NCBI GenBank assembly: GCA_937870915.1
Contig: CALMZQ010000155.1
Location: forward strand, 37,018 to 101,017
Direction: 5' to 3'
DNA: 64,000 nt
From: an uncultured Ignavibacteria bacterium
Lineage (GTDB): Bacteria > Bacteroidota > Ignavibacteria > Kapaibacteriales > Kapaibacteriaceae
The first letter of the stretch is position 1. Each line of letters begins with the position of its first letter. Shown here one piece after another: positions 1 through 64,000 of the stretch. The position numbers and the translations under genes are program-made. The notes beneath the pieces were generated by a model. The model was not told the origin of the DNA, did not search any database, and was given only the letters and a program-made list of their open reading frames with translations.

Positions 1-25
1 TCTGAGCAGTCTCCTTCTACACCCG

Positions 26-1366
26 TTACGAACTAGGTCCCGCAGAATAACGTTCCGGCCAGAGATCTCGTAGTCGCTGAGCAATCTCTGCTTCTACACC
101 TTGTTCCTCCGGACGGTAGAACGCCTGTGGTTCAATAGCCTCAGGGAAGTATTTCTCTTGTACAAAATGTCCGGGGAATGAGTGTGGGTAGACGTAGTCC
201 TTGCCGTGCCCCATCTCCTTCATCAATCGTGTTGGAGCGTTTCGAAGATGGACTGGGATGGTCACATCAGCCCCTTCCCTGATCAGTGCCAGCGCTGCAT
301 CAATGGCCATGTAGGATGAGTTCGACTTTGGTGCAGAGGCCAGATACGTTACGCCCTGAGCCAATGGAATTCGGCCTTCGGGCATACCAATGCGTTCTAT
401 CGCCTGGAAAACGGAAAGTGCAATCTGCAGCGCAAGAGGATCGGCGTTGCCAATATCTTCACTCGCAAAGATCACCATCCTCCTCGCAATAAAGGTTGGG
501 TCTTCTCCGGCTTCGATCATCACTGCGAGATACAGCAGAGCTGCATCGGGATCGCTCCCACGCATTGATTTGATGAAGGCAGAAACGGTGTCGTAGTGTG
601 CATCTCCGGCTCTATCATAGGCCAACACTCTGCGTTGCACCGTTGTTCGAAGTACATCACGCGTGATGTGAACCATTCCATCGGCATCACGTGGGGCTAT
701 GGAAGATGATGCTTCGATAGCGTTGAGTGCTGTACGTGCATCGCCCCCTGCAATACTTAACACAGCCTCCCAATCATCGATGGCGATGCGTCTGCTTTTC
801 ATTTGTTCGTCGTGAGTGAGGGCGCGCTCAATGATCGAACGAATATCGGCGTCGCTAAGTGGTTGAAGTCGATAGACCTGACACCGCGACAGCAATGCGT
901 TGTTCACTTCGAATGACGGATTCTCTGTTGTGGCACCGATGAGAGTTACAAGTCCACGCTCAACAGCATGAAGCAACGCATCCTGTTGGGCTTTGTTGAA
1001 TCGGTGGATCTCATCGATGAATAGAACAAGGCGACGTCCCATCTTGCGATGGCGTTCAGCTCGCTGCATTGTTTCTCGCAGATCCTTCACCCCGGCTTCT
1101 ACAGCGGAAAGTCTCTCCATTGGGCTGCCTATGGATCCGGTAAGGACACGTGCAAGTGTTGTCTTGCCTGTTCCGGGTGGACCCCATAGGATCATGGATG
1201 GTAGTTCTCCACGTTCCACAAATACACGTAGGGGGCATCCCGATGCCAGGAGATGTTGTTGTCCGGCTACGTCATCAATCGCTTGTGGTCGCATCCTTTC
1301 TGCCAACGGTGCATCAGGAGAAGGCACTTCTTGTTTCGGCCGTTCGTCGTCAAACAGACTGTCCAT
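26..1366 (-). CDS. rarA: Replication-associated recombination protein A (RarA/MgsA), AAA+ ATPase
   Basis: RarA is a clamp-loader-like AAA+ ATPase that acts at stalled replication forks in the cytoplasm. The 446-residue length is normal for the family. Walker A GPPGTGKT sits at about residues 62-69 and Walker B LVLFIDEIH at about 113-121, followed by a sensor region GATTENPSFE and the C-terminal helical tetramerisation region (IPVHLRNAPTRLMKEMG). The N-terminus (LFDDE...PLAERMRP) matches the usual RarA start, which supports the ATG at 1366. The gene is divergent from the next one and the two ATGs share a CATG, so its promoter must lie inside the neighbour's coding region or the transcript is leaderless. 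Assignment is firm. Confidence 0.96.
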   Translation of the reverse strand: MDSLFDDERPKQEVPSPDAPLAERMRPQAIDDVAGQQHLLASGCPLRVFVERGELPSMILWGPPGTGKTTLARVLTGSIGSPMERLSAVEAGVKDLRETMQRAERHRKMGRRLVLFIDEIHRFNKAQQDALLHAVERGLVTLIGATTENPSFEVNNALLSRCQVYRLQPLSDADIRSIIERALTHDEQMKSRRIAIDDWEAVLSIAGGDARTALNAIEASSSIAPRDADGMVHITRDVLRTTVQRRVLAYDRAGDAHYDTVSAFIKSMRGSDPDAALLYLAVMIEAGEDPTFIARRMVIFASEDIGNADPLALQIALSVFQAIERIGMPEGRIPLAQGVTYLASAPKSNSSYMAIDAALALIREGADVTIPVHLRNAPTRLMKEMGHGKDYVYPHSFPGHFVQEKYFPEAIEPQAFYRPEEQGVEAEIAQRLRDLWPERYSAGPSS

Positions 1367-2042
1367 GACTATGTTGCTCGGTATGTTCCTGCCAAACTAC
1401 TGTATTGCCGGCGTTCTGTCACTTGTACTCCCACTACTGTGGTGGTATGAGTTTGACGCTGCATCTGCCGGGCGCAAGGAGCTAGCAGAATGGTCGGGCA
1501 CCAAAACGATTTCTATCACAGATGCCAAGCGCTCCTATCTTGGTCCGTTTGGCAATGACAGCATCAGGCTATCGGCACAGGATATACCTCATCACGACAC
1601 GATCGTAGTTGAGCTGCGGGTTTATATCCTCGGATCGTGGGACGGGGTTGAAGACGATGACCGTCTACTCATCATGCTCGACGGCAGAGATACGCTGCTC
1701 TACACAACGTTCAGCAATACATTGATTGAACAGAATTATCCTGCTTGGAGAGGGGGCAGAGTGTTCCCTCGTAGGACCGGTTCTGCGGAAGTAGATGTTA
1801 CGGGTTGGATCTTCAGTGAGCCAAGGGTCTTTCATGGACCGCTTGATGCCGCTTATACCATGGTCTTCCGCGTCCCACATTCCTCGCGCAAGTGCAGCAT
1901 TACATTCCAGGGTTTTCTTACGGACGTGCGACCAATACCGGCAAACGAGGCTTGGGGAATTGGATCTGTGCGTATTGGTTTGGTGGAGAAGGAGAAGCCC
2001 CCTTCACCTTTGAATGAACCGATGGTGTATCCCGGCCGCTAG
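1365..2042 (+). CDS. Unknown exported or membrane-anchored beta-rich protein
   Basis: I do not recognise a named family. The ORF track starts at 993 inside antisense rarA. The plausible starts are ATG 1365, 1371 or 1383, giving about 225 residues. After the start comes a hydrophobic stretch (CIAGVLSLVLPLLWWYEF) that could be a signal peptide or membrane anchor. The remainder is beta-rich, with phrases such as LRVYILGSWDG, DDRLLIMLDG and TTFSN. These resemble the jelly-roll modules of secreted proteins that carry a SWDG motif, but that is only an impression. Its stop codon TAG and the convergent hydrolase's stop share CTAG at 2039-2042. The window gives no functional context. Confidence 0.7.
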   Translation: MTMLLGMFLPNYCIAGVLSLVLPLLWWYEFDAASAGRKELAEWSGTKTISITDAKRSYLGPFGNDSIRLSAQDIPHHDTIVVELRVYILGSWDGVEDDDRLLIMLDGRDTLLYTTFSNTLIEQNYPAWRGGRVFPRRTGSAEVDVTGWIFSEPRVFHGPLDAAYTMVFRVPHSSRKCSITFQGFLTDVRPIPANEAWGIGSVRIGLVEKEKPPSPLNEPMVYPGR

Positions 2043-2983
2043 ACTCGTTGTATGCTGAAGGAGCCACCGATTGAACGAACGGCGAGCTTTGTCTTTGAGC
2101 GTTCTATTGCTGCGCGAAGTCTGATCATGGGGTCGGCTATCGGCTCTTCGCTTTGCCGAAACGTAGAATGATGAATTGGCATCATCGATCGTGCATTCAT
2201 CATATCGACCATACTGAGAGATTCTTCCGGAGTGCAGTGCGTCTCCGGATATGGATCATATGCACCAATCGGCATTATGGCAAGGTCTACAGGTTGACGA
2301 ATTTTTGCAAATGTTGTGGTGTGGGCTGTGTCTCCGCCAAAAACAACCCGAACTCCGTTTCGCTCTAGGAGGTAGCCATTGTAGCTGCGACCGGATCGGT
2401 ATTGTCCATTCGATCGACACGCTTCTCCGGGCAGTCGCCATCCGTTATGTCGCACTTGAAGTGCGGTAAGCGAAACATCAGCAACTGTTGTGCGATCACC
2501 CCAATCCATTTCGTGCACGGAACGCCACGGCAGATCTTCAATAACGTCCATCGTGTTCGTTGCTGTTATCACATCCAATTCCCCATGCCAGCGCTCGGCC
2601 ATAGCACTCAAGGAGCGTCTGTCCATATGATCAAGGTGTGCATGAGATAGCAGCACCAGATCCGGTCTTGGTAGTTCTTCAATAGTTAGGGCAGGGGGCG
2701 AGAATCGCCGTGGTCCTATCGTGATTCCCAAAATGGATAATCCATAGGAATCAAAGAGCACGGGATCGGTGATGATCCACGAGCCACCAATGTTGATCAG
2801 AACGGTGGAGTGACCAAGCCAGCAAGCCCACAAACAACAATCATCTGCCTCCAACAGCGTCGGATGATTGGCAGTTTGTGTAGATCCGGTTGATAGTGGA
2901 CATGGGATGGATGGAAGAGGAGCAGTAATGATTGCACCGCTTGCCAACACCATCGTTCGAAGTAGGTGTCGTCTGCTCAGCAT
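2039..2983 (-). CDS. Metallo-beta-lactamase-fold hydrolase (NAPE-PLD/UlaG-like), probably Tat-exported
   Basis: This is a zinc-dependent MBL-fold hydrolase. The metal-binding signature HAHLDH follows LVLLS, and later GGDTAHT and a C-terminal MPIHHSTF supply the remaining ligands. The opening WLGHSTVLI and the overall order match the NAPE-phospholipase D / UlaG branch. The start chosen here (ATG 2983) begins MLSRRHLLRTMVLASGA, a twin-arginine-like leader. The ORF-track start at 3010 adds nine residues and is possible. Substrate is unknown: the branch includes N-acyl-phosphatidylethanolamine phospholipases and sugar lactonases. The family call is solid and the export call is an inference. Confidence 0.85.
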   Translation of the reverse strand: MLSRRHLLRTMVLASGAIITAPLPSIPCPLSTGSTQTANHPTLLEADDCCLWACWLGHSTVLINIGGSWIITDPVLFDSYGLSILGITIGPRRFSPPALTIEELPRPDLVLLSHAHLDHMDRRSLSAMAERWHGELDVITATNTMDVIEDLPWRSVHEMDWGDRTTVADVSLTALQVRHNGWRLPGEACRSNGQYRSGRSYNGYLLERNGVRVVFGGDTAHTTTFAKIRQPVDLAIMPIGAYDPYPETHCTPEESLSMVDMMNARSMMPIHHSTFRQSEEPIADPMIRLRAAIERSKTKLAVRSIGGSFSIQRV

Positions 2984-3067
2984 GAAGGTTCCCCCCGGAA
3001 CGGAATACATCCAAACTACACGCTAGTTCTCGGTGAACCTTGTTACCATCACGTTGTAAGGAGATTG

Positions 3068-3075
3068 TAATTTTG
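3068..3075 (+). promoter_or_regulatory. Possible Bacteroidota-type -7 element (TANNTTTG)
   Basis: TAATTTTG matches the Bacteroidota -7 consensus TANNTTTG and lies 71 bp upstream of the beta-barrel gene in a divergent intergenic region. The candidate upstream TTG is about 25 bp away rather than the usual 19-20, so this is weak support. Confidence 0.25.
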
Positions 3076-3146
3076 CGAAACATTGTGGCACCTGTCTCGT
3101 ATCAGCACTCCTCTCACGTTGAAACGATCCGTATCAGGTAAGGACC

Positions 3147-3938
3147 ATGAAGACAATTCTTGCAAGTGTTCTGTTTGTTGTTTCTGCAGCAGCGGGTTAT
3201 GCACAGACAGACACAACCTCTCCGCTGCTCACAGCAACGAAACAGACAGATACCGATCAAGTAATGATCGATCGTATCAAGCAGAACTATCTGCCTGCCC
3301 AGTTCGGGCTCTATTATTCGCAATCCGTTCCCCAGTCGTCCTTACGCAAGGCGTATGATAGTCTTGGCGGACCAAACGTCGGATATGGTTTTGCGATAAA
3401 CGGCGGATACAATTTTGACCCCATTCCACTTGTGATAGGGGGCGAGTTTGCGATGCACTTCTTTGGAACTCGCGACAAAACATTCGGTTCCGGAACACTC
3501 TTCAGTAATCGTGTTGAACTGTCTACACAGAACTTCACCATTCCGATTCTTGCATTTGTTCGCCTTCAGCCAAACATTGCTACATGGGTCTTTCCTTATG
3601 CAGAACTTGTTGGTGGAACAACGATCTACTCGTCTGTTCTCACCGCAAAGAAGTATAACGATGGGGAAGAGATTCCGTCAGAAACAGAAAGTGAAGGAGG
3701 AGCAAATCTTACGTATGGCGTAGGTGCCGGACTCGCGATCAAGGTAGCCGATATCATTACGCTACCAAACTCGCTTCAGCGCACTCTCATTGACGTCAGG
3801 ATGCGCTACCTCTGGGGAACCAGCGTTGAAGTTCCGCTTGTGGAACCAACAAACAATCAATCCTTTGTGATCAGAAATGTGTCAGTAGATGCGCCGGAGC
3901 AAATCGTGTTCCAGGTTGGCATCATGGTCCAACTTTAA
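3147..3938 (+). CDS. Outer-membrane beta-barrel protein, unknown substrate
   Basis: The protein has 263 residues with a clear signal peptide (MKTILASVLFVVSAAAGYA, cleaved before Gln). Alternating hydrophobic/polar strands follow, with Gly-rich turns such as GYGFAINGGYNFDPIPLVIGG and LTYGVGAGLAIKVADI, as in small outer-membrane beta-barrels of the OmpA/porin-like superfamily. The last residues (FQVGIMVQL) are hydrophobic and compatible with Bam-dependent insertion, although the final residue is not Phe. An AAGG sequence just upstream supports the ATG. It is the first gene of a tight same-strand run with two lipoproteins and an ankyrin protein, so an envelope role is likely. The exact function cannot be read from the sequence. 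Confidence 0.75.
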   Translation: MKTILASVLFVVSAAAGYAQTDTTSPLLTATKQTDTDQVMIDRIKQNYLPAQFGLYYSQSVPQSSLRKAYDSLGGPNVGYGFAINGGYNFDPIPLVIGGEFAMHFFGTRDKTFGSGTLFSNRVELSTQNFTIPILAFVRLQPNIATWVFPYAELVGGTTIYSSVLTAKKYNDGEEIPSETESEGGANLTYGVGAGLAIKVADIITLPNSLQRTLIDVRMRYLWGTSVEVPLVEPTNNQSFVIRNVSVDAPEQIVFQVGIMVQL

Positions 3939-3970
3939 ACCACTACAACGACTAATCGGAGAAATTGACA

Positions 3971-4381
3971 ATGCGTACACTAGCCATCGGTACTGCCGCC
4001 GTTGTTTTGATTTCGGTAAGCGCGTGCAGAACTGCACAAGACAATCAGCGCGACCTCAAGTCCACACAAGACCGTGAAATGACGGTTGGTGTTGTCCAAC
4101 GCGAGATCAAAAAGGGCATGGCCGGAGCTTCCGTAGTAGAAGCACTGGGTTCACCTAATATTGTAACGAAGGACGAAAAGGAACGCGAGACGTGGGTCTA
4201 TGACAAGATCGCAACAGAGGCCTCCTACTCTGAGAGTCAGAACGGTCTCTTCCTTATTCTCGGCGGGTTCAACAACCAGTCCGGAGCCTCAAGCACTACT
4301 CAACGTACACTCACAGTTGTGATCAAGTTCGATCCCAACGGCCGGGTTGAGTCGTTCACATATCATCAAAGCAAGTTCTAA
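3971..4381 (+). CDS. Small lipoprotein with BamE/SmpA-like domain
   Basis: The ORF track begins at a TTG (3965), but ATG 3971 gives a textbook lipoprotein leader MRTLAIGTAAVVLISVSAC with Cys at the lipobox. The mature part contains VQREIKKGMAGASVVEALGSP and then ETWVYDK. This is the pattern (G-M-x-x-x-V-x-x-x-L-G-x-P followed by W-x-Y) of the SmpA/OmlA/BamE fold, which is found in Bam-complex lipoproteins and many unrelated small lipoproteins. It sits between a beta-barrel gene and another lipoprotein with short spacers. True BamE function is possible but not shown. Confidence 0.75.
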   Translation: MRTLAIGTAAVVLISVSACRTAQDNQRDLKSTQDREMTVGVVQREIKKGMAGASVVEALGSPNIVTKDEKERETWVYDKIATEASYSESQNGLFLILGGFNNQSGASSTTQRTLTVVIKFDPNGRVESFTYHQSKF

Positions 4382-4393
4382 TCCGTTTCTCCA

Positions 4394-4960
4394 ATGAAAT
4401 CACTCATCATCATCGGAATCGTGTCTATTGTTGCATCGTCCTGCACGATCATCAACCAGGCGCCCCCTACACCCAATCCGCAAACCCAATTACAGACTCG
4501 TGAGTTTCAGACACGGGAGTTCGATACGAATGACGTGAAACTCATTATGAAGGCGATGCTGAATGTGTTGCAGGACGATGGATTTGTCGTCAAGAATGCT
4601 GTAACCGATCTCGGACTCCTAACGGCCACCAAGGAGATTCAACTTTCAGGCGGAACGAGTTCCTCAGATAAATACTGGACAGATGTTTTTGAAACCGTGT
4701 TTCGGTCTTCCTCAGGCTCTCGGTCCAAGCAATCCACAGATCGTCAAGAGCAGCGATACAATAAATTCAAGCAGATAGAGGTCAGTATCAATGTCTCAGA
4801 GTTAGGTCGCCGTAGTAAGGTTAGGGCTAACTTTCAGGCAAAGATCATCGATAACCTTGGCAACCCTGTTGAGGTATACGTGATCCAAGACCCCAAGTTC
4901 TACCAAGACTTCTTCTCAAAGGTGGATAAGGGTATATTCATCCAGAAGCAAGGTTTCTAG
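4394..4960 (+). CDS. Lipoprotein of unknown function
   Basis: The 188-residue protein has a lipoprotein signal MKSLIIIGIVSIVASSC, then a Pro/Gln/Thr linker containing the imperfect repeat QTREFQTREFDT. A conserved-looking core follows: LIMKAMLNVLQDDGFVVKN and DLGLLTATKEI. That core resembles a class of envelope lipoproteins with a late-onset variable domain, but I cannot name the family. It starts 12 bp after the BamE-like gene and ends 6 bp before the ankyrin gene, so it is almost certainly co-transcribed with them. Expected location is the periplasmic face of the inner or outer membrane. Confidence 0.75.
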   Translation: MKSLIIIGIVSIVASSCTIINQAPPTPNPQTQLQTREFQTREFDTNDVKLIMKAMLNVLQDDGFVVKNAVTDLGLLTATKEIQLSGGTSSSDKYWTDVFETVFRSSSGSRSKQSTDRQEQRYNKFKQIEVSINVSELGRRSKVRANFQAKIIDNLGNPVEVYVIQDPKFYQDFFSKVDKGIFIQKQGF

Positions 4961-4966
4961 GAGCGT

Positions 4967-5716
4967 ATGTACCGTCCGATCATCGCGGCACTGATCTTTC
5001 TAGGGTTATCCATTACGGGTAACCCTTTCCCAGTTTTTGCTCAATCCCTTGTAGAGACGGTGAAAACCGGCAATCTCCGGAGCGTGAAGAAGATCCTATC
5101 GAAGAAGTCTACCAACGTGAATGAAGTAGACTCAGATGGTCTTACTTCACTTATGGTGGCCACGATTGCGAATGACAGTTTGATGGTTGAGACGCTCATC
5201 GCTGCGGGAGTAGACCCTAACATCCAATCCAAAAGTGGCATGACGGCTCTCCATGCCGCTGCCTTCAATAATCGCGATCAAATCATGCCCATGATCATCG
5301 CTATGGGAGCAGATCCGAATAAGATCGACTCCAAGGGCAGAACCCCATTGCTCGTAGCAGCACAAATGGGTCACACCAATCCCATCACCTACCTGATTCA
5401 GGCTGGAGCTGATCTAGAATTCAAGGATATCAAGGGCAATACAGCCCTGATGCTTGCTTGTGGTGGACGCCATCTCGGTGCCGTAGATGAACTTCTTGAT
5501 AAGGGGGCTAACCCAAACTCTCGAGATCTCCAAGGAAGAACTCCTCTGATGCTGCTATCGTTGCTCGGTGAAGATGAAATGGTGCGAATACTTCTCAAGT
5601 TTAAGGCAGACGTTACCTTAGTTGACCATTCTATGAAGACTGCATTAGCCTATGCAAGGGAATATCACCGTAGAGCAGTTATCGCACTTTTAGAGAAGTC
5701 GGGCGCTAAATATTGA
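4967..5716 (+). CDS. Exported ankyrin-repeat protein
   Basis: The 249-residue protein has a signal peptide ending PFPVFA before Gln and about six ankyrin repeats filling the rest. Typical units are DGLTSLMVATIANDSLMVETLI, GMTALHAAAFNNR, GRTPLLVAAQMGH and GNTALMLACGGRH. Ankyrin repeats are protein-binding scaffolds. In bacterial periplasms they occur for example as catalase or envelope-protein partners. The AGGAGCGT just before the ATG supports the start. It is the last gene of the 3147-5716 operon with a beta-barrel protein and two lipoproteins, which suggests a periplasmic partner role for one of them (inference). Confidence 0.88.
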   Translation: MYRPIIAALIFLGLSITGNPFPVFAQSLVETVKTGNLRSVKKILSKKSTNVNEVDSDGLTSLMVATIANDSLMVETLIAAGVDPNIQSKSGMTALHAAAFNNRDQIMPMIIAMGADPNKIDSKGRTPLLVAAQMGHTNPITYLIQAGADLEFKDIKGNTALMLACGGRHLGAVDELLDKGANPNSRDLQGRTPLMLLSLLGEDEMVRILLKFKADVTLVDHSMKTALAYAREYHRRAVIALLEKSGAKY

Positions 5717-5788
5717 TGTTTTAGAGATATGTTGGGACGTCGTTAATAGACGATAGTTTTTTGGTACTCTCTCCAGTTAGGAGTCGAT

Positions 5789-6865
5789 ATGGCCCTGTTA
5801 AACACCTCCAAGCTAACGCGTATAGGAGTCTTCTATGATGGAAACTACTTCCTTCATGTAAGTAACTACTACGCATTCAATCACTCTCGTAATAGCCGCA
5901 TCAGTCTTCGAGGACTCCACGAGTTCATTCGGGCTCAGGTGGGTTTGAAGGAAGCTACTGACACCCGGCTTTGCCAGATCGTAGACAGCCACTTTTTCCG
6001 TGGCCGCATTTCGGCGAACGAAGCCCAGACACGGGGCAATCTTCTGTACTACGATCGTGTATTCGAAGATATCCTTATGTGGGAAGGTGTGATCACGCAC
6101 TATCTCCCGATACGAAACTCCGGCGGTCGTCGCGAGGAAAAGGGAATTGACGTGTGGATGGCACTCGAAGCTTATGAGCTCACCCTTCTGAAGCAATTCG
6201 ATGTAGTTGTACTGATCACTTCGGATGGGGATTACGTGCCGCTCGTACGCAAGCTGAATAACCTTGGCGCTCGAGTGATGGTACTTTCCTGGGACTTTGA
6301 ATTCGACGACAACGAAGGTAAACACGTTGTAACGCGCACTTCTCAAGAGCTACTGGAAGAAGTAACATATCCGATCTCAATGCATGAGCTGATCGAAAAC
6401 CGTGCAATGCGTAATGATCCGATCATTCAAAATCTATTTGTCAAACGAGATGAAACCGCAACTCGACAAGTAGTCTACAGCTCAGATATGGCAGGTGCTG
6501 GTCCAAAGCGGGAGATACGTGAACATCGTGAGATCCGCGAAACACTTCTTGGACCTGACGTTCGCGAACCACGAGTTATTCGTACGCCGGTATCCGATGA
6601 TGGCGAGCCGGTTGAAGAGCCAACAGGTGAACGGTTTGATAGCTACGTCCTGAGTCTCAAGAATGGCTACGGCTTCATTAAGTACCCACCGAATAACCTG
6701 TTCTTCCACGCAACAGATCTGCTGAATGCAGACTTCCCGGAGCTGCAAGAAGGAGATCCGGTGGAGTTCAGTATCGGCTTCAATCGCGATGGAGATGAAG
6801 TTGCAAAGAGCGTAAAACTTATGCTCGACGATGATGTGGTGGAGGATGACGAACAGGGCATCTAA
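5789..6865 (+). CDS. NYN-domain (PIN-like) putative RNase fused to a C-terminal cold-shock domain
   Basis: The 358-residue protein combines two domains. Residues about 10-200 form a NYN/LabA (DUF88) PIN-like nuclease domain, with the first acidic motif in IGVFYDGNYF and the second in LITSDGDYVPLVRKLNNLGARV (about residue 145). After a charged linker, residues about 285-345 form a cold-shock/OB domain with the RNP-like NGYGFIKYP and LFFHATDL and the strand GDPVEFSI. Both domains suggest RNA: the CSD would bind single-stranded RNA and the NYN part could cleave it. The SD TTAGGAG supports the ATG. The next gene starts 2 bp after its stop. The acidic residues expected for catalysis are present, but activity is an inference. 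Confidence 0.88.
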   Translation: MALLNTSKLTRIGVFYDGNYFLHVSNYYAFNHSRNSRISLRGLHEFIRAQVGLKEATDTRLCQIVDSHFFRGRISANEAQTRGNLLYYDRVFEDILMWEGVITHYLPIRNSGGRREEKGIDVWMALEAYELTLLKQFDVVVLITSDGDYVPLVRKLNNLGARVMVLSWDFEFDDNEGKHVVTRTSQELLEEVTYPISMHELIENRAMRNDPIIQNLFVKRDETATRQVVYSSDMAGAGPKREIREHREIRETLLGPDVREPRVIRTPVSDDGEPVEEPTGERFDSYVLSLKNGYGFIKYPPNNLFFHATDLLNADFPELQEGDPVEFSIGFNRDGDEVAKSVKLMLDDDVVEDDEQGI

Positions 6866-6867
6866 AC

Positions 6868-8019
6868 ATGTTCTCATCTAAACTCCCAGACGTTGGGACC
6901 ACGATCTTTTCGACAATGACGGCACTCGCCAATGAGGTGGGTGCCGTCAATTTGTCTCAGGGGTTCCCGGACTATGAGATAGATCCTATCCTTGCTGACC
7001 ACCTTGCTGGTGCTGTGCACGATGGCTTTCATCAGTATGCGCCGATGCCGGGTCTTCTGTCTCTGAGAGAGGCTGTAGCTGCCAAGTACTCCGAGATGTT
7101 CAATATCTCGGTTGACCCAGTAAGCGAACTCACAATCACCCCGGGTGGAACAGCGGCCTTAGCCACGGCCATCGCAACAGTGGTACGTCCGGGTATGGAC
7201 GTTATCGTGTTTGAGCCCTGTTATGACTCGTATGGTCCTGCGGTCCGGTTAAGTGGGGGAAACGTGTTGCCCTCCGTTATGCTCGCGCCATCCTATCGTC
7301 CGGATTGGGAACATGTTCGTTCTCTCGTGTCAGACCGCACTGCAATGATCATTGTGAACTCTCCGCATAACCCATGTGGATCTACACTTACAGCGGAAGA
7401 TCTTGACTCATTGGCAGATATATGTGATGGAACAAACATCATTGTTCTGAGTGATGAGGTGTACGAACTCATCACGTTTGACGGAATGAATCACGTGTCC
7501 GTCCTTGCCCACGAACGACTAAGAGATAGATCGTATGTGATCACGTCGTTCGGTAAGACGTTTCACATCACCGGATGGAAAGTAGGCGCTTGTGTTGCCG
7601 CACCTCTGTTAACGTTGGAGTTCCGTAAGGCACATCAATTCATTTCGTTCTGTGTGAATACTCCGGCACAAGTTGCTCTTAGCGCGTACATGCAGAACCC
7701 TGAGTCCTATCGTGGTCTCAGTACCTACTTCCAAACAAAGAGGGATCTGTTCAGGGGGCTCCTCACGGACACCTTGTGGACCATACGCCCATGTTCGGGA
7801 ACGTATTTTCAGCTGCTCGGATACGAACAATTCAGTACCGAACGCGATGTAGACCTTGCAATGCGGCTCACACGAGAATGTGGAGTGGCTTCAATACCGA
7901 TCTCTCCGTTCGTTAGCCAGCCACATACTCATATAGACCGAGCGCTCCGTTTCTGTTTTGCAAAGAAGACAGAAACTCTTGAACGTGCTGCCGAAAGGTT
8001 ACGATCCGTTTTAGGCTGA
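6868..8019 (+). CDS. PLP-dependent aminotransferase, YbdL/methionine aminotransferase type
   Basis: The 383-residue fold-type I aminotransferase is very close in motif order to E. coli YbdL, a methionine/2-oxo-acid aminotransferase, and to plant-type methylthioribose-salvage aminotransferases. Diagnostic segments are SKLPDVGTTIF, VNLSQGFPDY, HQYAPMPG, NSPHNPCGST, SDEVYE and SFGKTFHITGWKVG, where the Lys forms the PLP Schiff base. It is cytoplasmic and probably transaminates methionine or aromatic/kynurenine-type substrates. The start follows the NYN-CSD stop by 2 bp, so the two are likely co-transcribed, although no functional link is obvious. Its 3' end overlaps the convergent M16 peptidase by 9 bp. 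Confidence 0.93.
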   Translation: MFSSKLPDVGTTIFSTMTALANEVGAVNLSQGFPDYEIDPILADHLAGAVHDGFHQYAPMPGLLSLREAVAAKYSEMFNISVDPVSELTITPGGTAALATAIATVVRPGMDVIVFEPCYDSYGPAVRLSGGNVLPSVMLAPSYRPDWEHVRSLVSDRTAMIIVNSPHNPCGSTLTAEDLDSLADICDGTNIIVLSDEVYELITFDGMNHVSVLAHERLRDRSYVITSFGKTFHITGWKVGACVAAPLLTLEFRKAHQFISFCVNTPAQVALSAYMQNPESYRGLSTYFQTKRDLFRGLLTDTLWTIRPCSGTYFQLLGYEQFSTERDVDLAMRLTRECGVASIPISPFVSQPHTHIDRALRFCFAKKTETLERAAERLRSVLG

Positions 8020-9264
8020 CTTAGGTACTACATCAAGCCGAACGGTTTTTGATGGGTCGGCACAATGTTCCAAGATGTTCTGTAGTGGCTCCAATCCAAC
8101 AGCAGAATACCTGTCTAACATTGTGTTGGCATACGATGGATCGTTCCAAAACAGTGTACACCATGCAACCGTGTCGGACACACCATTCACCTTTTGCAGT
8201 TCGGCGGCAAGCCCTGTTCTCAGACGATTCACGGCTGCTGCACGTTTCTCATCCGTGAGAACAAAACCTTTTACCGCTTCATAGATCGCACTCACGAGCG
8301 TTTCAGCCGTGGTTTCTTCCTCTGATGCGTAGGCATACATCGTTAGCAATGTAGAGTGTGCTCTACGGTCAATAAATGCGCCTACGCTCGAAGCAATTCT
8401 CTTTTCCGAAACCAATGAGCGATAGAGCACAGAGCTTCGACCCGATCCAAGGATCGTTGAAGTAATCTCTGCGTCCAACAACTCACTCTGCAGGAATCCT
8501 GGGAGGTGCACGCTCACATAGACGGCAGTCATGGGAACTGCATCTTCTACTATTTGGTGTGTTCCGTATCTGCGATACTCGTCTTTGAATACCGTTCGAT
8601 GTATCTCCGTCTTTTCATCTGTGATACTACCAAAATGTCGCTGTGCAAGTTCAATCGCATGCGACACATCAACATCTCCAGAAACACAAAGCACGGCATT
8701 GGATGGATGGTAATACCGCTCAAAGAAGCCCCGTGCATCATCCATTGATACTGCCGACACGTCATCGGCAGATCCATAGACATCCCATGAATACGATGAA
8801 CGAGCATCATAGGCAATGGCTTGTTGTGCCTTACGCCAGATTCCATAGGGCTGATTAAAAACGTTCTGATTGATCTCTTCAACAACAACACTTCGTTGGG
8901 TCTGCAAGGCATGGTCTGTTATGCGGAATGACCGCATACGTTCCGCCTCGAGCCAATACCCAAGTTCTGCCTGGTGCGAAGGAAGATCAATGTGATAGGA
9001 CGTATAGTCAAACGTTGTGTAGGCGTTATTGGAGCCACCGGCCTTGGTGCAATACACATCGTATTGCTTCTCGCTTTCCGGTGCTGCATTATCGAACATG
9101 AGATGTTCAAAGAGGTGGGCAAGGCCAGTCTTGCCTGTATGTTCGTCATGGGAGCCAACACGGTACATCACCGTTACATTGACAACTGGGGCTGATCTGT
9201 CAGGACAGATGATCACACGGAGTCCATTGTTGAGATGCGTGTCGTGAATGTCAATATGTGCCAT
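8011..9264 (-). CDS. M16-family zinc metallopeptidase
   Basis: This single-chain pitrilysin/insulinase-family peptidase has 417 residues. The inverted zinc motif HLFEH lies in GLAHLFEHLMFDNA at about residue 50, with the downstream glutamate in the VVEEINQN region. The C-terminal half has the usual inactive-domain segments (SVHLPGFLQSELLDAEITSTILGSGRSS). No signal peptide is visible, so a cytoplasmic processing peptidase is most likely. It is divergent from the M42 peptidase gene across a 100-bp region containing an inverted repeat. Identity is firm and the substrate unknown. Confidence 0.93.
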   Translation of the reverse strand: MAHIDIHDTHLNNGLRVIICPDRSAPVVNVTVMYRVGSHDEHTGKTGLAHLFEHLMFDNAAPESEKQYDVYCTKAGGSNNAYTTFDYTSYHIDLPSHQAELGYWLEAERMRSFRITDHALQTQRSVVVEEINQNVFNQPYGIWRKAQQAIAYDARSSYSWDVYGSADDVSAVSMDDARGFFERYYHPSNAVLCVSGDVDVSHAIELAQRHFGSITDEKTEIHRTVFKDEYRRYGTHQIVEDAVPMTAVYVSVHLPGFLQSELLDAEITSTILGSGRSSVLYRSLVSEKRIASSVGAFIDRRAHSTLLTMYAYASEEETTAETLVSAIYEAVKGFVLTDEKRAAAVNRLRTGLAAELQKVNGVSDTVAWCTLFWNDPSYANTMLDRYSAVGLEPLQNILEHCADPSKTVRLDVVPKSA

Positions 9265-9308
9265 GTGGTGGTCGCCTGATGATCTGTTGTTTCGAATTAC
9301 GAGGCTGA

Positions 9309-9350
9309 TGTTGTAGGTTGGTTTTCTTCGACCTCCACAAACCTACAACA
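9309..9350. repeat. 11-bp inverted repeat in divergent promoter region
   Basis: TGTTGTAGGTT (9309-9319) is repeated in inverted orientation as AACCTACAACA (9340-9350) with a 20-bp spacer. It lies between the divergent M16 and M42 peptidase genes, ending 14 bp before the M42 start. It could be an operator for a dimeric regulator or a hairpin in the M42 leader. Confidence 0.5.
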
Positions 9351-9364
9351 GCAAACCGACAGCC

Positions 9365-10381
9365 ATGAACACACTTCGCCTTCTAGAGGAACTAATCGCT
9401 ATTGATTCCCCTACCGGATTCACATTCGCGGCCGCAGATCACATCGAGGAGACGTTGCGCACGTATGGATTTAGCCCGGTACGTACGGTAAAGGGCGCTG
9501 TTCGGTGTGCGCTTGGACCAAGCCCTACTCTTGCCCTAGCCGCTCATACAGATACTCTAGGGGCAATCGTTTCGGGTTTCAACTCTAATGGAACATTGCG
9601 CTTTTCCCTTCTAGGCGGACCCTTGCTACCAAGTTTTGAAGGGGGCTATGTACGTGTGCACACACTTACAGGAAGGGTTATCACAGGCACCCTCCTTCTG
9701 AACGACCCCTCAACACATGCCAACAATAAGGCCGCAACTCTTGAGCGTACTACTGACGGGATGCATGTTCGGCTGGATGAGCCTGTTAGGACGGCAGATG
9801 AAGCAAGAGCCCTTGGACTTCGCATCGGCGATATCATTGCCTTTGATCCAAAGTATCAAGCTCTGGCAAACGGTTTTGTTAAGAGTCATTTTCTCGACAA
9901 CAAGGCCGGATGTTATGTACTCTTTGAGGTTGCAAGGTTGGTTGCCGCGTTGGGCAAGGCTGTACCTGTGGAACTATTCTTCAGCACATATGAAGAAGTT
10001 GGTCACGGAGGAGCCCCTTCTTATAGCGATAACGTAGACGAGCTACTGGTGATTGACATGGGTGTAGTAGGTGACAAACTTGAAGGATCCGAGCAGAAGT
10101 GTTCGATCTGTGCCAAAGATTCGGGTGGGCCATATGACTATGGTTTTCGGAAGCGGCTTGTTGAGTTGGCAGAATCTCAGGCTATCCCTTTTGCTCTGGA
10201 TGTGTATCCTTTCTACAGCTCAGACGGGACCGCGGCATGGCGTGCGGGTGTTGATGCACGTGTTGCATTGATAGGGCCGGGCGTTCACGCTTCACACGGC
10301 ATGGAACGTACGCACGTTGACGGCATAAAAGCCACCGTTGATCTATGTATGGCCTATATCAATGACCGCTACCCGGGTTGA
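9365..10381 (+). CDS. M42-family metal-dependent aminopeptidase/deacylase
   Basis: The 338-residue M42 (PepA/FrvX/tetrahedral aminopeptidase) enzyme opens with LLEELIAIDSPTGF. The first metal ligands are in LAAHTDTLG, the bridging Asp region is SHFLDNKAG, the catalytic Glu pair is in FSTYEEVGHGG, the next ligand is in VIDMG and the last His in GVHASHGMERTH. These cytoplasmic binuclear enzymes trim N-terminal residues from peptides, often as large oligomers. The gene faces the M16 peptidase across a shared promoter region, which suggests a peptide-turnover pair. Its 3' end overlaps the convergent ASST gene by 23 bp. Confidence 0.93.
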   Translation: MNTLRLLEELIAIDSPTGFTFAAADHIEETLRTYGFSPVRTVKGAVRCALGPSPTLALAAHTDTLGAIVSGFNSNGTLRFSLLGGPLLPSFEGGYVRVHTLTGRVITGTLLLNDPSTHANNKAATLERTTDGMHVRLDEPVRTADEARALGLRIGDIIAFDPKYQALANGFVKSHFLDNKAGCYVLFEVARLVAALGKAVPVELFFSTYEEVGHGGAPSYSDNVDELLVIDMGVVGDKLEGSEQKCSICAKDSGGPYDYGFRKRLVELAESQAIPFALDVYPFYSSDGTAAWRAGVDARVALIGPGVHASHGMERTHVDGIKATVDLCMAYINDRYPG

Positions 10382-12416
10382 AGATCGTCTTGCGCGTTAT
10401 TCGCCCTCGTGGTTCATGAACGCTCACAAAGAGTGTTCCACGAGAGAGGGAATGAAGATCAACACCCGATGTAGAAGGAGTCTCAAAGATCGTCTTGCCG
10501 AGCATGTCTGAAATGCGGATGGTACTCTCCGAATCAAAGCCTTGTGTATGGAGCATGGTACCATCTAGATACACGCTACGTCCACGAGTTTCGGACTCGC
10601 TGTCCACACTCGTCATAGACTCTGTCTTGAACTGCCAAGTAACCGTCCAAGGGCCAACTTCAGGTTGCCTAATCACTCGCACATGCCAATAGTAGGTTGT
10701 GTTTGGATGGAGTCCGTCTATCACCGTATCTGCAAGCATCGTTCGCAGAAACACCTGTGTATTCGTAAAGTCCGGATCGGTTGAAACTTCAATTTCATAT
10801 CCGTCTGCTCCGAGGGCGGTAGTCCACTCTAGTCCGATGGTTTGCGACGAAACATCACTTCTGTTAAGGGGGCGAGTCAGTGCGGGTTCTTGACAGTACG
10901 TTGTTGCGATCATGTATTCGCCGTATCGGATGGGCGATGTGACGAACGTGTTGGTTCCCGGTATCACCGAAGCATTCACTTCAGTGAACGCTTCATCACC
11001 CTCTATTGGTCTATAGAGGAGCTGAACATCATGCATTTCAATATTGCCGATCAGGCGCGATACGTCAAGGCGTAGTGACGCGTCGATTGCAGATGGATCG
11101 CCGGCTCTCACTGTCCACCGTGTAGGATAGATCAGACACGGGGCAGCATTTTGAAAGAGGAGATTGTGCGGTTTGTATGGGTGGCGTTCAACAACCATTG
11201 TAGTTGGTGAATAGACTCTGTGAACATCCACGATAGCCTTCGTAGTGCTATCATACCACGAGAAGTTGTAGGATTCAGCACTGTCTATTGTCCGCCTATA
11301 CCCTGTCATTCCTGTAGTGCTCTTTCTGATACGATACGGAATGGCAAGGGGCGAATCTGTTCTGATCTCTGCATGTACACGTTTTGACCTATCAACCTCT
11401 GTTGCCACAAGTCCTGTTGACGTTGAACCCCATCCGATAAGAATGTTTCCATCGAACAATTCCTGAACACTCCCCATGGTGGCTGCAAACTGTTGTTGTT
11501 CTGGGATGTATTCCCAGTACTTCGTTGCAGTTTTCTTTTGTTCGTCGAGTTTGTACGATACAACACGAGAAAATGGATCCGCGCGGAGGTTTCCATTATC
11601 GAACATCATGATGTCTCCATGACGTGCGCGAATCACCGTGTGTTGGTGTGAGAACCCAACAAATCCGTTGTTGTCATCATTGAGTATTGTAAAGTCTGTT
11701 TTTTTTGCCGCACTACCGCCGAGTCTCCAGAGCACCTTGCCTGTTTTACGGTCGATCTTTATGATCTGGTCTGTGTTCCTACAAGAAACCAGGAAGTTGT
11801 CATCATAGTCTTCCACAACAGAGTTCACATGTATATAGTCGATGCGCTTATTCGTGAGGTCTATATCACTCGTAGTTTCGAGCGGAGACACATGTTTGAT
11901 CGATCTCCATTCAAATGTCTTTCTTCCGTATCTGTCAAACTCCTGGATAACAGCACCGATGAGAACAGCATTGGGATCTCCACCCGGTACAACTGCAGAC
12001 ATGTCTATAGGGTAGTCCTCTGTTCCCAACACAACGTATCTCCGACCCCGATCTAGGTATCCCTCGTGGAAGTCGGTCTTATAGGGGGCTTCTACACCAA
12101 AGGTATCGATGAAGTTGAGTTTATCATCCATCGTTACGTATTTGCCCAGCTGTCCATGATAAAACGTTATGCCCCCATAGGGCGTGGGGTTGAAGTTCGC
12201 CGTTGGTCCAGTTTGAATGGCATTTACAAGAACTCCCGCATTATCAATGAATCCAACAGAATCCAGATCAATAGCACCAATGAGGTAATACCCGGGTGAG
12301 GGTACACCAGGTGTTGCTATTCGCACTCGGGCGTTCGGTGCATAGATGAGCCTGAGAGAGTCGTCAGGTGGACTTGCCAATGTTATCAGCAGGGCCAGCG
12401 TTGCCAAGGTGGTCAT
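10359..12416 (-). CDS. Secreted ASST-like protein with FnIII domain and T9SS-type C-terminal domain (copy 1)
   Basis: A predicted 685-residue secreted protein. The ORF track starts at 12443, but ATG 12416 (MTTLATLALLITLAS) gives a better signal peptide. The N-terminal two thirds match the arylsulfotransferase (Arylsulfotrans_2/ASST) propeller: TDFHEG, AVIQEFDRYG, the CxHxN-like YIHVNSV, IDRKTGKVLWRLGG, FSHQHT and MMFDNGN. A fibronectin-III-like segment follows (SQTIGLEWTTALGADGYEIEV), then about 80 residues resembling a T9SS type A sorting domain (SESTIRISDMLGKTIFE). ASST enzymes move sulfate between phenols. Whether these propellers are catalytic is unknown. One of five paralogues in the window. 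Confidence 0.85.
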   Translation of the reverse strand: MTTLATLALLITLASPPDDSLRLIYAPNARVRIATPGVPSPGYYLIGAIDLDSVGFIDNAGVLVNAIQTGPTANFNPTPYGGITFYHGQLGKYVTMDDKLNFIDTFGVEAPYKTDFHEGYLDRGRRYVVLGTEDYPIDMSAVVPGGDPNAVLIGAVIQEFDRYGRKTFEWRSIKHVSPLETTSDIDLTNKRIDYIHVNSVVEDYDDNFLVSCRNTDQIIKIDRKTGKVLWRLGGSAAKKTDFTILNDDNNGFVGFSHQHTVIRARHGDIMMFDNGNLRADPFSRVVSYKLDEQKKTATKYWEYIPEQQQFAATMGSVQELFDGNILIGWGSTSTGLVATEVDRSKRVHAEIRTDSPLAIPYRIRKSTTGMTGYRRTIDSAESYNFSWYDSTTKAIVDVHRVYSPTTMVVERHPYKPHNLLFQNAAPCLIYPTRWTVRAGDPSAIDASLRLDVSRLIGNIEMHDVQLLYRPIEGDEAFTEVNASVIPGTNTFVTSPIRYGEYMIATTYCQEPALTRPLNRSDVSSQTIGLEWTTALGADGYEIEVSTDPDFTNTQVFLRTMLADTVIDGLHPNTTYYWHVRVIRQPEVGPWTVTWQFKTESMTSVDSESETRGRSVYLDGTMLHTQGFDSESTIRISDMLGKTIFETPSTSGVDLHSLSRGTLFVSVHEPRGRITRKTIFNPGSGH

Positions 12417-12927
12417 AGTGCCATTAACACCATGATCTAGCAAACGTTACGGTCTTTTAGGTGGTCAAAAGAATGTTAACAGGGTTTTACTCATGTTACA
12501 CACAATCCACATTTTTCTAACTGTATAGCATTAAAGATAGTTACGGTGAATTTTACCAAGCAAACGGGTCTATGAACACTTCTTTCCACGAGGGTTGTGA
12601 ATTGGATTTAATAACTAATGGAAAGTTCTTTCTCTCATACAGTTGATGTGGACATCAAGCGTAATCTTTCCCATGTTGTTGAACACGGGATCGTGTTACC
12701 ACAGTGTTATCCCCGTTCTGTGTGCTTTAGGGGGCATTGGTGTAAGTGTATTAAAAATAGAAGGGATAGTGGTTGGTATATGCGCGGAGGAACGGTGTTT
12801 CCACCGTTTCCACAGGGTATTATTATCATCACACGATCTTTTCTTCTCTAAAAGAAAAAGAAGAAGAGAAGAATGATAGATGTGTGTGTTCAATTTTGGG
12901 TTGGGAAGTTTTGTCGATGTTCGCATC
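12417..12927. other. 511-bp gene-free stretch, AT-rich, with a hairpin and DnaA-box-like 9-mers
   Basis: This is the only long gene-free stretch in the window, between the 5' end of ASST copy 1 and the 3' end of serS. The small ORFs here look random. I see a perfect 7-bp hairpin AACGGTG-TTTC-CACCGTT at 12791-12808, which reads with a GAAA tetraloop on the minus strand. A purine/pyrimidine-biased imperfect palindrome lies at 12839-12873. Several 9-mers come within one or two mismatches of the DnaA box TTATNCACA: 12496-12504 TTACACACA, 12503-12511, 12647-12655, 12707-12715 and 12806-12814. The promoter of ASST copy 1 must also be here. No tRNA or known RNA fold was recognised. Confidence 0.5.
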
Positions 12928-14190
12928 TCAGATACGATCAAATCCACAGTATGGTTGAAGGCAGGCAGGAATGTTCACATGACCATCTTCAGTTTGATAA
13001 TGCTCAAGGAGTGCAACAAGAACACGGGAAGTAGCAAGACCACTTCCATTAAGCGTATGAAGGAATTCCGGTTTGGTTGATGCAGAGTCTTTGTACCGGA
13101 TGTTTGCACGTCGGGCTTGGAAGGCTTCAAAATTTGTGCATGAACTCACTTCCAGCCAACGCTGCTCAAACGGCGACCACACTTCCAGATCGTACGTCTT
13201 GGATCCGCCAAACGTCATGTCTCCGCTGCAGAGGAGTAACACACGATACGTAAGACCAAGCTGCTGGAGAATGTATTCTACGTTTCCAACCAGGCTTTCC
13301 AACTCCTCATACGACTTCTCAGGACGAACAAACTTGACCAGTTCTACTTTGTTGAATTGATGGACACGCAAGAAGCCCCTTGTCTCTTTTCCATGACTAC
13401 CAGCCTCCCGACGGAAGCACGCTGAATAACCCGCGTATTTCATAGGTAGTTCAGCACCCGAGATGATCTCATCACGATGGAAGTTTGTGATAGGCACCTC
13501 TGCTGTTGGGATCAGATAGAGATCATCTTTTTCGATGTAGAACATGTCGTCGTGACTCTTAGGTAGTTGACCTGTTCCTCGGCAGGAGTCTGCGTTCACA
13601 ACAAACGGCGTCATGATCTCTTTGTACCCATGTCGTTCTGTATTAGTATCAACAAAGAAGTTTATCAACGCACGTTCTAGTCTAGCCCCTTTCCCAACAT
13701 AGAAGCCAAAGCCTCCTCCGGTTACCTTGGCTCCACGTTCAAAATCGAGGATACCGAGCTGACGTGAGATCTCGATATGGTCAACGTGCCAAGTACGTTC
13801 CATACATTCACCTACGCGGCGAACCTCTACATTGTCGTTGGCATCTTTGCCGATTGGCACTGTTGGATGGGCGATGTTTGGTATCAAGAGCATGATAGAC
13901 GAGATTTTCTCTTCTACATCACGGAGGGTTTCGTCGAGTTCCTTGATCTTGTCACCAACCTCACGCATCGATGCGATCTTGTCTATTGCATCACTTCCAC
14001 TTTTCTTTAATGCTGATATCTCAAGCGTAACGACATTACGTGTGCCTTTGAGATCTTCTACCTCTTGGATAATCGAACGTCTCTGTACATCTAGTGCAAT
14101 GAGTGCGTCGATGTCGCTCTTATCATTCTTGTTGATACAGTTCTGCTTAACAAGTTCTGGGTTCTCGCGAACGAGTTTGATATCGATCAT
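12928..14190 (-). CDS. serS: Seryl-tRNA synthetase
   Basis: This class II aminoacyl-tRNA synthetase of 420 residues charges tRNA-Ser (and tRNA-Sec) in the cytoplasm. Residues 1-110 form the long antiparallel coiled-coil arm (SALKKSGSDAIDKIASMREVGDKIKELDE). The catalytic core shows the serine motif LIPTAEVPITNFHRDEI, motif 2 in YSACFRREAGSHGKETRGFLRVHQF, and motif 3 in LNGSGLATSRVLVALLE near the C-terminus. Length and order are standard. The glycosyltransferase gene lies upstream on the same strand 42 bp away. Confidence 0.98.
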   Translation of the reverse strand: MIDIKLVRENPELVKQNCINKNDKSDIDALIALDVQRRSIIQEVEDLKGTRNVVTLEISALKKSGSDAIDKIASMREVGDKIKELDETLRDVEEKISSIMLLIPNIAHPTVPIGKDANDNVEVRRVGECMERTWHVDHIEISRQLGILDFERGAKVTGGGFGFYVGKGARLERALINFFVDTNTERHGYKEIMTPFVVNADSCRGTGQLPKSHDDMFYIEKDDLYLIPTAEVPITNFHRDEIISGAELPMKYAGYSACFRREAGSHGKETRGFLRVHQFNKVELVKFVRPEKSYEELESLVGNVEYILQQLGLTYRVLLLCSGDMTFGGSKTYDLEVWSPFEQRWLEVSSCTNFEAFQARRANIRYKDSASTKPEFLHTLNGSGLATSRVLVALLEHYQTEDGHVNIPACLQPYCGFDRI

Positions 14191-14232
14191 GGTTGCGTGT
14201 CTACAGTAGGAGTTGTACAGTCTCCTACAAAT

Positions 14233-14991
14233 TTACTGTTTACGCAGAGCCCATCCCTTAGCTACCTTAACGAATGGGTAGAAAGATGACAATATCGACC
14301 AGACGAATCCATGGATACCATTCCGGTAGTGTCCCCATAGAACATAGTGTTTGATGAAATAGAAAGGGATCGTCATTCCCGTTATCACCACACTTCTCGT
14401 GCGTCCGGACCGCGCCAGGTCTTCCGAAGCTAGTGTGGTATAGCGATTGAACTTCTCAAAGTATTGGGCAAGGTCTATATAGCTTTCGTGGAGCATTTCG
14501 CCCCTTAACACACCAATCTCACCCTCCACAATTACCGATTCGTGCACACCGGCGTTATCATATCGGCAACGATCGGTACGAAAGAGTCTGGTAGGTGCGT
14601 CTTTGGCACCATGGCCATGAAGGAAGGTTCTTCCTAAGAATCGAAATCGTCGGGGTATTCTAAATGCACTCACATCGGGCTCAGATGACAGGCTAAGAAG
14701 CTCGTTTCCTAGTTCTTTTGAAACGATCTCATCTGCATCAACAGAGAGAACCCACAGGTTCTTGGCAAGGGATACGGCATATTGTTTCTGGTTTCCATAT
14801 CCTTCAAAACCATGAAACATGGGTTCTATACCCATAGACCGGATTATATCAAGTGTTCCATCAGTACTCCCGCTGTCCACTACCACTATCTCGTCAACAC
14901 ACCCTTTCAGGGCGGAAATGCATGCCCTGATTGACCGCACTTCGTTGCGGCAGATGATTACAGCAGATATAGAAAGCGGTGTAGAACCCAT
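14233..14991 (-). CDS. Family 2 glycosyltransferase (WaaE/KdtX-like)
   Basis: The 252-residue GT-A enzyme has the GT2 opening ISAVIICRNEVRSIRACI, the nucleotide-binding VDEIVVVDSGSTDGT and a DXD-type metal site in VLSVDADEI. The central segments (HGHGAKDAPTRLFR and HESVIVEG) are characteristic of the WaaE/KdtX group that adds sugars to the lipopolysaccharide inner core. The C-terminal hydrophobic stretch (VVITGMTIPFYFIKHYVLWG) suggests membrane association. It is cytoplasmic-side and likely acts in LPS or surface glycan synthesis. The neighbour serS gives no functional hint. Confidence 0.88.
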   Translation of the reverse strand: MGSTPLSISAVIICRNEVRSIRACISALKGCVDEIVVVDSGSTDGTLDIIRSMGIEPMFHGFEGYGNQKQYAVSLAKNLWVLSVDADEIVSKELGNELLSLSSEPDVSAFRIPRRFRFLGRTFLHGHGAKDAPTRLFRTDRCRYDNAGVHESVIVEGEIGVLRGEMLHESYIDLAQYFEKFNRYTTLASEDLARSGRTRSVVITGMTIPFYFIKHYVLWGHYRNGIHGFVWSILSSFYPFVKVAKGWALRKQ

Positions 14992-15093
14992 GTGATCGAC
15001 AAAACTACACTGCCCCTTGTCACAAAATCCCGAAATTGAAGTTTCTGGTGTATTCCATCGTAGCCAAACAACCTTTCATTATCAGTTACTCCA

Positions 15094-17547
15094 ATGTTTC
15101 GCTTCCATACTTTCATCTGCCTTTTCCTAGGTGCTATCACCGGTGCCTTTGGACAGACCCTTACGCCGGTTGAGGTAACGGTTAACACAACCCCTTCTCC
15201 TGGCTACATCTATATTGCTCCGAACAGCAGAGTTCCCACACCCCCATATGCCCCCTCCCTCATGGTTTTGGATCAGGCAGGGTCTGTTGTGGCATCACGG
15301 TTTATCCCGGAATACGCTTTTGATTTTCGGGTATTGCCGGATGGACGCCTAGGTTATTCTGTCTTCCAAGCAGCTGGTAGTGGTCCACGTGCTTCTTCAT
15401 CAATCTATATACTGGATTCCACGCTTGCTACCAAGGACTCGTTGAACGGTGGGAATGGCTATAATCTGGCCATGCATTCGTTTATGGTCCTCCCTAATGG
15501 CAATCGTCTGGTGATCATGCAGGAAGACGTAGTTGTTGACATGAGCAAGTTGGTTCCAGGCGGTCACCCCGCGGCTTCTGTTCAGCAGATGATCCTCCAA
15601 GAAGTCGACATCACAGGTCGAGTGATATTTCAATGGAGAGCGTTGGACCATTTTCCCGTGACTGTTACCTATGAGTCACTAACCGCGCCAGCTATACGCT
15701 ACTTCCACATGAATGCGGTTGATGTGGATACAGACGGAAACTTCTTAATCAGCGCTCGCCACTCTTCCTTTATCACGAAGGTGAATAGAACAACGGGAGA
15801 GGTGATGTGGGTGTTAGGAGGAAAACTAAACCAGTTTACCTTTACATCAGAGAATGGAATTGTTGATCCTCCAGAGTTTTCGTACCAGCATGATATTCGC
15901 AGGCTTCCTAACGGGAACATCTCTCTCTTTGATAATGGTTCACAGCGCACTCCACAGTGGTCACGTGGCGTTGAGTATCAACTTGATGAGGTGAACAAGA
16001 CCTGCAAACTTGTGTGGCAGTACCGTCACTCTCCTGACGTATATGCAGGTGTACAGGGCTCGATGCAGACACTCGCTGATGGACATCGTCTCTTGGCATG
16101 GGGCTCTGCATTTGCCGATGGTAAAACGTTGATCACCGAGGTAGATGAAAGTGGCACTGTTGTGTTTGAAGCAAAACTTCCAAACATGATGTATCCATAC
16201 AAGGCAGAGAAGAATGTGTATCCAACGGGTCGTTCGTCGGCCAGTGTATTGATTGACGAGATCTTGCCGACCAACACCTACACCTACACGCGAGGTGCAG
16301 ATACCGTTGGACTTACCGTTACATACCATACTCTGATATCGTTCTTCTATAACACCACCACAGCAACTCGTTATAGGTGGTCACCGGAGAATCCTTCCTT
16401 TGTAGCTCTGCGTGGTAATGAGATGGTTTCTACATTGCCACCTCTCCATGTGCAAGGATGCAGGCTCACCCTCACTCAAGAAGGTATGGTTGAACATGCC
16501 GGTGAGTTTAGATTCAATGTTGATCAAATTGGAATCACATCACCCGAACAGACTGTTGTCTACTATCGCGATTCCACCTATAAACCCTTCCGACAGCTTC
16601 GTACACGATTCAATCCAACTTCGCGCGAACTTGTTGTTGACACGGCTTCTGCCGGTGAGTTTTGTTTTGGATCCCCACTACCTGGACTCCCTCCGGATGT
16701 CCTCGCCCCGGCATTGATCGCTCCGATAGCGGGCAAATCCGTTTTGGTTGGTCGTGGTGTTCGTCTTCAAATTTCTCCTCAGGGAGCGTCGTCAAACTTC
16801 ACATATCATGTGGAGGGGGCTAATGGTGGACCCGTGGTTCATAACGCCACTCAAGCCTCTGACAAGGACACCACGATTGGTCTTGCTGCTGGTACGTATG
16901 TCTGGAAGGCATCTGCGCATTTATCTGCAGCCTCTGACACCGTTAATGCATCAAGTGAGTATTCGGCCATAGATTCATTTGTTGTAGAGAATGCCTTTGT
17001 CCAGATCATAGAACCAATGAACTCGGTTGTGTGGACACATGACAGTGCCTATGTGGTAACGTGGAACACGAATCTGGTTGGCCTGGCCAAGATCGAGTTG
17101 CTCAAAGATGATGCAGTGGTTGCACTCATTCGTGATAGCGTGAAGGCCTCATCTGGTGGATTCCTTTGGCGCGTTCCTGTGACCGTTCCTGAAGGAACGG
17201 GCTACGTTGTTCGAGTTCGCACACTTGATGGAGACATGACTGCTGCCACAGGCTCTACCGCAGCAATCGTAGAGATTCGAAAGATCATTACCAGTGTTGA
17301 AGAAGATGCATTTATTCTTGATGTGATGGTTGCGCCAAACCCAGCCTCATCTGAGCTATTCATAGGTGGATCACAAGAGTTGACGCGTGTTCAGCTTTTC
17401 ACTACCACCGGTGAAATGGTTCGTGATGTTGCACCTCGCGGAACAGGGGAGAGGTTGAATGTTTCCGATCTTGCAGTGGGGACGTACATGCTGCGTCTCA
17501 GTACACGGACAGGAATAGCCACTCGGATGGTTGCAATCACACGATAA
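15094..17547 (+). CDS. Secreted ASST-like protein with KNH-like domain and T9SS sorting domain (copy 2)
   Basis: The 817-residue protein has a signal peptide MFRFHTFICLFLGAITGAFG cleaved before Gln. Residues about 25-390 are the ASST-like propeller (NLAMHSFMVLPNGNR, MILQEVDITGRVIFQWRALDH, YFHMNAVDVDTDGNFLISAR, TGEVMWVLGGK, SYQHDIRRL, SLFDNG). A beta region and a segment resembling the Kre9/KNH Ser-Thr-rich family follow (VQIIEPMNSVVWTHDSAYVV, GGFLWRVPVTVPEG). The last 75 residues (VAPNPASSELFIGG to RMVAITR) are a clear T9SS type A sorting domain. The closest paralogue is copy 5 at 54360. A strong terminator follows. Confidence 0.9.
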   Translation: MFRFHTFICLFLGAITGAFGQTLTPVEVTVNTTPSPGYIYIAPNSRVPTPPYAPSLMVLDQAGSVVASRFIPEYAFDFRVLPDGRLGYSVFQAAGSGPRASSSIYILDSTLATKDSLNGGNGYNLAMHSFMVLPNGNRLVIMQEDVVVDMSKLVPGGHPAASVQQMILQEVDITGRVIFQWRALDHFPVTVTYESLTAPAIRYFHMNAVDVDTDGNFLISARHSSFITKVNRTTGEVMWVLGGKLNQFTFTSENGIVDPPEFSYQHDIRRLPNGNISLFDNGSQRTPQWSRGVEYQLDEVNKTCKLVWQYRHSPDVYAGVQGSMQTLADGHRLLAWGSAFADGKTLITEVDESGTVVFEAKLPNMMYPYKAEKNVYPTGRSSASVLIDEILPTNTYTYTRGADTVGLTVTYHTLISFFYNTTTATRYRWSPENPSFVALRGNEMVSTLPPLHVQGCRLTLTQEGMVEHAGEFRFNVDQIGITSPEQTVVYYRDSTYKPFRQLRTRFNPTSRELVVDTASAGEFCFGSPLPGLPPDVLAPALIAPIAGKSVLVGRGVRLQISPQGASSNFTYHVEGANGGPVVHNATQASDKDTTIGLAAGTYVWKASAHLSAASDTVNASSEYSAIDSFVVENAFVQIIEPMNSVVWTHDSAYVVTWNTNLVGLAKIELLKDDAVVALIRDSVKASSGGFLWRVPVTVPEGTGYVVRVRTLDGDMTAATGSTAAIVEIRKIITSVEEDAFILDVMVAPNPASSELFIGGSQELTRVQLFTTTGEMVRDVAPRGTGERLNVSDLAVGTYMLRLSTRTGIATRMVAITR

Positions 17548-17565
17548 ACATCGTTACTAAATAGG

Positions 17566-17605
17566 AACGGGGACACAGCATTTGCTGTGTCCCCGTTTTT
17601 CTTTT
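17566..17605 (+). terminator. Rho-independent terminator after ASST copy 2
   Basis: A 15-bp perfect stem (AACGGGGACACAGCA / TGCTGTGTCCCCGTT) with a minimal loop is followed directly by TTTTTCTTTT. The U-run lies on the plus strand, so it ends transcription of the ASST gene before convergent mnmG. Confidence 0.92.
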
Positions 17606-17615
17606 CTGCTGAGCT

Positions 17616-19493
17616 CTACCGTAGATAGAGGGCAAGAATGGAAATGTCTGAAGCCGAAACGCCTGGTATTCGAGATGCTTGACCAAGCGATGTGGGACCA
17701 ATGCGTTTGAGCTTCTCCCTAGCCTCGGTTGAAAGGCTGTTCACCTTGTTATAGTCAAAACGTTCGGGGATATTCATGTTCTCTTGTTCTGCGAAGCGTT
17801 CAACATCTTTATAGAGTTTCTGAATGTACCCTTCGTATTTCACACCAGTTTCTGTGGCATGAACCACACGTGGGTGCTCTTCTCGAATTGATTGCGGCCA
17901 CGTTCCCGCTACATCGAGGAGGGGTGCTAGTCGAACTGCTGGCCGCTTGACAAGATTGAAAAGTGTGGTGGTCTCTGTTACTCCATCTTCGCCGCATGCC
18001 TGCAGAAATGGATTAGCTACATCAGGTGTGATCTTCGACGTCCTTACGTCGTTATCCAAAGACTCCCTAAGCTGGCTTTCTCGCTGATAGCGCTCATACG
18101 TGCGGTTGTAGATGAGCCCCATTTCATAGGCTTTTGGCATCAGTCTGTCATATACCGTATCGATACGGAGGAGAAGTCTGTATTCTGCTAGTGACGTGAA
18201 TACTCTGTAGGGCTCCTCGGTGTTCTTGTTGACAAGATCATCGATCATCACGCCGATATATGCCTCGGATCTTTGCAACGTAAATGAGCCTTCTCCTTTA
18301 ACGTAGAGGGAAGCATTGATGCCCGCGATCAAACCTTGGGCTGCAGCTTCCTCATATCCCGAAGTGCCATTTATCTGTCCGGCAAAGAAGAGCCCCTTTA
18401 TCGCCTTTGTTTCCAGTCCAAAAGTTAGTTGATAGGGGAAGAAGAAGTCGTATTCTACCGCATATCCGTAACGAAGGATCTCGGCGTTCTCTAGTCCAGC
18501 TATGCTCCGTAGTCCTGCCTCTTGGATATCAGCAGGGAGGCTTGTAGAGAATCCGTTCACATAGACTGTGTCCGTGGAGAGTCCTTCTGGCTCGAGCACA
18601 ATTACATGGGAGTTCTTTTCGGAAAAACGATAGATTTTGTCTTCGATTGAGGGACAGTATCGTGGACCAGCCCCGGTTATCAGCCCGGTAAACATTGGGG
18701 ACCGCGTAAATCCATCACGCATGAGATCGTGTGTTCTGGACGTTGTCTTTGTTGCGAAACACGCCAATTGGTTCCGTACGGCATGCGTATTGATCGAAAA
18801 GGGAACCGGTTGCTCATCTCCTAGATGTGGCTCAAGATCTCTGTAGTTGATCGAACGTTTGTCAATTCTAGGTGGCGTGCCAGTCTTAAGTCTACCCTTA
18901 GTAAGGCCATGGGCTGCCAGTAGGTCGGAAATCGTTTCTGCAGGGCGTTCGCCAACCCGACCTCCAGCCGTTGCTTCTGTTCCGGTCCACATCACTGCAT
19001 TGAGGAAGGTTCCTGAGCACAGAATTACGGCAGACGCAAGCAATTCTTGATTTGAGACAGTCCTTACACCGCGGATCCGGTCACCCTTGACGAGAATCTC
19101 GGTTACGGTCTCAGATATTAGCGTGAGATTAGGTCTTGATTGGACTGCGTGCTGGGCGAATAGGGGATAGAGATCTTTGTCGTTCTGTGAACGTGGGGAC
19201 CACACAGCCGGACCCTTGGAGGTGTTCAGCATCTTGAATTGTATCCCACTAGCGTCAGCAATTTGTGGCATTGAGCCACCTAAGGCATCAATTTCCTTGG
19301 CAAGGTGACCCTTTGCGCTACCCCCAATTGAAGGATTACACGATAGGCGACCTATCGTATTGATATCCATAGAGATTAGACCAACACTAAGTCCCATCTT
19401 AGAGGCAATTATTGAGGCTTCAATCCCAGCATGACCTCCCCCAATAACGAGGATGTCGAAATGATCGCTTTGAGAATGTTTCACGTGGAACAA
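17616..19493 (-). CDS. mnmG: tRNA uridine-5-carboxymethylaminomethyl modification enzyme MnmG (GidA)
   Basis: This 625-residue FAD enzyme works with MnmE to install the cmnm5 group on U34 of certain tRNAs. The Rossmann motif GGGHAG is at about residues 18-23, and the family signatures DINTIGRLSCNPSIGG, NTSKGPAVWSPRSQNDKDLY and GYEEAAAQGLIAGIN are all present. The start codon is TTG (19493): the first codons encode MFHVKH, the classic GidA opening, because a parS-like sequence overlaps them. Length and C-terminal region (RIPGVSASDISILALYL) are normal. It follows mnmE and a GNAT gene on the same strand. Confidence 0.97.
   Translation of the reverse strand: MFHVKHSQSDHFDILVIGGGHAGIEASIIASKMGLSVGLISMDINTIGRLSCNPSIGGSAKGHLAKEIDALGGSMPQIADASGIQFKMLNTSKGPAVWSPRSQNDKDLYPLFAQHAVQSRPNLTLISETVTEILVKGDRIRGVRTVSNQELLASAVILCSGTFLNAVMWTGTEATAGGRVGERPAETISDLLAAHGLTKGRLKTGTPPRIDKRSINYRDLEPHLGDEQPVPFSINTHAVRNQLACFATKTTSRTHDLMRDGFTRSPMFTGLITGAGPRYCPSIEDKIYRFSEKNSHVIVLEPEGLSTDTVYVNGFSTSLPADIQEAGLRSIAGLENAEILRYGYAVEYDFFFPYQLTFGLETKAIKGLFFAGQINGTSGYEEAAAQGLIAGINASLYVKGEGSFTLQRSEAYIGVMIDDLVNKNTEEPYRVFTSLAEYRLLLRIDTVYDRLMPKAYEMGLIYNRTYERYQRESQLRESLDNDVRTSKITPDVANPFLQACGEDGVTETTTLFNLVKRPAVRLAPLLDVAGTWPQSIREEHPRVVHATETGVKYEGYIQKLYKDVERFAEQENMNIPERFDYNKVNSLSTEAREKLKRIGPTSLGQASRIPGVSASDISILALYLR
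19477..19492. other. parS-like centromere site 1, inside the first codons of mnmG
   Basis: TGTTTCACGTGGAACA matches the bacterial parS palindrome (TGTTNCACGTGNAACA) with only one arm asymmetric. It lies over codons 1-6 of mnmG (minus strand). ParB nucleates on such sites for chromosome segregation, and they normally cluster near oriC. parA and parB are not in the window. Confidence 0.85.
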
Positions 19494-19536
19494 TTCGCAG
19501 AATGATTACGAGTAAATCGTGAAAAGTGTCAAGTGG

Positions 19537-19552
19537 TGTTCCACGTGGAACA
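19537..19552. other. parS-like centromere site 2, perfect palindrome
   Basis: TGTTCCACGTGGAACA is a perfect 16-bp palindrome of the parS type. It is centred exactly 60 bp from site 1 and ends at the base before the stop codon of the GNAT gene. Two such sites so close together are very unlikely by chance. Confidence 0.88.
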
Positions 19553-20080
19553 CTATACGAGGAACTTGACCATTAGGTATTCGTCGACATAATAGTTGTC
19601 AACCTTCATTGCTCGAAGTTCCGTTCCGTACACGGCGAAACCAAGACGAAGATAGAGACCGTAGGATGCCTCGTTGTGGGTGCTAACGGTAAGCTGGATT
19701 TGTTCAACCTCAAGGATGTCTCGGGCGGTCTCGATAAGAGAGGCGATAAGTTTGGACGCAATTCCTTGTCCGCGGAATTCTTCGAGGACAAACAGCCCCC
19801 ATAAACGCCCCTTGTGGCGGAGTTTCATCTGCTCTTGTCCAGAATAACCGATCATCCCGATTATTCGGCCAGATACGTCAACAGCCCCAAGCAGGTATTG
19901 GTATGGATAGTTGACGTATTTCTCGAAACGCTGCTCCTTGGAGAGAACAGAGAGACCCTCAAACCAATCGTAGTCAGAGCCAAAAACCTCGGGTGCCTGA
20001 AGTAGGGCTTCGCGTTGGATATTGAGAAAAGCCGGGAAATCGTCGATCTCCAATGGCCGAATGTTGTAGTCTGTTGTCAT
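19553..20080 (-). CDS. GNAT-family N-acetyltransferase
   Basis: The 175-residue acetyltransferase begins at ATG 20080 (MTTDYNIRPLEIDDFPAFL). The ORF track's 20113 start is a TTG inside mnmE. The acetyl-CoA motif A appears as LWGLFVLEEFRGQGIASKLIASLI, which contains the GNAT core R-x-x-G-x-A/G, and motif B as NEASYGLYLRLGF. The N-terminal region (NIQREALLQAPEVFGSDYDWFE) fits the RimI-like/YuaI GNAT group. Substrate is unknown: a protein N-terminus, small molecule or tRNA are all possible. It lies between mnmE and mnmG in the same direction, an unusual position. Confidence 0.88.
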   Translation of the reverse strand: MTTDYNIRPLEIDDFPAFLNIQREALLQAPEVFGSDYDWFEGLSVLSKEQRFEKYVNYPYQYLLGAVDVSGRIIGMIGYSGQEQMKLRHKGRLWGLFVLEEFRGQGIASKLIASLIETARDILEVEQIQLTVSTHNEASYGLYLRLGFAVYGTELRAMKVDNYYVDEYLMVKFLV

Positions 20081-20102
20081 GTGAGAATGTCCGTTGGCGA
20101 GG

Positions 20103-21470
20103 CTATTTACCAATGCAAAATCGCGAGAACACAGTGTCTAGGACATCCGGATTCCAAGATTCTCCGGTAATGTCACCCAAAAGGCGGATCGCTGAACGGA
20201 TGTCTACCGCCATAAGATCAGAGGAAAGTCCAGAGTCCAAACCCGCTAGAGCCGACCTGAGGTGACTTGCAATACTCCGCAAGAGTTGTGCCTGCCTCGC
20301 GTTGATAAGCACATCCGAAACCCCAGACGTGGTGCTTTTTACGTGATCCCCTAGAAGCAACCGAAGTTTGTCCAATCCTTGTCCCGTCACGGCCGAGCAG
20401 ACAACGGATCTAACAGGATACGGAGGAAGAGTAGCCTCAATAACATCAACTTTGTTCTGAACAGTTACTACGGGTGTGTTTGGGAACCGAGCCTCAATAT
20501 CACGAACCAAACCCATGGAATGGTCTCTGTTGATAGATAGATCGTTTACCACCAGGATCAGGTCACTCTCTTCGATCACAGACGTTGTCAGTCGAATTCC
20601 TTGAAGTTCAATTTGGTCTTCGGTTTCGCGCAACCCAGCCGTGTCCATGAGGTGAATGGAATAGCCCTCAATAAAAAGTGTTTCCGTGAGGTAGTCTCTG
20701 GTAGTTCCCGGAACGTCGCTCACGATAGCCCGTTCCCGACCCAGGAGGGCATTAAAAAGTGAGCTTTTGCCAGCATTAGGGTATCCGACCACCGCTACAT
20801 GAAGGCCTGAGCGAAGTACCTCGGCGCTATGTGCAGAGGCTGCTGTGGCGTCAACATCTTCAATGATTGACTGAAGCGTACTTCGAAGTGAGCTTCGGTC
20901 GACAAACTCAACATCCTCCTCTGAGAAGTCGAGTTCTAGCTCCAAAAGCCCAATCACATCAAGCAGGTGCTGACGGAGTCCGGCTATACGCCTCGTAAAG
21001 CCCCCTGAGAGCTGTCGGGCAGCCGTTTGTGCACCGATACGCGATTCTGCATGGATAATGTCTGCAACAGCCTCGGCTTGGGTAAGGTCAAGTTTTCGGT
21101 TCATGAAGGCTCGCTTGGTGAATTCGCCGGGTTGAGCAAGTCGCACACCAGCGTTGAGAAGAGAGCTCACGATCTGGTCCGTAACAAACGAGCCGCCATG
21201 ACAGCCGATCTCTACAACATGCTCACCCGTGTATGAGCGAGGAGCACGGAATATGGTAGCCGTTACAGAGTCAACCCGCGCGCCGTCAACAACCCACCAC
21301 CCGTAGTTTATTGTGTGGTCTACTTCTGAGGTCAGTTTCACTGATCCCGAGAAAAACTCATCACTTGCCAAAAAGGCATTTTGGCCGCTGATTCTGATCA
21401 CGGCCAGACCAGCAACTCCGGGAGGAGTAGCCAAGGCACAAATGGTGTCGGTAAGAATAGCTGAAGACAT
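20103..21470 (-). CDS. mnmE: tRNA modification GTPase MnmE (TrmE)
   Basis: The start is re-chosen at ATG 21470 (MSSAILTDTICALATPPGVAG), giving 455 residues, the same as E. coli MnmE. The N-terminal folate-binding domain shows GLAVIRISG and LNAGVRLAQPGEFTKRAF. The GTPase domain has G1 GYPNAGKSS (about 229-237), G3 DTAGLRETED and G4 NKVD. The C-terminal motif CIGK, with the catalytic-region Cys, ends the protein. It acts as the heterotetrameric partner of MnmG in tRNA wobble uridine modification. The ORF-track extension to 21536 is rejected as it lies past the conserved N-terminus. Confidence 0.97.
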   Translation of the reverse strand: MSSAILTDTICALATPPGVAGLAVIRISGQNAFLASDEFFSGSVKLTSEVDHTINYGWWVVDGARVDSVTATIFRAPRSYTGEHVVEIGCHGGSFVTDQIVSSLLNAGVRLAQPGEFTKRAFMNRKLDLTQAEAVADIIHAESRIGAQTAARQLSGGFTRRIAGLRQHLLDVIGLLELELDFSEEDVEFVDRSSLRSTLQSIIEDVDATAASAHSAEVLRSGLHVAVVGYPNAGKSSLFNALLGRERAIVSDVPGTTRDYLTETLFIEGYSIHLMDTAGLRETEDQIELQGIRLTTSVIEESDLILVVNDLSINRDHSMGLVRDIEARFPNTPVVTVQNKVDVIEATLPPYPVRSVVCSAVTGQGLDKLRLLLGDHVKSTTSGVSDVLINARQAQLLRSIASHLRSALAGLDSGLSSDLMAVDIRSAIRLLGDITGESWNPDVLDTVFSRFCIGK

Positions 21471-21553
21471 GAAGCAAAATATGCAGACGTTGTGGCTAAT
21501 TGGCGTGAATGTTGTGGTGAAAACATGCGAGGGCAACCGTTCACTTTGTAACG

Positions 21554-22300
21554 ATGTTTACTATCATCGAACCCATAGAATTCCATCTGCCTGTGGTTAC
21601 ATCCACAAATGATTACGCGAAAGAACTTCTTTCGACGTATCCCTATGTGTTTGTGTCGGCTCAACACCAGACAGCCGGACGTGGACGTAACGGACGCACG
21701 TGGATTGGTGATACGCAGGCCAATGCCTATTGTTCGATCGGTATACGACACTCCCAAGATGAATCGATCGAGGAACTATCGGCCCATATGGCAAGGGGCT
21801 CCTTTGCCGTACTCGATACCATACGCGCTTTCGATTCCACAATCGAGCTGCGACTCAAGTACCCGAACGACGTGCAGGCCCGAACAGAGCACGGTTGGTC
21901 AAAGATCTCCGGGATACTTGTTGAGCACGAGTTCCAGGGGCAACGTTGCATAACATCCGTCATCGGTATTGGACTGAATGTAGATCAAACGGAATTTCCG
22001 GATACTATTACACAACCTTGCACGTCACTTCGTCTGCTTGGGGTGTATTGCAACGTAGGAGCAGTTATAAATTCTCTACGTAGCAGGTTTTCTGTGTGGC
22101 GCTCCAAACCATGGATGGAGATTCACGAGCACTGGGTCAATCAACTAGATCTGGCATCGAAGAACATTCGGATAAGGGGAACCGACGGCAACTGGAAACT
22201 GAAAACAGTCCTTCCGGACGGTCGGTTGGTCCTTCGGAATGATGTCTCACATACGGAACGGACGATAAGCGATGGCGACACTCTACGATACGAAGATTGA
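21554..22300 (+). CDS. birA: Biotin--[acetyl-CoA-carboxylase] ligase
   Basis: The 248-residue enzyme is a short BirA without the N-terminal DNA-binding domain, so it is probably a ligase only and not a repressor. Catalytic motifs are STNDYAKELL, the biotin/AMP loop QTAGRGRNGRTW, LRLKYPNDVQ and the GILVEHEFQG strand, followed by IGIGLNVDQTEFP. It attaches biotin to the biotin carboxyl carrier protein in the cytoplasm. The short C-terminal SH3-like part is present (GTDGNWKLKTVLPDGRLVL). It overlaps coaX by 29 bp, so translation is coupled. No clear SD is visible. Confidence 0.94.
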   Translation: MFTIIEPIEFHLPVVTSTNDYAKELLSTYPYVFVSAQHQTAGRGRNGRTWIGDTQANAYCSIGIRHSQDESIEELSAHMARGSFAVLDTIRAFDSTIELRLKYPNDVQARTEHGWSKISGILVEHEFQGQRCITSVIGIGLNVDQTEFPDTITQPCTSLRLLGVYCNVGAVINSLRSRFSVWRSKPWMEIHEHWVNQLDLASKNIRIRGTDGNWKLKTVLPDGRLVLRNDVSHTERTISDGDTLRYED

Positions 22301-23105
22301 ACTCAACGGTGTTGAGTATGGCATCGCAGGAATCGACGTTGGCAATAGCCGCGTAAAGATCCATCACGATGATGTGTTCTTGTCCTTCCCGTATGACAAG
22401 GAATGGAAGAAGAATGTACAGCATCACTTCCGTGACCACGTGTCAAAACGATACCTTATTGGTCTCTCTAGCGTAAACCCAAAACAGACCACGGCAATCG
22501 TGAAGGTACTCCAGAGAATCCCGGGACATCTTGTACTGAATGCTCATTCGCTACTGATGCGTAATGATGCACTGCTTTCACTTGGGCGAGTAGAAAATGC
22601 AGGCATAGACCGTATGCTAGGAACGATAGGTGCGATGACTCGTATTCAGCCCCCTATCATCACTGTTGATTGTGGAACGGCCGTTACCGTAAATGCTGTT
22701 TCTGCCGATCATCACTTCTTGGGTGGCGTGATCTTTGCCGGACTTTCCACACAGCTCTTTGGATTATCGAAACAGACCGCTGCAATTCCGGAAGCCAAAT
22801 ACGTTCCACCTACAAGTTCACTTGGGGTGAACACCATGCAGTGTTTGATGTCGGGTGTAACAGCATCTGTTGTAGGTGGAGTGCTTCGCACAATAACGTC
22901 CATCAAAACCAACGACCTTGCAGATAAGGACGTACCCGTAGTGATCACGGGGGGTGAATCACAACAAGTTCTGGATACGCTCGTTGCCGAAGGTGTGAAT
23001 GCCGTCTATCACCAACATATGGTAACCGACGGTATACTTGCACTTCTATCAAAAGCAACACTCGCAGACCTACAAGACTCCATCATCGGTAAGATCTTGA
23101 ACTGA
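22272..23105 (+). CDS. coaX: Type III pantothenate kinase
   Basis: The 277-residue ASKHA-fold kinase phosphorylates pantothenate, the first step of CoA synthesis. Motifs in order are the phosphate-binding GIDVGNSRVK (about 19-28), the pantothenate-site region ENAGIDRMLGTIGAM and the second phosphate/metal region TVDCGTAVTVNAV, then FLGGVIFAGLSTQ. The N-terminus overlaps birA by 29 bp and has no better internal start. The pairing birA-coaX is common in bacteria because biotin ligation and CoA synthesis are co-regulated or simply adjacent. Next comes an asparaginase 5 bp downstream. Confidence 0.95.
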   Translation: MATLYDTKIELNGVEYGIAGIDVGNSRVKIHHDDVFLSFPYDKEWKKNVQHHFRDHVSKRYLIGLSSVNPKQTTAIVKVLQRIPGHLVLNAHSLLMRNDALLSLGRVENAGIDRMLGTIGAMTRIQPPIITVDCGTAVTVNAVSADHHFLGGVIFAGLSTQLFGLSKQTAAIPEAKYVPPTSSLGVNTMQCLMSGVTASVVGGVLRTITSIKTNDLADKDVPVVITGGESQQVLDTLVAEGVNAVYHQHMVTDGILALLSKATLADLQDSIIGKILN

Positions 23106-23110
23106 TCGTT

Positions 23111-23983
23111 ATGCCGAGTCCCATCGCACTTGCACTCCATGGTGGAGCCGGCAACCTCGCACGGTACGCAGGAACCGGCCGTTTAGAGCTTGCCGAAGAA
23201 ATGCTCAACAACCTCGTTCGCACCCTTCATCAAGGTTTGATAGGGGGCTCATCAGCACTCGACGTAGCCACGCTGGCAGTGATGGCCATGGAAGATTCCG
23301 GCCTGTTCCATGCCGGCAAAGGATCGTCGCCAAATTCAAAGGGCTATGTTGAACTCGATGCCTCTATCATGAATGGGAGAGAACGAACGGCGGGATCTAT
23401 AGCAGCGGCAACGAACATGAAGAATCCGATCAAGGCCGCACGATACGTAATGGAACAGACGCAACAGGTGTTGATCGTTGGTCCAGAAGCCGACCTTCTT
23501 ACACGTGCATCCGGTTCAGAGATCGTTGCACCGGACTACTTTGTTCCATGTGATGAAGTTGGTGTAGCACTTCCATCGATGGGGACGGTGGGAGCTGTGG
23601 TGCTTGATCTTTCCGGCGATGTAGTTGCTGCAACATCAACAGGTGGAACCCTTCGTAAACGCGCCGGTAGAGTGGGTGATGCACCCATCATTGGAGCCGG
23701 GACGTATGCGGTGAACAACGTTGGAGGAGTTTCTTGCACCGGAGTTGGAGAGTACTTTCTCCGCACGAGTGCAGCCTCGCGTGTGATAGCACGAATGGAC
23801 CTTCTCGGCGAGAGCCCAGGTGCTGCCTCGGGTTCTATTCTCTCAGAGATAACTGAGATGGGTGGATCCGGCGGAATGATCGTGATCGATCATCGTGGAA
23901 CAGTTGCGATGCCATACTCAACACAGGGCATGTATCGTGCATCGATTGATGCACGAGGTACCATTGTTGTTGGTTGTCTCTAG
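23111..23983 (+). CDS. Isoaspartyl peptidase/L-asparaginase (plant-type Ntn hydrolase)
   Basis: The 290-residue proenzyme self-cleaves before the catalytic Thr, which is about residue 159 in MGTVGAVVLDL. The downstream family signature AATSTGGTLRKRAGRVGD and the substrate region PIIGAGTYAVNN are present, as is the N-terminal LALHGGAGN. It is cytoplasmic and hydrolyses isoaspartyl dipeptides and possibly Asn, so it recycles damaged proteins. It follows coaX by 5 bp on the same strand. The beta subunit after the catalytic Thr is about 130 residues, normal for the family. Confidence 0.93.
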   Translation: MPSPIALALHGGAGNLARYAGTGRLELAEEMLNNLVRTLHQGLIGGSSALDVATLAVMAMEDSGLFHAGKGSSPNSKGYVELDASIMNGRERTAGSIAAATNMKNPIKAARYVMEQTQQVLIVGPEADLLTRASGSEIVAPDYFVPCDEVGVALPSMGTVGAVVLDLSGDVVAATSTGGTLRKRAGRVGDAPIIGAGTYAVNNVGGVSCTGVGEYFLRTSAASRVIARMDLLGESPGAASGSILSEITEMGGSGGMIVIDHRGTVAMPYSTQGMYRASIDARGTIVVGCL

Positions 23984-23990
23984 CCCCTTC

Positions 23991-26345
23991 TCAAAAGGCC
24001 TGACCAAGGCCGATGCTGAGTTGCCAGTTACCGGAGTTCATTGATCCGCGTCTTCCAAAAATCCATTTATCATTAGCACGTGTTGGGTCGTAGATGCTTG
24101 TTGCCCAATCGATGCGGAACGGTCCAACCGGAGTCTCGAATCGATATCCAATACCTGCCGCCAGTACGCTTCCCATATACAAATCTTCGAGTCGCATCGA
24201 CCCATAGAGGTCGGTTGTGAAACGATTGAATGAGTTTCCAATATCGGTGAAGAAGGTAAAACCGCTGCGTTCAACAATGGACGCCCAGATTCCATCAACG
24301 CCGCGTGGTCTCTCGAAGGAATAACGCACTTCAAAGCCAAGTTCTACGAGCGAGGCACTGCCGATAACATTTGAATAGATGTATTGATTGTTGGGATTAG
24401 GATCGTCGATCCGTCCGGAGTGTGGATCGTGTAGAGTGCGAGACGGAAAGGATCGGATACTCGCAGGACCACCAGCAAAGAACTGACGTTCAAGAGGTAC
24501 ATAGGTGTTGTTCTGAGTGGTATCACCCCGTACAAAGTCCAATAACTGGATATGGCCGAGCTTGATCTTTGTGGCACCAACGATACGCTTACTCAGCGGT
24601 ATAACTGTGGAGAGGAAGGCTTGCCCACGGAGATATTTACCTGCCCCCCAACCCCATTCAAACGAAATGCTTGAGAATGTGCCTTGTGTTGGATTAATCG
24701 GATTGTTCCGATGATCACCGCGGAGTGTGATACCGAGATTGATACCTGTGAAGAAATTTCCTGATTCCTTCAGATAGGTATCTAGGACAACAAATTGGGC
24801 AAATGTGCTGTACACGTAGGCCGTGTCCTCTGGCGTTGTTGCTTCACCGAGGGCGGTTTCCAAAGCCCCCTCAAAGTTCCGTGGTACCTGGCGTTCAAGT
24901 CCTGTATTAAGGTCGATCCCATTGAAGAACGTGTACGTATACAGCGAGATCGGCAGTTGAACATTTAAACCAGCTGACTCCAACTTAAAAGACTTCACAA
25001 GTTCACGAACGGAATAGTACGTTCGCGTTTGAACACCAAAACGCTGTCCAAAAAGTCTGCCAACATTGGGCCATGCAAGAACAAGTGAAGCAAGTGCTTC
25101 AGTTTCAAGTTCTTGTCCTTGGGCTATACGGCTGATATCCTGAAGAACATACTGCAGTGTGATCGAAGCAACTTGAGCTCCTCCGAACACATTGCGGTAT
25201 TGTGCGGTAGCTCCAACACCCAAGTTGAGATAGTTGTCAACAGCAGTCTGATAGAGCAGTAGGTTCATACCAACATCATATGGCTTGCTGTTACGTGTGA
25301 ACACTCTAATGCCAACTGTTGAATCACTTCCTTGATAACCTTTGCCTGTTGTGTCGTTGGCGATGGTATCGATAAGAACGATCTCAAAGGTACCAAGCGA
25401 CATGAGGTTGGCCCTCGACTGCTCCAGTTTTCTTCTGCTATACCACTCACCTGTTTCGAAATCTAACTGACGAAGCCGTGTAGACTCATTGACAGCTGGG
25501 TAACCGGCTGCATTCTCAAGAAACATGATACTATCTATGCGGACGCGGTTACCCGGTTCTACAACCACAACAACAGTATCATGTGTTCCGTCCTCGGAGA
25601 TCCCTACAAGAGGGGGCTGATAAATCGCCCGGTAATAACCGTTGTTGTGTAGGACATTCACAAGCAGGCGAACACTGTGTTCAATTGCGGCTTCTGAGAA
25701 AGCGTCCTTGGAGTGAAATGTCTGAGCATCGAGGGCTAGTTCGCGAACAGTGGAGTCCACACCTTCTAGACCGGAGATGATGAGTGTGTCTACGCGAGCG
25801 CGTTGTCCCTCGTTGACAAAAAATGTTAACGTGTTCTTCTTTGATTCTCGATCATATTTGAAATCGAAATTGACTGTTGCCTTGTGGAAACCATTCTGAT
25901 CGAGATAGGTAAGGATCGCCACACTATCATCATGAGCAGCAGCTGGATCGTAGTAACGAAGTTCTGTCTCTAGGTCCTTACGGATCTCACCGAACCGGTC
26001 CAATATCACCATTGGTGTTGCCGGATTTCTCCTGAAGTTTTCTTCGTAGTAGAGAGTAAGCTGGCGAGTGATAGAGAGTTCACTCGGTAACGAGGAGATT
26101 ATTCCGATGAGTTGTTCCGGCTTTGTCTCAACACACCCTACAAACTCTACAGCCTGCAATTCCTCGAGCTCTAATGCGCGTGATCGCTCACCAGAGCGCA
26201 CAACACTGTCTTGGTACTCCGATTGTGCTGAAAGGAACGGGGCTCCTGCCAAACACAAAACGAGCACGAAAAAGGCACGATGAAGAACGGCTTCATATCC
26301 GCTGCGGAGTATCACAGAGTGCAAAATACCGCGTAGAAGGTGCAT
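23991..26345 (-). CDS. Omp85-family outer-membrane assembly protein (BamA/TamA-like)
   Basis: The 784-residue protein starts at ATG 26345 (the ORF track uses a TTG four codons earlier). A signal peptide ends LSA before Gln. The N-terminal third contains about three POTRA repeats (KKNTLTFFVNEGQRARVDTLIISGLEGV and TVVVVVEPGNRVRIDSIMF). The C-terminal half is the surface-antigen beta-barrel, with the VGPFRIDWA motif and a terminal aromatic residue (GLGQAF). It inserts or transports outer-membrane proteins. The POTRA count is lower than in BamA, which fits TamA or an accessory Omp85. The C-terminal signature is firm; BamA versus TamA cannot be decided here. Confidence 0.88.
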   Translation of the reverse strand: MHLLRGILHSVILRSGYEAVLHRAFFVLVLCLAGAPFLSAQSEYQDSVVRSGERSRALELEELQAVEFVGCVETKPEQLIGIISSLPSELSITRQLTLYYEENFRRNPATPMVILDRFGEIRKDLETELRYYDPAAAHDDSVAILTYLDQNGFHKATVNFDFKYDRESKKNTLTFFVNEGQRARVDTLIISGLEGVDSTVRELALDAQTFHSKDAFSEAAIEHSVRLLVNVLHNNGYYRAIYQPPLVGISEDGTHDTVVVVVEPGNRVRIDSIMFLENAAGYPAVNESTRLRQLDFETGEWYSRRKLEQSRANLMSLGTFEIVLIDTIANDTTGKGYQGSDSTVGIRVFTRNSKPYDVGMNLLLYQTAVDNYLNLGVGATAQYRNVFGGAQVASITLQYVLQDISRIAQGQELETEALASLVLAWPNVGRLFGQRFGVQTRTYYSVRELVKSFKLESAGLNVQLPISLYTYTFFNGIDLNTGLERQVPRNFEGALETALGEATTPEDTAYVYSTFAQFVVLDTYLKESGNFFTGINLGITLRGDHRNNPINPTQGTFSSISFEWGWGAGKYLRGQAFLSTVIPLSKRIVGATKIKLGHIQLLDFVRGDTTQNNTYVPLERQFFAGGPASIRSFPSRTLHDPHSGRIDDPNPNNQYIYSNVIGSASLVELGFEVRYSFERPRGVDGIWASIVERSGFTFFTDIGNSFNRFTTDLYGSMRLEDLYMGSVLAAGIGYRFETPVGPFRIDWATSIYDPTRANDKWIFGRRGSMNSGNWQLSIGLGQAF

Positions 26346-26411
26346 GAAAACGAACAACGCCCGATCAACCTAGGTCGATAGGGCGCATATGAACGTTGAG
26401 AGGAAGACGAG

Positions 26412-26651
26412 TTACGATTCGTACGTATCGTCGTCTTCGCTGAAGAACATATCGTCGGAGGCAGCCTCATATTCTGGCCAAAGGTCTTCGATGCCCTCAT
26501 AGGTGATCTCGTCTGAATCGTCGAGTTCACCAAGGTTATCGAGTACTTGCAACGGGGCTCCGCTGCGATTGGCATAATCAATGAGTTCCTCCTTGGTGGC
26601 CGGCCAAGGGGCATCCTCGAGATACGAGGCAAGTTCGGGCGTCCAAAACAT
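26412..26651 (-). CDS. Small DUF2795-domain protein
   Basis: Trimming to ATG 26651 leaves a 79-residue acidic protein. The AAGGA six bases upstream fits the SD. MFWTPELASYLEDAPWPATKEELIDYANRSGAPLQVLDNL matches the DUF2795 pattern (a small helical fold of unknown function). The acidic tail DDSDEITYEGIEDLWPEYEAASDDMFFSEDDD suggests binding to basic partners such as nucleic-acid-binding proteins. Between ispD and the Omp85 gene, all on the minus strand. The ORF-track N-terminal extension has no support. Confidence 0.8.
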   Translation of the reverse strand: MFWTPELASYLEDAPWPATKEELIDYANRSGAPLQVLDNLGELDDSDEITYEGIEDLWPEYEAASDDMFFSEDDDTYES

Positions 26652-26762
26652 GGGAGGATCCTTGTGAGTGGTTTTCCGGAATTCGTAAGCGGCGCGAATA
26701 TACACGCACGAGTCAGTAGACGCAATAACGAATCGTTTTCGACACAATTGTTACAGTCTGAA

Positions 26763-27467
26763 TCACAACTTCTGCAGGATGAACGCTGCCACGTCAAGAT
26801 CATACGGTGTGGTCACCTTAAAATTTATTTCTTCTCCGGGAACGGTATGCACAGGGCTTCCCATCTGCTCCACGAGAGACGCGCAATCTGTTCCAACCCG
26901 TCCACCAGCCTCGGCAACAGCGTAGGCCTGTCTGAGAAGAGAAGACGCAAATCCCTGGGGTGTTTGCACGCGAAACAGGGTAGAACGATCCACGGTGCCA
27001 CGTACCCGACCCTGGTCATCTACCGATTTTAGCGTGTCAGCGATGGGGATTACGGGAACCACAGCCAACTTTTCGTGTGTTGAATCGGCTACCCTCTCCC
27101 AAAGTTCCGGGCTGGACAGGGGGCGTACGGCATCATGAACGAGAATGATCCCAGTTTGGGTAAGAGAAGGGTGCGCCAGGGCTGCCTGAACTGAATGTTG
27201 GCGCTCTGTTGAGCCCCGTACAACATGCAGACGGGCATCGGCGATGCCAAATTGAACGAAGAGCCGATAAACGATGGCTTCATCATCAGGATGGATGGCA
27301 ATGACCACAGCGTCCACATACTCGGTTTGGAGCGCAATACGAATACATCGCACCAACAGGGGCACGCCAAGGAGCTCGAGGAATTGTTTAGGGGTTCCTC
27401 CCCCAAATCGTGTTCCACGTCCGGCAGCCGGAATGATCACTCCACGAGAAATGTGTTCGTTAGTCAT
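26763..27467 (-). CDS. ispD: 2-C-methyl-D-erythritol 4-phosphate cytidylyltransferase
   Basis: IspD makes CDP-ME in the non-mevalonate isoprenoid pathway. The 234-residue protein carries the nucleotide-binding loop IIPAAGRGTRFGGGTPKQF, the central VVRGSTERQHSV, the metal-binding VHDAVRPL and FRVQTPQGF followed by TDCASLVEQMG. The end FKVTTPYDLDVA is typical. All diagnostic residues are in place and the length is normal. IspF is not fused and not in the window. It is separated from the upstream gene's terminator by about 40 bp. Confidence 0.97.
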   Translation of the reverse strand: MTNEHISRGVIIPAAGRGTRFGGGTPKQFLELLGVPLLVRCIRIALQTEYVDAVVIAIHPDDEAIVYRLFVQFGIADARLHVVRGSTERQHSVQAALAHPSLTQTGIILVHDAVRPLSSPELWERVADSTHEKLAVVPVIPIADTLKSVDDQGRVRGTVDRSTLFRVQTPQGFASSLLRQAYAVAEAGGRVGTDCASLVEQMGSPVHTVPGEEINFKVTTPYDLDVAAFILQKL

Positions 27468-27489
27468 GGTTCAAAGATAGACGGAAGAG

Positions 27490-27540
27490 GGGGCTTCAAG
27501 AACAAAGCAAACGGGGTACCCTGTTGCCAGGGTACCCCGT
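27490..27540 (-). terminator. Hairpin terminator for the 27567-30236 gene
   Basis: A perfect 13-bp stem ACGGGGTACCCTG / CAGGGTACCCCGT with loop TTGC (27511-27540) lies downstream of the Ig-like protein on the minus strand. It is followed by the T-rich GTTTGCTTTGTTCTTG. Confidence 0.8.
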
Positions 27541-27566
27541 TGAGGGTGAACGTAGACTGTGAACAG

Positions 27567-30236
27567 TTATCGCACGATGGTTATCGGAAGAGCGATAAGA
27601 GTTTCACCGGATCGAATGATCATGGTGTAGGATCCGGATGTTATGGAGGCACCGGAAGCATCGCGACCATTCCAGCGGAAGGAGCCCCCTGCATCTACAC
27701 CTTCATGAGAGAAGGCTGCAACGGTGATACCGGTGGAGCTTACCACGGATATATCCATTGATGGTGTAGAGTGAGCAAAGTGTACCTCTACCCGATCGGT
27801 CATTGGATTTGGCCATGCGGAGATACCGGCCTCTTCGGCTTCTACCACACCGCCCGGTGCCTCGCCTGAACCCTGCATGGCTACAGTAGAATTACCTCCA
27901 TTGGCCGAACGCAGACTAAGCGTTGCCGTTTTGGCACCAGGAGATCCAGGTGTGAACTTCACACAGATATCTGCGGTCTGACCTGCGGCTATTGAAAGGG
28001 GGAGTGTTGTAAGGACCTCAAACTGACCTGCATTTACTCCAGAGAGAATTGCCTGGTCGATCGTGATGTCCAACGCTGAACCATTTTTTATGGTAATGCA
28101 GCGCTCATGTGTTGTGTCAGTGAGAATCGTTCCAAAGTCTTCGATGAGCGAGTGCTCATAACGAAGTAGGTACGCAGCTGAAAGGGCAATTGCTGCTGTT
28201 GGGCTGAGCGGCGCATTGGAGAGCACGTTCAAGGAGCCTGTAACCGTTCCTCTGTCTGCCGGAGAAGCCTTGATGGTCAGACCAGTCGAAGCACCCGGCT
28301 CAAGTGTGAGAGGCAGTGAAGGGGCATCCGTGATCGAATAGTCATTTGGAACGGTGCTTAATCCTGAGATTACCAATGGGGCTGTACCAACATTCTTAAT
28401 GAGGCCGTTGAGTGTGAGAGACTTATCGTATCCAACAGGAATCTCTCCAAAATCAACACTAGTTGTGGAGAGTTCAAGAACCGGCGATGGAGCAACGGCA
28501 TCCTTCACATCCACACGTGCATAGGCTGATGAGAGAGCACCGCACGGATTACGAACGAGTGCATTGTAATAGCCAGCATCACTCTTACCAACCTTCTCGA
28601 TGACATACGATGGGCCCGTTGCTCCATCGATCGGCTTGTCGTTCTTTGTCCACTGAATGCTGCGCCAATCCGACGCGTCAACCGTGAGTTCCAGCCGGGA
28701 ACCAACTTCAAGTTCTTGTGACGTTGGTTGCTTGGAGAAGACAGGCTTGGCAATAGCGGTGATCTTTGCTACGGTAGACGTTTCGTTAAGACCACACGTG
28801 CCCGTAACACGAACGGTATAATCACCGGTTGTTGCCTTTGTGACAGACGAGATCAGAAACTCGTTTGTGTTGGAATTTGCCAACGCCACTCCATCTTTGA
28901 ACCATTGATAGACTAATCCACTTCCCTTGGTTTCTACGAGTAGCGAGAGGCGTGAGCCCACACACACATCTCCAGACTTCGGTTGTGCTGTGATGGACGG
29001 AGGCCTGATGCCAGACACGCGTACAATTCGTGTTGGTACCGTAACGAGACAGTTGTTCGGATTAACGATGTTCGAGGTCACGTTGCAGTGATACGCCCCG
29101 TTAGAGGCATATCCATAACTAGTAAAGATTAACGTCGGGTTTGTGGCATTCGGAATCGCAACCCCATCTTTGAACCATTGGTACACAAGATTTGTACCGG
29201 TTGCAGATACGGAAATAGATGCCGTAGTGCTTGGGCATACGTCGATATCTGTTGGCTGTGTTGTCAATCTTGGACGCATTGCAGCTGTTACTGAGCACGG
29301 ATTGCTTGTAGCAATTGGTGAACAGAGACCGGAGACCACACAATCATAACTGCCTTCGTTTGCTGTGCCCATGTTGACAATCACATAGTTAGAATCACGA
29401 GCGCCCGAAATATTAGTACCGTTAAATCTCCACTGATACGTTCTATTGTTACCGCTTGCACGAACACGGAGCGTGTCATTGGCGTTCTCACAAACAACAC
29501 GCGACGTGGCTGGATGTACGGTAATAACAGGCGCTGTGGCAACAGTTAACTGAGCTGAAGAAGATGTGGTAAAGGCTATGTTCGGATTACAGTTGTCGCG
29601 AAGTATCACGTCATAAAACCCAGCGTCTGATGGGACTACTGCAGGTATGGTGTATGAGTTCGAAGAGGTAGTAGCTAGCGTAACACCAGCGCGTCTCCAC
29701 TCATACGTACCACTTGTCATCGATGATACCACACTAAACGTTACAGGTTGACCAATGCAGATCGTTTGACTACCGGGCTGGGTAGTAATCGTTGGAACAA
29801 CGCAAGGTGGTACAACAGTGAATGTTGCAATGCGTTGGGCCGCATTCGTGATCGCCGTTGGTCCGGGACATGAGTTCGAACTGCGTAGTCGAAGTGTCAT
29901 CGTAGCAGCATTGACGAGTGTAACGCCGGTAGCTGTATACTTCAGAGTGATTGTTGCGTTGTTCCACGTATCACCAAAGCTATCCCATGCTCGGATCTCA
30001 TAGTTACCCGCCGGGACACTTATCGTCACATTATTCTGAATTGTGCCACCGGTTGGCTCGCAGTTGTAAACAACATTTGTTGATTGATTTACAATCTGCC
30101 AACCTACCTCTGATGGAAACGAACCATTGACCGTGGTGATCGTCAGATTCACCTGTGCCAGTACACTTGCAGATCCCGCAAACACCAATGCAAGGAGAAA
30201 GAGGACAGGCCTCTTCCACGAGTAAAACTGTGCCAT
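27567..30236 (-). CDS. Large secreted protein with Ig-like repeats, choice-of-anchor domains and T9SS-type tail (paralogue A)
   Basis: The ORF track starts at 30443, but ATG 30236 (with AGGGGC upstream) starts a signal peptide MAQFYSWKRPVLFLLALVFAGSASVLA cleaved before Gln. That gives 889 residues. The N-terminal head (VGWQIVNQSTNVVYNC, RAWDSFGDTWNNATITL) is distinct. Then come about five Ig-like repeats with Cys pairs and the GxYxC pattern (DAGFYDVILRDNCN, GSYDCVVSGLC, GAYHCNVTS, GDYTVRVTGTCG, AGYYNALVRNPCG). Two abnormal-spindle/choice-of-anchor-D modules follow (VDFGEIPVGYDKSLTLN). The last 80 residues are FlgD-like/T9SS-like (FRWNGRDASGASITSGSYT). It is an adhesin or surface component (inference). 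Confidence 0.87.
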   Translation of the reverse strand: MAQFYSWKRPVLFLLALVFAGSASVLAQVNLTITTVNGSFPSEVGWQIVNQSTNVVYNCEPTGGTIQNNVTISVPAGNYEIRAWDSFGDTWNNATITLKYTATGVTLVNAATMTLRLRSSNSCPGPTAITNAAQRIATFTVVPPCVVPTITTQPGSQTICIGQPVTFSVVSSMTSGTYEWRRAGVTLATTSSNSYTIPAVVPSDAGFYDVILRDNCNPNIAFTTSSSAQLTVATAPVITVHPATSRVVCENANDTLRVRASGNNRTYQWRFNGTNISGARDSNYVIVNMGTANEGSYDCVVSGLCSPIATSNPCSVTAAMRPRLTTQPTDIDVCPSTTASISVSATGTNLVYQWFKDGVAIPNATNPTLIFTSYGYASNGAYHCNVTSNIVNPNNCLVTVPTRIVRVSGIRPPSITAQPKSGDVCVGSRLSLLVETKGSGLVYQWFKDGVALANSNTNEFLISSVTKATTGDYTVRVTGTCGLNETSTVAKITAIAKPVFSKQPTSQELEVGSRLELTVDASDWRSIQWTKNDKPIDGATGPSYVIEKVGKSDAGYYNALVRNPCGALSSAYARVDVKDAVAPSPVLELSTTSVDFGEIPVGYDKSLTLNGLIKNVGTAPLVISGLSTVPNDYSITDAPSLPLTLEPGASTGLTIKASPADRGTVTGSLNVLSNAPLSPTAAIALSAAYLLRYEHSLIEDFGTILTDTTHERCITIKNGSALDITIDQAILSGVNAGQFEVLTTLPLSIAAGQTADICVKFTPGSPGAKTATLSLRSANGGNSTVAMQGSGEAPGGVVEAEEAGISAWPNPMTDRVEVHFAHSTPSMDISVVSSTGITVAAFSHEGVDAGGSFRWNGRDASGASITSGSYTMIIRSGETLIALPITIVR

Positions 30237-30413
30237 GAACATTGCCCCTATTTGAATGTGAACTGAGTTTACATGTGTGTTCGTTGTTAAAACTCGTCGT
30301 TCACTGCAGCACTTCGTGCGCTTTGTGCTCCTTATGAAGCAGTGTACTGCAGACCTGGCGTATCGGTTGTCAATCCCTACCGATAAGATATATGGATTAC
30401 CAATTGACAACAA

Positions 30414-30447
30414 TAAAAAAAGGGTGCCCCATATCTGGGGCACCCTT
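30414..30447 (-). terminator. Rho-independent terminator of the 30473-33157 gene
   Basis: A 12-bp stem AAGGGTGCCCCA / TGGGGCACCCTT with loop (read on the minus strand) is followed by TTTTTTATTG. It lies between the two Ig-like paralogues. Confidence 0.92.
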
Positions 30448-30472
30448 CTGAATGACCATTTGGTCAGTAGAA

Positions 30473-33157
30473 TTACCTGATGATTGTGAGCGGTAGGGAA
30501 ATTGCCGTATCGCCATAACGGATAACCATCGTGTATGAGCCGGCTGCAACAGCAGCACCGGAAGCATCACGACCATTCCAGCGGATAGTTCCGCCGGCAT
30601 CTACTCCGTCATGGGAGAACGTTGTTACAGCACGTCCTGTTGAGCTCATAACCGAAACCTGCATAGCAGGTGTTGGCTTAGCAAAACGGACCTCTACACG
30701 GTCAGTCATTGGGTTAGGCCATGCTGTGATCCCGGCATCAACGGCATCAACCACACCACCAGCAAGTTCACCCTTGCCGCTAAGAGCTACAGAGGAGTTT
30801 CCGCCACTTGACGAACGCAGGTTCAATGTAGCAGACTTTGTACCATCCGTACCTGGAGCGAACGTTACGCAGATGTCTGCGGACTGTCCGGCTGCGATGG
30901 CAAGCGGAAGAGTTGTATTGACGGTGAACTGCCCGGCATTTGCACCTGTAAGGGTTGCCTGCTCAATTGAGATGTCCATTGTCGACTCATTCGTGAGAGC
31001 AATGCAACGCTCAAGTGAAGCATCCGTGAGCACTACGCCATAGTCCTCTGAAGCATCGTGCTTGTAACGAAGCACATAGGCTGCTGCAAGCGTAACAGTT
31101 GCAGTAGGATTGGATGGCGAGTTGGACTGAATGTTCAATGAGCCTGCAAGTGTGCCCTTAACCGTTGGTGATGCCTTAAGGGTTACACCCTCAGAAGCGC
31201 CAGGAGCAAGGGTGAGCGGAAGTGTAGGACCGTTAGTGATAGTGAACTCATTTGGTGTGGTGCTAAGGCCGGACACTACCAATGGAGCGGTACCAATGTT
31301 CTTGATAAGACCATTGAGTGTGACCGACTTGTCGTAGCCAACAGGAATCTCACCAAAGTCTACGTTTGACGATGAGAGCTCAAGGACTGGCTCTGGGATC
31401 TGTGGGTCAACAACAGTAATGTTTGCATATGCCGAAGAAATGCCACCACAACTGTTGCGGACAAGAGCATTGTAATATCCGGCATCACTCTTACCAACCC
31501 GTTCGATGGTAAAGGTTGAGCTTGTTGCACCAGCGATAGGTTGATCGTTCTTTGTCCACTGGACCATACGCATGTCTGTTGCGTCAACAGTAAGAGTCAT
31601 GCGATCGCCTACAGTGAGGCGCTGACTTTGTGGCTGAACCGCGAATGTTGGCTTTGTGATCGCTGTGATCCTTGCAGGAGCTGAGTTCACGGTAAGGTTG
31701 CATGTACCCGTTGCCTTAACGTAATAGTCACCAGTTGCAGCAGCTGTTACCGGCGAGATTGTTAGCGAGTTCGAAGCAGCGTTAGGAACGATTGCGCCGT
31801 TCTTGTACCACTGATACGTAAGGCCGCTACCTGTGAACTCCGAAAGGAGCGTCACCGTTGAGCCGATACATGCGTCTGCACTATCCGGACTCTCCGTTAC
31901 AGTTGGGGCGCGGAATCCTGAGACGCGAACAGTTGCGGATTGAGCAATTGCAACACATCTGTTTGGATTTGGCACGTTCGAAGTAACGATGCAGTAATAC
32001 TCACCGTTTGAGGTGTACGCATAGTTCGTGAAGTTCAGCGTTGGATTGAAACCATTCGGTACTGCAACGCCATCCTTATACCACTGATACGTGAGCGAGT
32101 TACCGGCAGCAGCTACTGTTAGTGCTCCATTGGTACCCGGGCAAATATCAAGGTTCGTTGGCTGTAAGGTGATGCGCGGACGCGAGACAACCGTAACTGC
32201 ACATGGAGTGCTAACAGCTGGTGGAGTACACGTACCCGTGACGACGCATGTATATGCTCCGTCTGCCGAAACACTTGTAGCATTGACGATCACGTAATTC
32301 GAATCCGTTGCGCCTGCGATGGCAACACCATTCTTGAACCATTGGAAGGTCTTACCCGCACCAGTGGCACGAATGCGAAGTGTGTCATTATTGTTTTCGC
32401 AGATTAAGCGCGTAGCCGGCATTTGCGTTGTGACAACCGGAGCTTCAATCACCGTCAACTGGCATGCGCCAGATGTTGTTACAGCAGTAGTCGTATTGCA
32501 GTTGTCACGCAATACGCAGTCATAAAGACCAGCATGCGAAAGTTGCACCGAAGGAATGGTATACGATGGCGAAGTAGTTGTTGCGATTGCAATACCATTC
32601 TTGCGCCATTCCCATGTACCGTCTACAAGATCACTCGTAACGCTGAACGTTGTTGACGTTCCTACGCATGATGTGCGGCTTGTTGGTTGTACGGAGATCG
32701 TTGGCGGGAAGCAACCCTTGAGGATTGTTACCGGACCGTTCGTTCCCGGATAGGAAAATGCACAGCTCCAGCTTGGACCAGGTGCTTCGCTAACGCGGAA
32801 GTAATAATTGGTTCCTGGTGGAATTGTTGCAGGAATGAGCCAATTATACGAGCCGGCATAACCGTCAACAGCACCATCAATCACGTTCCATGTGCCACCA
32901 CCGTTTGACGAATATTCGATTCTGTACTTACCGCCGTAATTACCAATAACGTAGCGGTCACCGTACCACCTGATCGTCATTGTTGTATTACGCGTATATG
33001 ATTGACCCGCCGTAGGGGCCGTTACATACACATAACCCCAACCATACGTACACTGCGCTTGTGCTTCCGTGGTCTCAATTAGAAACCCAGCACAAACCAT
33101 CAGTGCAAGTAGGAGTCCCTTTGCCGACACCATCCACTGTGGTAGATAGTTACTCAT
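30473..33157 (-). CDS. Large secreted protein with Ig-like repeats, choice-of-anchor domains and T9SS-type tail (paralogue B)
   Basis: This 894-residue tandem paralogue has the same layout as the gene at 27567. The signal peptide ends TEAQA before Gln. The N-terminal head differs and resembles the Kre9/KNH Ser-Thr-rich module (VTAPTAGQSYTRNTTMTIRWYG, GSYNWLIPATIPPGTNYYF). About five Ig-like repeats follow (GLYDCVLRDNCN, GAYTCVVTGTC, GEYYCIVTS, GDYYVKATGTC, AGYYNALVRNSCG), then VDFGEIPVGYDKSVTLN modules and an almost identical tail (IRWNGRDASGAAVAAGSYT, SLPLTIIR). Shared Ig and tail with different heads suggests duplication followed by head exchange. Probable surface adhesin. Confidence 0.88.
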   Translation of the reverse strand: MSNYLPQWMVSAKGLLLALMVCAGFLIETTEAQAQCTYGWGYVYVTAPTAGQSYTRNTTMTIRWYGDRYVIGNYGGKYRIEYSSNGGGTWNVIDGAVDGYAGSYNWLIPATIPPGTNYYFRVSEAPGPSWSCAFSYPGTNGPVTILKGCFPPTISVQPTSRTSCVGTSTTFSVTSDLVDGTWEWRKNGIAIATTTSPSYTIPSVQLSHAGLYDCVLRDNCNTTTAVTTSGACQLTVIEAPVVTTQMPATRLICENNNDTLRIRATGAGKTFQWFKNGVAIAGATDSNYVIVNATSVSADGAYTCVVTGTCTPPAVSTPCAVTVVSRPRITLQPTNLDICPGTNGALTVAAAGNSLTYQWYKDGVAVPNGFNPTLNFTNYAYTSNGEYYCIVTSNVPNPNRCVAIAQSATVRVSGFRAPTVTESPDSADACIGSTVTLLSEFTGSGLTYQWYKNGAIVPNAASNSLTISPVTAAATGDYYVKATGTCNLTVNSAPARITAITKPTFAVQPQSQRLTVGDRMTLTVDATDMRMVQWTKNDQPIAGATSSTFTIERVGKSDAGYYNALVRNSCGGISSAYANITVVDPQIPEPVLELSSSNVDFGEIPVGYDKSVTLNGLIKNIGTAPLVVSGLSTTPNEFTITNGPTLPLTLAPGASEGVTLKASPTVKGTLAGSLNIQSNSPSNPTATVTLAAAYVLRYKHDASEDYGVVLTDASLERCIALTNESTMDISIEQATLTGANAGQFTVNTTLPLAIAAGQSADICVTFAPGTDGTKSATLNLRSSSGGNSSVALSGKGELAGGVVDAVDAGITAWPNPMTDRVEVRFAKPTPAMQVSVMSSTGRAVTTFSHDGVDAGGTIRWNGRDASGAAVAAGSYTMVIRYGDTAISLPLTIIR

Positions 33158-33298
33158 CTGACTTCTCCCTCAGACTTTGAGAAAATTCTAGTACTCAACA
33201 TTCTTCCTTCATTCAATAGGAAAAGACGAAGAGGCGGGACCTCCTCCAAACGAGAGGGTCCTATTCAACTTCACCTTTGCCTAAAATATTCTTTTCAA

Positions 33299-33326
33299 GT
33301 ACATGAAATGGATTTTTTTCATGTAC
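33299..33326. repeat. 10-bp inverted repeat in an intergenic region
   Basis: GTACATGAAA (33299-33308) and TTTCATGTAC (33317-33326) form a hairpin with an 8-base loop, just 3' of the ASST gene at 33341 (minus strand). No clear U-run follows, so it may be a weak terminator or an RNA 3'-end stabiliser. Upstream at 33218-33280 an imperfect AATAGGA/TCCTATT pair suggests further structure in the leader of the 33157 gene. Confidence 0.4.
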
Positions 33327-33340
33327 AGACAAATGTCCAT

Positions 33341-36300
33341 CTACTTCACCACAACTGCTGTCTTATTCTGTCCTCCTTCAAATTCAACAACAAGGTAATA
33401 GGTCCCACTTGCTAACCCCTTACATGTCATCGTGTTAGCTCCGCTTCCAGCAAGGTGGCAGGACGCTACAACGTCTCCTGTTACGCTGTACAGCGTGGCT
33501 CTAGAAGCAACTCTCAATTGTGAATCTGTGTCTATCTGAAGCTCATCGGCCGAAAAGAAGGCATGAACGGCATGTTCAGTGCGTTCAACAGACTCCGAAA
33601 CAGACGTTGATGTGAGCGTAGTGAATGAAGAGACAGAGCCATATTCATCTGGGTTCCCAGCCTTCTTGCCAACCACTCTCCAGAAGTAGGTGGTGCCTTC
33701 ACTAAGACCGGAAAAGGCACACGTGCCTGTAGTAGAGGCAAATCTGAAGTTTAGTGTACCAAATCCGGGATCATCATCTACAAGTACGTCATACGAGCTG
33801 AACCGGGTAGAAATGGTATACGTGAAGACGCCCATGGTGGACACATTCTCGGCACCAGATACTGGTGAAATTGGTACCAGTGCCTGTGATGGGCTTGCCC
33901 GCGTAGTGAACGTGGCCGTATCTGACCAATTACCTGTGGACGTGTTATTATACCCCATCACCCGCCAGCCATATGTTGCGCCGGACTTGAGTGTAGGCAT
34001 CGTCCAATTCGTCTCAGTAAGCTTAAACACCGTTACGTCGGGAGCTGTAAACGATGGCTTAGATGTTACCTCAATGTCGTAATACTGGGCATCCGGAACG
34101 CTATTCCATGTGAACTGTACGGTAAGCGTGTCTACGTTGCCTGTGCGATTTGGACTGATCGTGATCGGTGGCGCTAGCACGGTGCTGGAGCTGGTTGTAA
34201 ATGCTGTTGGTTGGGCATCTGCGCCTCTGCCGTATTTACCAACAGCCCTACAGGTCCACGTTAGTCTGGCAGCAACCGGAAGGGCAGCTACTGTGAGAGG
34301 AGGACGGGTGGCTGAGTCAACTACAACGATCGTGCTGTCCATAGGACGGCGGATAGTAACCACATAGCGGATAGCTCCAGGTACTTCAGCCCATACAAAC
34401 GGAGACTGGCTTGTAGTAATATCTGTTGCATCGATTGGTGGTGTGATCAGTCTAGGACTGGACGGCGAGGTAACAAAGAACGCCATGGCACTTGGACGTC
34501 CAACGATGGTGTCGTTAACAGCACGTACATACCAGGTATACATCGTATTCGGGAAAAGTTTTCCGGTATCCACGAATGAATTGGTAGGTACAACGGTATC
34601 AATGGCAACAATAGGTGATCCTGCACCAGTGATCACCACCCGATACGCAGTGGCACCGGGAACGGTGCTCCAACGGAAGACGTGATCAGGGAGAATGGCG
34701 ATAGTGTCCTTGTTCACCACCTTTGGTGTGGAGATCGTAGAGATACCCATCTGTGTTGTGAAGGTCGATACGGCAGACCACGGACCATAACCAACGGTCA
34801 GCCTCGGACGAACACGCCAATACAGCTTCGTAAAGTCAGGAATCGCTCCAAGCGTAGTATCCAAACGCATGGTTGAAAACCGCGCATAGACGTTGGCAAA
34901 CGTTGCAACATTCGAGAGCTCAACCTGATATTCACCTGTTGACACAGCCTCTGACCATTCAAGCTTTGGAGTGGATGTTACCTCTGTTGCACGATCCACA
35001 GGGGAAATAAGGGAAGGGGCAAAACACGGCGTATAGGCCACCATAAACTCACCCACGATCAGACGATCCACTGTCAGCTTCTTTGTGGAAGCATTGTATG
35101 TGGTTGTAACCTGATTGAATTGGCCAATACCCTCATTAACGCGATGAAAGAGCTTGACCTGATTTGGAAACATTACTCCGGGAACGTTGCCCAGGTCAAA
35201 CGCCATCGTTCCCGCGATCAATGTTGTGTCTTCGATCCGAAAAACCCAACGCATGGGCAATACAGCACATGGGCCGGCTGTTGGGAAGGTGATGTTATGC
35301 GGTGCATACATATGCCTCTCGGCTGTTGCCGATGTAGTATCTGTTACCCGCGAAAGGTTCACCGCAAGGTGTGTTGTGCTGTCTGAGGTAGAGAATGTAG
35401 TAGTGCCAATAGCAGCCAGGCTTTTGTACACACCGGTCATAAGAATGGTGGTCTTTACAACTCTATAAGCTGTGAACCCATTCATTGTTGGATTGTCTAT
35501 CTGCACATGAACGGTACCGTCTCGCCCTACTTCGTGGGCAACTGTGTTGTTGGAACCAGAACCCCAACCGATCAAGATGTTTCCGTTCTCAACTTCCTGT
35601 GCACTGCCCATCGTTGGTGCATAGATGTCTGGCGTAGCTCTAAACTGCCATACTCTTCTGACGGTTTTGGCTGTTTCGTCTAGCTCATATTCAACTGCCC
35701 GAGTGAGAAGGGGCTCTGGTTTGAGGTTTCCGTTATCGAACATCAAAAGTGTCCCGGACCGTGTTCGCCCAACAGAATGTTGATGTGAGAATCCAACAAA
35801 ACCGGCTGTGGTATCGTTGAGAAACGTGAATTCATTGTGCTTCGACTTGGTTCCGCCAAGCCGCCACATGATCGATCCGTTCTGGCGATTGATCTTTATT
35901 ACTTCGTCGAGGTGTCTACACGACACGATCAGATTGTTATCGGAATCCACTTCGATTGAGTTGATGTGGATGTAGTCGATGAAAGGCTGCTGAAGATCTA
36001 TAGCGTCAACGGCATCTGTAACCGGGACGTGGTCGAGTGATCTCCACTCAAAAAGCGTGGTCCCGCTGAACGTTCTGATCTGGATGATATTATCCCGCAC
36101 TTGGGCGTTTGTGCGGCCACCAGGAACGATGGCAGACATATCAACGATCACATCCTCGGTACCAAGTACTACAAAGGATGAGTCCGTGATGATCTTACAC
36201 TCATGGAAATCGGTCTGAAAGGGGGCGCTTGCACGTAGAGTGTCGATGAGGTTGCGAAAGATATCGCGACGCACAAAACACGGCCTATTATCAGCGGTTG

Positions 36301-36571
36301 TATAATGCGTTAACCACTTGTTCTTGTACGTCTGTACATTGGCGTGTTGCCCAACCTCGGTCTTATACATGTTCTTTCCGTAGTTGTCGGCTACAGAGAA
36401 AGAGTCCATGGCATTCGGAGCAATGAGGTAATATCCGGGAGACGGGTACTCAAGCGTAGAAACATCCAAGTCACGGAACGACACCTGTGCACTGGCAGGG
36501 TTGGAGCCAATGAACAAAAGAGTGACCACGGAAATCGTGGCCACAATTGCCGATATTTGTTGTCTATCCAT
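33341..36571 (-). CDS. Giant secreted ASST-like protein with FnIII repeats and T9SS-type tail (copy 3)
   Basis: Trimmed to ATG 36571, the protein has 1076 residues. Signal peptide MDRQQISAIVATISVVTLLFIGSNPASA ends before Gln. The ASST propeller occupies about residues 25-400 (TDFHECKIITDSS, RTFSGTTLFEWRSLDHV, DYIHINSIEVDSDNNLIVSCR, NRQNGSIMWRLGG, FSHQHSVGR, MFDNGN). About five FnIII-like repeats follow (PKLEWSEAVSTGEYQVELS, FVWAEVPGAIRYVVTI, YGWRVMGYNN), then a tail with RVASRATLYSVTGDVVASC and GTYYLVVEFEGG, a T9SS-like sorting domain. Its ATG shares CATG with the divergent BNR gene. Closest paralogue is copy 4 at 40356. Confidence 0.88.
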   Translation of the reverse strand: MDRQQISAIVATISVVTLLFIGSNPASAQVSFRDLDVSTLEYPSPGYYLIAPNAMDSFSVADNYGKNMYKTEVGQHANVQTYKNKWLTHYTTADNRPCFVRRDIFRNLIDTLRASAPFQTDFHECKIITDSSFVVLGTEDVIVDMSAIVPGGRTNAQVRDNIIQIRTFSGTTLFEWRSLDHVPVTDAVDAIDLQQPFIDYIHINSIEVDSDNNLIVSCRHLDEVIKINRQNGSIMWRLGGTKSKHNEFTFLNDTTAGFVGFSHQHSVGRTRSGTLLMFDNGNLKPEPLLTRAVEYELDETAKTVRRVWQFRATPDIYAPTMGSAQEVENGNILIGWGSGSNNTVAHEVGRDGTVHVQIDNPTMNGFTAYRVVKTTILMTGVYKSLAAIGTTTFSTSDSTTHLAVNLSRVTDTTSATAERHMYAPHNITFPTAGPCAVLPMRWVFRIEDTTLIAGTMAFDLGNVPGVMFPNQVKLFHRVNEGIGQFNQVTTTYNASTKKLTVDRLIVGEFMVAYTPCFAPSLISPVDRATEVTSTPKLEWSEAVSTGEYQVELSNVATFANVYARFSTMRLDTTLGAIPDFTKLYWRVRPRLTVGYGPWSAVSTFTTQMGISTISTPKVVNKDTIAILPDHVFRWSTVPGATAYRVVITGAGSPIVAIDTVVPTNSFVDTGKLFPNTMYTWYVRAVNDTIVGRPSAMAFFVTSPSSPRLITPPIDATDITTSQSPFVWAEVPGAIRYVVTIRRPMDSTIVVVDSATRPPLTVAALPVAARLTWTCRAVGKYGRGADAQPTAFTTSSSTVLAPPITISPNRTGNVDTLTVQFTWNSVPDAQYYDIEVTSKPSFTAPDVTVFKLTETNWTMPTLKSGATYGWRVMGYNNTSTGNWSDTATFTTRASPSQALVPISPVSGAENVSTMGVFTYTISTRFSSYDVLVDDDPGFGTLNFRFASTTGTCAFSGLSEGTTYFWRVVGKKAGNPDEYGSVSSFTTLTSTSVSESVERTEHAVHAFFSADELQIDTDSQLRVASRATLYSVTGDVVASCHLAGSGANTMTCKGLASGTYYLVVEFEGGQNKTAVVVK

Positions 36572-38198
36572 GAAGCACTTCCAATCTATCGTTTGGTTAT
36601 TGTCCCTGCTGGCGTCCGGCTTGGCCGGCGTAACAACCATGCTTGGGGCAGTTTCGTTACAAGCCCATGATGAATATCCGCTTACGCGAGTAGGCGCGAG
36701 CACATTCTTCGGCATAAACGCAATCTACGCCGAGGATAGCGTGATTGTCATTGCTTCTAATCCGGATGTGTTTCGGTCGACTAATAGTGGCCTCACTTGG
36801 CAAACCATCGCGGATCCGCTCTCCTTCCGCCACATTACCAGTATTCTGCCGCTAGGAGACACGATCTATGCTGGTGCTGCAAATGGGGGGATCCATATAA
36901 CGACGAATCATGGCCTAATCTGGAAGCTGCATTCTCGATCCGGAACTACAGGCCCCCTAACAGATCTTTCCCTTAACGGAGAGGTGATTGTTGGGGTATC
37001 GGATCTGCACTCGGGGTTTGTATCGAGGTCGGCCGTGCAGACAGTGGAGATCCTCGACTCTGCTATCACGCTCACTATGTGGACGGGTGTACGGGCACAG
37101 AGAACCGACGCAGATCTCATGAACGTAACGGCTATAGTTGCTACAGATAGTACGGTCTTCATAGCTAAACGGCGTGATGGGATCTTTGAGCTAAACCCAC
37201 TGGATTGTACCCAGTCCGCTGTGAACCTCGACTATTTGAAAGGCGAGTTTATCACCTCGATGGTTGTGCAAGACTCGTATTTATACGTAGGCGTCAAGCT
37301 TGGTAAGGGCGGAGTTCACAGGAAACATATTGATGGTCGGGATTGGGAGAATGTCTTCAGTGACCGCGATAATGGCATAGTAGAGGTCACAACGATGGTT
37401 CCTAACCATCGTGGTATCTACGTTGGTACCAGAGAACACGGCATCTACTATATCGGTAGGTCCTCGCGGATCATGAGATCGATTTGCGACGGATTGGCGA
37501 TGGGTATGGCACAAACGATATCCGTTATAGACAGTTCACTGATCATCGGCTGTAGACTGAAGGGAGTCTTCCGGCTTCCATCTAGTACATCCGTGATCGA
37601 ACTGTTCAGTCCGTCGGTCCCGCAAAGTCCGGAGTATATGGTAGGAACGTTCGGATCATCCTTAGTAGTTGGACTCGGGAACGGTTCCATCATCACGAGC
37701 TCTGACGATGGGCGTACATGGGATTCACTGCCAAGCCCATTCCCGCAAGCCTCTTTAAATACAGTTGTTGGTAGGGGGCCCGAGTTGATCGCCTCAACAA
37801 CAAACGGCGCGTGGGTAACGGCAGATACCGGTAAGAACTGGAAGAGTATGCACGCTGCCTTTAAAGATGTGTATGTTCACAAGGTGATAGTTGACGATAG
37901 CGTTACGATCGTGATCACATCTGAACGTACATTCTTTTTGCACCCGGACGGTCAGATGTATGAGTTCGATACTACGTTATCTGTAGACCACCCTTCTCGA
38001 GTGATTGATGCAGTTGTGGCAGACGGAAAGATCTATGCCGTGGGCTACCCCGGGCTGATGGTGAGTAAGGACCTAGGACGAACGTGGAGTGTTCACACGG
38101 TCCCGAAGATGATGGTATTCCGCACTGTTGCCGTAACAAAGAAGACCATCTATGTAGCAACTGACATGGGATATCTGCTATCGTGTCCGCTCCCATGA
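36570..38198 (+). CDS. Secreted BNR-repeat beta-propeller protein
   Basis: The ORF track starts at 36501, but ATG 36570 opens a signal peptide (MKHFQSIVWLLSLLASGLAGVTTMLG). The 542-residue protein carries several BNR/Asp-box units (FRSTNSGLTWQTI, ITTNHGLIWKLHS, TSSDDGRTWDSLPS, VTADTGKNWKSM, VSKDLGRTWSVH), as found in sialidases and sortilin/YCF48-like propellers. No sialidase catalytic Arg triad or FRIP motif is seen, so glycosidase activity is not supported. Its stop overlaps the TonB-receptor start (ATGA), so the pair is translationally coupled and the propeller may be a surface partner of the receptor (inference). Confidence 0.82.
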   Translation: MKHFQSIVWLLSLLASGLAGVTTMLGAVSLQAHDEYPLTRVGASTFFGINAIYAEDSVIVIASNPDVFRSTNSGLTWQTIADPLSFRHITSILPLGDTIYAGAANGGIHITTNHGLIWKLHSRSGTTGPLTDLSLNGEVIVGVSDLHSGFVSRSAVQTVEILDSAITLTMWTGVRAQRTDADLMNVTAIVATDSTVFIAKRRDGIFELNPLDCTQSAVNLDYLKGEFITSMVVQDSYLYVGVKLGKGGVHRKHIDGRDWENVFSDRDNGIVEVTTMVPNHRGIYVGTREHGIYYIGRSSRIMRSICDGLAMGMAQTISVIDSSLIIGCRLKGVFRLPSSTSVIELFSPSVPQSPEYMVGTFGSSLVVGLGNGSIITSSDDGRTWDSLPSPFPQASLNTVVGRGPELIASTTNGAWVTADTGKNWKSMHAAFKDVYVHKVIVDDSVTIVITSERTFFLHPDGQMYEFDTTLSVDHPSRVIDAVVADGKIYAVGYPGLMVSKDLGRTWSVHTVPKMMVFRTVAVTKKTIYVATDMGYLLSCPLP

Positions 38199-40390
38199 TG
38201 TTTAGGTTGATTGTGTTTGTTGGTGTGTTGCTTGCAGTATTGCCTCAGCCGACATTCTCACAGAAAACACCGAAGGCACAAGCCGACTCAACAGGACGAA
38301 AGCAGGACACAACGGTGTATGTAAAACCCGAGGTGGTGGTAAGCGCTGTTCGATCGGAAGAGAACATTCTTGAGATTCCACTGACGATCACTGTGGTACC
38401 ACAGATGGTTCTGCAGACTCAGCGTGGATATGGCGTAGACGGACTCCTCACCCTTGTACCGGGCGTGATCGGTCAGTCGAGATCCGGTGGAATGGATAGT
38501 CGAGTACAGATTCGTGGATTTGGAGCACGAGGAGCCGGACAACGTTCTAACGCTGGTACATCCCGGGGTATCCGATTCTACACAGATGGTATACCGGAAA
38601 CCGAGCCCGACGGTAGAACATCCTTTGATCTTATCAACACCGTACACGCCTCTCGCGTAGAGGTCATACGGTCAAATGCATCTACACTGTGGGGTAATGC
38701 ATCGGGAGGCATCGTCTCCGTTAGCACAATTCCCGCAGTACGAAGTGCCTTTGCAGATCTTGACGTTTCAATTGGAAGCTATGGCCTTCTGCGTCAGTCG
38801 CTTTTGGCGAATACTCCGGTTGGAGAAGGGCAGGCCTATGTTTCAATTACAAATACAGCCGTTGACGGTTGGAGACAGAATTCGAGTGGCTCGCAAACAC
38901 TTGGAACAATCGGTCTCATCTTGCGGCCCGCTCCAAGAACAAATGTCAATGTATTTGTTACCGGTGCAACGAACGAGTTTCAGATTCCCGGACCTCTCAC
39001 TCGAGAACAATGGATAGCAGATCCACAACAGGCGCAGGGCGACTCAACGATCTACGACCCAACGTTTGTTGAACGCGATGAACGGAGAGACAATGATCTT
39101 GTTCGCATCGGCACAACGGTTGACCACAGCTTTGACATCGAAAACGGTATCTCTGCTACAGCATTTGTGCAAAGCAAGAAACTTGCTCGTTCTGAACGTA
39201 ATACCTGGCGCGACTTTAACAGATATCACTTCGGTGGTAATGCTATCTACCGAAACACACAATTGTTGAGTCTAGAAACACAGAACAAGGTCTTGATAGG
39301 GGGCGATTTACAATATCAGGATGGTTCGGTTCTCTTCTATAATGTTGATCCAATAACAAAGAACCGAGGTACTACCCTTCGTCAGAACAAGCGAGAAGGA
39401 GCAATGAATCTTGGCGGGTTTGTTCAAGACGAATTCATCACTGGCGCCCTTAGCGTTGTTGCCGGACTCCGCTTTGATGCAATCACGTATCTGGCCCAAG
39501 ATTTCATTGAGCCCCAAACGGATACTACCGCTACGTATTCAAAACTGATTCCTAAGATTGGAATCACGTATCGTTTGGCGCCCCTTGCCAACCTTTATGC
39601 CAGTGTGGGTGGCGGCGTTGAAGTTCCGGCTGGAAACGAAACAGACCCACCTAATGTCGTTGGCTCAACTGTCCCAACAAAGGCACTCAACCCGCTGCTC
39701 TCGCCAATTGTAAGTACAACGTATGAAGTTGGCATCAAGGGAGTAACAGGCACAGAGGATGAATTTGTACGCACCCTTCAATACGATGTAGCGGCGTACT
39801 ACATCAGTGTTATGAACGACATTGTTCCGTATAACAGTGGAGCGTTCTTTACAACTGTGGGAGAGAGCAGGAGGATGGGTGTGGAATTCGGAGGTATGGC
39901 CACAAGTGATATGGGACTTACCCTTGCCGTAAGCACTACGTTCATGTCAACGGAATATGTTGACTATGTCATAGACTCCGGCTATATCGATACGAGCTTT
40001 GCGGGTAAATCGGTTAGCTATGCAGGGAATGAACAATCCGGCATACCGAGCTTCAACGCAACGGTACGCCTCCGTTACGATGTACCGGATATCGATGGGC
40101 TTTACGCAGAGATTGAAAGCAGAACGATGAGTTCTTACTTTGCCGACGATGCAAACACGATCGTTGTAGAAGGGTGGTCAACCCTGTCTGCTGCAGTAGG
40201 TGCAACGATACCGATCATCAGCGATCACCTTTCGCTGAGTGTGTTGGCTCGGGTAGATAATCTTGCTAACACGTCCTACATGGCATCAGCTTGGATAAAT
40301 CCGGACCGTACAGCAGGTGGAACGCCCTACATCGAGTCCGGACTTCCAAGAAACTTCATCGGTACGGTTGGAATACGGTATACACCTTGA
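38195..40390 (+). CDS. TonB-dependent outer-membrane receptor
   Basis: The 731-residue receptor starts at ATG 38195, which overlaps the upstream TGA (the ORF-track GTG at 38183 is rejected). The signal peptide ends PTFS before Gln. The plug domain reads VVVSAVRSEENILEIPLTITVV, LLTLVPGVIGQSRSG, VQIRGFGARG and IRFYTDGIPE, with EVIRSNASTLWGNASGGIVSV closing it. The barrel fills the rest with typical end motif (RNFIGTVGIRYTP). Substrate is unknown; siderophore/metal or cofactor receptors share this form. It overlaps the convergent ASST gene by 35 bp. Confidence 0.93.
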   Translation: MMFRLIVFVGVLLAVLPQPTFSQKTPKAQADSTGRKQDTTVYVKPEVVVSAVRSEENILEIPLTITVVPQMVLQTQRGYGVDGLLTLVPGVIGQSRSGGMDSRVQIRGFGARGAGQRSNAGTSRGIRFYTDGIPETEPDGRTSFDLINTVHASRVEVIRSNASTLWGNASGGIVSVSTIPAVRSAFADLDVSIGSYGLLRQSLLANTPVGEGQAYVSITNTAVDGWRQNSSGSQTLGTIGLILRPAPRTNVNVFVTGATNEFQIPGPLTREQWIADPQQAQGDSTIYDPTFVERDERRDNDLVRIGTTVDHSFDIENGISATAFVQSKKLARSERNTWRDFNRYHFGGNAIYRNTQLLSLETQNKVLIGGDLQYQDGSVLFYNVDPITKNRGTTLRQNKREGAMNLGGFVQDEFITGALSVVAGLRFDAITYLAQDFIEPQTDTTATYSKLIPKIGITYRLAPLANLYASVGGGVEVPAGNETDPPNVVGSTVPTKALNPLLSPIVSTTYEVGIKGVTGTEDEFVRTLQYDVAAYYISVMNDIVPYNSGAFFTTVGESRRMGVEFGGMATSDMGLTLAVSTTFMSTEYVDYVIDSGYIDTSFAGKSVSYAGNEQSGIPSFNATVRLRYDVPDIDGLYAEIESRTMSSYFADDANTIVVEGWSTLSAAVGATIPIISDHLSLSVLARVDNLANTSYMASAWINPDRTAGGTPYIESGLPRNFIGTVGIRYTP

Positions 40391-43300
40391 TCGGGCTAGA
40401 TGAATCCAAACCGTGTACATGCACAATGTAGACGCCAGAGTTGAGCTCGGCATCAAGACGTGCCTTGTCCGCACCTGTAGTCCAACGAATAGACTGAATA
40501 TGTCGGCCTTGAAGGTTGTAGATGTCTACAGTCTGCACATCCAACACTTCACTCTCACTTCGGAGGAAGATATAGTTGCCTTCAAGAGACACCGTGTTCA
40601 ACTCCTCGGTTGTCTCAGCAACGTCACTTGTGATTCCAACGGTTTCGAATTGCGCAATAGGTCCTTCTTCATCACTGCCAGACTTTGTGCGTCCAACAAC
40701 CTTCCAGAAGTATTGTGTAGAAGCAGCTAGGCCCGTGTATGCAGACGTTCCGTTATCAGACGAGAAGGAGAGTATTGGTCCAGCGAACGTTGCGAGGGTA
40801 TCAACAAGAACCTTGTATGATGCGTAATTCTCAGACGTTGTATACATGAAGATACCGGAAACAGGAACATTGACGCTACCGGCTAGAGGAACAAGTGGTG
40901 TGAGACCACCGCCGCTACTTGCAACCGCAGTAGTGAATGTTGCTGTTTGCGACCATGGACTGATTGCATTCTCAGCACGAGCGATCACGCGCCATTGATA
41001 TACCCTACCGGACTTCAGCCGTGGCGCCGTCCAGCGTGTGTCTGTGAGACCCACCAATGCTGTATCCGGCGTTGTGAACGAGCCTGACGAACTGATCTGC
41101 AGATCATACACCTGAGCCTTGGTGACAGATGACCACGTAAACACGACATTCGATGTATCAACATTGCCCGTGGACTTTGGCCCTATCAGGAACGGTTGAC
41201 CAAGATTCAACGAAGCTGCCGTTGTAAAGAACATTGGCGTAGCCTGTTCACCCCGTCCGTACCTACCAAGGGCATAACAAGTCCACTCAAAGCGAGAGGC
41301 AGCTGGTAACGTGGCAACAACAAGCGAACCCTGAATCACAGAATCACGAATGAGTGTTGTTCCATCTGTGGCATTGACGATTGTAAGGATGTATTTCAGC
41401 GCTGATGGTACTGGAGTCCACTGGAATGTCACATTCACAGTAGCAACATCCGTTGCCTCCGGTGCAGGCTTTTGAAGTTGCGGAGCCGGCAAAGCAGTGA
41501 TGAAAGTCTCGCGAACGCTTGATGCGCTCGTAACGTTACCCTTGATCGATGTAACTATCCAGGAATACTTTGTGTTTGGGAGAAGACGGCTACCGGGTAC
41601 AAACTTCTGCCCTATGATCACTGTATCGACGATCGTTTCTGAAACATCAGTTCGTTCAATGCGAACGCGATATCCATCGGCTCCTGGTGATTGGATCCAC
41701 GAGAATTCAGCAGAGCGCAACACTGCAAGCGTATCCTTGTCGATCTTTGGACTGATGATCTCCGGAGCCGGGAGCTTTGTTGTGAACCTGCTGATAGTTG
41801 ACCATGGTCCGTATCCATTCACAGTTTTTGCGCGCACGCGCCAGAAGAATGTTGTGCCCCTTGCCTTGATGACAAGTGTTGTATCCAATCTACGCGTTGT
41901 GAACCGCGTAGGAACATTGGCAAATCCTTCGTCGGTGCTAAGCTCAGCTTGATACTCACCTCCACCAACAGCGCTTGTCCACGTTAAGGTTGGTAGCGTA
42001 TCAATTTCAACACTTGCATGAATAGGGCTTGTGAGTGTTGGAGCAAAACACTCCGGGTAGGCAAGCATGTATTCACCATTGGTGATGCCAGAAACCGTAA
42101 GGCGTCCGGTAGTTGCTGAATACGTGGTATTCACCAGTGTAAAGTCTCCACTTCCCTCAGTGGTTCTCCGGAATAGCTTAACCTTTTCCGGGTATTCTAT
42201 AGCAGGTATCTCGTCGAGATCGAAGTCAAGGCTACCATCAACCTTTGCCGGCTTCTTGAACCGCACAACCCAACGGGAAGGGATCACACCACAGCCGGCG
42301 TCCGTAGCAAAGTCAATTGCATGAGGAGGATAGGAATGTCTTTCCACAACGGCTGAGGTTGCCTCATCTACACGGGTAATGGTAGCTGTAACGTGCGTGG
42401 AACTATCACCTTTTGAAAAAGGAATAGTACCAGAGGCAGAGAATCTCTTAAAGACTCCCGTCATGTACAGTTCACTCTTGATCACTCGGTATGCGGCAAA
42501 GCCAATGGTGGCATTGTTGCTTATCTCTATTTGAATTGCACCATCTCGTGTGACCTCTTGAGCCACAGTCCGATTGGACCCGGAGCCATAACCAACAAGT
42601 ATGTTTCCATTCTCTAGTTCTTGGACGCTTCCCATACTCGAGGCATAGGCAGGAGGGTCTGGCGAGAACTCAAAGACCTTTCGCGCCGTCATGGCATTTA
42701 GGTCTAGTGCATACTCTACTGCACGAGACCGAACCGTGGGTTTTGTGTTGCCATTGTCGAACAAGAGGATGGTGCCGTCGGCTGTTTCCAAGGCACTGTG
42801 TTGACTGGAAAAACCGAAATATCCGTCTGTGGTGTCATTGAGGAACTGAAACTGATTGTTCTTGGAATCAGATCCGCCAAGTCTCCACATGATGGCACCG
42901 GTCTGACGATTGATCTTAATCACTTCGCTAAGATGCCGCGCTGAGATGATGATGTTTCCATCACGAGCCATAGTGATGGAATTCACGTGCATATAGTCGA
43001 TACCCGCTGCAGTGAGATCAATATCCGGTGCCGCGTCTGTAACCGGGATATGATCAATGCACCTCCAGGAGAAAAGAGTATTGCCGCTGAAGGACCGCTC
43101 CTCAATCACATTGGCAATGACGTAGGCGTCTGGCCTGCCCCCTGACACTATTTGTGACATGTCTATTGGGAGAATTTCTTGACCGAGAATGTAGTAGGAA
43201 GAGTCTGTGATGATACGTGCCTCATGAAAGTCCGTGTCATAATCAGCGGACGGTCTCATGGTATCGATCACGTTCATATTCTTATCGACCCGAATAAAGG

Positions 43301-43589
43301 CCTGTTTCCCATTGTTGGTGATGAAGTAGGTAATCCACTTCCCACCATAGGTCTGAATGTTGGCGTGTTCGCCAATACCAGCTTTATACATGTATTTGCC
43401 GGCATGATCCATCACAGCAAAAGAATCCGAGGATACCTCACCGATGATGTAATAGCCTGGGGCAGGCTGACCCATTACCTCAACTTCAAAATTTCGGAAT
43501 GACTTCTGTTGGGCTTGCGTTGATGGTACAAATGCAAAGCCAAATGCTACAATGAGCACCGAAATAGTAGGGAGTAGCTGTTTGAACAT
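40356..43589 (-). CDS. Giant secreted ASST-like protein with FnIII repeats and T9SS-type tail (copy 4)
   Basis: The start is re-chosen at ATG 43589 (MFKQLLPTISVLIVAFGFAFVPSTQA, before Gln), giving 1077 residues. Organisation matches copy 3: ASST propeller (TDFHEARIITDSS, RSFSGNTLFSWRCIDHI, DYMHVNSITMARDGNIIISAR, NRQTGAIMWRLGG, FSSQHSALE, LLFDNGN). About five FnIII-like repeats follow (PTLTWTSAVGGGEYQAELS, FQWTPVPSALKYILTI, YQWRVIARAEN) and a tail with VDIYNLQGRHIQSIRW and SGVYIVHVHGLD. The pair with 33341 is a clear recent duplication flanking the BNR/TonB pair. It overlaps the TonB gene by 35 bp. Confidence 0.88.
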   Translation of the reverse strand: MFKQLLPTISVLIVAFGFAFVPSTQAQQKSFRNFEVEVMGQPAPGYYIIGEVSSDSFAVMDHAGKYMYKAGIGEHANIQTYGGKWITYFITNNGKQAFIRVDKNMNVIDTMRPSADYDTDFHEARIITDSSYYILGQEILPIDMSQIVSGGRPDAYVIANVIEERSFSGNTLFSWRCIDHIPVTDAAPDIDLTAAGIDYMHVNSITMARDGNIIISARHLSEVIKINRQTGAIMWRLGGSDSKNNQFQFLNDTTDGYFGFSSQHSALETADGTILLFDNGNTKPTVRSRAVEYALDLNAMTARKVFEFSPDPPAYASSMGSVQELENGNILVGYGSGSNRTVAQEVTRDGAIQIEISNNATIGFAAYRVIKSELYMTGVFKRFSASGTIPFSKGDSSTHVTATITRVDEATSAVVERHSYPPHAIDFATDAGCGVIPSRWVVRFKKPAKVDGSLDFDLDEIPAIEYPEKVKLFRRTTEGSGDFTLVNTTYSATTGRLTVSGITNGEYMLAYPECFAPTLTSPIHASVEIDTLPTLTWTSAVGGGEYQAELSTDEGFANVPTRFTTRRLDTTLVIKARGTTFFWRVRAKTVNGYGPWSTISRFTTKLPAPEIISPKIDKDTLAVLRSAEFSWIQSPGADGYRVRIERTDVSETIVDTVIIGQKFVPGSRLLPNTKYSWIVTSIKGNVTSASSVRETFITALPAPQLQKPAPEATDVATVNVTFQWTPVPSALKYILTIVNATDGTTLIRDSVIQGSLVVATLPAASRFEWTCYALGRYGRGEQATPMFFTTAASLNLGQPFLIGPKSTGNVDTSNVVFTWSSVTKAQVYDLQISSSGSFTTPDTALVGLTDTRWTAPRLKSGRVYQWRVIARAENAISPWSQTATFTTAVASSGGGLTPLVPLAGSVNVPVSGIFMYTTSENYASYKVLVDTLATFAGPILSFSSDNGTSAYTGLAASTQYFWKVVGRTKSGSDEEGPIAQFETVGITSDVAETTEELNTVSLEGNYIFLRSESEVLDVQTVDIYNLQGRHIQSIRWTTGADKARLDAELNSGVYIVHVHGLDSSSPIKVYTVFQPYR

Positions 43590-43661
43590 GGGATTCCAAG
43601 TTGGGGGCATGCACCATTAACTGCATTCGTGCTAACACGTTACCGGAACCCACGTATTTTA

Positions 43662-44993
43662 TCACCGATGTAATGGGTTGTCTGACTTAAGAAACGACCT
43701 TGTACGTAGTACATCAAGAATGTGGTAGTATCCTAGCTTGCGAGCTCTCAAGAAACCAAGCCAAGCCATATCTGCCAACCTGCCCTTGTCGAGTAGGTCA
43801 AATAGCCATTCATTGGCGTAGTCAGGATTCTCCTGGCGCATTCCGGAACCTATCTCGAGCAGCCATTTCCGATTGAACTTCTCTTGCGACCCAATGGTCG
43901 GCGTCATGATAACAGGAAGGCCAAGTCCAGCATAAAAAGAGAGTTCGCTCGGTTTTGTCCACAGCACATCCGTGGAGCGAATAGCCAGATTAAAGGCCGT
44001 AAAATATTCGTCGAGAGTTTTACCGTAGATCACCTTTACACGGGCCCCGGGCCCAACGATCTCACGTGCTTGTTGTTCGAACCAGCTTCGTACCTCATCA
44101 CGGGTACCGGCAACCAGATTCAACTGCATTGTTCCAGCTTGCAATCTCTCTCGGAACGTACGTAGTAGGGAAGCACCAATCTCTTTGAGTGCCCCAGCCC
44201 CGCCAACGGCATAGGTTATGGTCAAGACCCGATCTGGGGGTACAGGATGGGATTCGTCGGGACCGAGGAAATGTTCGGCGTTTTTACCATGGAGGGTGTG
44301 GAACCGACAATTGGGATCCAATACCTTGAGTCGGACCGAAAGATCACTCTTCAACGTTGAGAGCTCACGTCCGCCCAGTAACGAGTCGTCGAGGGGGAAT
44401 CCCGTTAAGAAAATCCGATCTTCTGACACTCCATACGACTTCAGCCGTTGGGCAGCCTTCCCGCATGGGACGAAATAGTTGATCGAGGACTCCCACGGAT
44501 CTTTTGCCACCCACACTCTGTTCAGATCTGCGTCGCAGATAATGCAATAGATCGGTTCATGTCCGGCCTTATCCGCAACAAGAGCAGGTACATAGAACGA
44601 TGTGAGAATGGGCTGACGTTTTCCTTCAAGGATCCGCGCGATACCAGCCCCTAGCCCCTTTTTCAATTGCTTATCCAGCATCTCCACCTGATACGTGGTA
44701 TGCGAGAGGTTGCGAATAGGGTAGAGCGATGGGATATGAAGGAGCGAATCGAGAACGCCAAAAAGCTGCTTCCCAACTAACGGAACACCTTTAGCGCGAG
44801 AAAACACTTCATACAGACGAAGGTAACGTCGCCACAACTTCCTCTCCGATTCAGCTGCAAGCTCATTGTCACCGGCTGCTATCACGCCGCCATCTGCTAC
44901 CCCACGAAACGGAAATGCCGCACGCATGTGTCCGTAGCCCATATCGGCCGAGACAACCCAGTATGCTCTGTCGGCTTCATTCATCGGCTCCAT
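43662..44993 (-). CDS. MGDG-synthase/MurG-like glycosyltransferase coupled to mraY
   Basis: The 443-residue protein starts at ATG 44993, which shares TGATG with the mraY stop. The ORF-track GTG at 44996 is only three bases further up. The N-terminal VVSADMGYGHMRAAFPF resembles the glycine-rich SxGxGH motif of GT28/MurG and diacylglycerol galactosyltransferases. The C-terminal half has a nucleotide-sugar-like site (RVLTITYAVGGAGALKE, VLWTKPSELSFYAGLGLPVIMTPTIGSQE). MurG itself normally follows MraY biochemically, adding GlcNAc to lipid I. This is not a typical MurG sequence (about 100 residues longer). It may act on lipid I, on another lipid carrier or in glycolipid synthesis; unproven. Confidence 0.72.
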   Translation of the reverse strand: MEPMNEADRAYWVVSADMGYGHMRAAFPFRGVADGGVIAAGDNELAAESERKLWRRYLRLYEVFSRAKGVPLVGKQLFGVLDSLLHIPSLYPIRNLSHTTYQVEMLDKQLKKGLGAGIARILEGKRQPILTSFYVPALVADKAGHEPIYCIICDADLNRVWVAKDPWESSINYFVPCGKAAQRLKSYGVSEDRIFLTGFPLDDSLLGGRELSTLKSDLSVRLKVLDPNCRFHTLHGKNAEHFLGPDESHPVPPDRVLTITYAVGGAGALKEIGASLLRTFRERLQAGTMQLNLVAGTRDEVRSWFEQQAREIVGPGARVKVIYGKTLDEYFTAFNLAIRSTDVLWTKPSELSFYAGLGLPVIMTPTIGSQEKFNRKWLLEIGSGMRQENPDYANEWLFDLLDKGRLADMAWLGFLRARKLGYYHILDVLRTRSFLKSDNPLHR

Positions 44994-46123
44994 CACCGGA
45001 CCTTAAACGTGGCCATCGTAATGATGGCAAGCATGATGGCAACGATATAGAATCGTGTGACGATCTTGGACTCGTGCCAGCCGCTCTTTTCAAAGTGATG
45101 ATGGAAGGGGGCCATGCGGAATATGCGTCTACCTTCTCCGTAGCGCTTTTTGGTGTACTTGAACCAGAGTACTTGGAGGATTACAGACATGGTCTCGGCA
45201 AAGAAGACGCCCCCTACGATGGGGAGCAGGAACTCCTTCTTGATGAGGACGCAGAGCACACCGATAGCTCCGCCAAGTGCGAGTGAGCCGGTATCTCCCA
45301 TAAAGACCTGGGCGGGATAGGCGTTGTACCACAAGAACCCCATGGCAGCTCCAACAATGGCTGCGCAAAAGATGGCCAGCTCATCGGTACCGCCTAGGTG
45401 CATGATGTTGAGGTATCCGGCAAAAAAGGCATTGCCACTGAAATAGGCAATCACGGCTAGAGTGAGAGCGCTTACACCAACGGTGCCGATACAAAGACCA
45501 TCTAATCCGTCCGTGAGGTTCACGGCGTTGGACGTTGCCGTGATGATAAAGATCACAAGAGGGATGTAGAGGATGCCGAAATCAAAGTTCGACATCTTCT
45601 GAAATGGGACCGTTGTGAGTGTCTTCCAAGGAACAAGCTCGGTGGAATACCACTCTGGAAAGAAGTAGATGGAACCACCAACGATGAAGCCAACCACTAC
45701 TTGACCTACGATCTTGTATCTACCGATAAGCCCCTTAGGATATTTCTTGATCACCTTGAGGTAGTCATCAAGAAAGCCTACCGCTCCCAATGCGGCGGTT
45801 GTGAACACCGCCATCACAACATACATGTTCAATATGTTGGCCCAGAGGAGCGTTGGGATAAGCACGGCAGCAAGTACAATGAGTCCGCCCATTGTTGGTG
45901 TTCCGGCCTTGAGAGAATGCCCACCTACTTGCTGTAGTTCTGATTTGGCCTGCTCACCAATCTGCCTGCGTTTGAGAGCGGCGATGATACTTGGCCCCAG
46001 GAGGATGGCAATGAGGAGGGCAAATATGGCAGCCGCCGCTGCACGGAAGGTGACGTAGCCAAAGAGGTTAATCCCCGGTACGTCCATCATGGAGCGGATC
46101 CACAACGCCAATTGATACAGCAT
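44993..46123 (-). CDS. mraY: Phospho-N-acetylmuramoyl-pentapeptide-transferase
   Basis: MraY transfers phospho-MurNAc-pentapeptide to undecaprenyl phosphate, making lipid I at the inner membrane. The 376-residue polytopic protein shows the family motifs GTPTMGG, FLDDYLKVIKK, ITATSNAVNLTDGLDGL and the C-terminal MAPFHHHFEKSGWHESKIVTRF, with about ten membrane segments. The Asp cluster and HHH motif are complete. It lies 2 bp downstream of murF and is coupled to the glycosyltransferase by TGATG. Confidence 0.98.
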   Translation of the reverse strand: MLYQLALWIRSMMDVPGINLFGYVTFRAAAAAIFALLIAILLGPSIIAALKRRQIGEQAKSELQQVGGHSLKAGTPTMGGLIVLAAVLIPTLLWANILNMYVVMAVFTTAALGAVGFLDDYLKVIKKYPKGLIGRYKIVGQVVVGFIVGGSIYFFPEWYSTELVPWKTLTTVPFQKMSNFDFGILYIPLVIFIITATSNAVNLTDGLDGLCIGTVGVSALTLAVIAYFSGNAFFAGYLNIMHLGGTDELAIFCAAIVGAAMGFLWYNAYPAQVFMGDTGSLALGGAIGVLCVLIKKEFLLPIVGGVFFAETMSVILQVLWFKYTKKRYGEGRRIFRMAPFHHHFEKSGWHESKIVTRFYIVAIMLAIITMATFKVR

Positions 46124-46125
46124 AG

Positions 46126-47523
46126 CTAGGCCCCTATCCCTTGCAAGTGTTCAATCACACGTTCCATGTGCATGCCGCGAGACCCCTTCACCAAAACCAC
46201 AACACCTTGACCTACGTGATCTAACAGATCAACAGCACAACCGCGATGTGTCTCATGGAAGACCACCCGCTCGTCCTGGGTGGACTCTATTGCTCTGCGA
46301 AACTCTTCTCCGATAAGGATCACGAGATCTGCATTGTTCTCGGCCACGGAAATGATATGGACGTGTTCTTCTTCAGAAGCTGCACCCAACTCACGCATAT
46401 CACCAAGTACGGCCACGCGATGTTCGGCAGGAAAGTGACGTAATGTTCGCAGGGCCATCACCATCGACTCAGGGTTTGCATTGTACGAATCATTGAGAAT
46501 GGTAAGTCCGGCTACACGCTCAACAGACATCCTACCATACCCGTGTGTGGTAGGGGGCTCATAGGTCGACAGCGCTTTTTGAACATCAGCAGGATGGATC
46601 TGCATTGCCCATGCCACCGCCAATGCACATGCTGCATTATAGGCAGCAGCGAGTCCGTGAGCGCGCATCTGGGCGCGGAAGGTAAATGTTCCGTGGACGA
46701 TATGTATGGTTGGTCGTACGTCGGCATCAAAGGAGATTGTTGGATGAATCTCTGCTGCGGTATCTATTCCAAAGGTGATACACCTAGTGAACGTTGAGGC
46801 GTACTTCTGCAACCGTTCGTCGTCCATGTTCACAAAGGCCAGCCCATTGTGCTCCCGAAGCCAGTCGAAGAGCGCTGTTTCTTCTCGCTCTACTCCATCC
46901 AGATCAATGAGCTTCTCCAGATGTTCCTTCCCAACGTTGGTAATGAGACCGAGAGTTGGCTGCACCATGGCGCAGAGTGTCTCAATCTCACCCGGCTCAT
47001 TCGTCCCGATCTCTATCACAGCAACATCGTGCTCGTTGGTGAGCTGGAGAAGGGTAAGGGGCGTTCCGATCTGATTATTATAGTTGGCCTGCGTTTTTAG
47101 AACACGCATTGTTGACGATAACACGTGCGCGGTGAGATCCTTGGTCGAGGTTTTGCCGGCTGCTCCGGCAATGGCCACAACGGGGATGGTGAACCTACCT
47201 CGATGAAACCACCCAAATGATCCAAGACACTGAAGTGTTGATGGCACGAGGAGAAGGGGCACATCAGTGGAGGGAACATCAACCGTGCCCAATTCCGGGG
47301 CTCGCTCTGCAATGATGAGCGAAGCGCCTTTTGCGATGGCCGTGGAGATGTGATCATGTCCGTCGAAATTTTCACCACGAAGCGCTACAAAGACATTGCC
47401 GGGTACAAGTGTGCGCGTATCAGTGCTCACACCACAGATGCTGATCGATCGGGGTAGATGCGCGGCCACCCGTCCTGCAATGGTCTGCAAGTCGTCATAG
47501 GAAAACCGGGCGGTGTTCGTCAT
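46126..47523 (-). CDS. murF: UDP-N-acetylmuramoyl-tripeptide--D-alanyl-D-alanine ligase
   Basis: The start is placed at ATG 47523 (MTNTARFSYDDLQTIAGRV), giving 465 residues. The ORF-track 47550 start adds a short unsupported extension. The Mur ligase ATP loop GAAGKTSTKDL is present, along with LKTQANYNNQIGTPLTLL, the carbamylated-Lys region EIGTNEPGEI, LNDSYNANPESM and the C-terminal AVLGDMRELG. It adds D-Ala-D-Ala to UDP-MurNAc-tripeptide in the cytoplasm. It sits 33 bp after rsmH and 2 bp before mraY. Confidence 0.97.
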   Translation of the reverse strand: MTNTARFSYDDLQTIAGRVAAHLPRSISICGVSTDTRTLVPGNVFVALRGENFDGHDHISTAIAKGASLIIAERAPELGTVDVPSTDVPLLLVPSTLQCLGSFGWFHRGRFTIPVVAIAGAAGKTSTKDLTAHVLSSTMRVLKTQANYNNQIGTPLTLLQLTNEHDVAVIEIGTNEPGEIETLCAMVQPTLGLITNVGKEHLEKLIDLDGVEREETALFDWLREHNGLAFVNMDDERLQKYASTFTRCITFGIDTAAEIHPTISFDADVRPTIHIVHGTFTFRAQMRAHGLAAAYNAACALAVAWAMQIHPADVQKALSTYEPPTTHGYGRMSVERVAGLTILNDSYNANPESMVMALRTLRHFPAEHRVAVLGDMRELGAASEEEHVHIISVAENNADLVILIGEEFRRAIESTQDERVVFHETHRGCAVDLLDHVGQGVVVLVKGSRGMHMERVIEHLQGIGA

Positions 47524-47556
47524 AGATTCACTCGTAATGCTGCAGTGCAAACATAG

Positions 47557-48471
47557 TTATGGTCTACGCTCCGCAACGCGCAATCGCGCGCTTCTGGCCC
47601 GCGGATTCTCGTACACTTCCTCAGGGGAAGCCTCAATTGCCTTCTTGGTGATCGTAGTGAGTGTATCGCCATGGCTACGAAAGACGTTCTTCACAACACG
47701 GTCTTCACCGCTGTGATAGCTCATCACTACGACTCTTCCGTGAGGAGCGAGAATCGGAATCATCGAAAGCAGGGTTGACTCAAGGCGGTCAAGTTCACGG
47801 TTAACGGCGATGCGAAGAGATTGGAACAGACGCGCCATCGTTTTGGGCTGATGTTGAGGAGGAATCTGCTGAATAACAAGGTCTCGCAGATCTGCGGTAG
47901 TGGCAAACCGAGCTAGCTGGCGTCTCTGTCCGATGGCCTTGGCTAAACGCCATGCTTGAGGCTCATCTCCAAAATCACGAAAGATTTGCGCTAGCTCCGG
48001 CTCCGTACGCGTATTGAGGATGTCAGCTGCAGTCTCGCCTTCTGGCATAAAACGCATATCGAGCGGCGCCATGTGGCGGAAGCTAAACCCACGGTGGTGA
48101 TGGTCAAACTGAAACGAAGAGACGCCTAGGTCCAGCAAGATGCCATTCACCGCTTGGCCACAAGAAATTACCCGCTCTTTGAGGACGTCTGCCATTGTGT
48201 CAAAGTTTGCATGGACCAGTACTAGGCGCGATGCATCGCCCCTTGACAATTCCTCTGCAAACCGGGACTGACAATGCTCAATGGCCTTTTCGTCTGCGTC
48301 AAAGGCATAGATGCGAGCATCCTCAGCAGCAACAGACAACATGGCTGCTGTGTGCCCGCCACCACCCAGCGTGCCGTCTACATACACACCGTGTGGCACC
48401 ATTGCCAGGTGGGAAATGCACTCTCGGAGCATGACGGGGATATGATAAGTCTCTACATCGAGGCGTGCCAT
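47557..48471 (-). CDS. rsmH: 16S rRNA (cytosine1402-N4)-methyltransferase
   Basis: RsmH (MraW) methylates C1402 in the 16S rRNA decoding centre. The 304-residue protein has the typical HIPVML start, the SAM-binding YVDGTLGGGGHT, VNGILLDLGVSSFQFD, GFSFRHMAPLDMRF and the RLFQSLRIAVNREL signature, ending with the HSGEDRVVKNVF motif. It is the first gene of a shortened dcw-type group. ftsL, ftsI and murE, which usually follow, are absent. It is divergent from the cytochrome gene only 20 bp away. Confidence 0.98.
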   Translation of the reverse strand: MARLDVETYHIPVMLRECISHLAMVPHGVYVDGTLGGGGHTAAMLSVAAEDARIYAFDADEKAIEHCQSRFAEELSRGDASRLVLVHANFDTMADVLKERVISCGQAVNGILLDLGVSSFQFDHHHRGFSFRHMAPLDMRFMPEGETAADILNTRTEPELAQIFRDFGDEPQAWRLAKAIGQRRQLARFATTADLRDLVIQQIPPQHQPKTMARLFQSLRIAVNRELDRLESTLLSMIPILAPHGRVVVMSYHSGEDRVVKNVFRSHGDTLTTITKKAIEASPEEVYENPRARSARLRVAERRP

Positions 48472-48491
48472 AACGGGAATTTGCTCATTTT

Positions 48492-48947
48492 ATGACGATG
48501 AACCTGAGTTCAACTATGAAATGGAACGTTGTTCTGTTCCTCGGACTAGCAGCCTCAACGCTGGTTTTTGCCATTCGTTCAGGTACCAGCGGTGGCGTAA
48601 GCGAGCGTGGACGTGTGGTGTACGACCAATACTGTCAGCGTTGTCATGGCTCTGATGGATCCGGAGGAAAGGGGCCATACGATATCCGCACTCGCGAGGT
48701 CTGGAAGAGTGAGCCTCGCGATCTGATTCTTGTCCTGGCCTTTGGTGCCAGTGGGAGAACCGTCTATGGTCAACCGGGCATACGGTTGGGAATGCCCCCA
48801 GCTCCCTACTCAGATGAAGATCTTGCAGCCGTAGCGATGTATGCGATGCAGAACATTGGCAAACGAACGGTGAAGATCACGGCAGAAGAAGTTAGCGATG
48901 TAAAGGCTGAACACCTGACGCGGATGAGAGACCAACGCGCTAAATAG
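48492..48947 (+). CDS. Small monohaem c-type cytochrome
   Basis: The 151-residue protein has an N-terminal hydrophobic segment (WNVVLFLGLAASTLVFAI) that may be an uncleaved anchor or signal. The haem motif CQRCH is at about residues 48-52 in YDQYCQRCHGSDGSGGKGP, and the distal Met ligand is in RLGMPPAPYSDEDL at about residue 101. It is a class I cytochrome c exported to the periplasm. ATG 48492 is used; in-frame ATGs at 48498 and 48516 are alternatives. No electron-transfer partner is adjacent. The C-terminus is basic. Confidence 0.9.
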   Translation: MTMNLSSTMKWNVVLFLGLAASTLVFAIRSGTSGGVSERGRVVYDQYCQRCHGSDGSGGKGPYDIRTREVWKSEPRDLILVLAFGASGRTVYGQPGIRLGMPPAPYSDEDLAAVAMYAMQNIGKRTVKITAEEVSDVKAEHLTRMRDQRAK

Positions 48948-48953
48948 CACCGG

Positions 48954-49685
48954 TCAGAGAAACACGCTCAAGGACGATACGGCAAGGGGCTCTACGGCAA
49001 GGTAAGCCTCGGCGTATCGCACGCCAATGCGACTGCCAAGATAGAGAGCGCGCGCTTCGATTTCTTCGAGGAATCCCGGACGAGAGATAAAGGTGGTAGG
49101 CTCGTCGCTCGTGTACAGATCCGGAAGATAGAACTGCGAAGAGAAGGCCTTGATGGAATTCATCTTTGCATCGAACGTATCCGAAATGTCCACATAGACA
49201 TCGGGCTCGCGGGGAAAATCATATTGCTGTTGAAAGCACAACATTCTTGTTGGACGATGAGGATGCTGCTCGCTTCCGTTTGCCTGCGTTGAGATCTTGG
49301 TGAGGCCCGCAAGAAACGCGGCAGCACGTGCAAGTTTGTGCACCGCTTCGTGGTCGGGATGGCGTTCAAACGGCGGTGGTATCAGAAGGAGTTTTGGCTT
49401 CCATGTTCTTAGAGAACGGATCACTGCATGAATGTTCTCATTTGTATGCATGATATGACCATCCGGCATGTCGAGACACTCACGATCGTTAACCCCAAGG
49501 ATACGTGCTGCCTCTGTTGCTTCTTGTTCTCGTAGGTCGGCAGAACCACGTGTTCCCAGTTCACCGCGCGTACACTCCACAAAAACAACAGATCTACCCT
49601 CGTTTGTAAGTTTCTTTACTGTTCCGCTGCACGAGAGTTCTGCATCATCGGGATGTGCAGAGAGCACCATTACATCAACGCTCAT
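48954..49685 (-). CDS. bshB1: PIG-L family deacetylase, bacillithiol biosynthesis BshB1 type
   Basis: The 243-residue zinc deacetylase has the metal motif AHPDDAE at about residues 10-16 and the second His motif in FERHPDHEAVHKL. The order and length match BshB1, which removes the acetyl group from GlcNAc-malate in bacillithiol synthesis. Related mycothiol and LmbE proteins have the same motifs, but the ECTRGELGTRGS region favours BshB1. Bacillithiol occurs in Bacillota and in Bacteroidota/FCB lineages. bshA and bshC are not in the window. It overlaps rpiB by ATGA, so it is coupled to it. Confidence 0.87.
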   Translation of the reverse strand: MSVDVMVLSAHPDDAELSCSGTVKKLTNEGRSVVFVECTRGELGTRGSADLREQEATEAARILGVNDRECLDMPDGHIMHTNENIHAVIRSLRTWKPKLLLIPPPFERHPDHEAVHKLARAAAFLAGLTKISTQANGSEQHPHRPTRMLCFQQQYDFPREPDVYVDISDTFDAKMNSIKAFSSQFYLPDLYTSDEPTTFISRPGFLEEIEARALYLGSRIGVRYAEAYLAVEPLAVSSLSVFL

Positions 49686-50125
49686 TGCAGGTCTCCAAGC
49701 TCGTCGATCTTTTCTACCCGACGTTGATGCCTGCCCCCTTCAAACTCCGTTGTCAAGAATACGCGAACCATTTCTTGTGCGAGTTCGATAGACACAATAC
49801 GTTGTCCAATGGCGATCACATTTGCATCGTTGTGCATACGTGCGAGTTGGGCCAACTCCACGCTGGTGCAATTGGCAGCACGAATGCCGCGAACCTTGTT
49901 AGCAGCGATGGAGATGCCTATGCCTGAGCCACAGATAACCACGCCATAGTCTGCATGTTTATCACGAACAAGATGTGCTGCAGCAGCTCCATAGTCCGGG
50001 TAGTCAACAGACTCCGCGCTATAGGTTCCTACATCCAGAACAACATATCCGTCATCAACAAGCATTTGCTTGAGTGCTTCTTTGTAGATAAAGCCAGCGT
50101 GGTCAGAACCGATAGAAACTGTCAT
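49682..50125 (-). CDS. rpiB: Ribose-5-phosphate isomerase B
   Basis: The 147-residue cytoplasmic enzyme interconverts ribose 5-phosphate and ribulose 5-phosphate. The opening IGSDHAGF, the central catalytic-Cys region VICGSGIGISIAANK and NDANVIAIGQRIV are family signatures. A shift in specificity to allose phosphate is possible in RpiB relatives. ATGA overlaps with both neighbours (dut upstream at 50122-50125, bshB1 downstream at 49682-49685) make a tight three-gene coupled unit. Confidence 0.97.
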   Translation of the reverse strand: MTVSIGSDHAGFIYKEALKQMLVDDGYVVLDVGTYSAESVDYPDYGAAAAHLVRDKHADYGVVICGSGIGISIAANKVRGIRAANCTSVELAQLARMHNDANVIAIGQRIVSIELAQEMVRVFLTTEFEGGRHQRRVEKIDELGDLQ

Positions 50126-50568
50126 GGATGGACTCCTGTGCTACCAAATCCGCCTTCACCTCGAACAGTGTCATCGAGGGTTTCAACAACATTCCATGTT
50201 ACTGTCTCATGGCGGGCTACAACAAGCTGCGCTATACGTGTTCCGCGTTCAATGATCACATCCTCGTTTGAGAAATTGGCGAGAATTACCTTCACCTCGC
50301 CGCGATAATCACTGTCGATGGTGCCCGGAGAATTCAAAGCAAACACACCCTGCTTAGCCGCAAGGCCACTGCGCGATCTAACCTGCATTTCATACCCGCG
50401 TGGTATTGCAACGCACACTCCTGTTGGCACTAACACAACCTTCCCAGCACCAAGGACCATTGGTTCGGAAACAGCAGCACACACATCCATGCCCGCAGCA
50501 CCCTCCGATGCAAAGGTGGGAAGGGGCAAACCAGCCGCATGAGGAAGATGTTGGAGGTTGATGTTCAC
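50122..50568 (-). CDS. dut: Deoxyuridine 5'-triphosphate nucleotidohydrolase (dUTPase)
   Basis: The 148-residue trimeric dUTPase hydrolyses dUTP to dUMP and keeps uracil out of DNA. The five motifs are visible: AAGMDVCAA, QVRSRSGLA, LNSPGTIDSDYRGEVKVIL, ERGTRIAQLVV and the flexible C-terminal RGEGGFGSTG. It heads the dut-rpiB-bshB1 unit and lies next to a heptamer-repeat array on its 5' side, which may be part of its promoter region. Confidence 0.97.
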   Translation of the reverse strand: MNINLQHLPHAAGLPLPTFASEGAAGMDVCAAVSEPMVLGAGKVVLVPTGVCVAIPRGYEMQVRSRSGLAAKQGVFALNSPGTIDSDYRGEVKVILANFSNEDVIIERGTRIAQLVVARHETVTWNVVETLDDTVRGEGGFGSTGVHP

Positions 50569-50583
50569 AAAGAACCAAGAGTA

Positions 50584-50688
50584 GTTACTGGTTACTAGTT
50601 ACTAGTTACTAGTTACAAATCTACCATTCGCTGTTCACTGTTCGCTGTTCACTGTTCACTGTTCGCTATTCGCTATTCGCTGTTCACT
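50584..50688. repeat. Two adjoining heptamer tandem-repeat arrays
   Basis: Positions 50584-50618 contain five units of GTTACTR (GTTACTG, three GTTACTA, GTTACAA). After 7 bases, 50626-50688 contain nine units of RTTCRCT (mixtures of ATTCGCT, GTTCACT and GTTCGCT). The phase is 7 bp throughout. The last unit supplies the stop codon (TGA on the minus strand, 50684-50686) of the RNase H gene. Otherwise intergenic between dut and rnhA. Confidence 0.93.
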
Positions 50689-51298
50689 TCCTTCCAAAGT
50701 CCGCAGGGTTTTCGCCCCATTCCTTTGTTTCCCATTTCAGAATACGATTGGGATACGTGTTCTTCTCCAACCATTGTTCGGCGCGAGTAATGAGTTCGAA
50801 GACGGGGGCATTGCCGGCCGTACGTTCAACGGTGGTTTTTGCCTTGCGGTGACGGATCCATGCGAGGGCCGTGCGGGAGTCAGTGTAGATCGGCTCGGTG
50901 AGTCCGCGTTTTTTGCAGAAGGCCAAACAATGAACAATGGCGAGGAATTCGCCGAGGTTATTCGACGAGTCTTGGTACGGTCCCATGCGGAAGATTTCTG
51001 CACCGGTTTCAATATCAACGCCTCGGTACTCCATAACGCCAGTTGTCATGTCGCATGCGGCATCAACAGCGAATGATGGGAGGAGGCAGTTGCGAACAGT
51101 TGCTGCTGCACGTTGTGTTGCAAGGCGCACTGGACCTGTCTCGAATGCTTCTTTGGCTTCCGAGAGCGTGTCATAGGACTTGTATTTGGCTCCGGCCACA
51201 CCATGGATCTGCTTCTTTGCCTCGTCCCACTTTGTGTAGATGCCCGGACGATGTCCGGACCACACAACGTACCACTTCTGCTTTTTTGCTGCTGCCAT
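50684..51298 (-). CDS. rnhA: Ribonuclease HI with N-terminal viroplasmin domain
   Basis: The start is placed at ATG 51298 (MAAAKKQKWYVVW), giving 204 residues. Residues 1-55 are the caulimovirus viroplasmin/RNase H1 RNA-binding domain (YVVWSGHRPGIYTKWDEAKKQIHG, KSYDTLSEAKEAF). The catalytic domain has the Asp of FAVDAACD, the Glu of NNLGEFLAIVHCL and the Asp of IYTDSRTALAWI. It degrades RNA in RNA-DNA hybrids, removing primers and R-loops. The last acidic residue lies in the WGENPADFG region. Its stop codon is inside the heptamer repeat. Divergent from comM. Confidence 0.95.
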   Translation of the reverse strand: MAAAKKQKWYVVWSGHRPGIYTKWDEAKKQIHGVAGAKYKSYDTLSEAKEAFETGPVRLATQRAAATVRNCLLPSFAVDAACDMTTGVMEYRGVDIETGAEIFRMGPYQDSSNNLGEFLAIVHCLAFCKKRGLTEPIYTDSRTALAWIRHRKAKTTVERTAGNAPVFELITRAEQWLEKNTYPNRILKWETKEWGENPADFGRK

Positions 51299-51371
51299 AG
51301 TCTGCAAAGGTACCGCGTCACGTTTTGTCCTCCTCACGACACGTAGACATATACGCACAAAAGGACGCTAC

Positions 51372-52916
51372 ATGTACGCAAAGACGCATTCTGCATCGGT
51401 GGTTGGGATTGGAGCATTTCCCGTGGAAATCGAGGTAACGATTGAGACGGCCTTGCCTGCCTTTCAAATCGTGGGCTTGCCAGATAACTCCGTTCGAGAG
51501 TCACGAGAACGTGTCGTGGCTGCACTACATCACGCCGGATATGACTGGCAGCCTCGACGAATCATCGTGAATTTGGCCCCGGCAGATGTACGAAAGGAAG
51601 GGAGTGCCTTTGATCTGCCCATTGCCATCGGCATGCTGCAGGCCATGGGCTTGATTGAAGCCAAGGATCTCGATGACACGGCATTTCTAGGAGAACTGGC
51701 ATTTGACGGTGTTGTGCGCCCGGCTCACGGTGTGTTACCCGTGGCCATGATGCTTCATAAACGTGGCGTGAAAAGACTCATCGTACCACAGAAGAATGTT
51801 GATGAGGGGGCTATTGTTCATGGTGTACATGTGTTCGGGGTTCAATCCTTGGATGAAGCCATCGAATTGGTGACAGGAAACTCCGCACAGGAGCCCCATA
51901 CACTTGATATCGACGCCGTGTTCGCTGCTGCGTCATCAAGGCATACCACAGACATGAAGGACGTTAAAGGTCAGCTTGGAGTAAAGCGAGCCCTGGAAGT
52001 GGCCGCAGCAGGAGGACACAACCTCATCATGGTAGGCCCACCAGGAGCAGGAAAAACCATGCTCGCAAAACGTCTGGCGACCATTCTTCCACCTCTGAGC
52101 CTTGCTGAAGCTCTGGAGACCACAACCATTCACTCGGTGGCGGGCCTTCTCCCCCCTGGTCAGCCTCTTGTGACGCAGCGCCCCTTCCGCGCCCCTCATC
52201 ACACGATCAGTGATGCCGCGTTGGTGGGAGGGGGCGTGGGAGTGGTCCGCGCGGGCGAGATCACACTGGCGCATCATGGGGTGTTGTTTCTCGACGAGGT
52301 TCCTGAGTTTCAGCGGAATGTGCTGGAGGTGCTCCGTCAGCCCCTTGAAGAACATCGGATACGTCTGTCACGCACACGCATGACGGTGGAGTACCCAGCA
52401 AACTTTATGCTTGTGAGCTCAATGAATCCATGTCCGTGCGGAAACTTTGGAAGCATGCGTCGAGAGTGCAGGTGCACGCCACAGGACGTTCAACGGTATA
52501 TGTCCAAGATTTCGGGGCCATTGCTAGACCGAATAGACATCCACGTTGATGTGCCTGCTGTGAACGTGAATGACCTGGTTCAACTCGAACCGGGCGAATC
52601 ATCTCGGTCGATACGTGAGAGGGTGATCGAGTCCCGTCGCATCCAGAATGAGCGTTTTGCTGCCCATGCTCATCTGTACAAGAATGCGGACATGTCTACA
52701 AAGGACTTGGAGGTGTTTTGCGACTTGAATGCACAAGCCAAACAGGCTCTAAGTGTTGCAATGAACAAACTCCATCTGTCTGCTCGGGCCTATGACCGAA
52801 TTATCAAGGTGTCGAGAACCATTGCCGATCTAGCGTCAAGCCAAGAGATCAACGAACATCATGTAAACGAAGCTATTCAATACCGGAACCTGGACCGACC
52901 ATATTGGAATGCTTAG
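51372..52916 (+). CDS. comM: YifB/ComM-family Mg-chelatase-like AAA+ ATPase
   Basis: The start is set at ATG 51372, preceded by AAAGGACG, giving 514 residues. The N-terminal Lon-like domain (VGIGAFPVEIEVTIETALPAFQIVGLPD, LAPADVRKEGSAFDLPIA) is followed by Walker A VGPPGAGKTM at about residue 220, Walker B VLFLDEVPEF, and the zinc-ribbon-like NPCPCGNFGSMRRECRCTP. ComM in Vibrio and Haemophilus is a hexameric branch-migration helicase for integrating DNA during natural transformation. The family is widespread in species with no known competence. It overlaps the next convergent gene by 44 bp. Confidence 0.95.
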   Translation: MYAKTHSASVVGIGAFPVEIEVTIETALPAFQIVGLPDNSVRESRERVVAALHHAGYDWQPRRIIVNLAPADVRKEGSAFDLPIAIGMLQAMGLIEAKDLDDTAFLGELAFDGVVRPAHGVLPVAMMLHKRGVKRLIVPQKNVDEGAIVHGVHVFGVQSLDEAIELVTGNSAQEPHTLDIDAVFAAASSRHTTDMKDVKGQLGVKRALEVAAAGGHNLIMVGPPGAGKTMLAKRLATILPPLSLAEALETTTIHSVAGLLPPGQPLVTQRPFRAPHHTISDAALVGGGVGVVRAGEITLAHHGVLFLDEVPEFQRNVLEVLRQPLEEHRIRLSRTRMTVEYPANFMLVSSMNPCPCGNFGSMRRECRCTPQDVQRYMSKISGPLLDRIDIHVDVPAVNVNDLVQLEPGESSRSIRERVIESRRIQNERFAAHAHLYKNADMSTKDLEVFCDLNAQAKQALSVAMNKLHLSARAYDRIIKVSRTIADLASSQEINEHHVNEAIQYRNLDRPYWNA

Positions 52917-53799
52917 ACATCATAGCGTGACGAATTGATGCAAGACCACTTTCGATGCCGCGCATGGTCATGCGTAGGTCGGTCTCTGCCTTCAACGAGA
53001 TAAGCCCACCCCTCATTGGACGTCGGGCGGTCTGAGCCAAGTCCGCAGTGCTGACCGGACGTATCAACGACACATTTCCCTTGAAGAATTCGGCGATCTT
53101 CACGGCAAACTCGAATCGCGTCATGTAGTCGGCACCACCTACATGGTATATACCAGAACGCTTGCGCTGGACGATCCGTGATATAGCATCAGCAACATCC
53201 TCAACGTAGGTAGGGTTTGAATGCTGATCGTCTACAACGCGGATAGGTGTGCCCGATTCCAAAGCATCAATCACCCAGCGTACAAAGTCAGGACGCTCAC
53301 TGGGCGGACCATACACAACGTTTGTCCGCACGATGGCCGCACCACTACTACCACTCAAGCATACATTCTCACCGGCAAGTTTCGATTTGCCGTAATAGCT
53401 GATGGGGTTGGGAACTGCGTTCTCTGCATAAGGCCCCTTTAACCCATCAAAGACATAGTCTGTGGAGACCTGGATCATACGAGCATCAACAATGCGGGCA
53501 AGTCTTGTGAGATTCTCCACAAGCGTCACGTTCACAGCCCACGCAGTTTGCCGGTCCGTTTCACACTTGTCAACATTCGTCATCGCAGCACAGTTAATAA
53601 TCGTCTGCGGATGTGCACCCATGATTGCGGGCTTCAACGCATTCTTATCCGTTACGTCCAGCACGGACATCCGGATCCGCTCGTTCTGATACGGCAATGG
53701 CCGTGAAGAGATCAGATGTAATGGGGCTTCTGTCTCTTCAATGAGGAGGGGAACGAGGGTTGCTGCCAGCGTACTGCCGGCTCCTACGATGGTGATCAT
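52873..53799 (-). CDS. Sugar-nucleotide reductase, RmlD-like (extended SDR)
   Basis: The start is placed at ATG 53799, which overlaps the Dps stop (ATGA). The 308-residue SDR has a Rossmann start ITIVGAGSTLAATL, the NAD strand INCAAMTNVDKCE, the S-x24-YxxxK catalytic set in QVSTDYVFDG and YYGKSKLAGE. This order matches RmlD, which makes dTDP-L-rhamnose, and MAT2B-like relatives. rmlA/B/C are absent here, so the precise substrate is uncertain. The N-terminal glycine motif is GAGSTLA rather than the usual GxxGxLG form, which is slightly atypical. Convergent with comM. Confidence 0.85.
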   Translation of the reverse strand: MITIVGAGSTLAATLVPLLIEETEAPLHLISSRPLPYQNERIRMSVLDVTDKNALKPAIMGAHPQTIINCAAMTNVDKCETDRQTAWAVNVTLVENLTRLARIVDARMIQVSTDYVFDGLKGPYAENAVPNPISYYGKSKLAGENVCLSGSSGAAIVRTNVVYGPPSERPDFVRWVIDALESGTPIRVVDDQHSNPTYVEDVADAISRIVQRKRSGIYHVGGADYMTRFEFAVKIAEFFKGNVSLIRPVSTADLAQTARRPMRGGLISLKAETDLRMTMRGIESGLASIRHAMMSKHSNMVGPGSGIE

Positions 53800-54272
53800 C
53801 CGAGCGACGCCGAATACATCCACACGAGTTTCTCTTGCTGACGGATGTAGTCACTCATGAGAGCATTCGTGCCTTCATCTGATGCTTCGCTCGAGAGGAC
53901 CAAGATCTCACGTTGTATCGTAAGTAAGTCTGTGAAGGAGGTAAGAATGCTGCGTACGGCAACCTTGCCGTCCTTGACATTCTCCACGGGCTTCACGCGC
54001 GAATCACGGAGGTACGAAGCAAACGAGTGATCGGGTGTTCCACCCAACGTGAGTATGCGTTCAGCGATCTCGTCGATTTTCAGTTGAAGGTCTGTGTAGA
54101 GTTCCTCAAACTTGAGATGCAACTCAAAGAACTTTTCTCCACGAATGTTCCAATGGAATCCACGAACATTTTGGTAGAACACGGAATAGTTCGCCAAGAG
54201 CTCGTTCAGGTCGTGAATGAGATCCTTGGCTTTTTTGGCATCAATGCCAATGGAATTGAGTTCTTTTTTCAT
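53796..54272 (-). CDS. dps: Dps-family ferritin-like protein
   Basis: The 158-residue protein has the Dps ferroxidase residues in NVRGFHWNIRGEKFFELHLKFEELYTDL and DEIAERILTLGG, with the usual helical bundle and no long DNA-binding tail. It forms a 12-mer that stores iron and detoxifies peroxide, protecting DNA. The downstream RmlD-like gene is coupled by ATGA. The start abuts an octamer repeat (54273-54312), which would lie in its 5' leader. Length is within the usual 150-190 range. Confidence 0.95.
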   Translation of the reverse strand: MKKELNSIGIDAKKAKDLIHDLNELLANYSVFYQNVRGFHWNIRGEKFFELHLKFEELYTDLQLKIDEIAERILTLGGTPDHSFASYLRDSRVKPVENVKDGKVAVRSILTSFTDLLTIQREILVLSSEASDEGTNALMSDYIRQQEKLVWMYSASLG

Positions 54273-54312
54273 GACGAAATGACGTAGTGACGTAATGACG
54301 CGATGACGAAAT
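54273..54312. repeat. Octamer tandem-repeat array (GACGNNNT)
   Basis: Five 8-bp units GACGAAAT, GACGTAGT, GACGTAAT, GACGCGAT, GACGAAAT follow each other, and a sixth degenerate unit may extend to 54320. It lies directly upstream of the dps ATG and about 50 bp upstream of the divergent ASST start, so it occupies much of the shared promoter region. Confidence 0.9.
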
Positions 54313-54359
54313 GGCGCGAATGTGCGTGTACGGTTATGGGGATTCGCCTAAATTCGACA

Positions 54360-56786
54360 ATGTATAGATTCCTCATGGTCCTCGTTGTTCTCGCGGCAAC
54401 TGAACAATGTCTTTGGGCGCAGCCGGCAGATCTTGCTCCGCTAAAGGCCTCCACGAATGTGTCTCCGGAACCGGGCTTCCTCTATCTAGCGCCGAATTGT
54501 CGCATCAGCCCACGGCCATACCAAGCATATCTGGGCGTATACAACGTAAACGGCACTATGCTCAAGGTGGGAAGAACTGCCAACTATCCGTTTGAATACA
54601 AGGTGTTTCCAGATGGGCGGCTTGGATATTCAGAACTCGTTGTGTTTGCTGGAGCTTCTGTCCCGGCAGGGGTCTACATCGTTGACACCAACTTTGTGAC
54701 ACAAGAATTTGTCTCTCAGAAACGGGGCTATCTCACAACGCAGCATGACTTCCACATGTTGCCCAATGGACATCGAATACTGCTGGGCGCGGAGGATGTA
54801 ACTGTTGACATGAGTAATGTGGTTCCGGGTGGACATCCTGCCGCGAATGTTGTTGGAGCGGTGATCCAAGAAGTAGACTGCGATGGAAATGTGGTGATGC
54901 AATGGCGGTCCCTTGATCATCTGCCGATAACAGACTCCTATGAAAACCTCACCGCACCGGCCATACGATATTGCCACAACAATGCACTGTGGATTGATGA
55001 TGATGGCAATTGGCTTGTATCAATGCGACACTCGTCGCAGATCATAAAGGTGGATCGCAAGACCGGACAGGTCCTATGGACACTTGGAGGAAAGCGCAAC
55101 GAGTTCACATTCATTGGTGAGCACGAAGAGAACGCGCCAACCTATTTCAGTTATCAGCACGACATCCGGCGTCTACAGAATGGAAACATTTCCATGTTTG
55201 ATAACGGAACACAACGTACGCCTCAATATTCACGCGGTGTGGAGTATAAGATCGACGAGGTGAACAAAACGTGCGAGCTTGTGTGGGAGTACCGTCACGT
55301 ACCAGACTATTACGTGAGCATTCAAGGGGGCATGCAGACCCTAGCCAACGGACACCGTCTCTTCGGCTGGGGAAGTGCTGCAAATGAAGGATCGGCAGCT
55401 GTTACCGAAGTTGACTCAACAGGGGCAGTTGTGTTTGAAGCATCGTACCCCAAACAGATGTATGTCTATCGTGCGTCAAAGTATCCGATTTGGCCAACAG
55501 GCAGACCGAGCGCAACGGTACAGATAAAAGACGTGTTGTCCGGCGAGACCTACAACTATCATCGCGGAGCCCACGAAACAGGGATGCGGGTAGCGTATAT
55601 GTCACTCTCGTCTTCGTTCTACAACACCACGCTCGCACGACGTTTTCAGTGGTCACCTAAGAACCCGATGTGGTCAGAAGAAGCCCCCTTACTCCATCAA
55701 GCACGGGTTGATCTATACCTTGAGGGCATAGCAGCACATGAGATAACGGCGCGGTTCAATGTTGACACCTTGGGTATCGTTTGGGACCCAACGAAGGTTA
55801 CGGTGTATCATCGACCGGTGATCGATACAGGTCGGTTCGTGGCGTTGCAAACACGTTTTGATGTTGCCACCCGCGAACTTGTCGTAGAGAGAACCACTGC
55901 CGGAGAATTTGCCTTTGGGATCGCATCACCTGCACCGGATGCTCCCTTGACGCCGGTGCTGCAATGGCCGATCGCCGGAGAACGAGTACTGGAGCTGGAT
56001 ACCCATTCGCTGAGAGTAGCGATGAATGGTCGCGCCGATTCCTTGCGTATTCAAGTCTCTCGGGGTCCATCATTCTCCACGATTGTGTTTGAAGGCACAA
56101 CACAGAGCGACAGGATCGACCACATTGTCGGAAATGCCGAGGAGAAGTTCTTCTGGCGTGCTCAGGCAATGACCGGTAACAAGGTAAGTGGTTGGTCTGC
56201 TGTCGACAGTTTCGTCGTGGCCTCAGCCTACCTCACCATCCTCCGTCCGGACGTTGATGTGAAATGGACGCATGACAATAGTTATGCCATCTCGTGGGAG
56301 ACGAACATCACGGGGAGTGTTCGACTCGAGTTAGTGAAGAATGATCAAGTAATCTCGGTCATTCGCGACTCCGTCCCAGCTGCTGCGCAAGGCTATCTGT
56401 GGCTTGTACCGGTAGCAGTTCCAACCGGTACCGAATATCATGTTCGTGTCACATCGAGAATGCCTGAGTTCGCACAAATCGCTGAGACAGGCACAGAGAA
56501 CGTTGAAATCGGTGGGTTCACCTCTATTGACGAGTTGGTAGAAGCCCCTTCTCCTCTAACCGTATATCCGCTACCGGCAGAGGATGTTCTGACCATAGAG
56601 AATATTGGCTCCGGATGTTCCCATGTCTCGATCTATGCATCAACCGGTGAACAGGTTGCCAACATCGATCTCAATGGTGTCCGCTACACCTTCTCAACAG
56701 CAACCTATGCACCCGGAATGTACACGGCTATCGTAACCGACACACGCGGGCGCACATATCGCACCATGTTTATCGTACGCAGATAA
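54360..56786 (+). CDS. Secreted ASST-like protein with KNH-like domain and T9SS sorting domain (copy 5)
   Basis: The start is reset to ATG 54360 (MYRFLMVLVVLAATEQCLWA, cleaved before Gln), giving 808 residues. The ASST-like propeller shows TQHDFHMLPNGHRILLG, VIQEVDCDGNVVMQWRSLDHL, YCHNNALWIDDDGNWLVSMR, DRKTGQVLWTLGGK, SYQHDIRRL and SMFDNG. A Kre9/KNH-like segment (LTILRPDVDVKWTHDNSYAISW, QGYLWLVPVAVPTG) and a C-terminal T9SS sorting domain follow (LTVYPLPAEDVLTIENIGSG to RTMFIVRR). It is a near-match in layout to copy 2 at 15094. Its promoter overlaps the octamer repeat shared with dps. Confidence 0.89.
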   Translation: MYRFLMVLVVLAATEQCLWAQPADLAPLKASTNVSPEPGFLYLAPNCRISPRPYQAYLGVYNVNGTMLKVGRTANYPFEYKVFPDGRLGYSELVVFAGASVPAGVYIVDTNFVTQEFVSQKRGYLTTQHDFHMLPNGHRILLGAEDVTVDMSNVVPGGHPAANVVGAVIQEVDCDGNVVMQWRSLDHLPITDSYENLTAPAIRYCHNNALWIDDDGNWLVSMRHSSQIIKVDRKTGQVLWTLGGKRNEFTFIGEHEENAPTYFSYQHDIRRLQNGNISMFDNGTQRTPQYSRGVEYKIDEVNKTCELVWEYRHVPDYYVSIQGGMQTLANGHRLFGWGSAANEGSAAVTEVDSTGAVVFEASYPKQMYVYRASKYPIWPTGRPSATVQIKDVLSGETYNYHRGAHETGMRVAYMSLSSSFYNTTLARRFQWSPKNPMWSEEAPLLHQARVDLYLEGIAAHEITARFNVDTLGIVWDPTKVTVYHRPVIDTGRFVALQTRFDVATRELVVERTTAGEFAFGIASPAPDAPLTPVLQWPIAGERVLELDTHSLRVAMNGRADSLRIQVSRGPSFSTIVFEGTTQSDRIDHIVGNAEEKFFWRAQAMTGNKVSGWSAVDSFVVASAYLTILRPDVDVKWTHDNSYAISWETNITGSVRLELVKNDQVISVIRDSVPAAAQGYLWLVPVAVPTGTEYHVRVTSRMPEFAQIAETGTENVEIGGFTSIDELVEAPSPLTVYPLPAEDVLTIENIGSGCSHVSIYASTGEQVANIDLNGVRYTFSTATYAPGMYTAIVTDTRGRTYRTMFIVRR

Positions 56787-57806
56787 TCAATACCCGGTAG
56801 GCTGACCGTTTGCCTTGCGCCAATCAAAGATGGGCTTGAATGGGCCGTATTTGTGTTGCACCTGTGAGAACGGATCTGCATATGGTGCGTGATAATAGTC
56901 AAGGGGCTTTTCCTTCTGCACAGGATACTCATTGGAGAGATCAACAAATGGCCGCGTGTGCATCTTGTCATCATTAACGTAGGCAGCAACATCCATTGCT
57001 TCTTCGTCTGTTAACACGGGCTTATCCCATCGAGCAAGATCAAACGGCATGTTGTATTTGATAAACTGCGCGGACTTAATGAGACGGTGCATGGAAGAGC
57101 CTGGTTGATATGACATTGGGCCCCAGAGTGGAGGATAAGCATATGCTATACCATCAGTCTTTAGTACACCTTGTCCGTCATCGCCATGGCAACGCATACA
57201 GTGCTTATCGTATAGAGCCTTACCCTTTATCGGATCTGCCGGTCTATCTAACAAAGCGATGTCTTTTAGTCTGTCACCCGGAACATTGCCACCAACCGGA
57301 ACATTCTTTCCAAGCCACTGCATATACGCAAGAATGGCAACCATCTCCTTGCTGTCGAGCGGCATTGGTTTGCCATTCAAAGGACGTTCAACACAGTTGT
57401 TCACTCTGTCTCCGAGCGTAAGGATCTTTCCCTCTCGAGAACGGTACTGCGGATAGCGTGCATGAGCACTGAAGTAGTTGAGGCCGTACGGTCGAGTACC
57501 TGCATCGAGATGGCAACTTTGACATCCTAGCCCGTTCCCGCCGTATTGACCAACAGATCCCTTGGGTCCGAGATAGTACGGAAAGTTCACGAGCAACTCT
57601 CGACCATACCGAATCATGTCGCCCGTTGCATTATGTGGAATAGTTGAGGTGTCAGGGGGCGTAAACAACGTGTCCACCTTCTTCTCAACTACCTCATTCT
57701 CATGCTTCGCACACCCGATAAAGACGAGCGTGCAGCAAAGCACAACAACGCAAATCCGTAACTGAGTAACTAGGTAACTCCGTAACTGAGTAACGAAGGG
57801 CTTCAT
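56787..57806 (-). CDS. Dihaem cytochrome c lipoprotein, thiosulfate dehydrogenase (TsdA)-like
   Basis: The start is set at ATG 57806 (ATGA with the rhodanese stop), giving 339 residues. A lipoprotein leader ends LVFIGC. Two haem motifs are present: CQSCH at about residue 92 and CMRCH at about residue 202. Between them, GDRVNNCVERPLNGKPMPLDSKEM resembles the region with the unusual Cys haem ligand of TsdA and SoxA proteins. TsdA oxidises thiosulfate to tetrathionate. Related c-cytochromes serve other electron-donor roles, so this is a strong possibility rather than proof. It is coupled with a secreted rhodanese, a sulfur-transfer protein. Confidence 0.8.
   Translation of the reverse strand: MKPFVTQLRSYLVTQLRICVVVLCCTLVFIGCAKHENEVVEKKVDTLFTPPDTSTIPHNATGDMIRYGRELLVNFPYYLGPKGSVGQYGGNGLGCQSCHLDAGTRPYGLNYFSAHARYPQYRSREGKILTLGDRVNNCVERPLNGKPMPLDSKEMVAILAYMQWLGKNVPVGGNVPGDRLKDIALLDRPADPIKGKALYDKHCMRCHGDDGQGVLKTDGIAYAYPPLWGPMSYQPGSSMHRLIKSAQFIKYNMPFDLARWDKPVLTDEEAMDVAAYVNDDKMHTRPFVDLSNEYPVQKEKPLDYYHAPYADPFSQVQHKYGPFKPIFDWRKANGQPTGY
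57756..57795. repeat. Octamer tandem repeat (NNGTAACT) inside a signal-peptide coding region
   Basis: Five 8-bp units CCGTAACT, GAGTAACT, AGGTAACT, CCGTAACT, GAGTAACG occupy codons of the cytochrome's N-terminus, encoding VTQLRSYLVTQLR on the minus strand. The repeat core AGTTAC (reverse complement) is shared with the heptamer array at 50584. Confidence 0.9.
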
Positions 57807-58186
57807 TTCGTCGATCTCCGTTTCTCCTTCGACCAAGCATCAAAGCCGCCGAGCATATTGTAGGCACTCTTGAAGCCCAGCGACTTCATCATAGCTAACG
57901 TTTCAGCGCTGCGCCTTCCGGATTTACAATAGATCAACACCGTGCGGTTTTTGGGTAGCGATTTCAGCTGGTCCTTGAATGTAGACTCGTAGTAATTCAT
58001 CAACCGGGCGTGAACCAAGTGCCCCTTTGCATATTCTTCCGGCGTGCGAACATCGAGAATGAGAAGCCCCTTTTTCGATGAGATCATCGAGGAAGCCTTC
58101 TGTGTTGTGACGTCTCCAAAAGATCCTGCATCTACAGAGGCAGAATACAGAAAGAGAAGCACTGCGGTGGTGAGGAGGAACTTCAT
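57803..58186 (-). CDS. Exported rhodanese-like protein
   Basis: The 127-residue protein starts at ATG 58186 with a signal peptide MKFLLTTAVLLFLYSASVDA. The track's GTG start at 58228 would add 14 hydrophobic residues and remains possible. The rhodanese domain shows LLILDVRTPEEYAKGHL and the active-site loop CKSGRRS with its catalytic Cys. Single-domain rhodaneses move sulfane sulfur or bind sulfur intermediates. It lies directly upstream of a TsdA-like cytochrome with an ATGA overlap, which points to periplasmic sulfur metabolism (inference). Confidence 0.87.
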   Translation of the reverse strand: MKFLLTTAVLLFLYSASVDAGSFGDVTTQKASSMISSKKGLLILDVRTPEEYAKGHLVHARLMNYYESTFKDQLKSLPKNRTVLIYCKSGRRSAETLAMMKSLGFKSAYNMLGGFDAWSKEKRRSTK

Positions 58187-58228
58187 GAGGAAAAATAGAG
58201 AGATTCCCCCTACGAACACAAAGATCAC

Positions 58229-59512
58229 TTAGCGAGGCCCGATGAATACTCGCGATGCCACCTGTTCCCCTGAAGTCGATTTGGCGGTCAGGAAGATCAA
58301 CCCATGATTGCCTTGTGCTATAGGAATATGCAGACTGTTCATGCCCTCTACAGCATCTAGGGAGACAGATCCTACGGGTACCCCGATGGTGTTGAAGAGC
58401 TTGAAAACAACGTGTTGTGCCGTAGTTGAGCGGAGCTCCAGTCGAACAAGTTCAGAGGTCGGATCGAAAAGTACGTTGATCAATTGAAGCGTTGTACTAA
58501 CCTCTAGGCATGATGTGGTGTAGGTGCATGAGCCTCCATTCCCACGAAGCTCGCTCCGAATGGCGGATGCAAAACCACGAGGTAGTTTCTGAAGAAAGTC
58601 ATCGGTTGGTTTGTACCATAGAGTCACGTCTGGAGTTCGAACCGATGAACCCGTTCGATCAAGTCGGATCTTCAATGGAATCAGCCTACCGGCTTTCACT
58701 CCGTCAACAATGTTGATTCGGGTCTGAACGAGCTGTTTACGAGAAGCGACCCGAAAGCTATCCGTCTGCTCCTTCGTCATGAAGATGTATCGAACTTCAA
58801 CTGTCGAATCTACTCTGTCCGTACTTTTCCCAAACTCAGTGAGTAGTCTTTCCCTCTGCGGATTGTCCCAATCGATTCGGATCTCAGCAAATTGCCGAGT
58901 GTTGCTGTCAGGTGGAACTGGAAACTGCATTGGTGAAGCGTGTGGGATGCGATATTGCAGAAGATTGCCATCGTTGCTAACGATAGCAACGGGCTCAATC
59001 TGTATGTGCGAAGTTGGTCTAAAAGTAGACTGCCCAAAGTGATGTAGAGACCTGTCACGCAAATACTCACTGCGTCCGGATAAAGAGTTGAGTATGATAG
59101 AAGAATCGGTTACTTCAATTCCAAGATCCGCTATCTCGGTAGCCGTTAGAAACACACACTGACCAAGGTGTGGTTTGATAGGCTCAATGGCTTCCTCGTC
59201 AAGCGTAGCATCCGGAACTAAGGGTCTAGTACTTGTTCCAGAGATTGGTATCGAAGCAGCACCGTCCTCATCAGCGAACACCTGGGACTCATGTGAGATC
59301 ACTCGTAGGCTAGGAGATGTTGGCATCAACAAGAGGAACGCAGCAACCGCAAGAGATACGAGTGAACTAAGTGCAATTCCGATATACAGTTCTCGATTTC
59401 TCGAAGGCTCTTGTAGGGACTCTACGAGGTGATAGAGCTCAGATTCACTGAAATCAGCAGGCTGGCTCTTGAATCGACTGATGAGCTCTTCTTGGCTAGG
59501 TGATTCAGTCAT
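58229..59512 (-). CDS. Anti-sigma-factor-like membrane protein with a T9SS-like C-terminal domain
   Basis: The 427-residue protein has a cytoplasmic N-terminus (about 40 residues, EELISRFKSQPADFSESELYHLVESL) and one membrane segment (LYIGIALSSLVSLAVAAFLLLM). The rest is a large periplasmic region with little family signal. The final 85 residues (LVRLELRSTTAQHVVFKLFNTIGVPVGSVSL to ASRVFIGPR) resemble a T9SS type A sorting domain. The start overlaps the ECF sigma gene by 8 bp, the usual sigma/anti-sigma layout, so an anti-sigma role is likely. No zinc-binding HxxxCxxC (ZAS) motif is seen. The combination is unusual. Confidence 0.72.
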   Translation of the reverse strand: MTESPSQEELISRFKSQPADFSESELYHLVESLQEPSRNRELYIGIALSSLVSLAVAAFLLLMPTSPSLRVISHESQVFADEDGAASIPISGTSTRPLVPDATLDEEAIEPIKPHLGQCVFLTATEIADLGIEVTDSSIILNSLSGRSEYLRDRSLHHFGQSTFRPTSHIQIEPVAIVSNDGNLLQYRIPHASPMQFPVPPDSNTRQFAEIRIDWDNPQRERLLTEFGKSTDRVDSTVEVRYIFMTKEQTDSFRVASRKQLVQTRINIVDGVKAGRLIPLKIRLDRTGSSVRTPDVTLWYKPTDDFLQKLPRGFASAIRSELRGNGGSCTYTTSCLEVSTTLQLINVLFDPTSELVRLELRSTTAQHVVFKLFNTIGVPVGSVSLDAVEGMNSLHIPIAQGNHGLIFLTAKSTSGEQVASRVFIGPR

Positions 59513-60026
59513 GATGGAACTCCGATTGTTCTGGTGAATCTGTTAGAATCCGTTTCAACTGTTCTCTTCCACGCGTTACTCGCGACTTGATGGCACTTAA
59601 CGATACGCCCTGTGTAATTGCAACGTCTTCGAGCTTCATGTCGAGAACATCAGTGAGGATGATAGACTCTCGAATCAAAGGAGTGAGCTTTTCAAGTGCA
59701 TCCAGAAGGAGTGCTGTATCGGTTAGCAGATCTGGCCCAGAAGCAGCCGTTGCGATGTCCGGCAGCTGATCTGGAGATAACACAACCAAACGCGCTCGTC
59801 TACCAGAGCTTCGGATTGCACATCGTCGAGCGATCGTGAAAAGCCAACTCAAAGCAGCCTGGTCGGACCGAAGGCGGTCAAACGATTCCCAGGCTTCGAC
59901 AATCGTGTCCTGTATTACGTCCCTAACGTCCTCTTCGCTCCCTGATACAGAAAGTCGGACATGGCGCCACAATCTGACGCGTAAAGGCTCAAGCACTGAG
60001 AGAAATCGTTGTTGTTTTGGAGTCAC
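59505..60026 (-). CDS. ECF-type RNA polymerase sigma factor
   Basis: The 173-residue sigma factor has region 2 (LWRHVRLSVSGSEEDVRDVIQDTIVEAWESFDRL, followed by SWLFTIARRCAIR) and region 4 (LIRESIILTDVLDMKLEDVAITQGVSLSAIKSRVTRGREQLKR). It begins at GTG 60026 with no clear SD. It heads a two-gene unit with the anti-sigma-like membrane protein and is divergent from a porin gene 79 bp away, which could be under its control. Target promoters cannot be inferred. Confidence 0.92.
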   Translation of the reverse strand: MTPKQQRFLSVLEPLRVRLWRHVRLSVSGSEEDVRDVIQDTIVEAWESFDRLRSDQAALSWLFTIARRCAIRSSGRRARLVVLSPDQLPDIATAASGPDLLTDTALLLDALEKLTPLIRESIILTDVLDMKLEDVAITQGVSLSAIKSRVTRGREQLKRILTDSPEQSEFHHD

Positions 60027-60105
60027 AGAACAGGAAGTGATGGATTGGGCCGAAATAGTTGCATGCTTCCTTTATTTGGAGAGTCCCACTCCATAACTTC
60101 ACAAA

Positions 60106-61476
60106 ATGCAAAGCAACCGTTGTGCTGTTTATCGAACCCTAATCATTATAGGCTTCCACTTTCTGTGGTGCTGCGCCGCTGGAGCCCAGGATCAAAACTG
60201 GGGGACCCAGCCCGACACAGCAAAAGTCCTAAAGGTGCAGCTTGTTGGACAGTTTTGGTTGCGATATAATCAGAGCAATCCAGGGACAATGGTGCAAGGC
60301 CTGCCGGATAGCGAAACCTTTGATATCGGAATTCGGAGGGCGCGAATCCAAGCGTTTGCGCAGATCACAGACCGCGCCTCACTCTTCCTGCACTACGGAT
60401 TCAACAATTACAACACCAACTTCTCCTACGGTAGCAACCGTAGGATACAGGCGTTCTTTCACGACTTCTTTGGTGAATACCGCATAACCAACGGCAATGA
60501 GCTTAAGCTTGGTGCCGGTCTCGCCTTTGTAAATGGACTGAGCCGATTCTCTCAACCGGCAGTGATTGCAATGCCAACGCTGGACATTCCAATGTTCGGT
60601 CAGGCAACAGTAGAACAGATCGATGTGTTCGGCCGCAAACTCAGTTTTACGGCTCGGGGGCAGATTGGTCCCATCGACTATCGCGTTGCTTTGTCCGACC
60701 CATTTCCGGTTACCACTAACGGTCAAACACAGCCGCCAATAAGTGCCGCATCAAACTTTGCACAGATTGGGCATACGCTTCAGCAACAGGCCTATGTTAT
60801 CTATCAATTTCGTGACCACGAGCCCCATACACTTTCAAACCTTGCTGGTACCTATTACGGCACGCGTAATGTCTTCAACGTTGCCGCAGGAGTGATCTAT
60901 CAACCTCGAGCGATGTGGCGTACTCTTGGTGCAGACACACTCTATGAAAATCTCCTGCTCATGGCGGTGGAGTCTATGTACGACGCACCAATCGACCGTT
61001 TCGGAACAACTCTGAGTGCCTATGTGGGCTTCTTCCATAATGACTATGGGAGAAACTATATGCGCTACAACGCAGCCATGAACACCGGCACTTCAATGCA
61101 GGTCCCGTCCGATAGCACGCAACTCAAGCCCCTTACTCAATATGGACCTTCTTTCGGAAACACCTACCCGCTCTATGGAACAGGGAACACTGTGTATTCT
61201 CACGTTGGTGTGTTCTTTCCGAAGGTGATCGGAACAGCAGGCCTCATGCCGTATGTGAGTACAACTCTCTCTTGGTACGAGCGCCTCGATCATCGTCTGT
61301 CCGACCTCTATGCCATTGGATGCAGCCTTTTGCTCGATGGAATCAGGAGCAGACTTTCACTTGAAGTACAGAACCGTCCTACATGGGGCATTGATATCGA
61401 AACCGACCCATACGGTCAACTGAACCAGGGTATTCGCAGGTCACAGGTCGTTATGCAGTATCAAGTAGTGTGGTAG
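60106..61476 (+). CDS. Outer-membrane porin, phosphate-selective porin O/P-like
   Basis: The 456-residue protein has a signal peptide ending CCAAGA before Gln. The N-terminal FDIGIRRARIQAFAQITDRASLFLHYGFNNYN is the classic OprO/OprP-type start, where the first long strands and the RxxRI pattern occur, and the barrel continues to the C-terminal QVVMQYQVVW ending in an aromatic. It is probably an anion or general porin in the outer membrane. It is divergent from the ECF sigma gene (79-bp spacer), hence a plausible regulatory target, and convergent with the TonB receptor gene. Confidence 0.8.
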   Translation: MQSNRCAVYRTLIIIGFHFLWCCAAGAQDQNWGTQPDTAKVLKVQLVGQFWLRYNQSNPGTMVQGLPDSETFDIGIRRARIQAFAQITDRASLFLHYGFNNYNTNFSYGSNRRIQAFFHDFFGEYRITNGNELKLGAGLAFVNGLSRFSQPAVIAMPTLDIPMFGQATVEQIDVFGRKLSFTARGQIGPIDYRVALSDPFPVTTNGQTQPPISAASNFAQIGHTLQQQAYVIYQFRDHEPHTLSNLAGTYYGTRNVFNVAAGVIYQPRAMWRTLGADTLYENLLLMAVESMYDAPIDRFGTTLSAYVGFFHNDYGRNYMRYNAAMNTGTSMQVPSDSTQLKPLTQYGPSFGNTYPLYGTGNTVYSHVGVFFPKVIGTAGLMPYVSTTLSWYERLDHRLSDLYAIGCSLLLDGIRSRLSLEVQNRPTWGIDIETDPYGQLNQGIRRSQVVMQYQVVW

Positions 61477-61483
61477 GGGGCTC

Positions 61484-63514
61484 CTACCACCCGGCAACGG
61501 AAACACCGATGCGCAGTGAAAAGGGCGTGCCTGGTGTGTAGTGGATTTCCGAGACTGGGGTTGGTTCGTTCTGGAGTCGACTCTCCGTATCGAACTGCGA
61601 CTCGCGCCATTGCGTGTTAAAGAGATTCTCGCATTGAAGATTGATGGAGATCATCGAAGACATCGGAATTGTGGCTGTGAGATCAACAATGGTATAGCCT
61701 GATGCGACCACAGTGTTCGTCTCATTTGCGGGACGTGTATCGATGTGCCGTAGCCGAACGGCAGATGACATCCATGAAAGAGACACCGACGCAAATGTTG
61801 TGAGGGTTATGGAAGGGGCTAGTGGTATCCGATCGAATCCTTCTGCCAGATCACGCATCCGTCCGCGAGCGAACGTAGCATTGCCACCGATGGTAAGCCA
61901 GTGCGTTGTTTGAACACGTGCTTCCAGGTCTATTCCAACTCTTCTAGAACGGCCTGACTCTTCTGTAGTTCCCTCATCACCAATCCAGACAAACTCGCTC
62001 TCAAGATCCAACATCCAGGCAGTTGCAGACAATGCAATGGTTCGATCTGCCCAACGAGCACCGATTTCCGACCCAAAGGCGCGTGGTACGGTGGTACTAT
62101 TGGGAACAGTAACAGCTACGCGTGCATCGTTGGAATGGAATCCAAATCCGGAGTTCGCAAAGAGCATTGCGCTCTCGTTGAGCGAATAAGTGAGAGTGAT
62201 TTTCGGTGAAACAAGGAAGGTCGACATCACACCGCGCACCTCATCTGCACTTGTGGTAATGTCTGCAACAAGAAAACGAAAGTAGTCACCTCGGAGTCCA
62301 AGAATGATTGTGAGATCATCCATGAGCACTGTCTGCTGTGCAAAGAGTCCAATATTCGTTTGGTCGATGGTGTTGCCTCGTGTTGTTGAGAGTCGCACGC
62401 GTGCGGAGTCGTGAAAGAGTGATGTGGCAATGTCATCATACCGTACGTTGGTTCCGATCATCGTTATCGCCCCGATGGAGCCCCATTCAGATGTGAAAGA
62501 TTTCTGGACCTGCATCGTAACCACTTGACGGTCGTCTGTTTGTTCGATCATATCTCCGCGAAGGGAGTCGTTCAAATAGAACGTAAAGTTGCTGAAGAGC
62601 TGAAATCTGTAATCGGTGAAAGAAGCTCTGACGGAAAATGGGTCCATGCCCTTTTCTTCAAGAGCGATCTGCAAGGTAGTCCTGCTTGTTTGGCCACCTT
62701 CATGTGGATCAATAGAGCCATAGCGGCTGATAAGCCCGTTGCCAACTGCGCGTTCGGGGATCTGACCACTCGCGTCCCACGACGAGGTGAGATACATGGC
62801 TGTAGACGTGAGTGCTAAGTCCTTGGACAGCACCGTGTGCGTGCGCCCAATGAGATTCATCCGGTCGAGCCCTTGTGGAACATCGAAGTATCCGCTGTTG
62901 GTAACGATCTCTCCGCCAACATAGACGTGTGTGGCATCATGTTTCGAGGAGAGAATACCGAGCCCTCTGAAGAAACCATAGAGACCAGACTCGATTTTGG
63001 CAATGTTGCTTGGGAGCGTATCTGCCAGGTGGAGGGTAACAGCGCCGGCTGTTGTAAGGTCTCCGTATTGAGCGAAGTACGGACCTTTAACAAGGTCAAT
63101 GCGTTCAACGAGTTCGGGAATAACAAAATGAAGGTCTGCATATCCCTGACCATGACCATGAGAGACCATGTTCACGGGTGCTCCCTCAACATTGATGTTC
63201 ACATCCGTACCATGATCTGCATCGAAGCCACGAAGAAAGATCTGTTCTGCCTTTCCACCTCCTGCGTGTTGAGTGATGACAAGACCGGGTACAACGCGGA
63301 GGAGGTCTTGTGTGGACATTCGCGGGAGGAGGTCAAGATCTCGCGAACGGAACGTTTCATCTGACGCGGCGGACATTGGGCGCTGAGCAACAACAACTAC
63401 AGGTGGCTTAGTGTAGGTAGTTGTATCAGACGCGTCATTGTTCGTAGCAAACACGGGCAATAGTGCTGTTGTCAAGAGAACGATTATCTGCAGAAGGAAA
63501 AGCCAGGTTCTCAT
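61484..63514 (-). CDS. TonB-dependent receptor
   Basis: The 676-residue receptor has a signal peptide ending LLPVFA. The plug domain includes PPVVVVAQRPMSAASDE, the DLLRVVPGLVITQHAGGGKAEQIFLRG box and GQGYADLHFVIPELVERIDLVKGPYFAQYGDLTTAGAV. The barrel ends at LRIGVSVAGW. The His-rich plug stretch MVSHGHGQGYADLH could relate to metal ions, but substrate is unknown. It overlaps the upstream TPR gene by ATGA, so the pair is co-translated. Convergent with the porin with an 8-bp gap. Confidence 0.92.
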   Translation of the reverse strand: MRTWLFLLQIIVLLTTALLPVFATNNDASDTTTYTKPPVVVVAQRPMSAASDETFRSRDLDLLPRMSTQDLLRVVPGLVITQHAGGGKAEQIFLRGFDADHGTDVNINVEGAPVNMVSHGHGQGYADLHFVIPELVERIDLVKGPYFAQYGDLTTAGAVTLHLADTLPSNIAKIESGLYGFFRGLGILSSKHDATHVYVGGEIVTNSGYFDVPQGLDRMNLIGRTHTVLSKDLALTSTAMYLTSSWDASGQIPERAVGNGLISRYGSIDPHEGGQTSRTTLQIALEEKGMDPFSVRASFTDYRFQLFSNFTFYLNDSLRGDMIEQTDDRQVVTMQVQKSFTSEWGSIGAITMIGTNVRYDDIATSLFHDSARVRLSTTRGNTIDQTNIGLFAQQTVLMDDLTIILGLRGDYFRFLVADITTSADEVRGVMSTFLVSPKITLTYSLNESAMLFANSGFGFHSNDARVAVTVPNSTTVPRAFGSEIGARWADRTIALSATAWMLDLESEFVWIGDEGTTEESGRSRRVGIDLEARVQTTHWLTIGGNATFARGRMRDLAEGFDRIPLAPSITLTTFASVSLSWMSSAVRLRHIDTRPANETNTVVASGYTIVDLTATIPMSSMISINLQCENLFNTQWRESQFDTESRLQNEPTPVSEIHYTPGTPFSLRIGVSVAGW

Positions 63515-64000
63515 TGAGCACCAACCTCCGCCAACATACCGGCAGCACGATCCTCCCTTGTCATTTGATCTATGAGGCGCTCTAGTGCTACTACTCTAGC
63601 AACATTCTTTCGCTTGCGCTCAATCTCAAGTGACAGCTCAACGAAGGATATCTCCGGCACACGTTGTATTGCTGAGTCGAGCATTGCCAGCGCTACATCG
63701 TCATCTTTATGCAGATGCTTTATTCTGGCAAGTCCCGCAATGGCGAATGCATAGTCTTCGCGTTCCAAACGTGCCAGTGTAAACTGTCGTTCAGCTTCTT
63801 GGATGTTCCCTGCCTTAACGAGAAGGTTGCCATAGGTAACTCTGGCCCATGCAGCATCCTCCGTGCCGGGCAGTCCAGACTGTACGGCCATCTTCATCGC
63901 AGAGAGAGCCCCTTCAAGATCGCCATGGCGTTCTCGCAGGTAGGACACACGTGAGTACGATTCAATACCCGGACGAAGGTTCATCATAGCAGTGGCTGCC
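63511..64000 (-). CDS. TPR-repeat protein, N-terminus cut by the window edge
   Basis: The reading frame stays open to base 64000, so the ORF-track start at 63987 is not the true start. The visible about 160 residues are TPR helices with the A-x-x-AM and ALSAMKMAV/A-x-x-YGNLLV patterns (GDLEGALSAMKMAVQSGL, AWARVTYGNLLVKAGNIQEAERQF, AFAIAGLARI). TPR domains are protein-protein scaffolds. It is coupled to the TonB receptor by ATGA and so may help its export or act in the same uptake system. The rest lies outside the window. Confidence 0.85.
   Translation of the reverse strand, partial: AATAMMNLRPGIESYSRVSYLRERHGDLEGALSAMKMAVQSGLPGTEDAAWARVTYGNLLVKAGNIQEAERQFTLARLEREDYAFAIAGLARIKHLHKDDDVALAMLDSAIQRVPEISFVELSLEIERKRKNVARVVALERLIDQMTREDRAAGMLAEVGAQ

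Follow-up and report, generated by a model that had tools for sequence, protein, structure and literature searches.

Two closely spaced 16-bp palindromes lie at the 5' end of mnmG in a 64,000-nucleotide stretch of DNA (the window; C155:37018-101017 of a draft genome of 3.32 Mb in 233 contigs), and the question that they raise is whether they are parS, the centromere sites of the chromosome, and whether they mark its replication origin. The source organism is a Kapaibacterium-type Bacteroidota, and the nearest relatives of its MnmG (76-77% identity) are found in Kapaibacterium/Ignavibacteria metagenome genomes. The features of the locus are:

17616..19493, minus strand: mnmG (gidA), 625 aa, TTG start (TIGR00136, 779 bits, residues 12-624; PF01134)
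19477..19492, no strand assigned: parS site 1, TGTTTCACGTGGAACA (TGTTCCACGTGAAACA on the mnmG strand), exact match, overlapping codons 1-6 of mnmG
19493..19536, no strand assigned: spacer between the parS sites, 44 bp, unconserved (pairwise identity 0.331)
19537..19552, no strand assigned: parS site 2, TGTTCCACGTGGAACA, perfect palindrome, exact match, directly adjacent to the GNAT stop codon
19553..20113, minus strand: GNAT-family N-acetyltransferase, between mnmE and mnmG (PF00583, E 8.9e-18)
20103..21536, minus strand: mnmE (trmE), GTPase (NF003661, 386 bits; TIGR00450, 362 bits)

The mnmE-GNAT-mnmG order and both parS sites are found in the same arrangement in the closest relative (L016). 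On its other side, mnmG adjoins a gene for an 817-aa protein (15094-17547) with a C-terminal stretch that resembles a type IX secretion sorting domain, and mnmG of L016 has this same neighbor. No tRNA genes and no Rfam family matches were found across the whole 64 kb (1-64000).

The parS consensus of chromosomal ParABS systems, as in Bacillus, Caulobacter, and Hyphomonas, is TGTTNCACGTGAAACA (PMC7022226). The initial annotation had placed two such sites 60 bp apart at mnmG; both were found there and both are exact parS matches, 60 bp apart from start to start with 44 bp in between. Site 1 covers the TTG start codon (19493-19491) except for its first base and extends into codon 6 of mnmG (minus strand), of which it includes the first base. 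Site 2 ends at 19552 and directly adjoins the TAG stop codon of the GNAT gene (19555-19553, minus strand), so that its placement next to this stop codon stands, with the correction that no base intervenes where the palindrome had been said to end one base before it. A scan of the window with up to two mismatches returned the two perfect matches and no others (0.26 expected). Across the whole draft genome, a search that the initial annotation had itself suggested, ∼0.003 exact copies of TGTTYCACGTGRAACA are expected and two were found, both at mnmG; exact matches to the 16-bp palindrome TGTTNCACGTGNAACA are thus confined to this pair and are not scattered. Two single-mismatch matches and the two-mismatch matches lie scattered over the genome at background level (25 vs. 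21 for a reversed-pattern control).

The conservation of the sites was assessed in an alignment of the GNAT-mnmG junction from eight sequences, the window and seven relatives. Pairwise identity is 0.926 for site 1 and 0.942 for site 2 but only 0.331 for the spacer, and 0.67 for the adjoining coding end. The sites are conserved as DNA independently of coding, as some relatives have the site within the mnmG reading frame and others have it outside. Within the order, 52 out of 61 genomes contain one to three exact copies of parS (58 out of 61 if one mismatch is allowed) and the reversed-pattern control has no match in any of the 61. Six of the nine genomes that lack an exact copy have one-mismatch sites; among the remaining three, two (G017 and G041) lack MnmG and one (G059) has an mnmG gene that is cut at a contig end and is missing its 5' end. 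The genome G041 is a single contig of 2.2 Mb in which neither mnmG nor parS was found, which suggests that the origin region is missing even though the assembly looks closed.

In the window's own family, a site is present at mnmG in each of the ten genomes in which the 5' end of this gene is intact. Several genomes of this family carry an upstream pair, with a distance of 57-60 bp in the cases where the two copies are both exact. In other families, mnmG is usually flanked by two sites, one immediately upstream and one immediately downstream, ∼1.9 kb apart. Overall, a comparison of positions by hand places parS within ∼2.5 kb of mnmG in 38 out of the 52 genomes with listed sites. In the other 14, which include all nine genomes of one family (f7), parS and mnmG are on different contigs, indicating that mnmG itself is not required and that what is kept is the DNA site. 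The parS pair in f7 (e.g., G048:C257, G043:C37, and G053:C16) is usually 1.7-2.1 kb apart and may flank another gene.

The overlap of site 1 with mnmG bears on the start of the protein, since the first six residues of MnmG (MFHVKH) are encoded by the site. The TIGR00136 match begins at residue 12, which places these six residues outside the conserved enzyme. Two relatives (L016 and L017) share the overlap between site and reading frame, with an ATG start and the N-termini MFHVKH and MFHVKQ, respectively. In other close relatives the site is located 19-155 bp upstream of the MnmG match and the N-terminus lacks MFHVKH. The codon choice for MFHV is CAC GTG throughout in five relatives, which is consistent with a by-product of the site although these are too few independent cases. 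The proposal that the MFHVKH start is a by-product of keeping the parS site is therefore supported, as far as the position of the motif and its absence from relatives with the site outside the reading frame can indicate.

A gene for an intact ParB is located beside parA on contig C221; no other ParB-family gene was found in the draft genome. The protein contains the ParB_N, HTH_ParB, and ParB_C domains and the nucleotide motif GERRLRA (GxxR), and it matches solved ParB/Spo0J structures with E-values of 1e-47 to 1e-53. The residues with which Caulobacter ParB reads parS are known, and among them R173 and G201 tell parS readers from Noc, which is of the Q173/R201 type (PMC7383237). A hand count without gaps showed that the ParB studied here matches the Caulobacter protein at Q162, G170, K171, R173, N178, G201, and R204, and that only S172 is changed (to D). 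A cognate ParB with R173, G201, and the GxxR motif is accordingly present together with ParA. The identification as parS is supported by the motif, its uniqueness, the intact ParA and ParB with the specificity residues, and the strong phylogenetic footprint; judged by this evidence, the pair at mnmG, as the initial annotation had read it, represents genuine, conserved parS sites and a standard component of a known system.

Other explanations for the palindromes were weighed against the same evidence. A degenerate 16-bp motif can arise randomly, and the two-mismatch sites in this genome are indeed scattered at background level, but two adjacent exact copies far exceed the expectation per genome and are conserved across an order in which the control finds none; the probability of chance similarity is negligible, and the footprint (0.93-0.94 for the sites vs. 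0.33 for the spacer) rules it out. The palindromes could instead be operators at which a transcription factor regulates mnmG or the mnmE-GNAT-mnmG operon. Their location at the 5' end of mnmG fits this idea, a palindrome in this position being characteristic of operators, and ParB complexes can also influence nearby genes (PMC7022226). The mnmG strand, however, has no promoter-like site, there are no further copies in the genome, and in relatives the pair persists even where one member lies ∼1.9 kb away, downstream of mnmG, or where, as in f7, the sites are off the mnmG contig altogether. With a sequence that is exactly the ParB site and a cognate ParB present, an operator function in place of a centromere function is very unlikely.

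Even less probable is control of mnmG translation by an RNA hairpin formed in the transcript by base pairing between the two sites. The transcript does fold better than shuffled sequences (z -3.5) with site 1 paired to site 2, but such pairing is expected of any two copies of one palindrome, no Rfam family matches, and the conservation holds in relatives that have just one site, three sites, or sites separated by 1.9 kb; the hairpin folds, yet is not conserved as a structure. Noc, the nucleoid occlusion protein, is a ParB paralogue that binds a related palindrome, and the core of the Noc site differs from the parS core. The Noc model TIGR04285 hits the ParB of this genome below its cut-off (238 vs. 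315 bits). The sites, however, contain the CACGTG core and not the core of Noc-binding sites, the protein has R173 and G201 and not Q173/R201, and no second ParB-family gene was found in the genome, which leaves Noc binding as improbable as the hairpin.

The two palindromes thus very probably constitute the complete consensus-matching set of chromosomal parS sites and, going by their sequence, would act as a centromere, loaded with ParB and moved by ParA, beside the origin gene mnmG. ParB dimers expressed from C221 would load on each of the two sites, form closed CTP-dependent clamps, and then slide into the flanking DNA. The resulting partition complex would be moved by ParA and would probably recruit SMC, so that freshly replicated origins are the first to separate. 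The sites may be located beside mnmG because this gene is found at the origin of replication in the group, and the site that overlaps mnmG would dictate the otherwise unneeded MFHVKH start.

The location of the origin was examined by GC skew in two single-contig relatives (G011 and G003), from sampled 20-kb stretches round the chromosome followed by contiguous stretches near parS. In G011 the minimum of the cumulative skew is 12 kb away from parS, and in G003 it is 17 kb away (probability 0.009 and 0.015, respectively, under uniform placement), so the origin-proximal reading is right in these two genomes and parS lies within the ori domain (20% around oriC). Contigs of three further relatives are compatible with an origin at parS: the skew is ∼0 to the left and positive for 130 kb to the right in G033, negative for 200 kb leftward and positive rightward in G006, and, weakly consistent with the same arrangement, weakly negative to the left in G001, where only a short part of the contig extends to the right. 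The skew of a 1.45-Mb contig (G051) is too noisy to show a switch. The window's own contig, part of the fragmented 233-contig assembly, has a skew of +0.004 to the left and +0.018 to the right of parS, which is no clean inversion and neither supports nor excludes an origin. The initial annotation had expected the window to be origin-proximal; this was borne out in G011 and G003 and, by extension from these relatives, the parS-mnmG locus would be origin-proximal in this genome as well. A search for DnaA-box clusters near mnmG gave no convincing candidate in the window's contig (101 kb, no exact TTATCCACA) and weak candidates at best in G011 and G003, so that oriC itself was not located.

The genes for the proteins that act at the origin are located elsewhere. 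As had been noted earlier, dnaA and parAB are absent from the window; in this genome dnaA is on C3, smc on C20, rsmG on C219, and parAB on C221, none of them on the contig that carries parS. In G011, dnaA is 153 kb (5% of the chromosome) and parB 1.34 Mb (47%) from parS, and in G003 dnaA lies 602 kb (27%) away and parB 709 kb (32%). The parAB operons are intact in both genomes (G011:C1:2816923 and G003:C1:831714; L137 and L165), and that of G011 is located near the skew maximum, on the terminus side. No parS-like site better than three mismatches was found near parAB or dnaA in the stretches checked. The rule that assigns parS and the par operons to the ori domain therefore holds in G011 and G003 for parS and fails for parAB, whose location near parS is a usual correlate of parS and not a defining feature. 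On balance, it seems that the order keeps parS at the origin beside mnmG while dnaA and parAB have moved off, with parAB in the terminus region of one genome.

The arrangement resembles known chromosomal ParABS systems in the 16-bp palindrome, the few copies in one cluster, the intact ParA and ParB with parS-reading residues, and the origin-proximal parS of the closed relatives. It differs from them in that the sites flank or overlap mnmG with no rsmG-parAB beside it, and in that parAB is not next to parS but on a different contig in this genome and, in G011 and G003, at a distance of 32-47% of the chromosome. The gene gidA (mnmG) is a recognized origin gene within the origin cluster gidA/gidB/parAB/dnaA (PMC2099444), and the locus shares this member with the cluster. 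Unlike in that cluster, dnaA and parAB of G011 and G003 have moved away from the skew minimum, where mnmG and parS have remained, and rsmG is on another contig in this genome as well. In gut bacteria, parS clusters mark ori where dnaA does not (PMC10197239). The origin is likewise indicated here by parS and skew and not by dnaA, but in this case parAB too is displaced.

If the displacement of parAB holds, ParB would be made far from its own centromere, against the stated rule of par operons in the ori domain. Only this uncoupling of parS from parAB, seen in related genomes, would come as a mild surprise to a specialist, and it documents that the two need not be linked. The N-terminal extension of MnmG, which is not part of the enzyme, may be explained as the trace of a DNA site, which aids start-codon annotation. 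For a largely uncultured order in which dnaA marks the origin poorly, parS would provide a precise and checkable origin marker.
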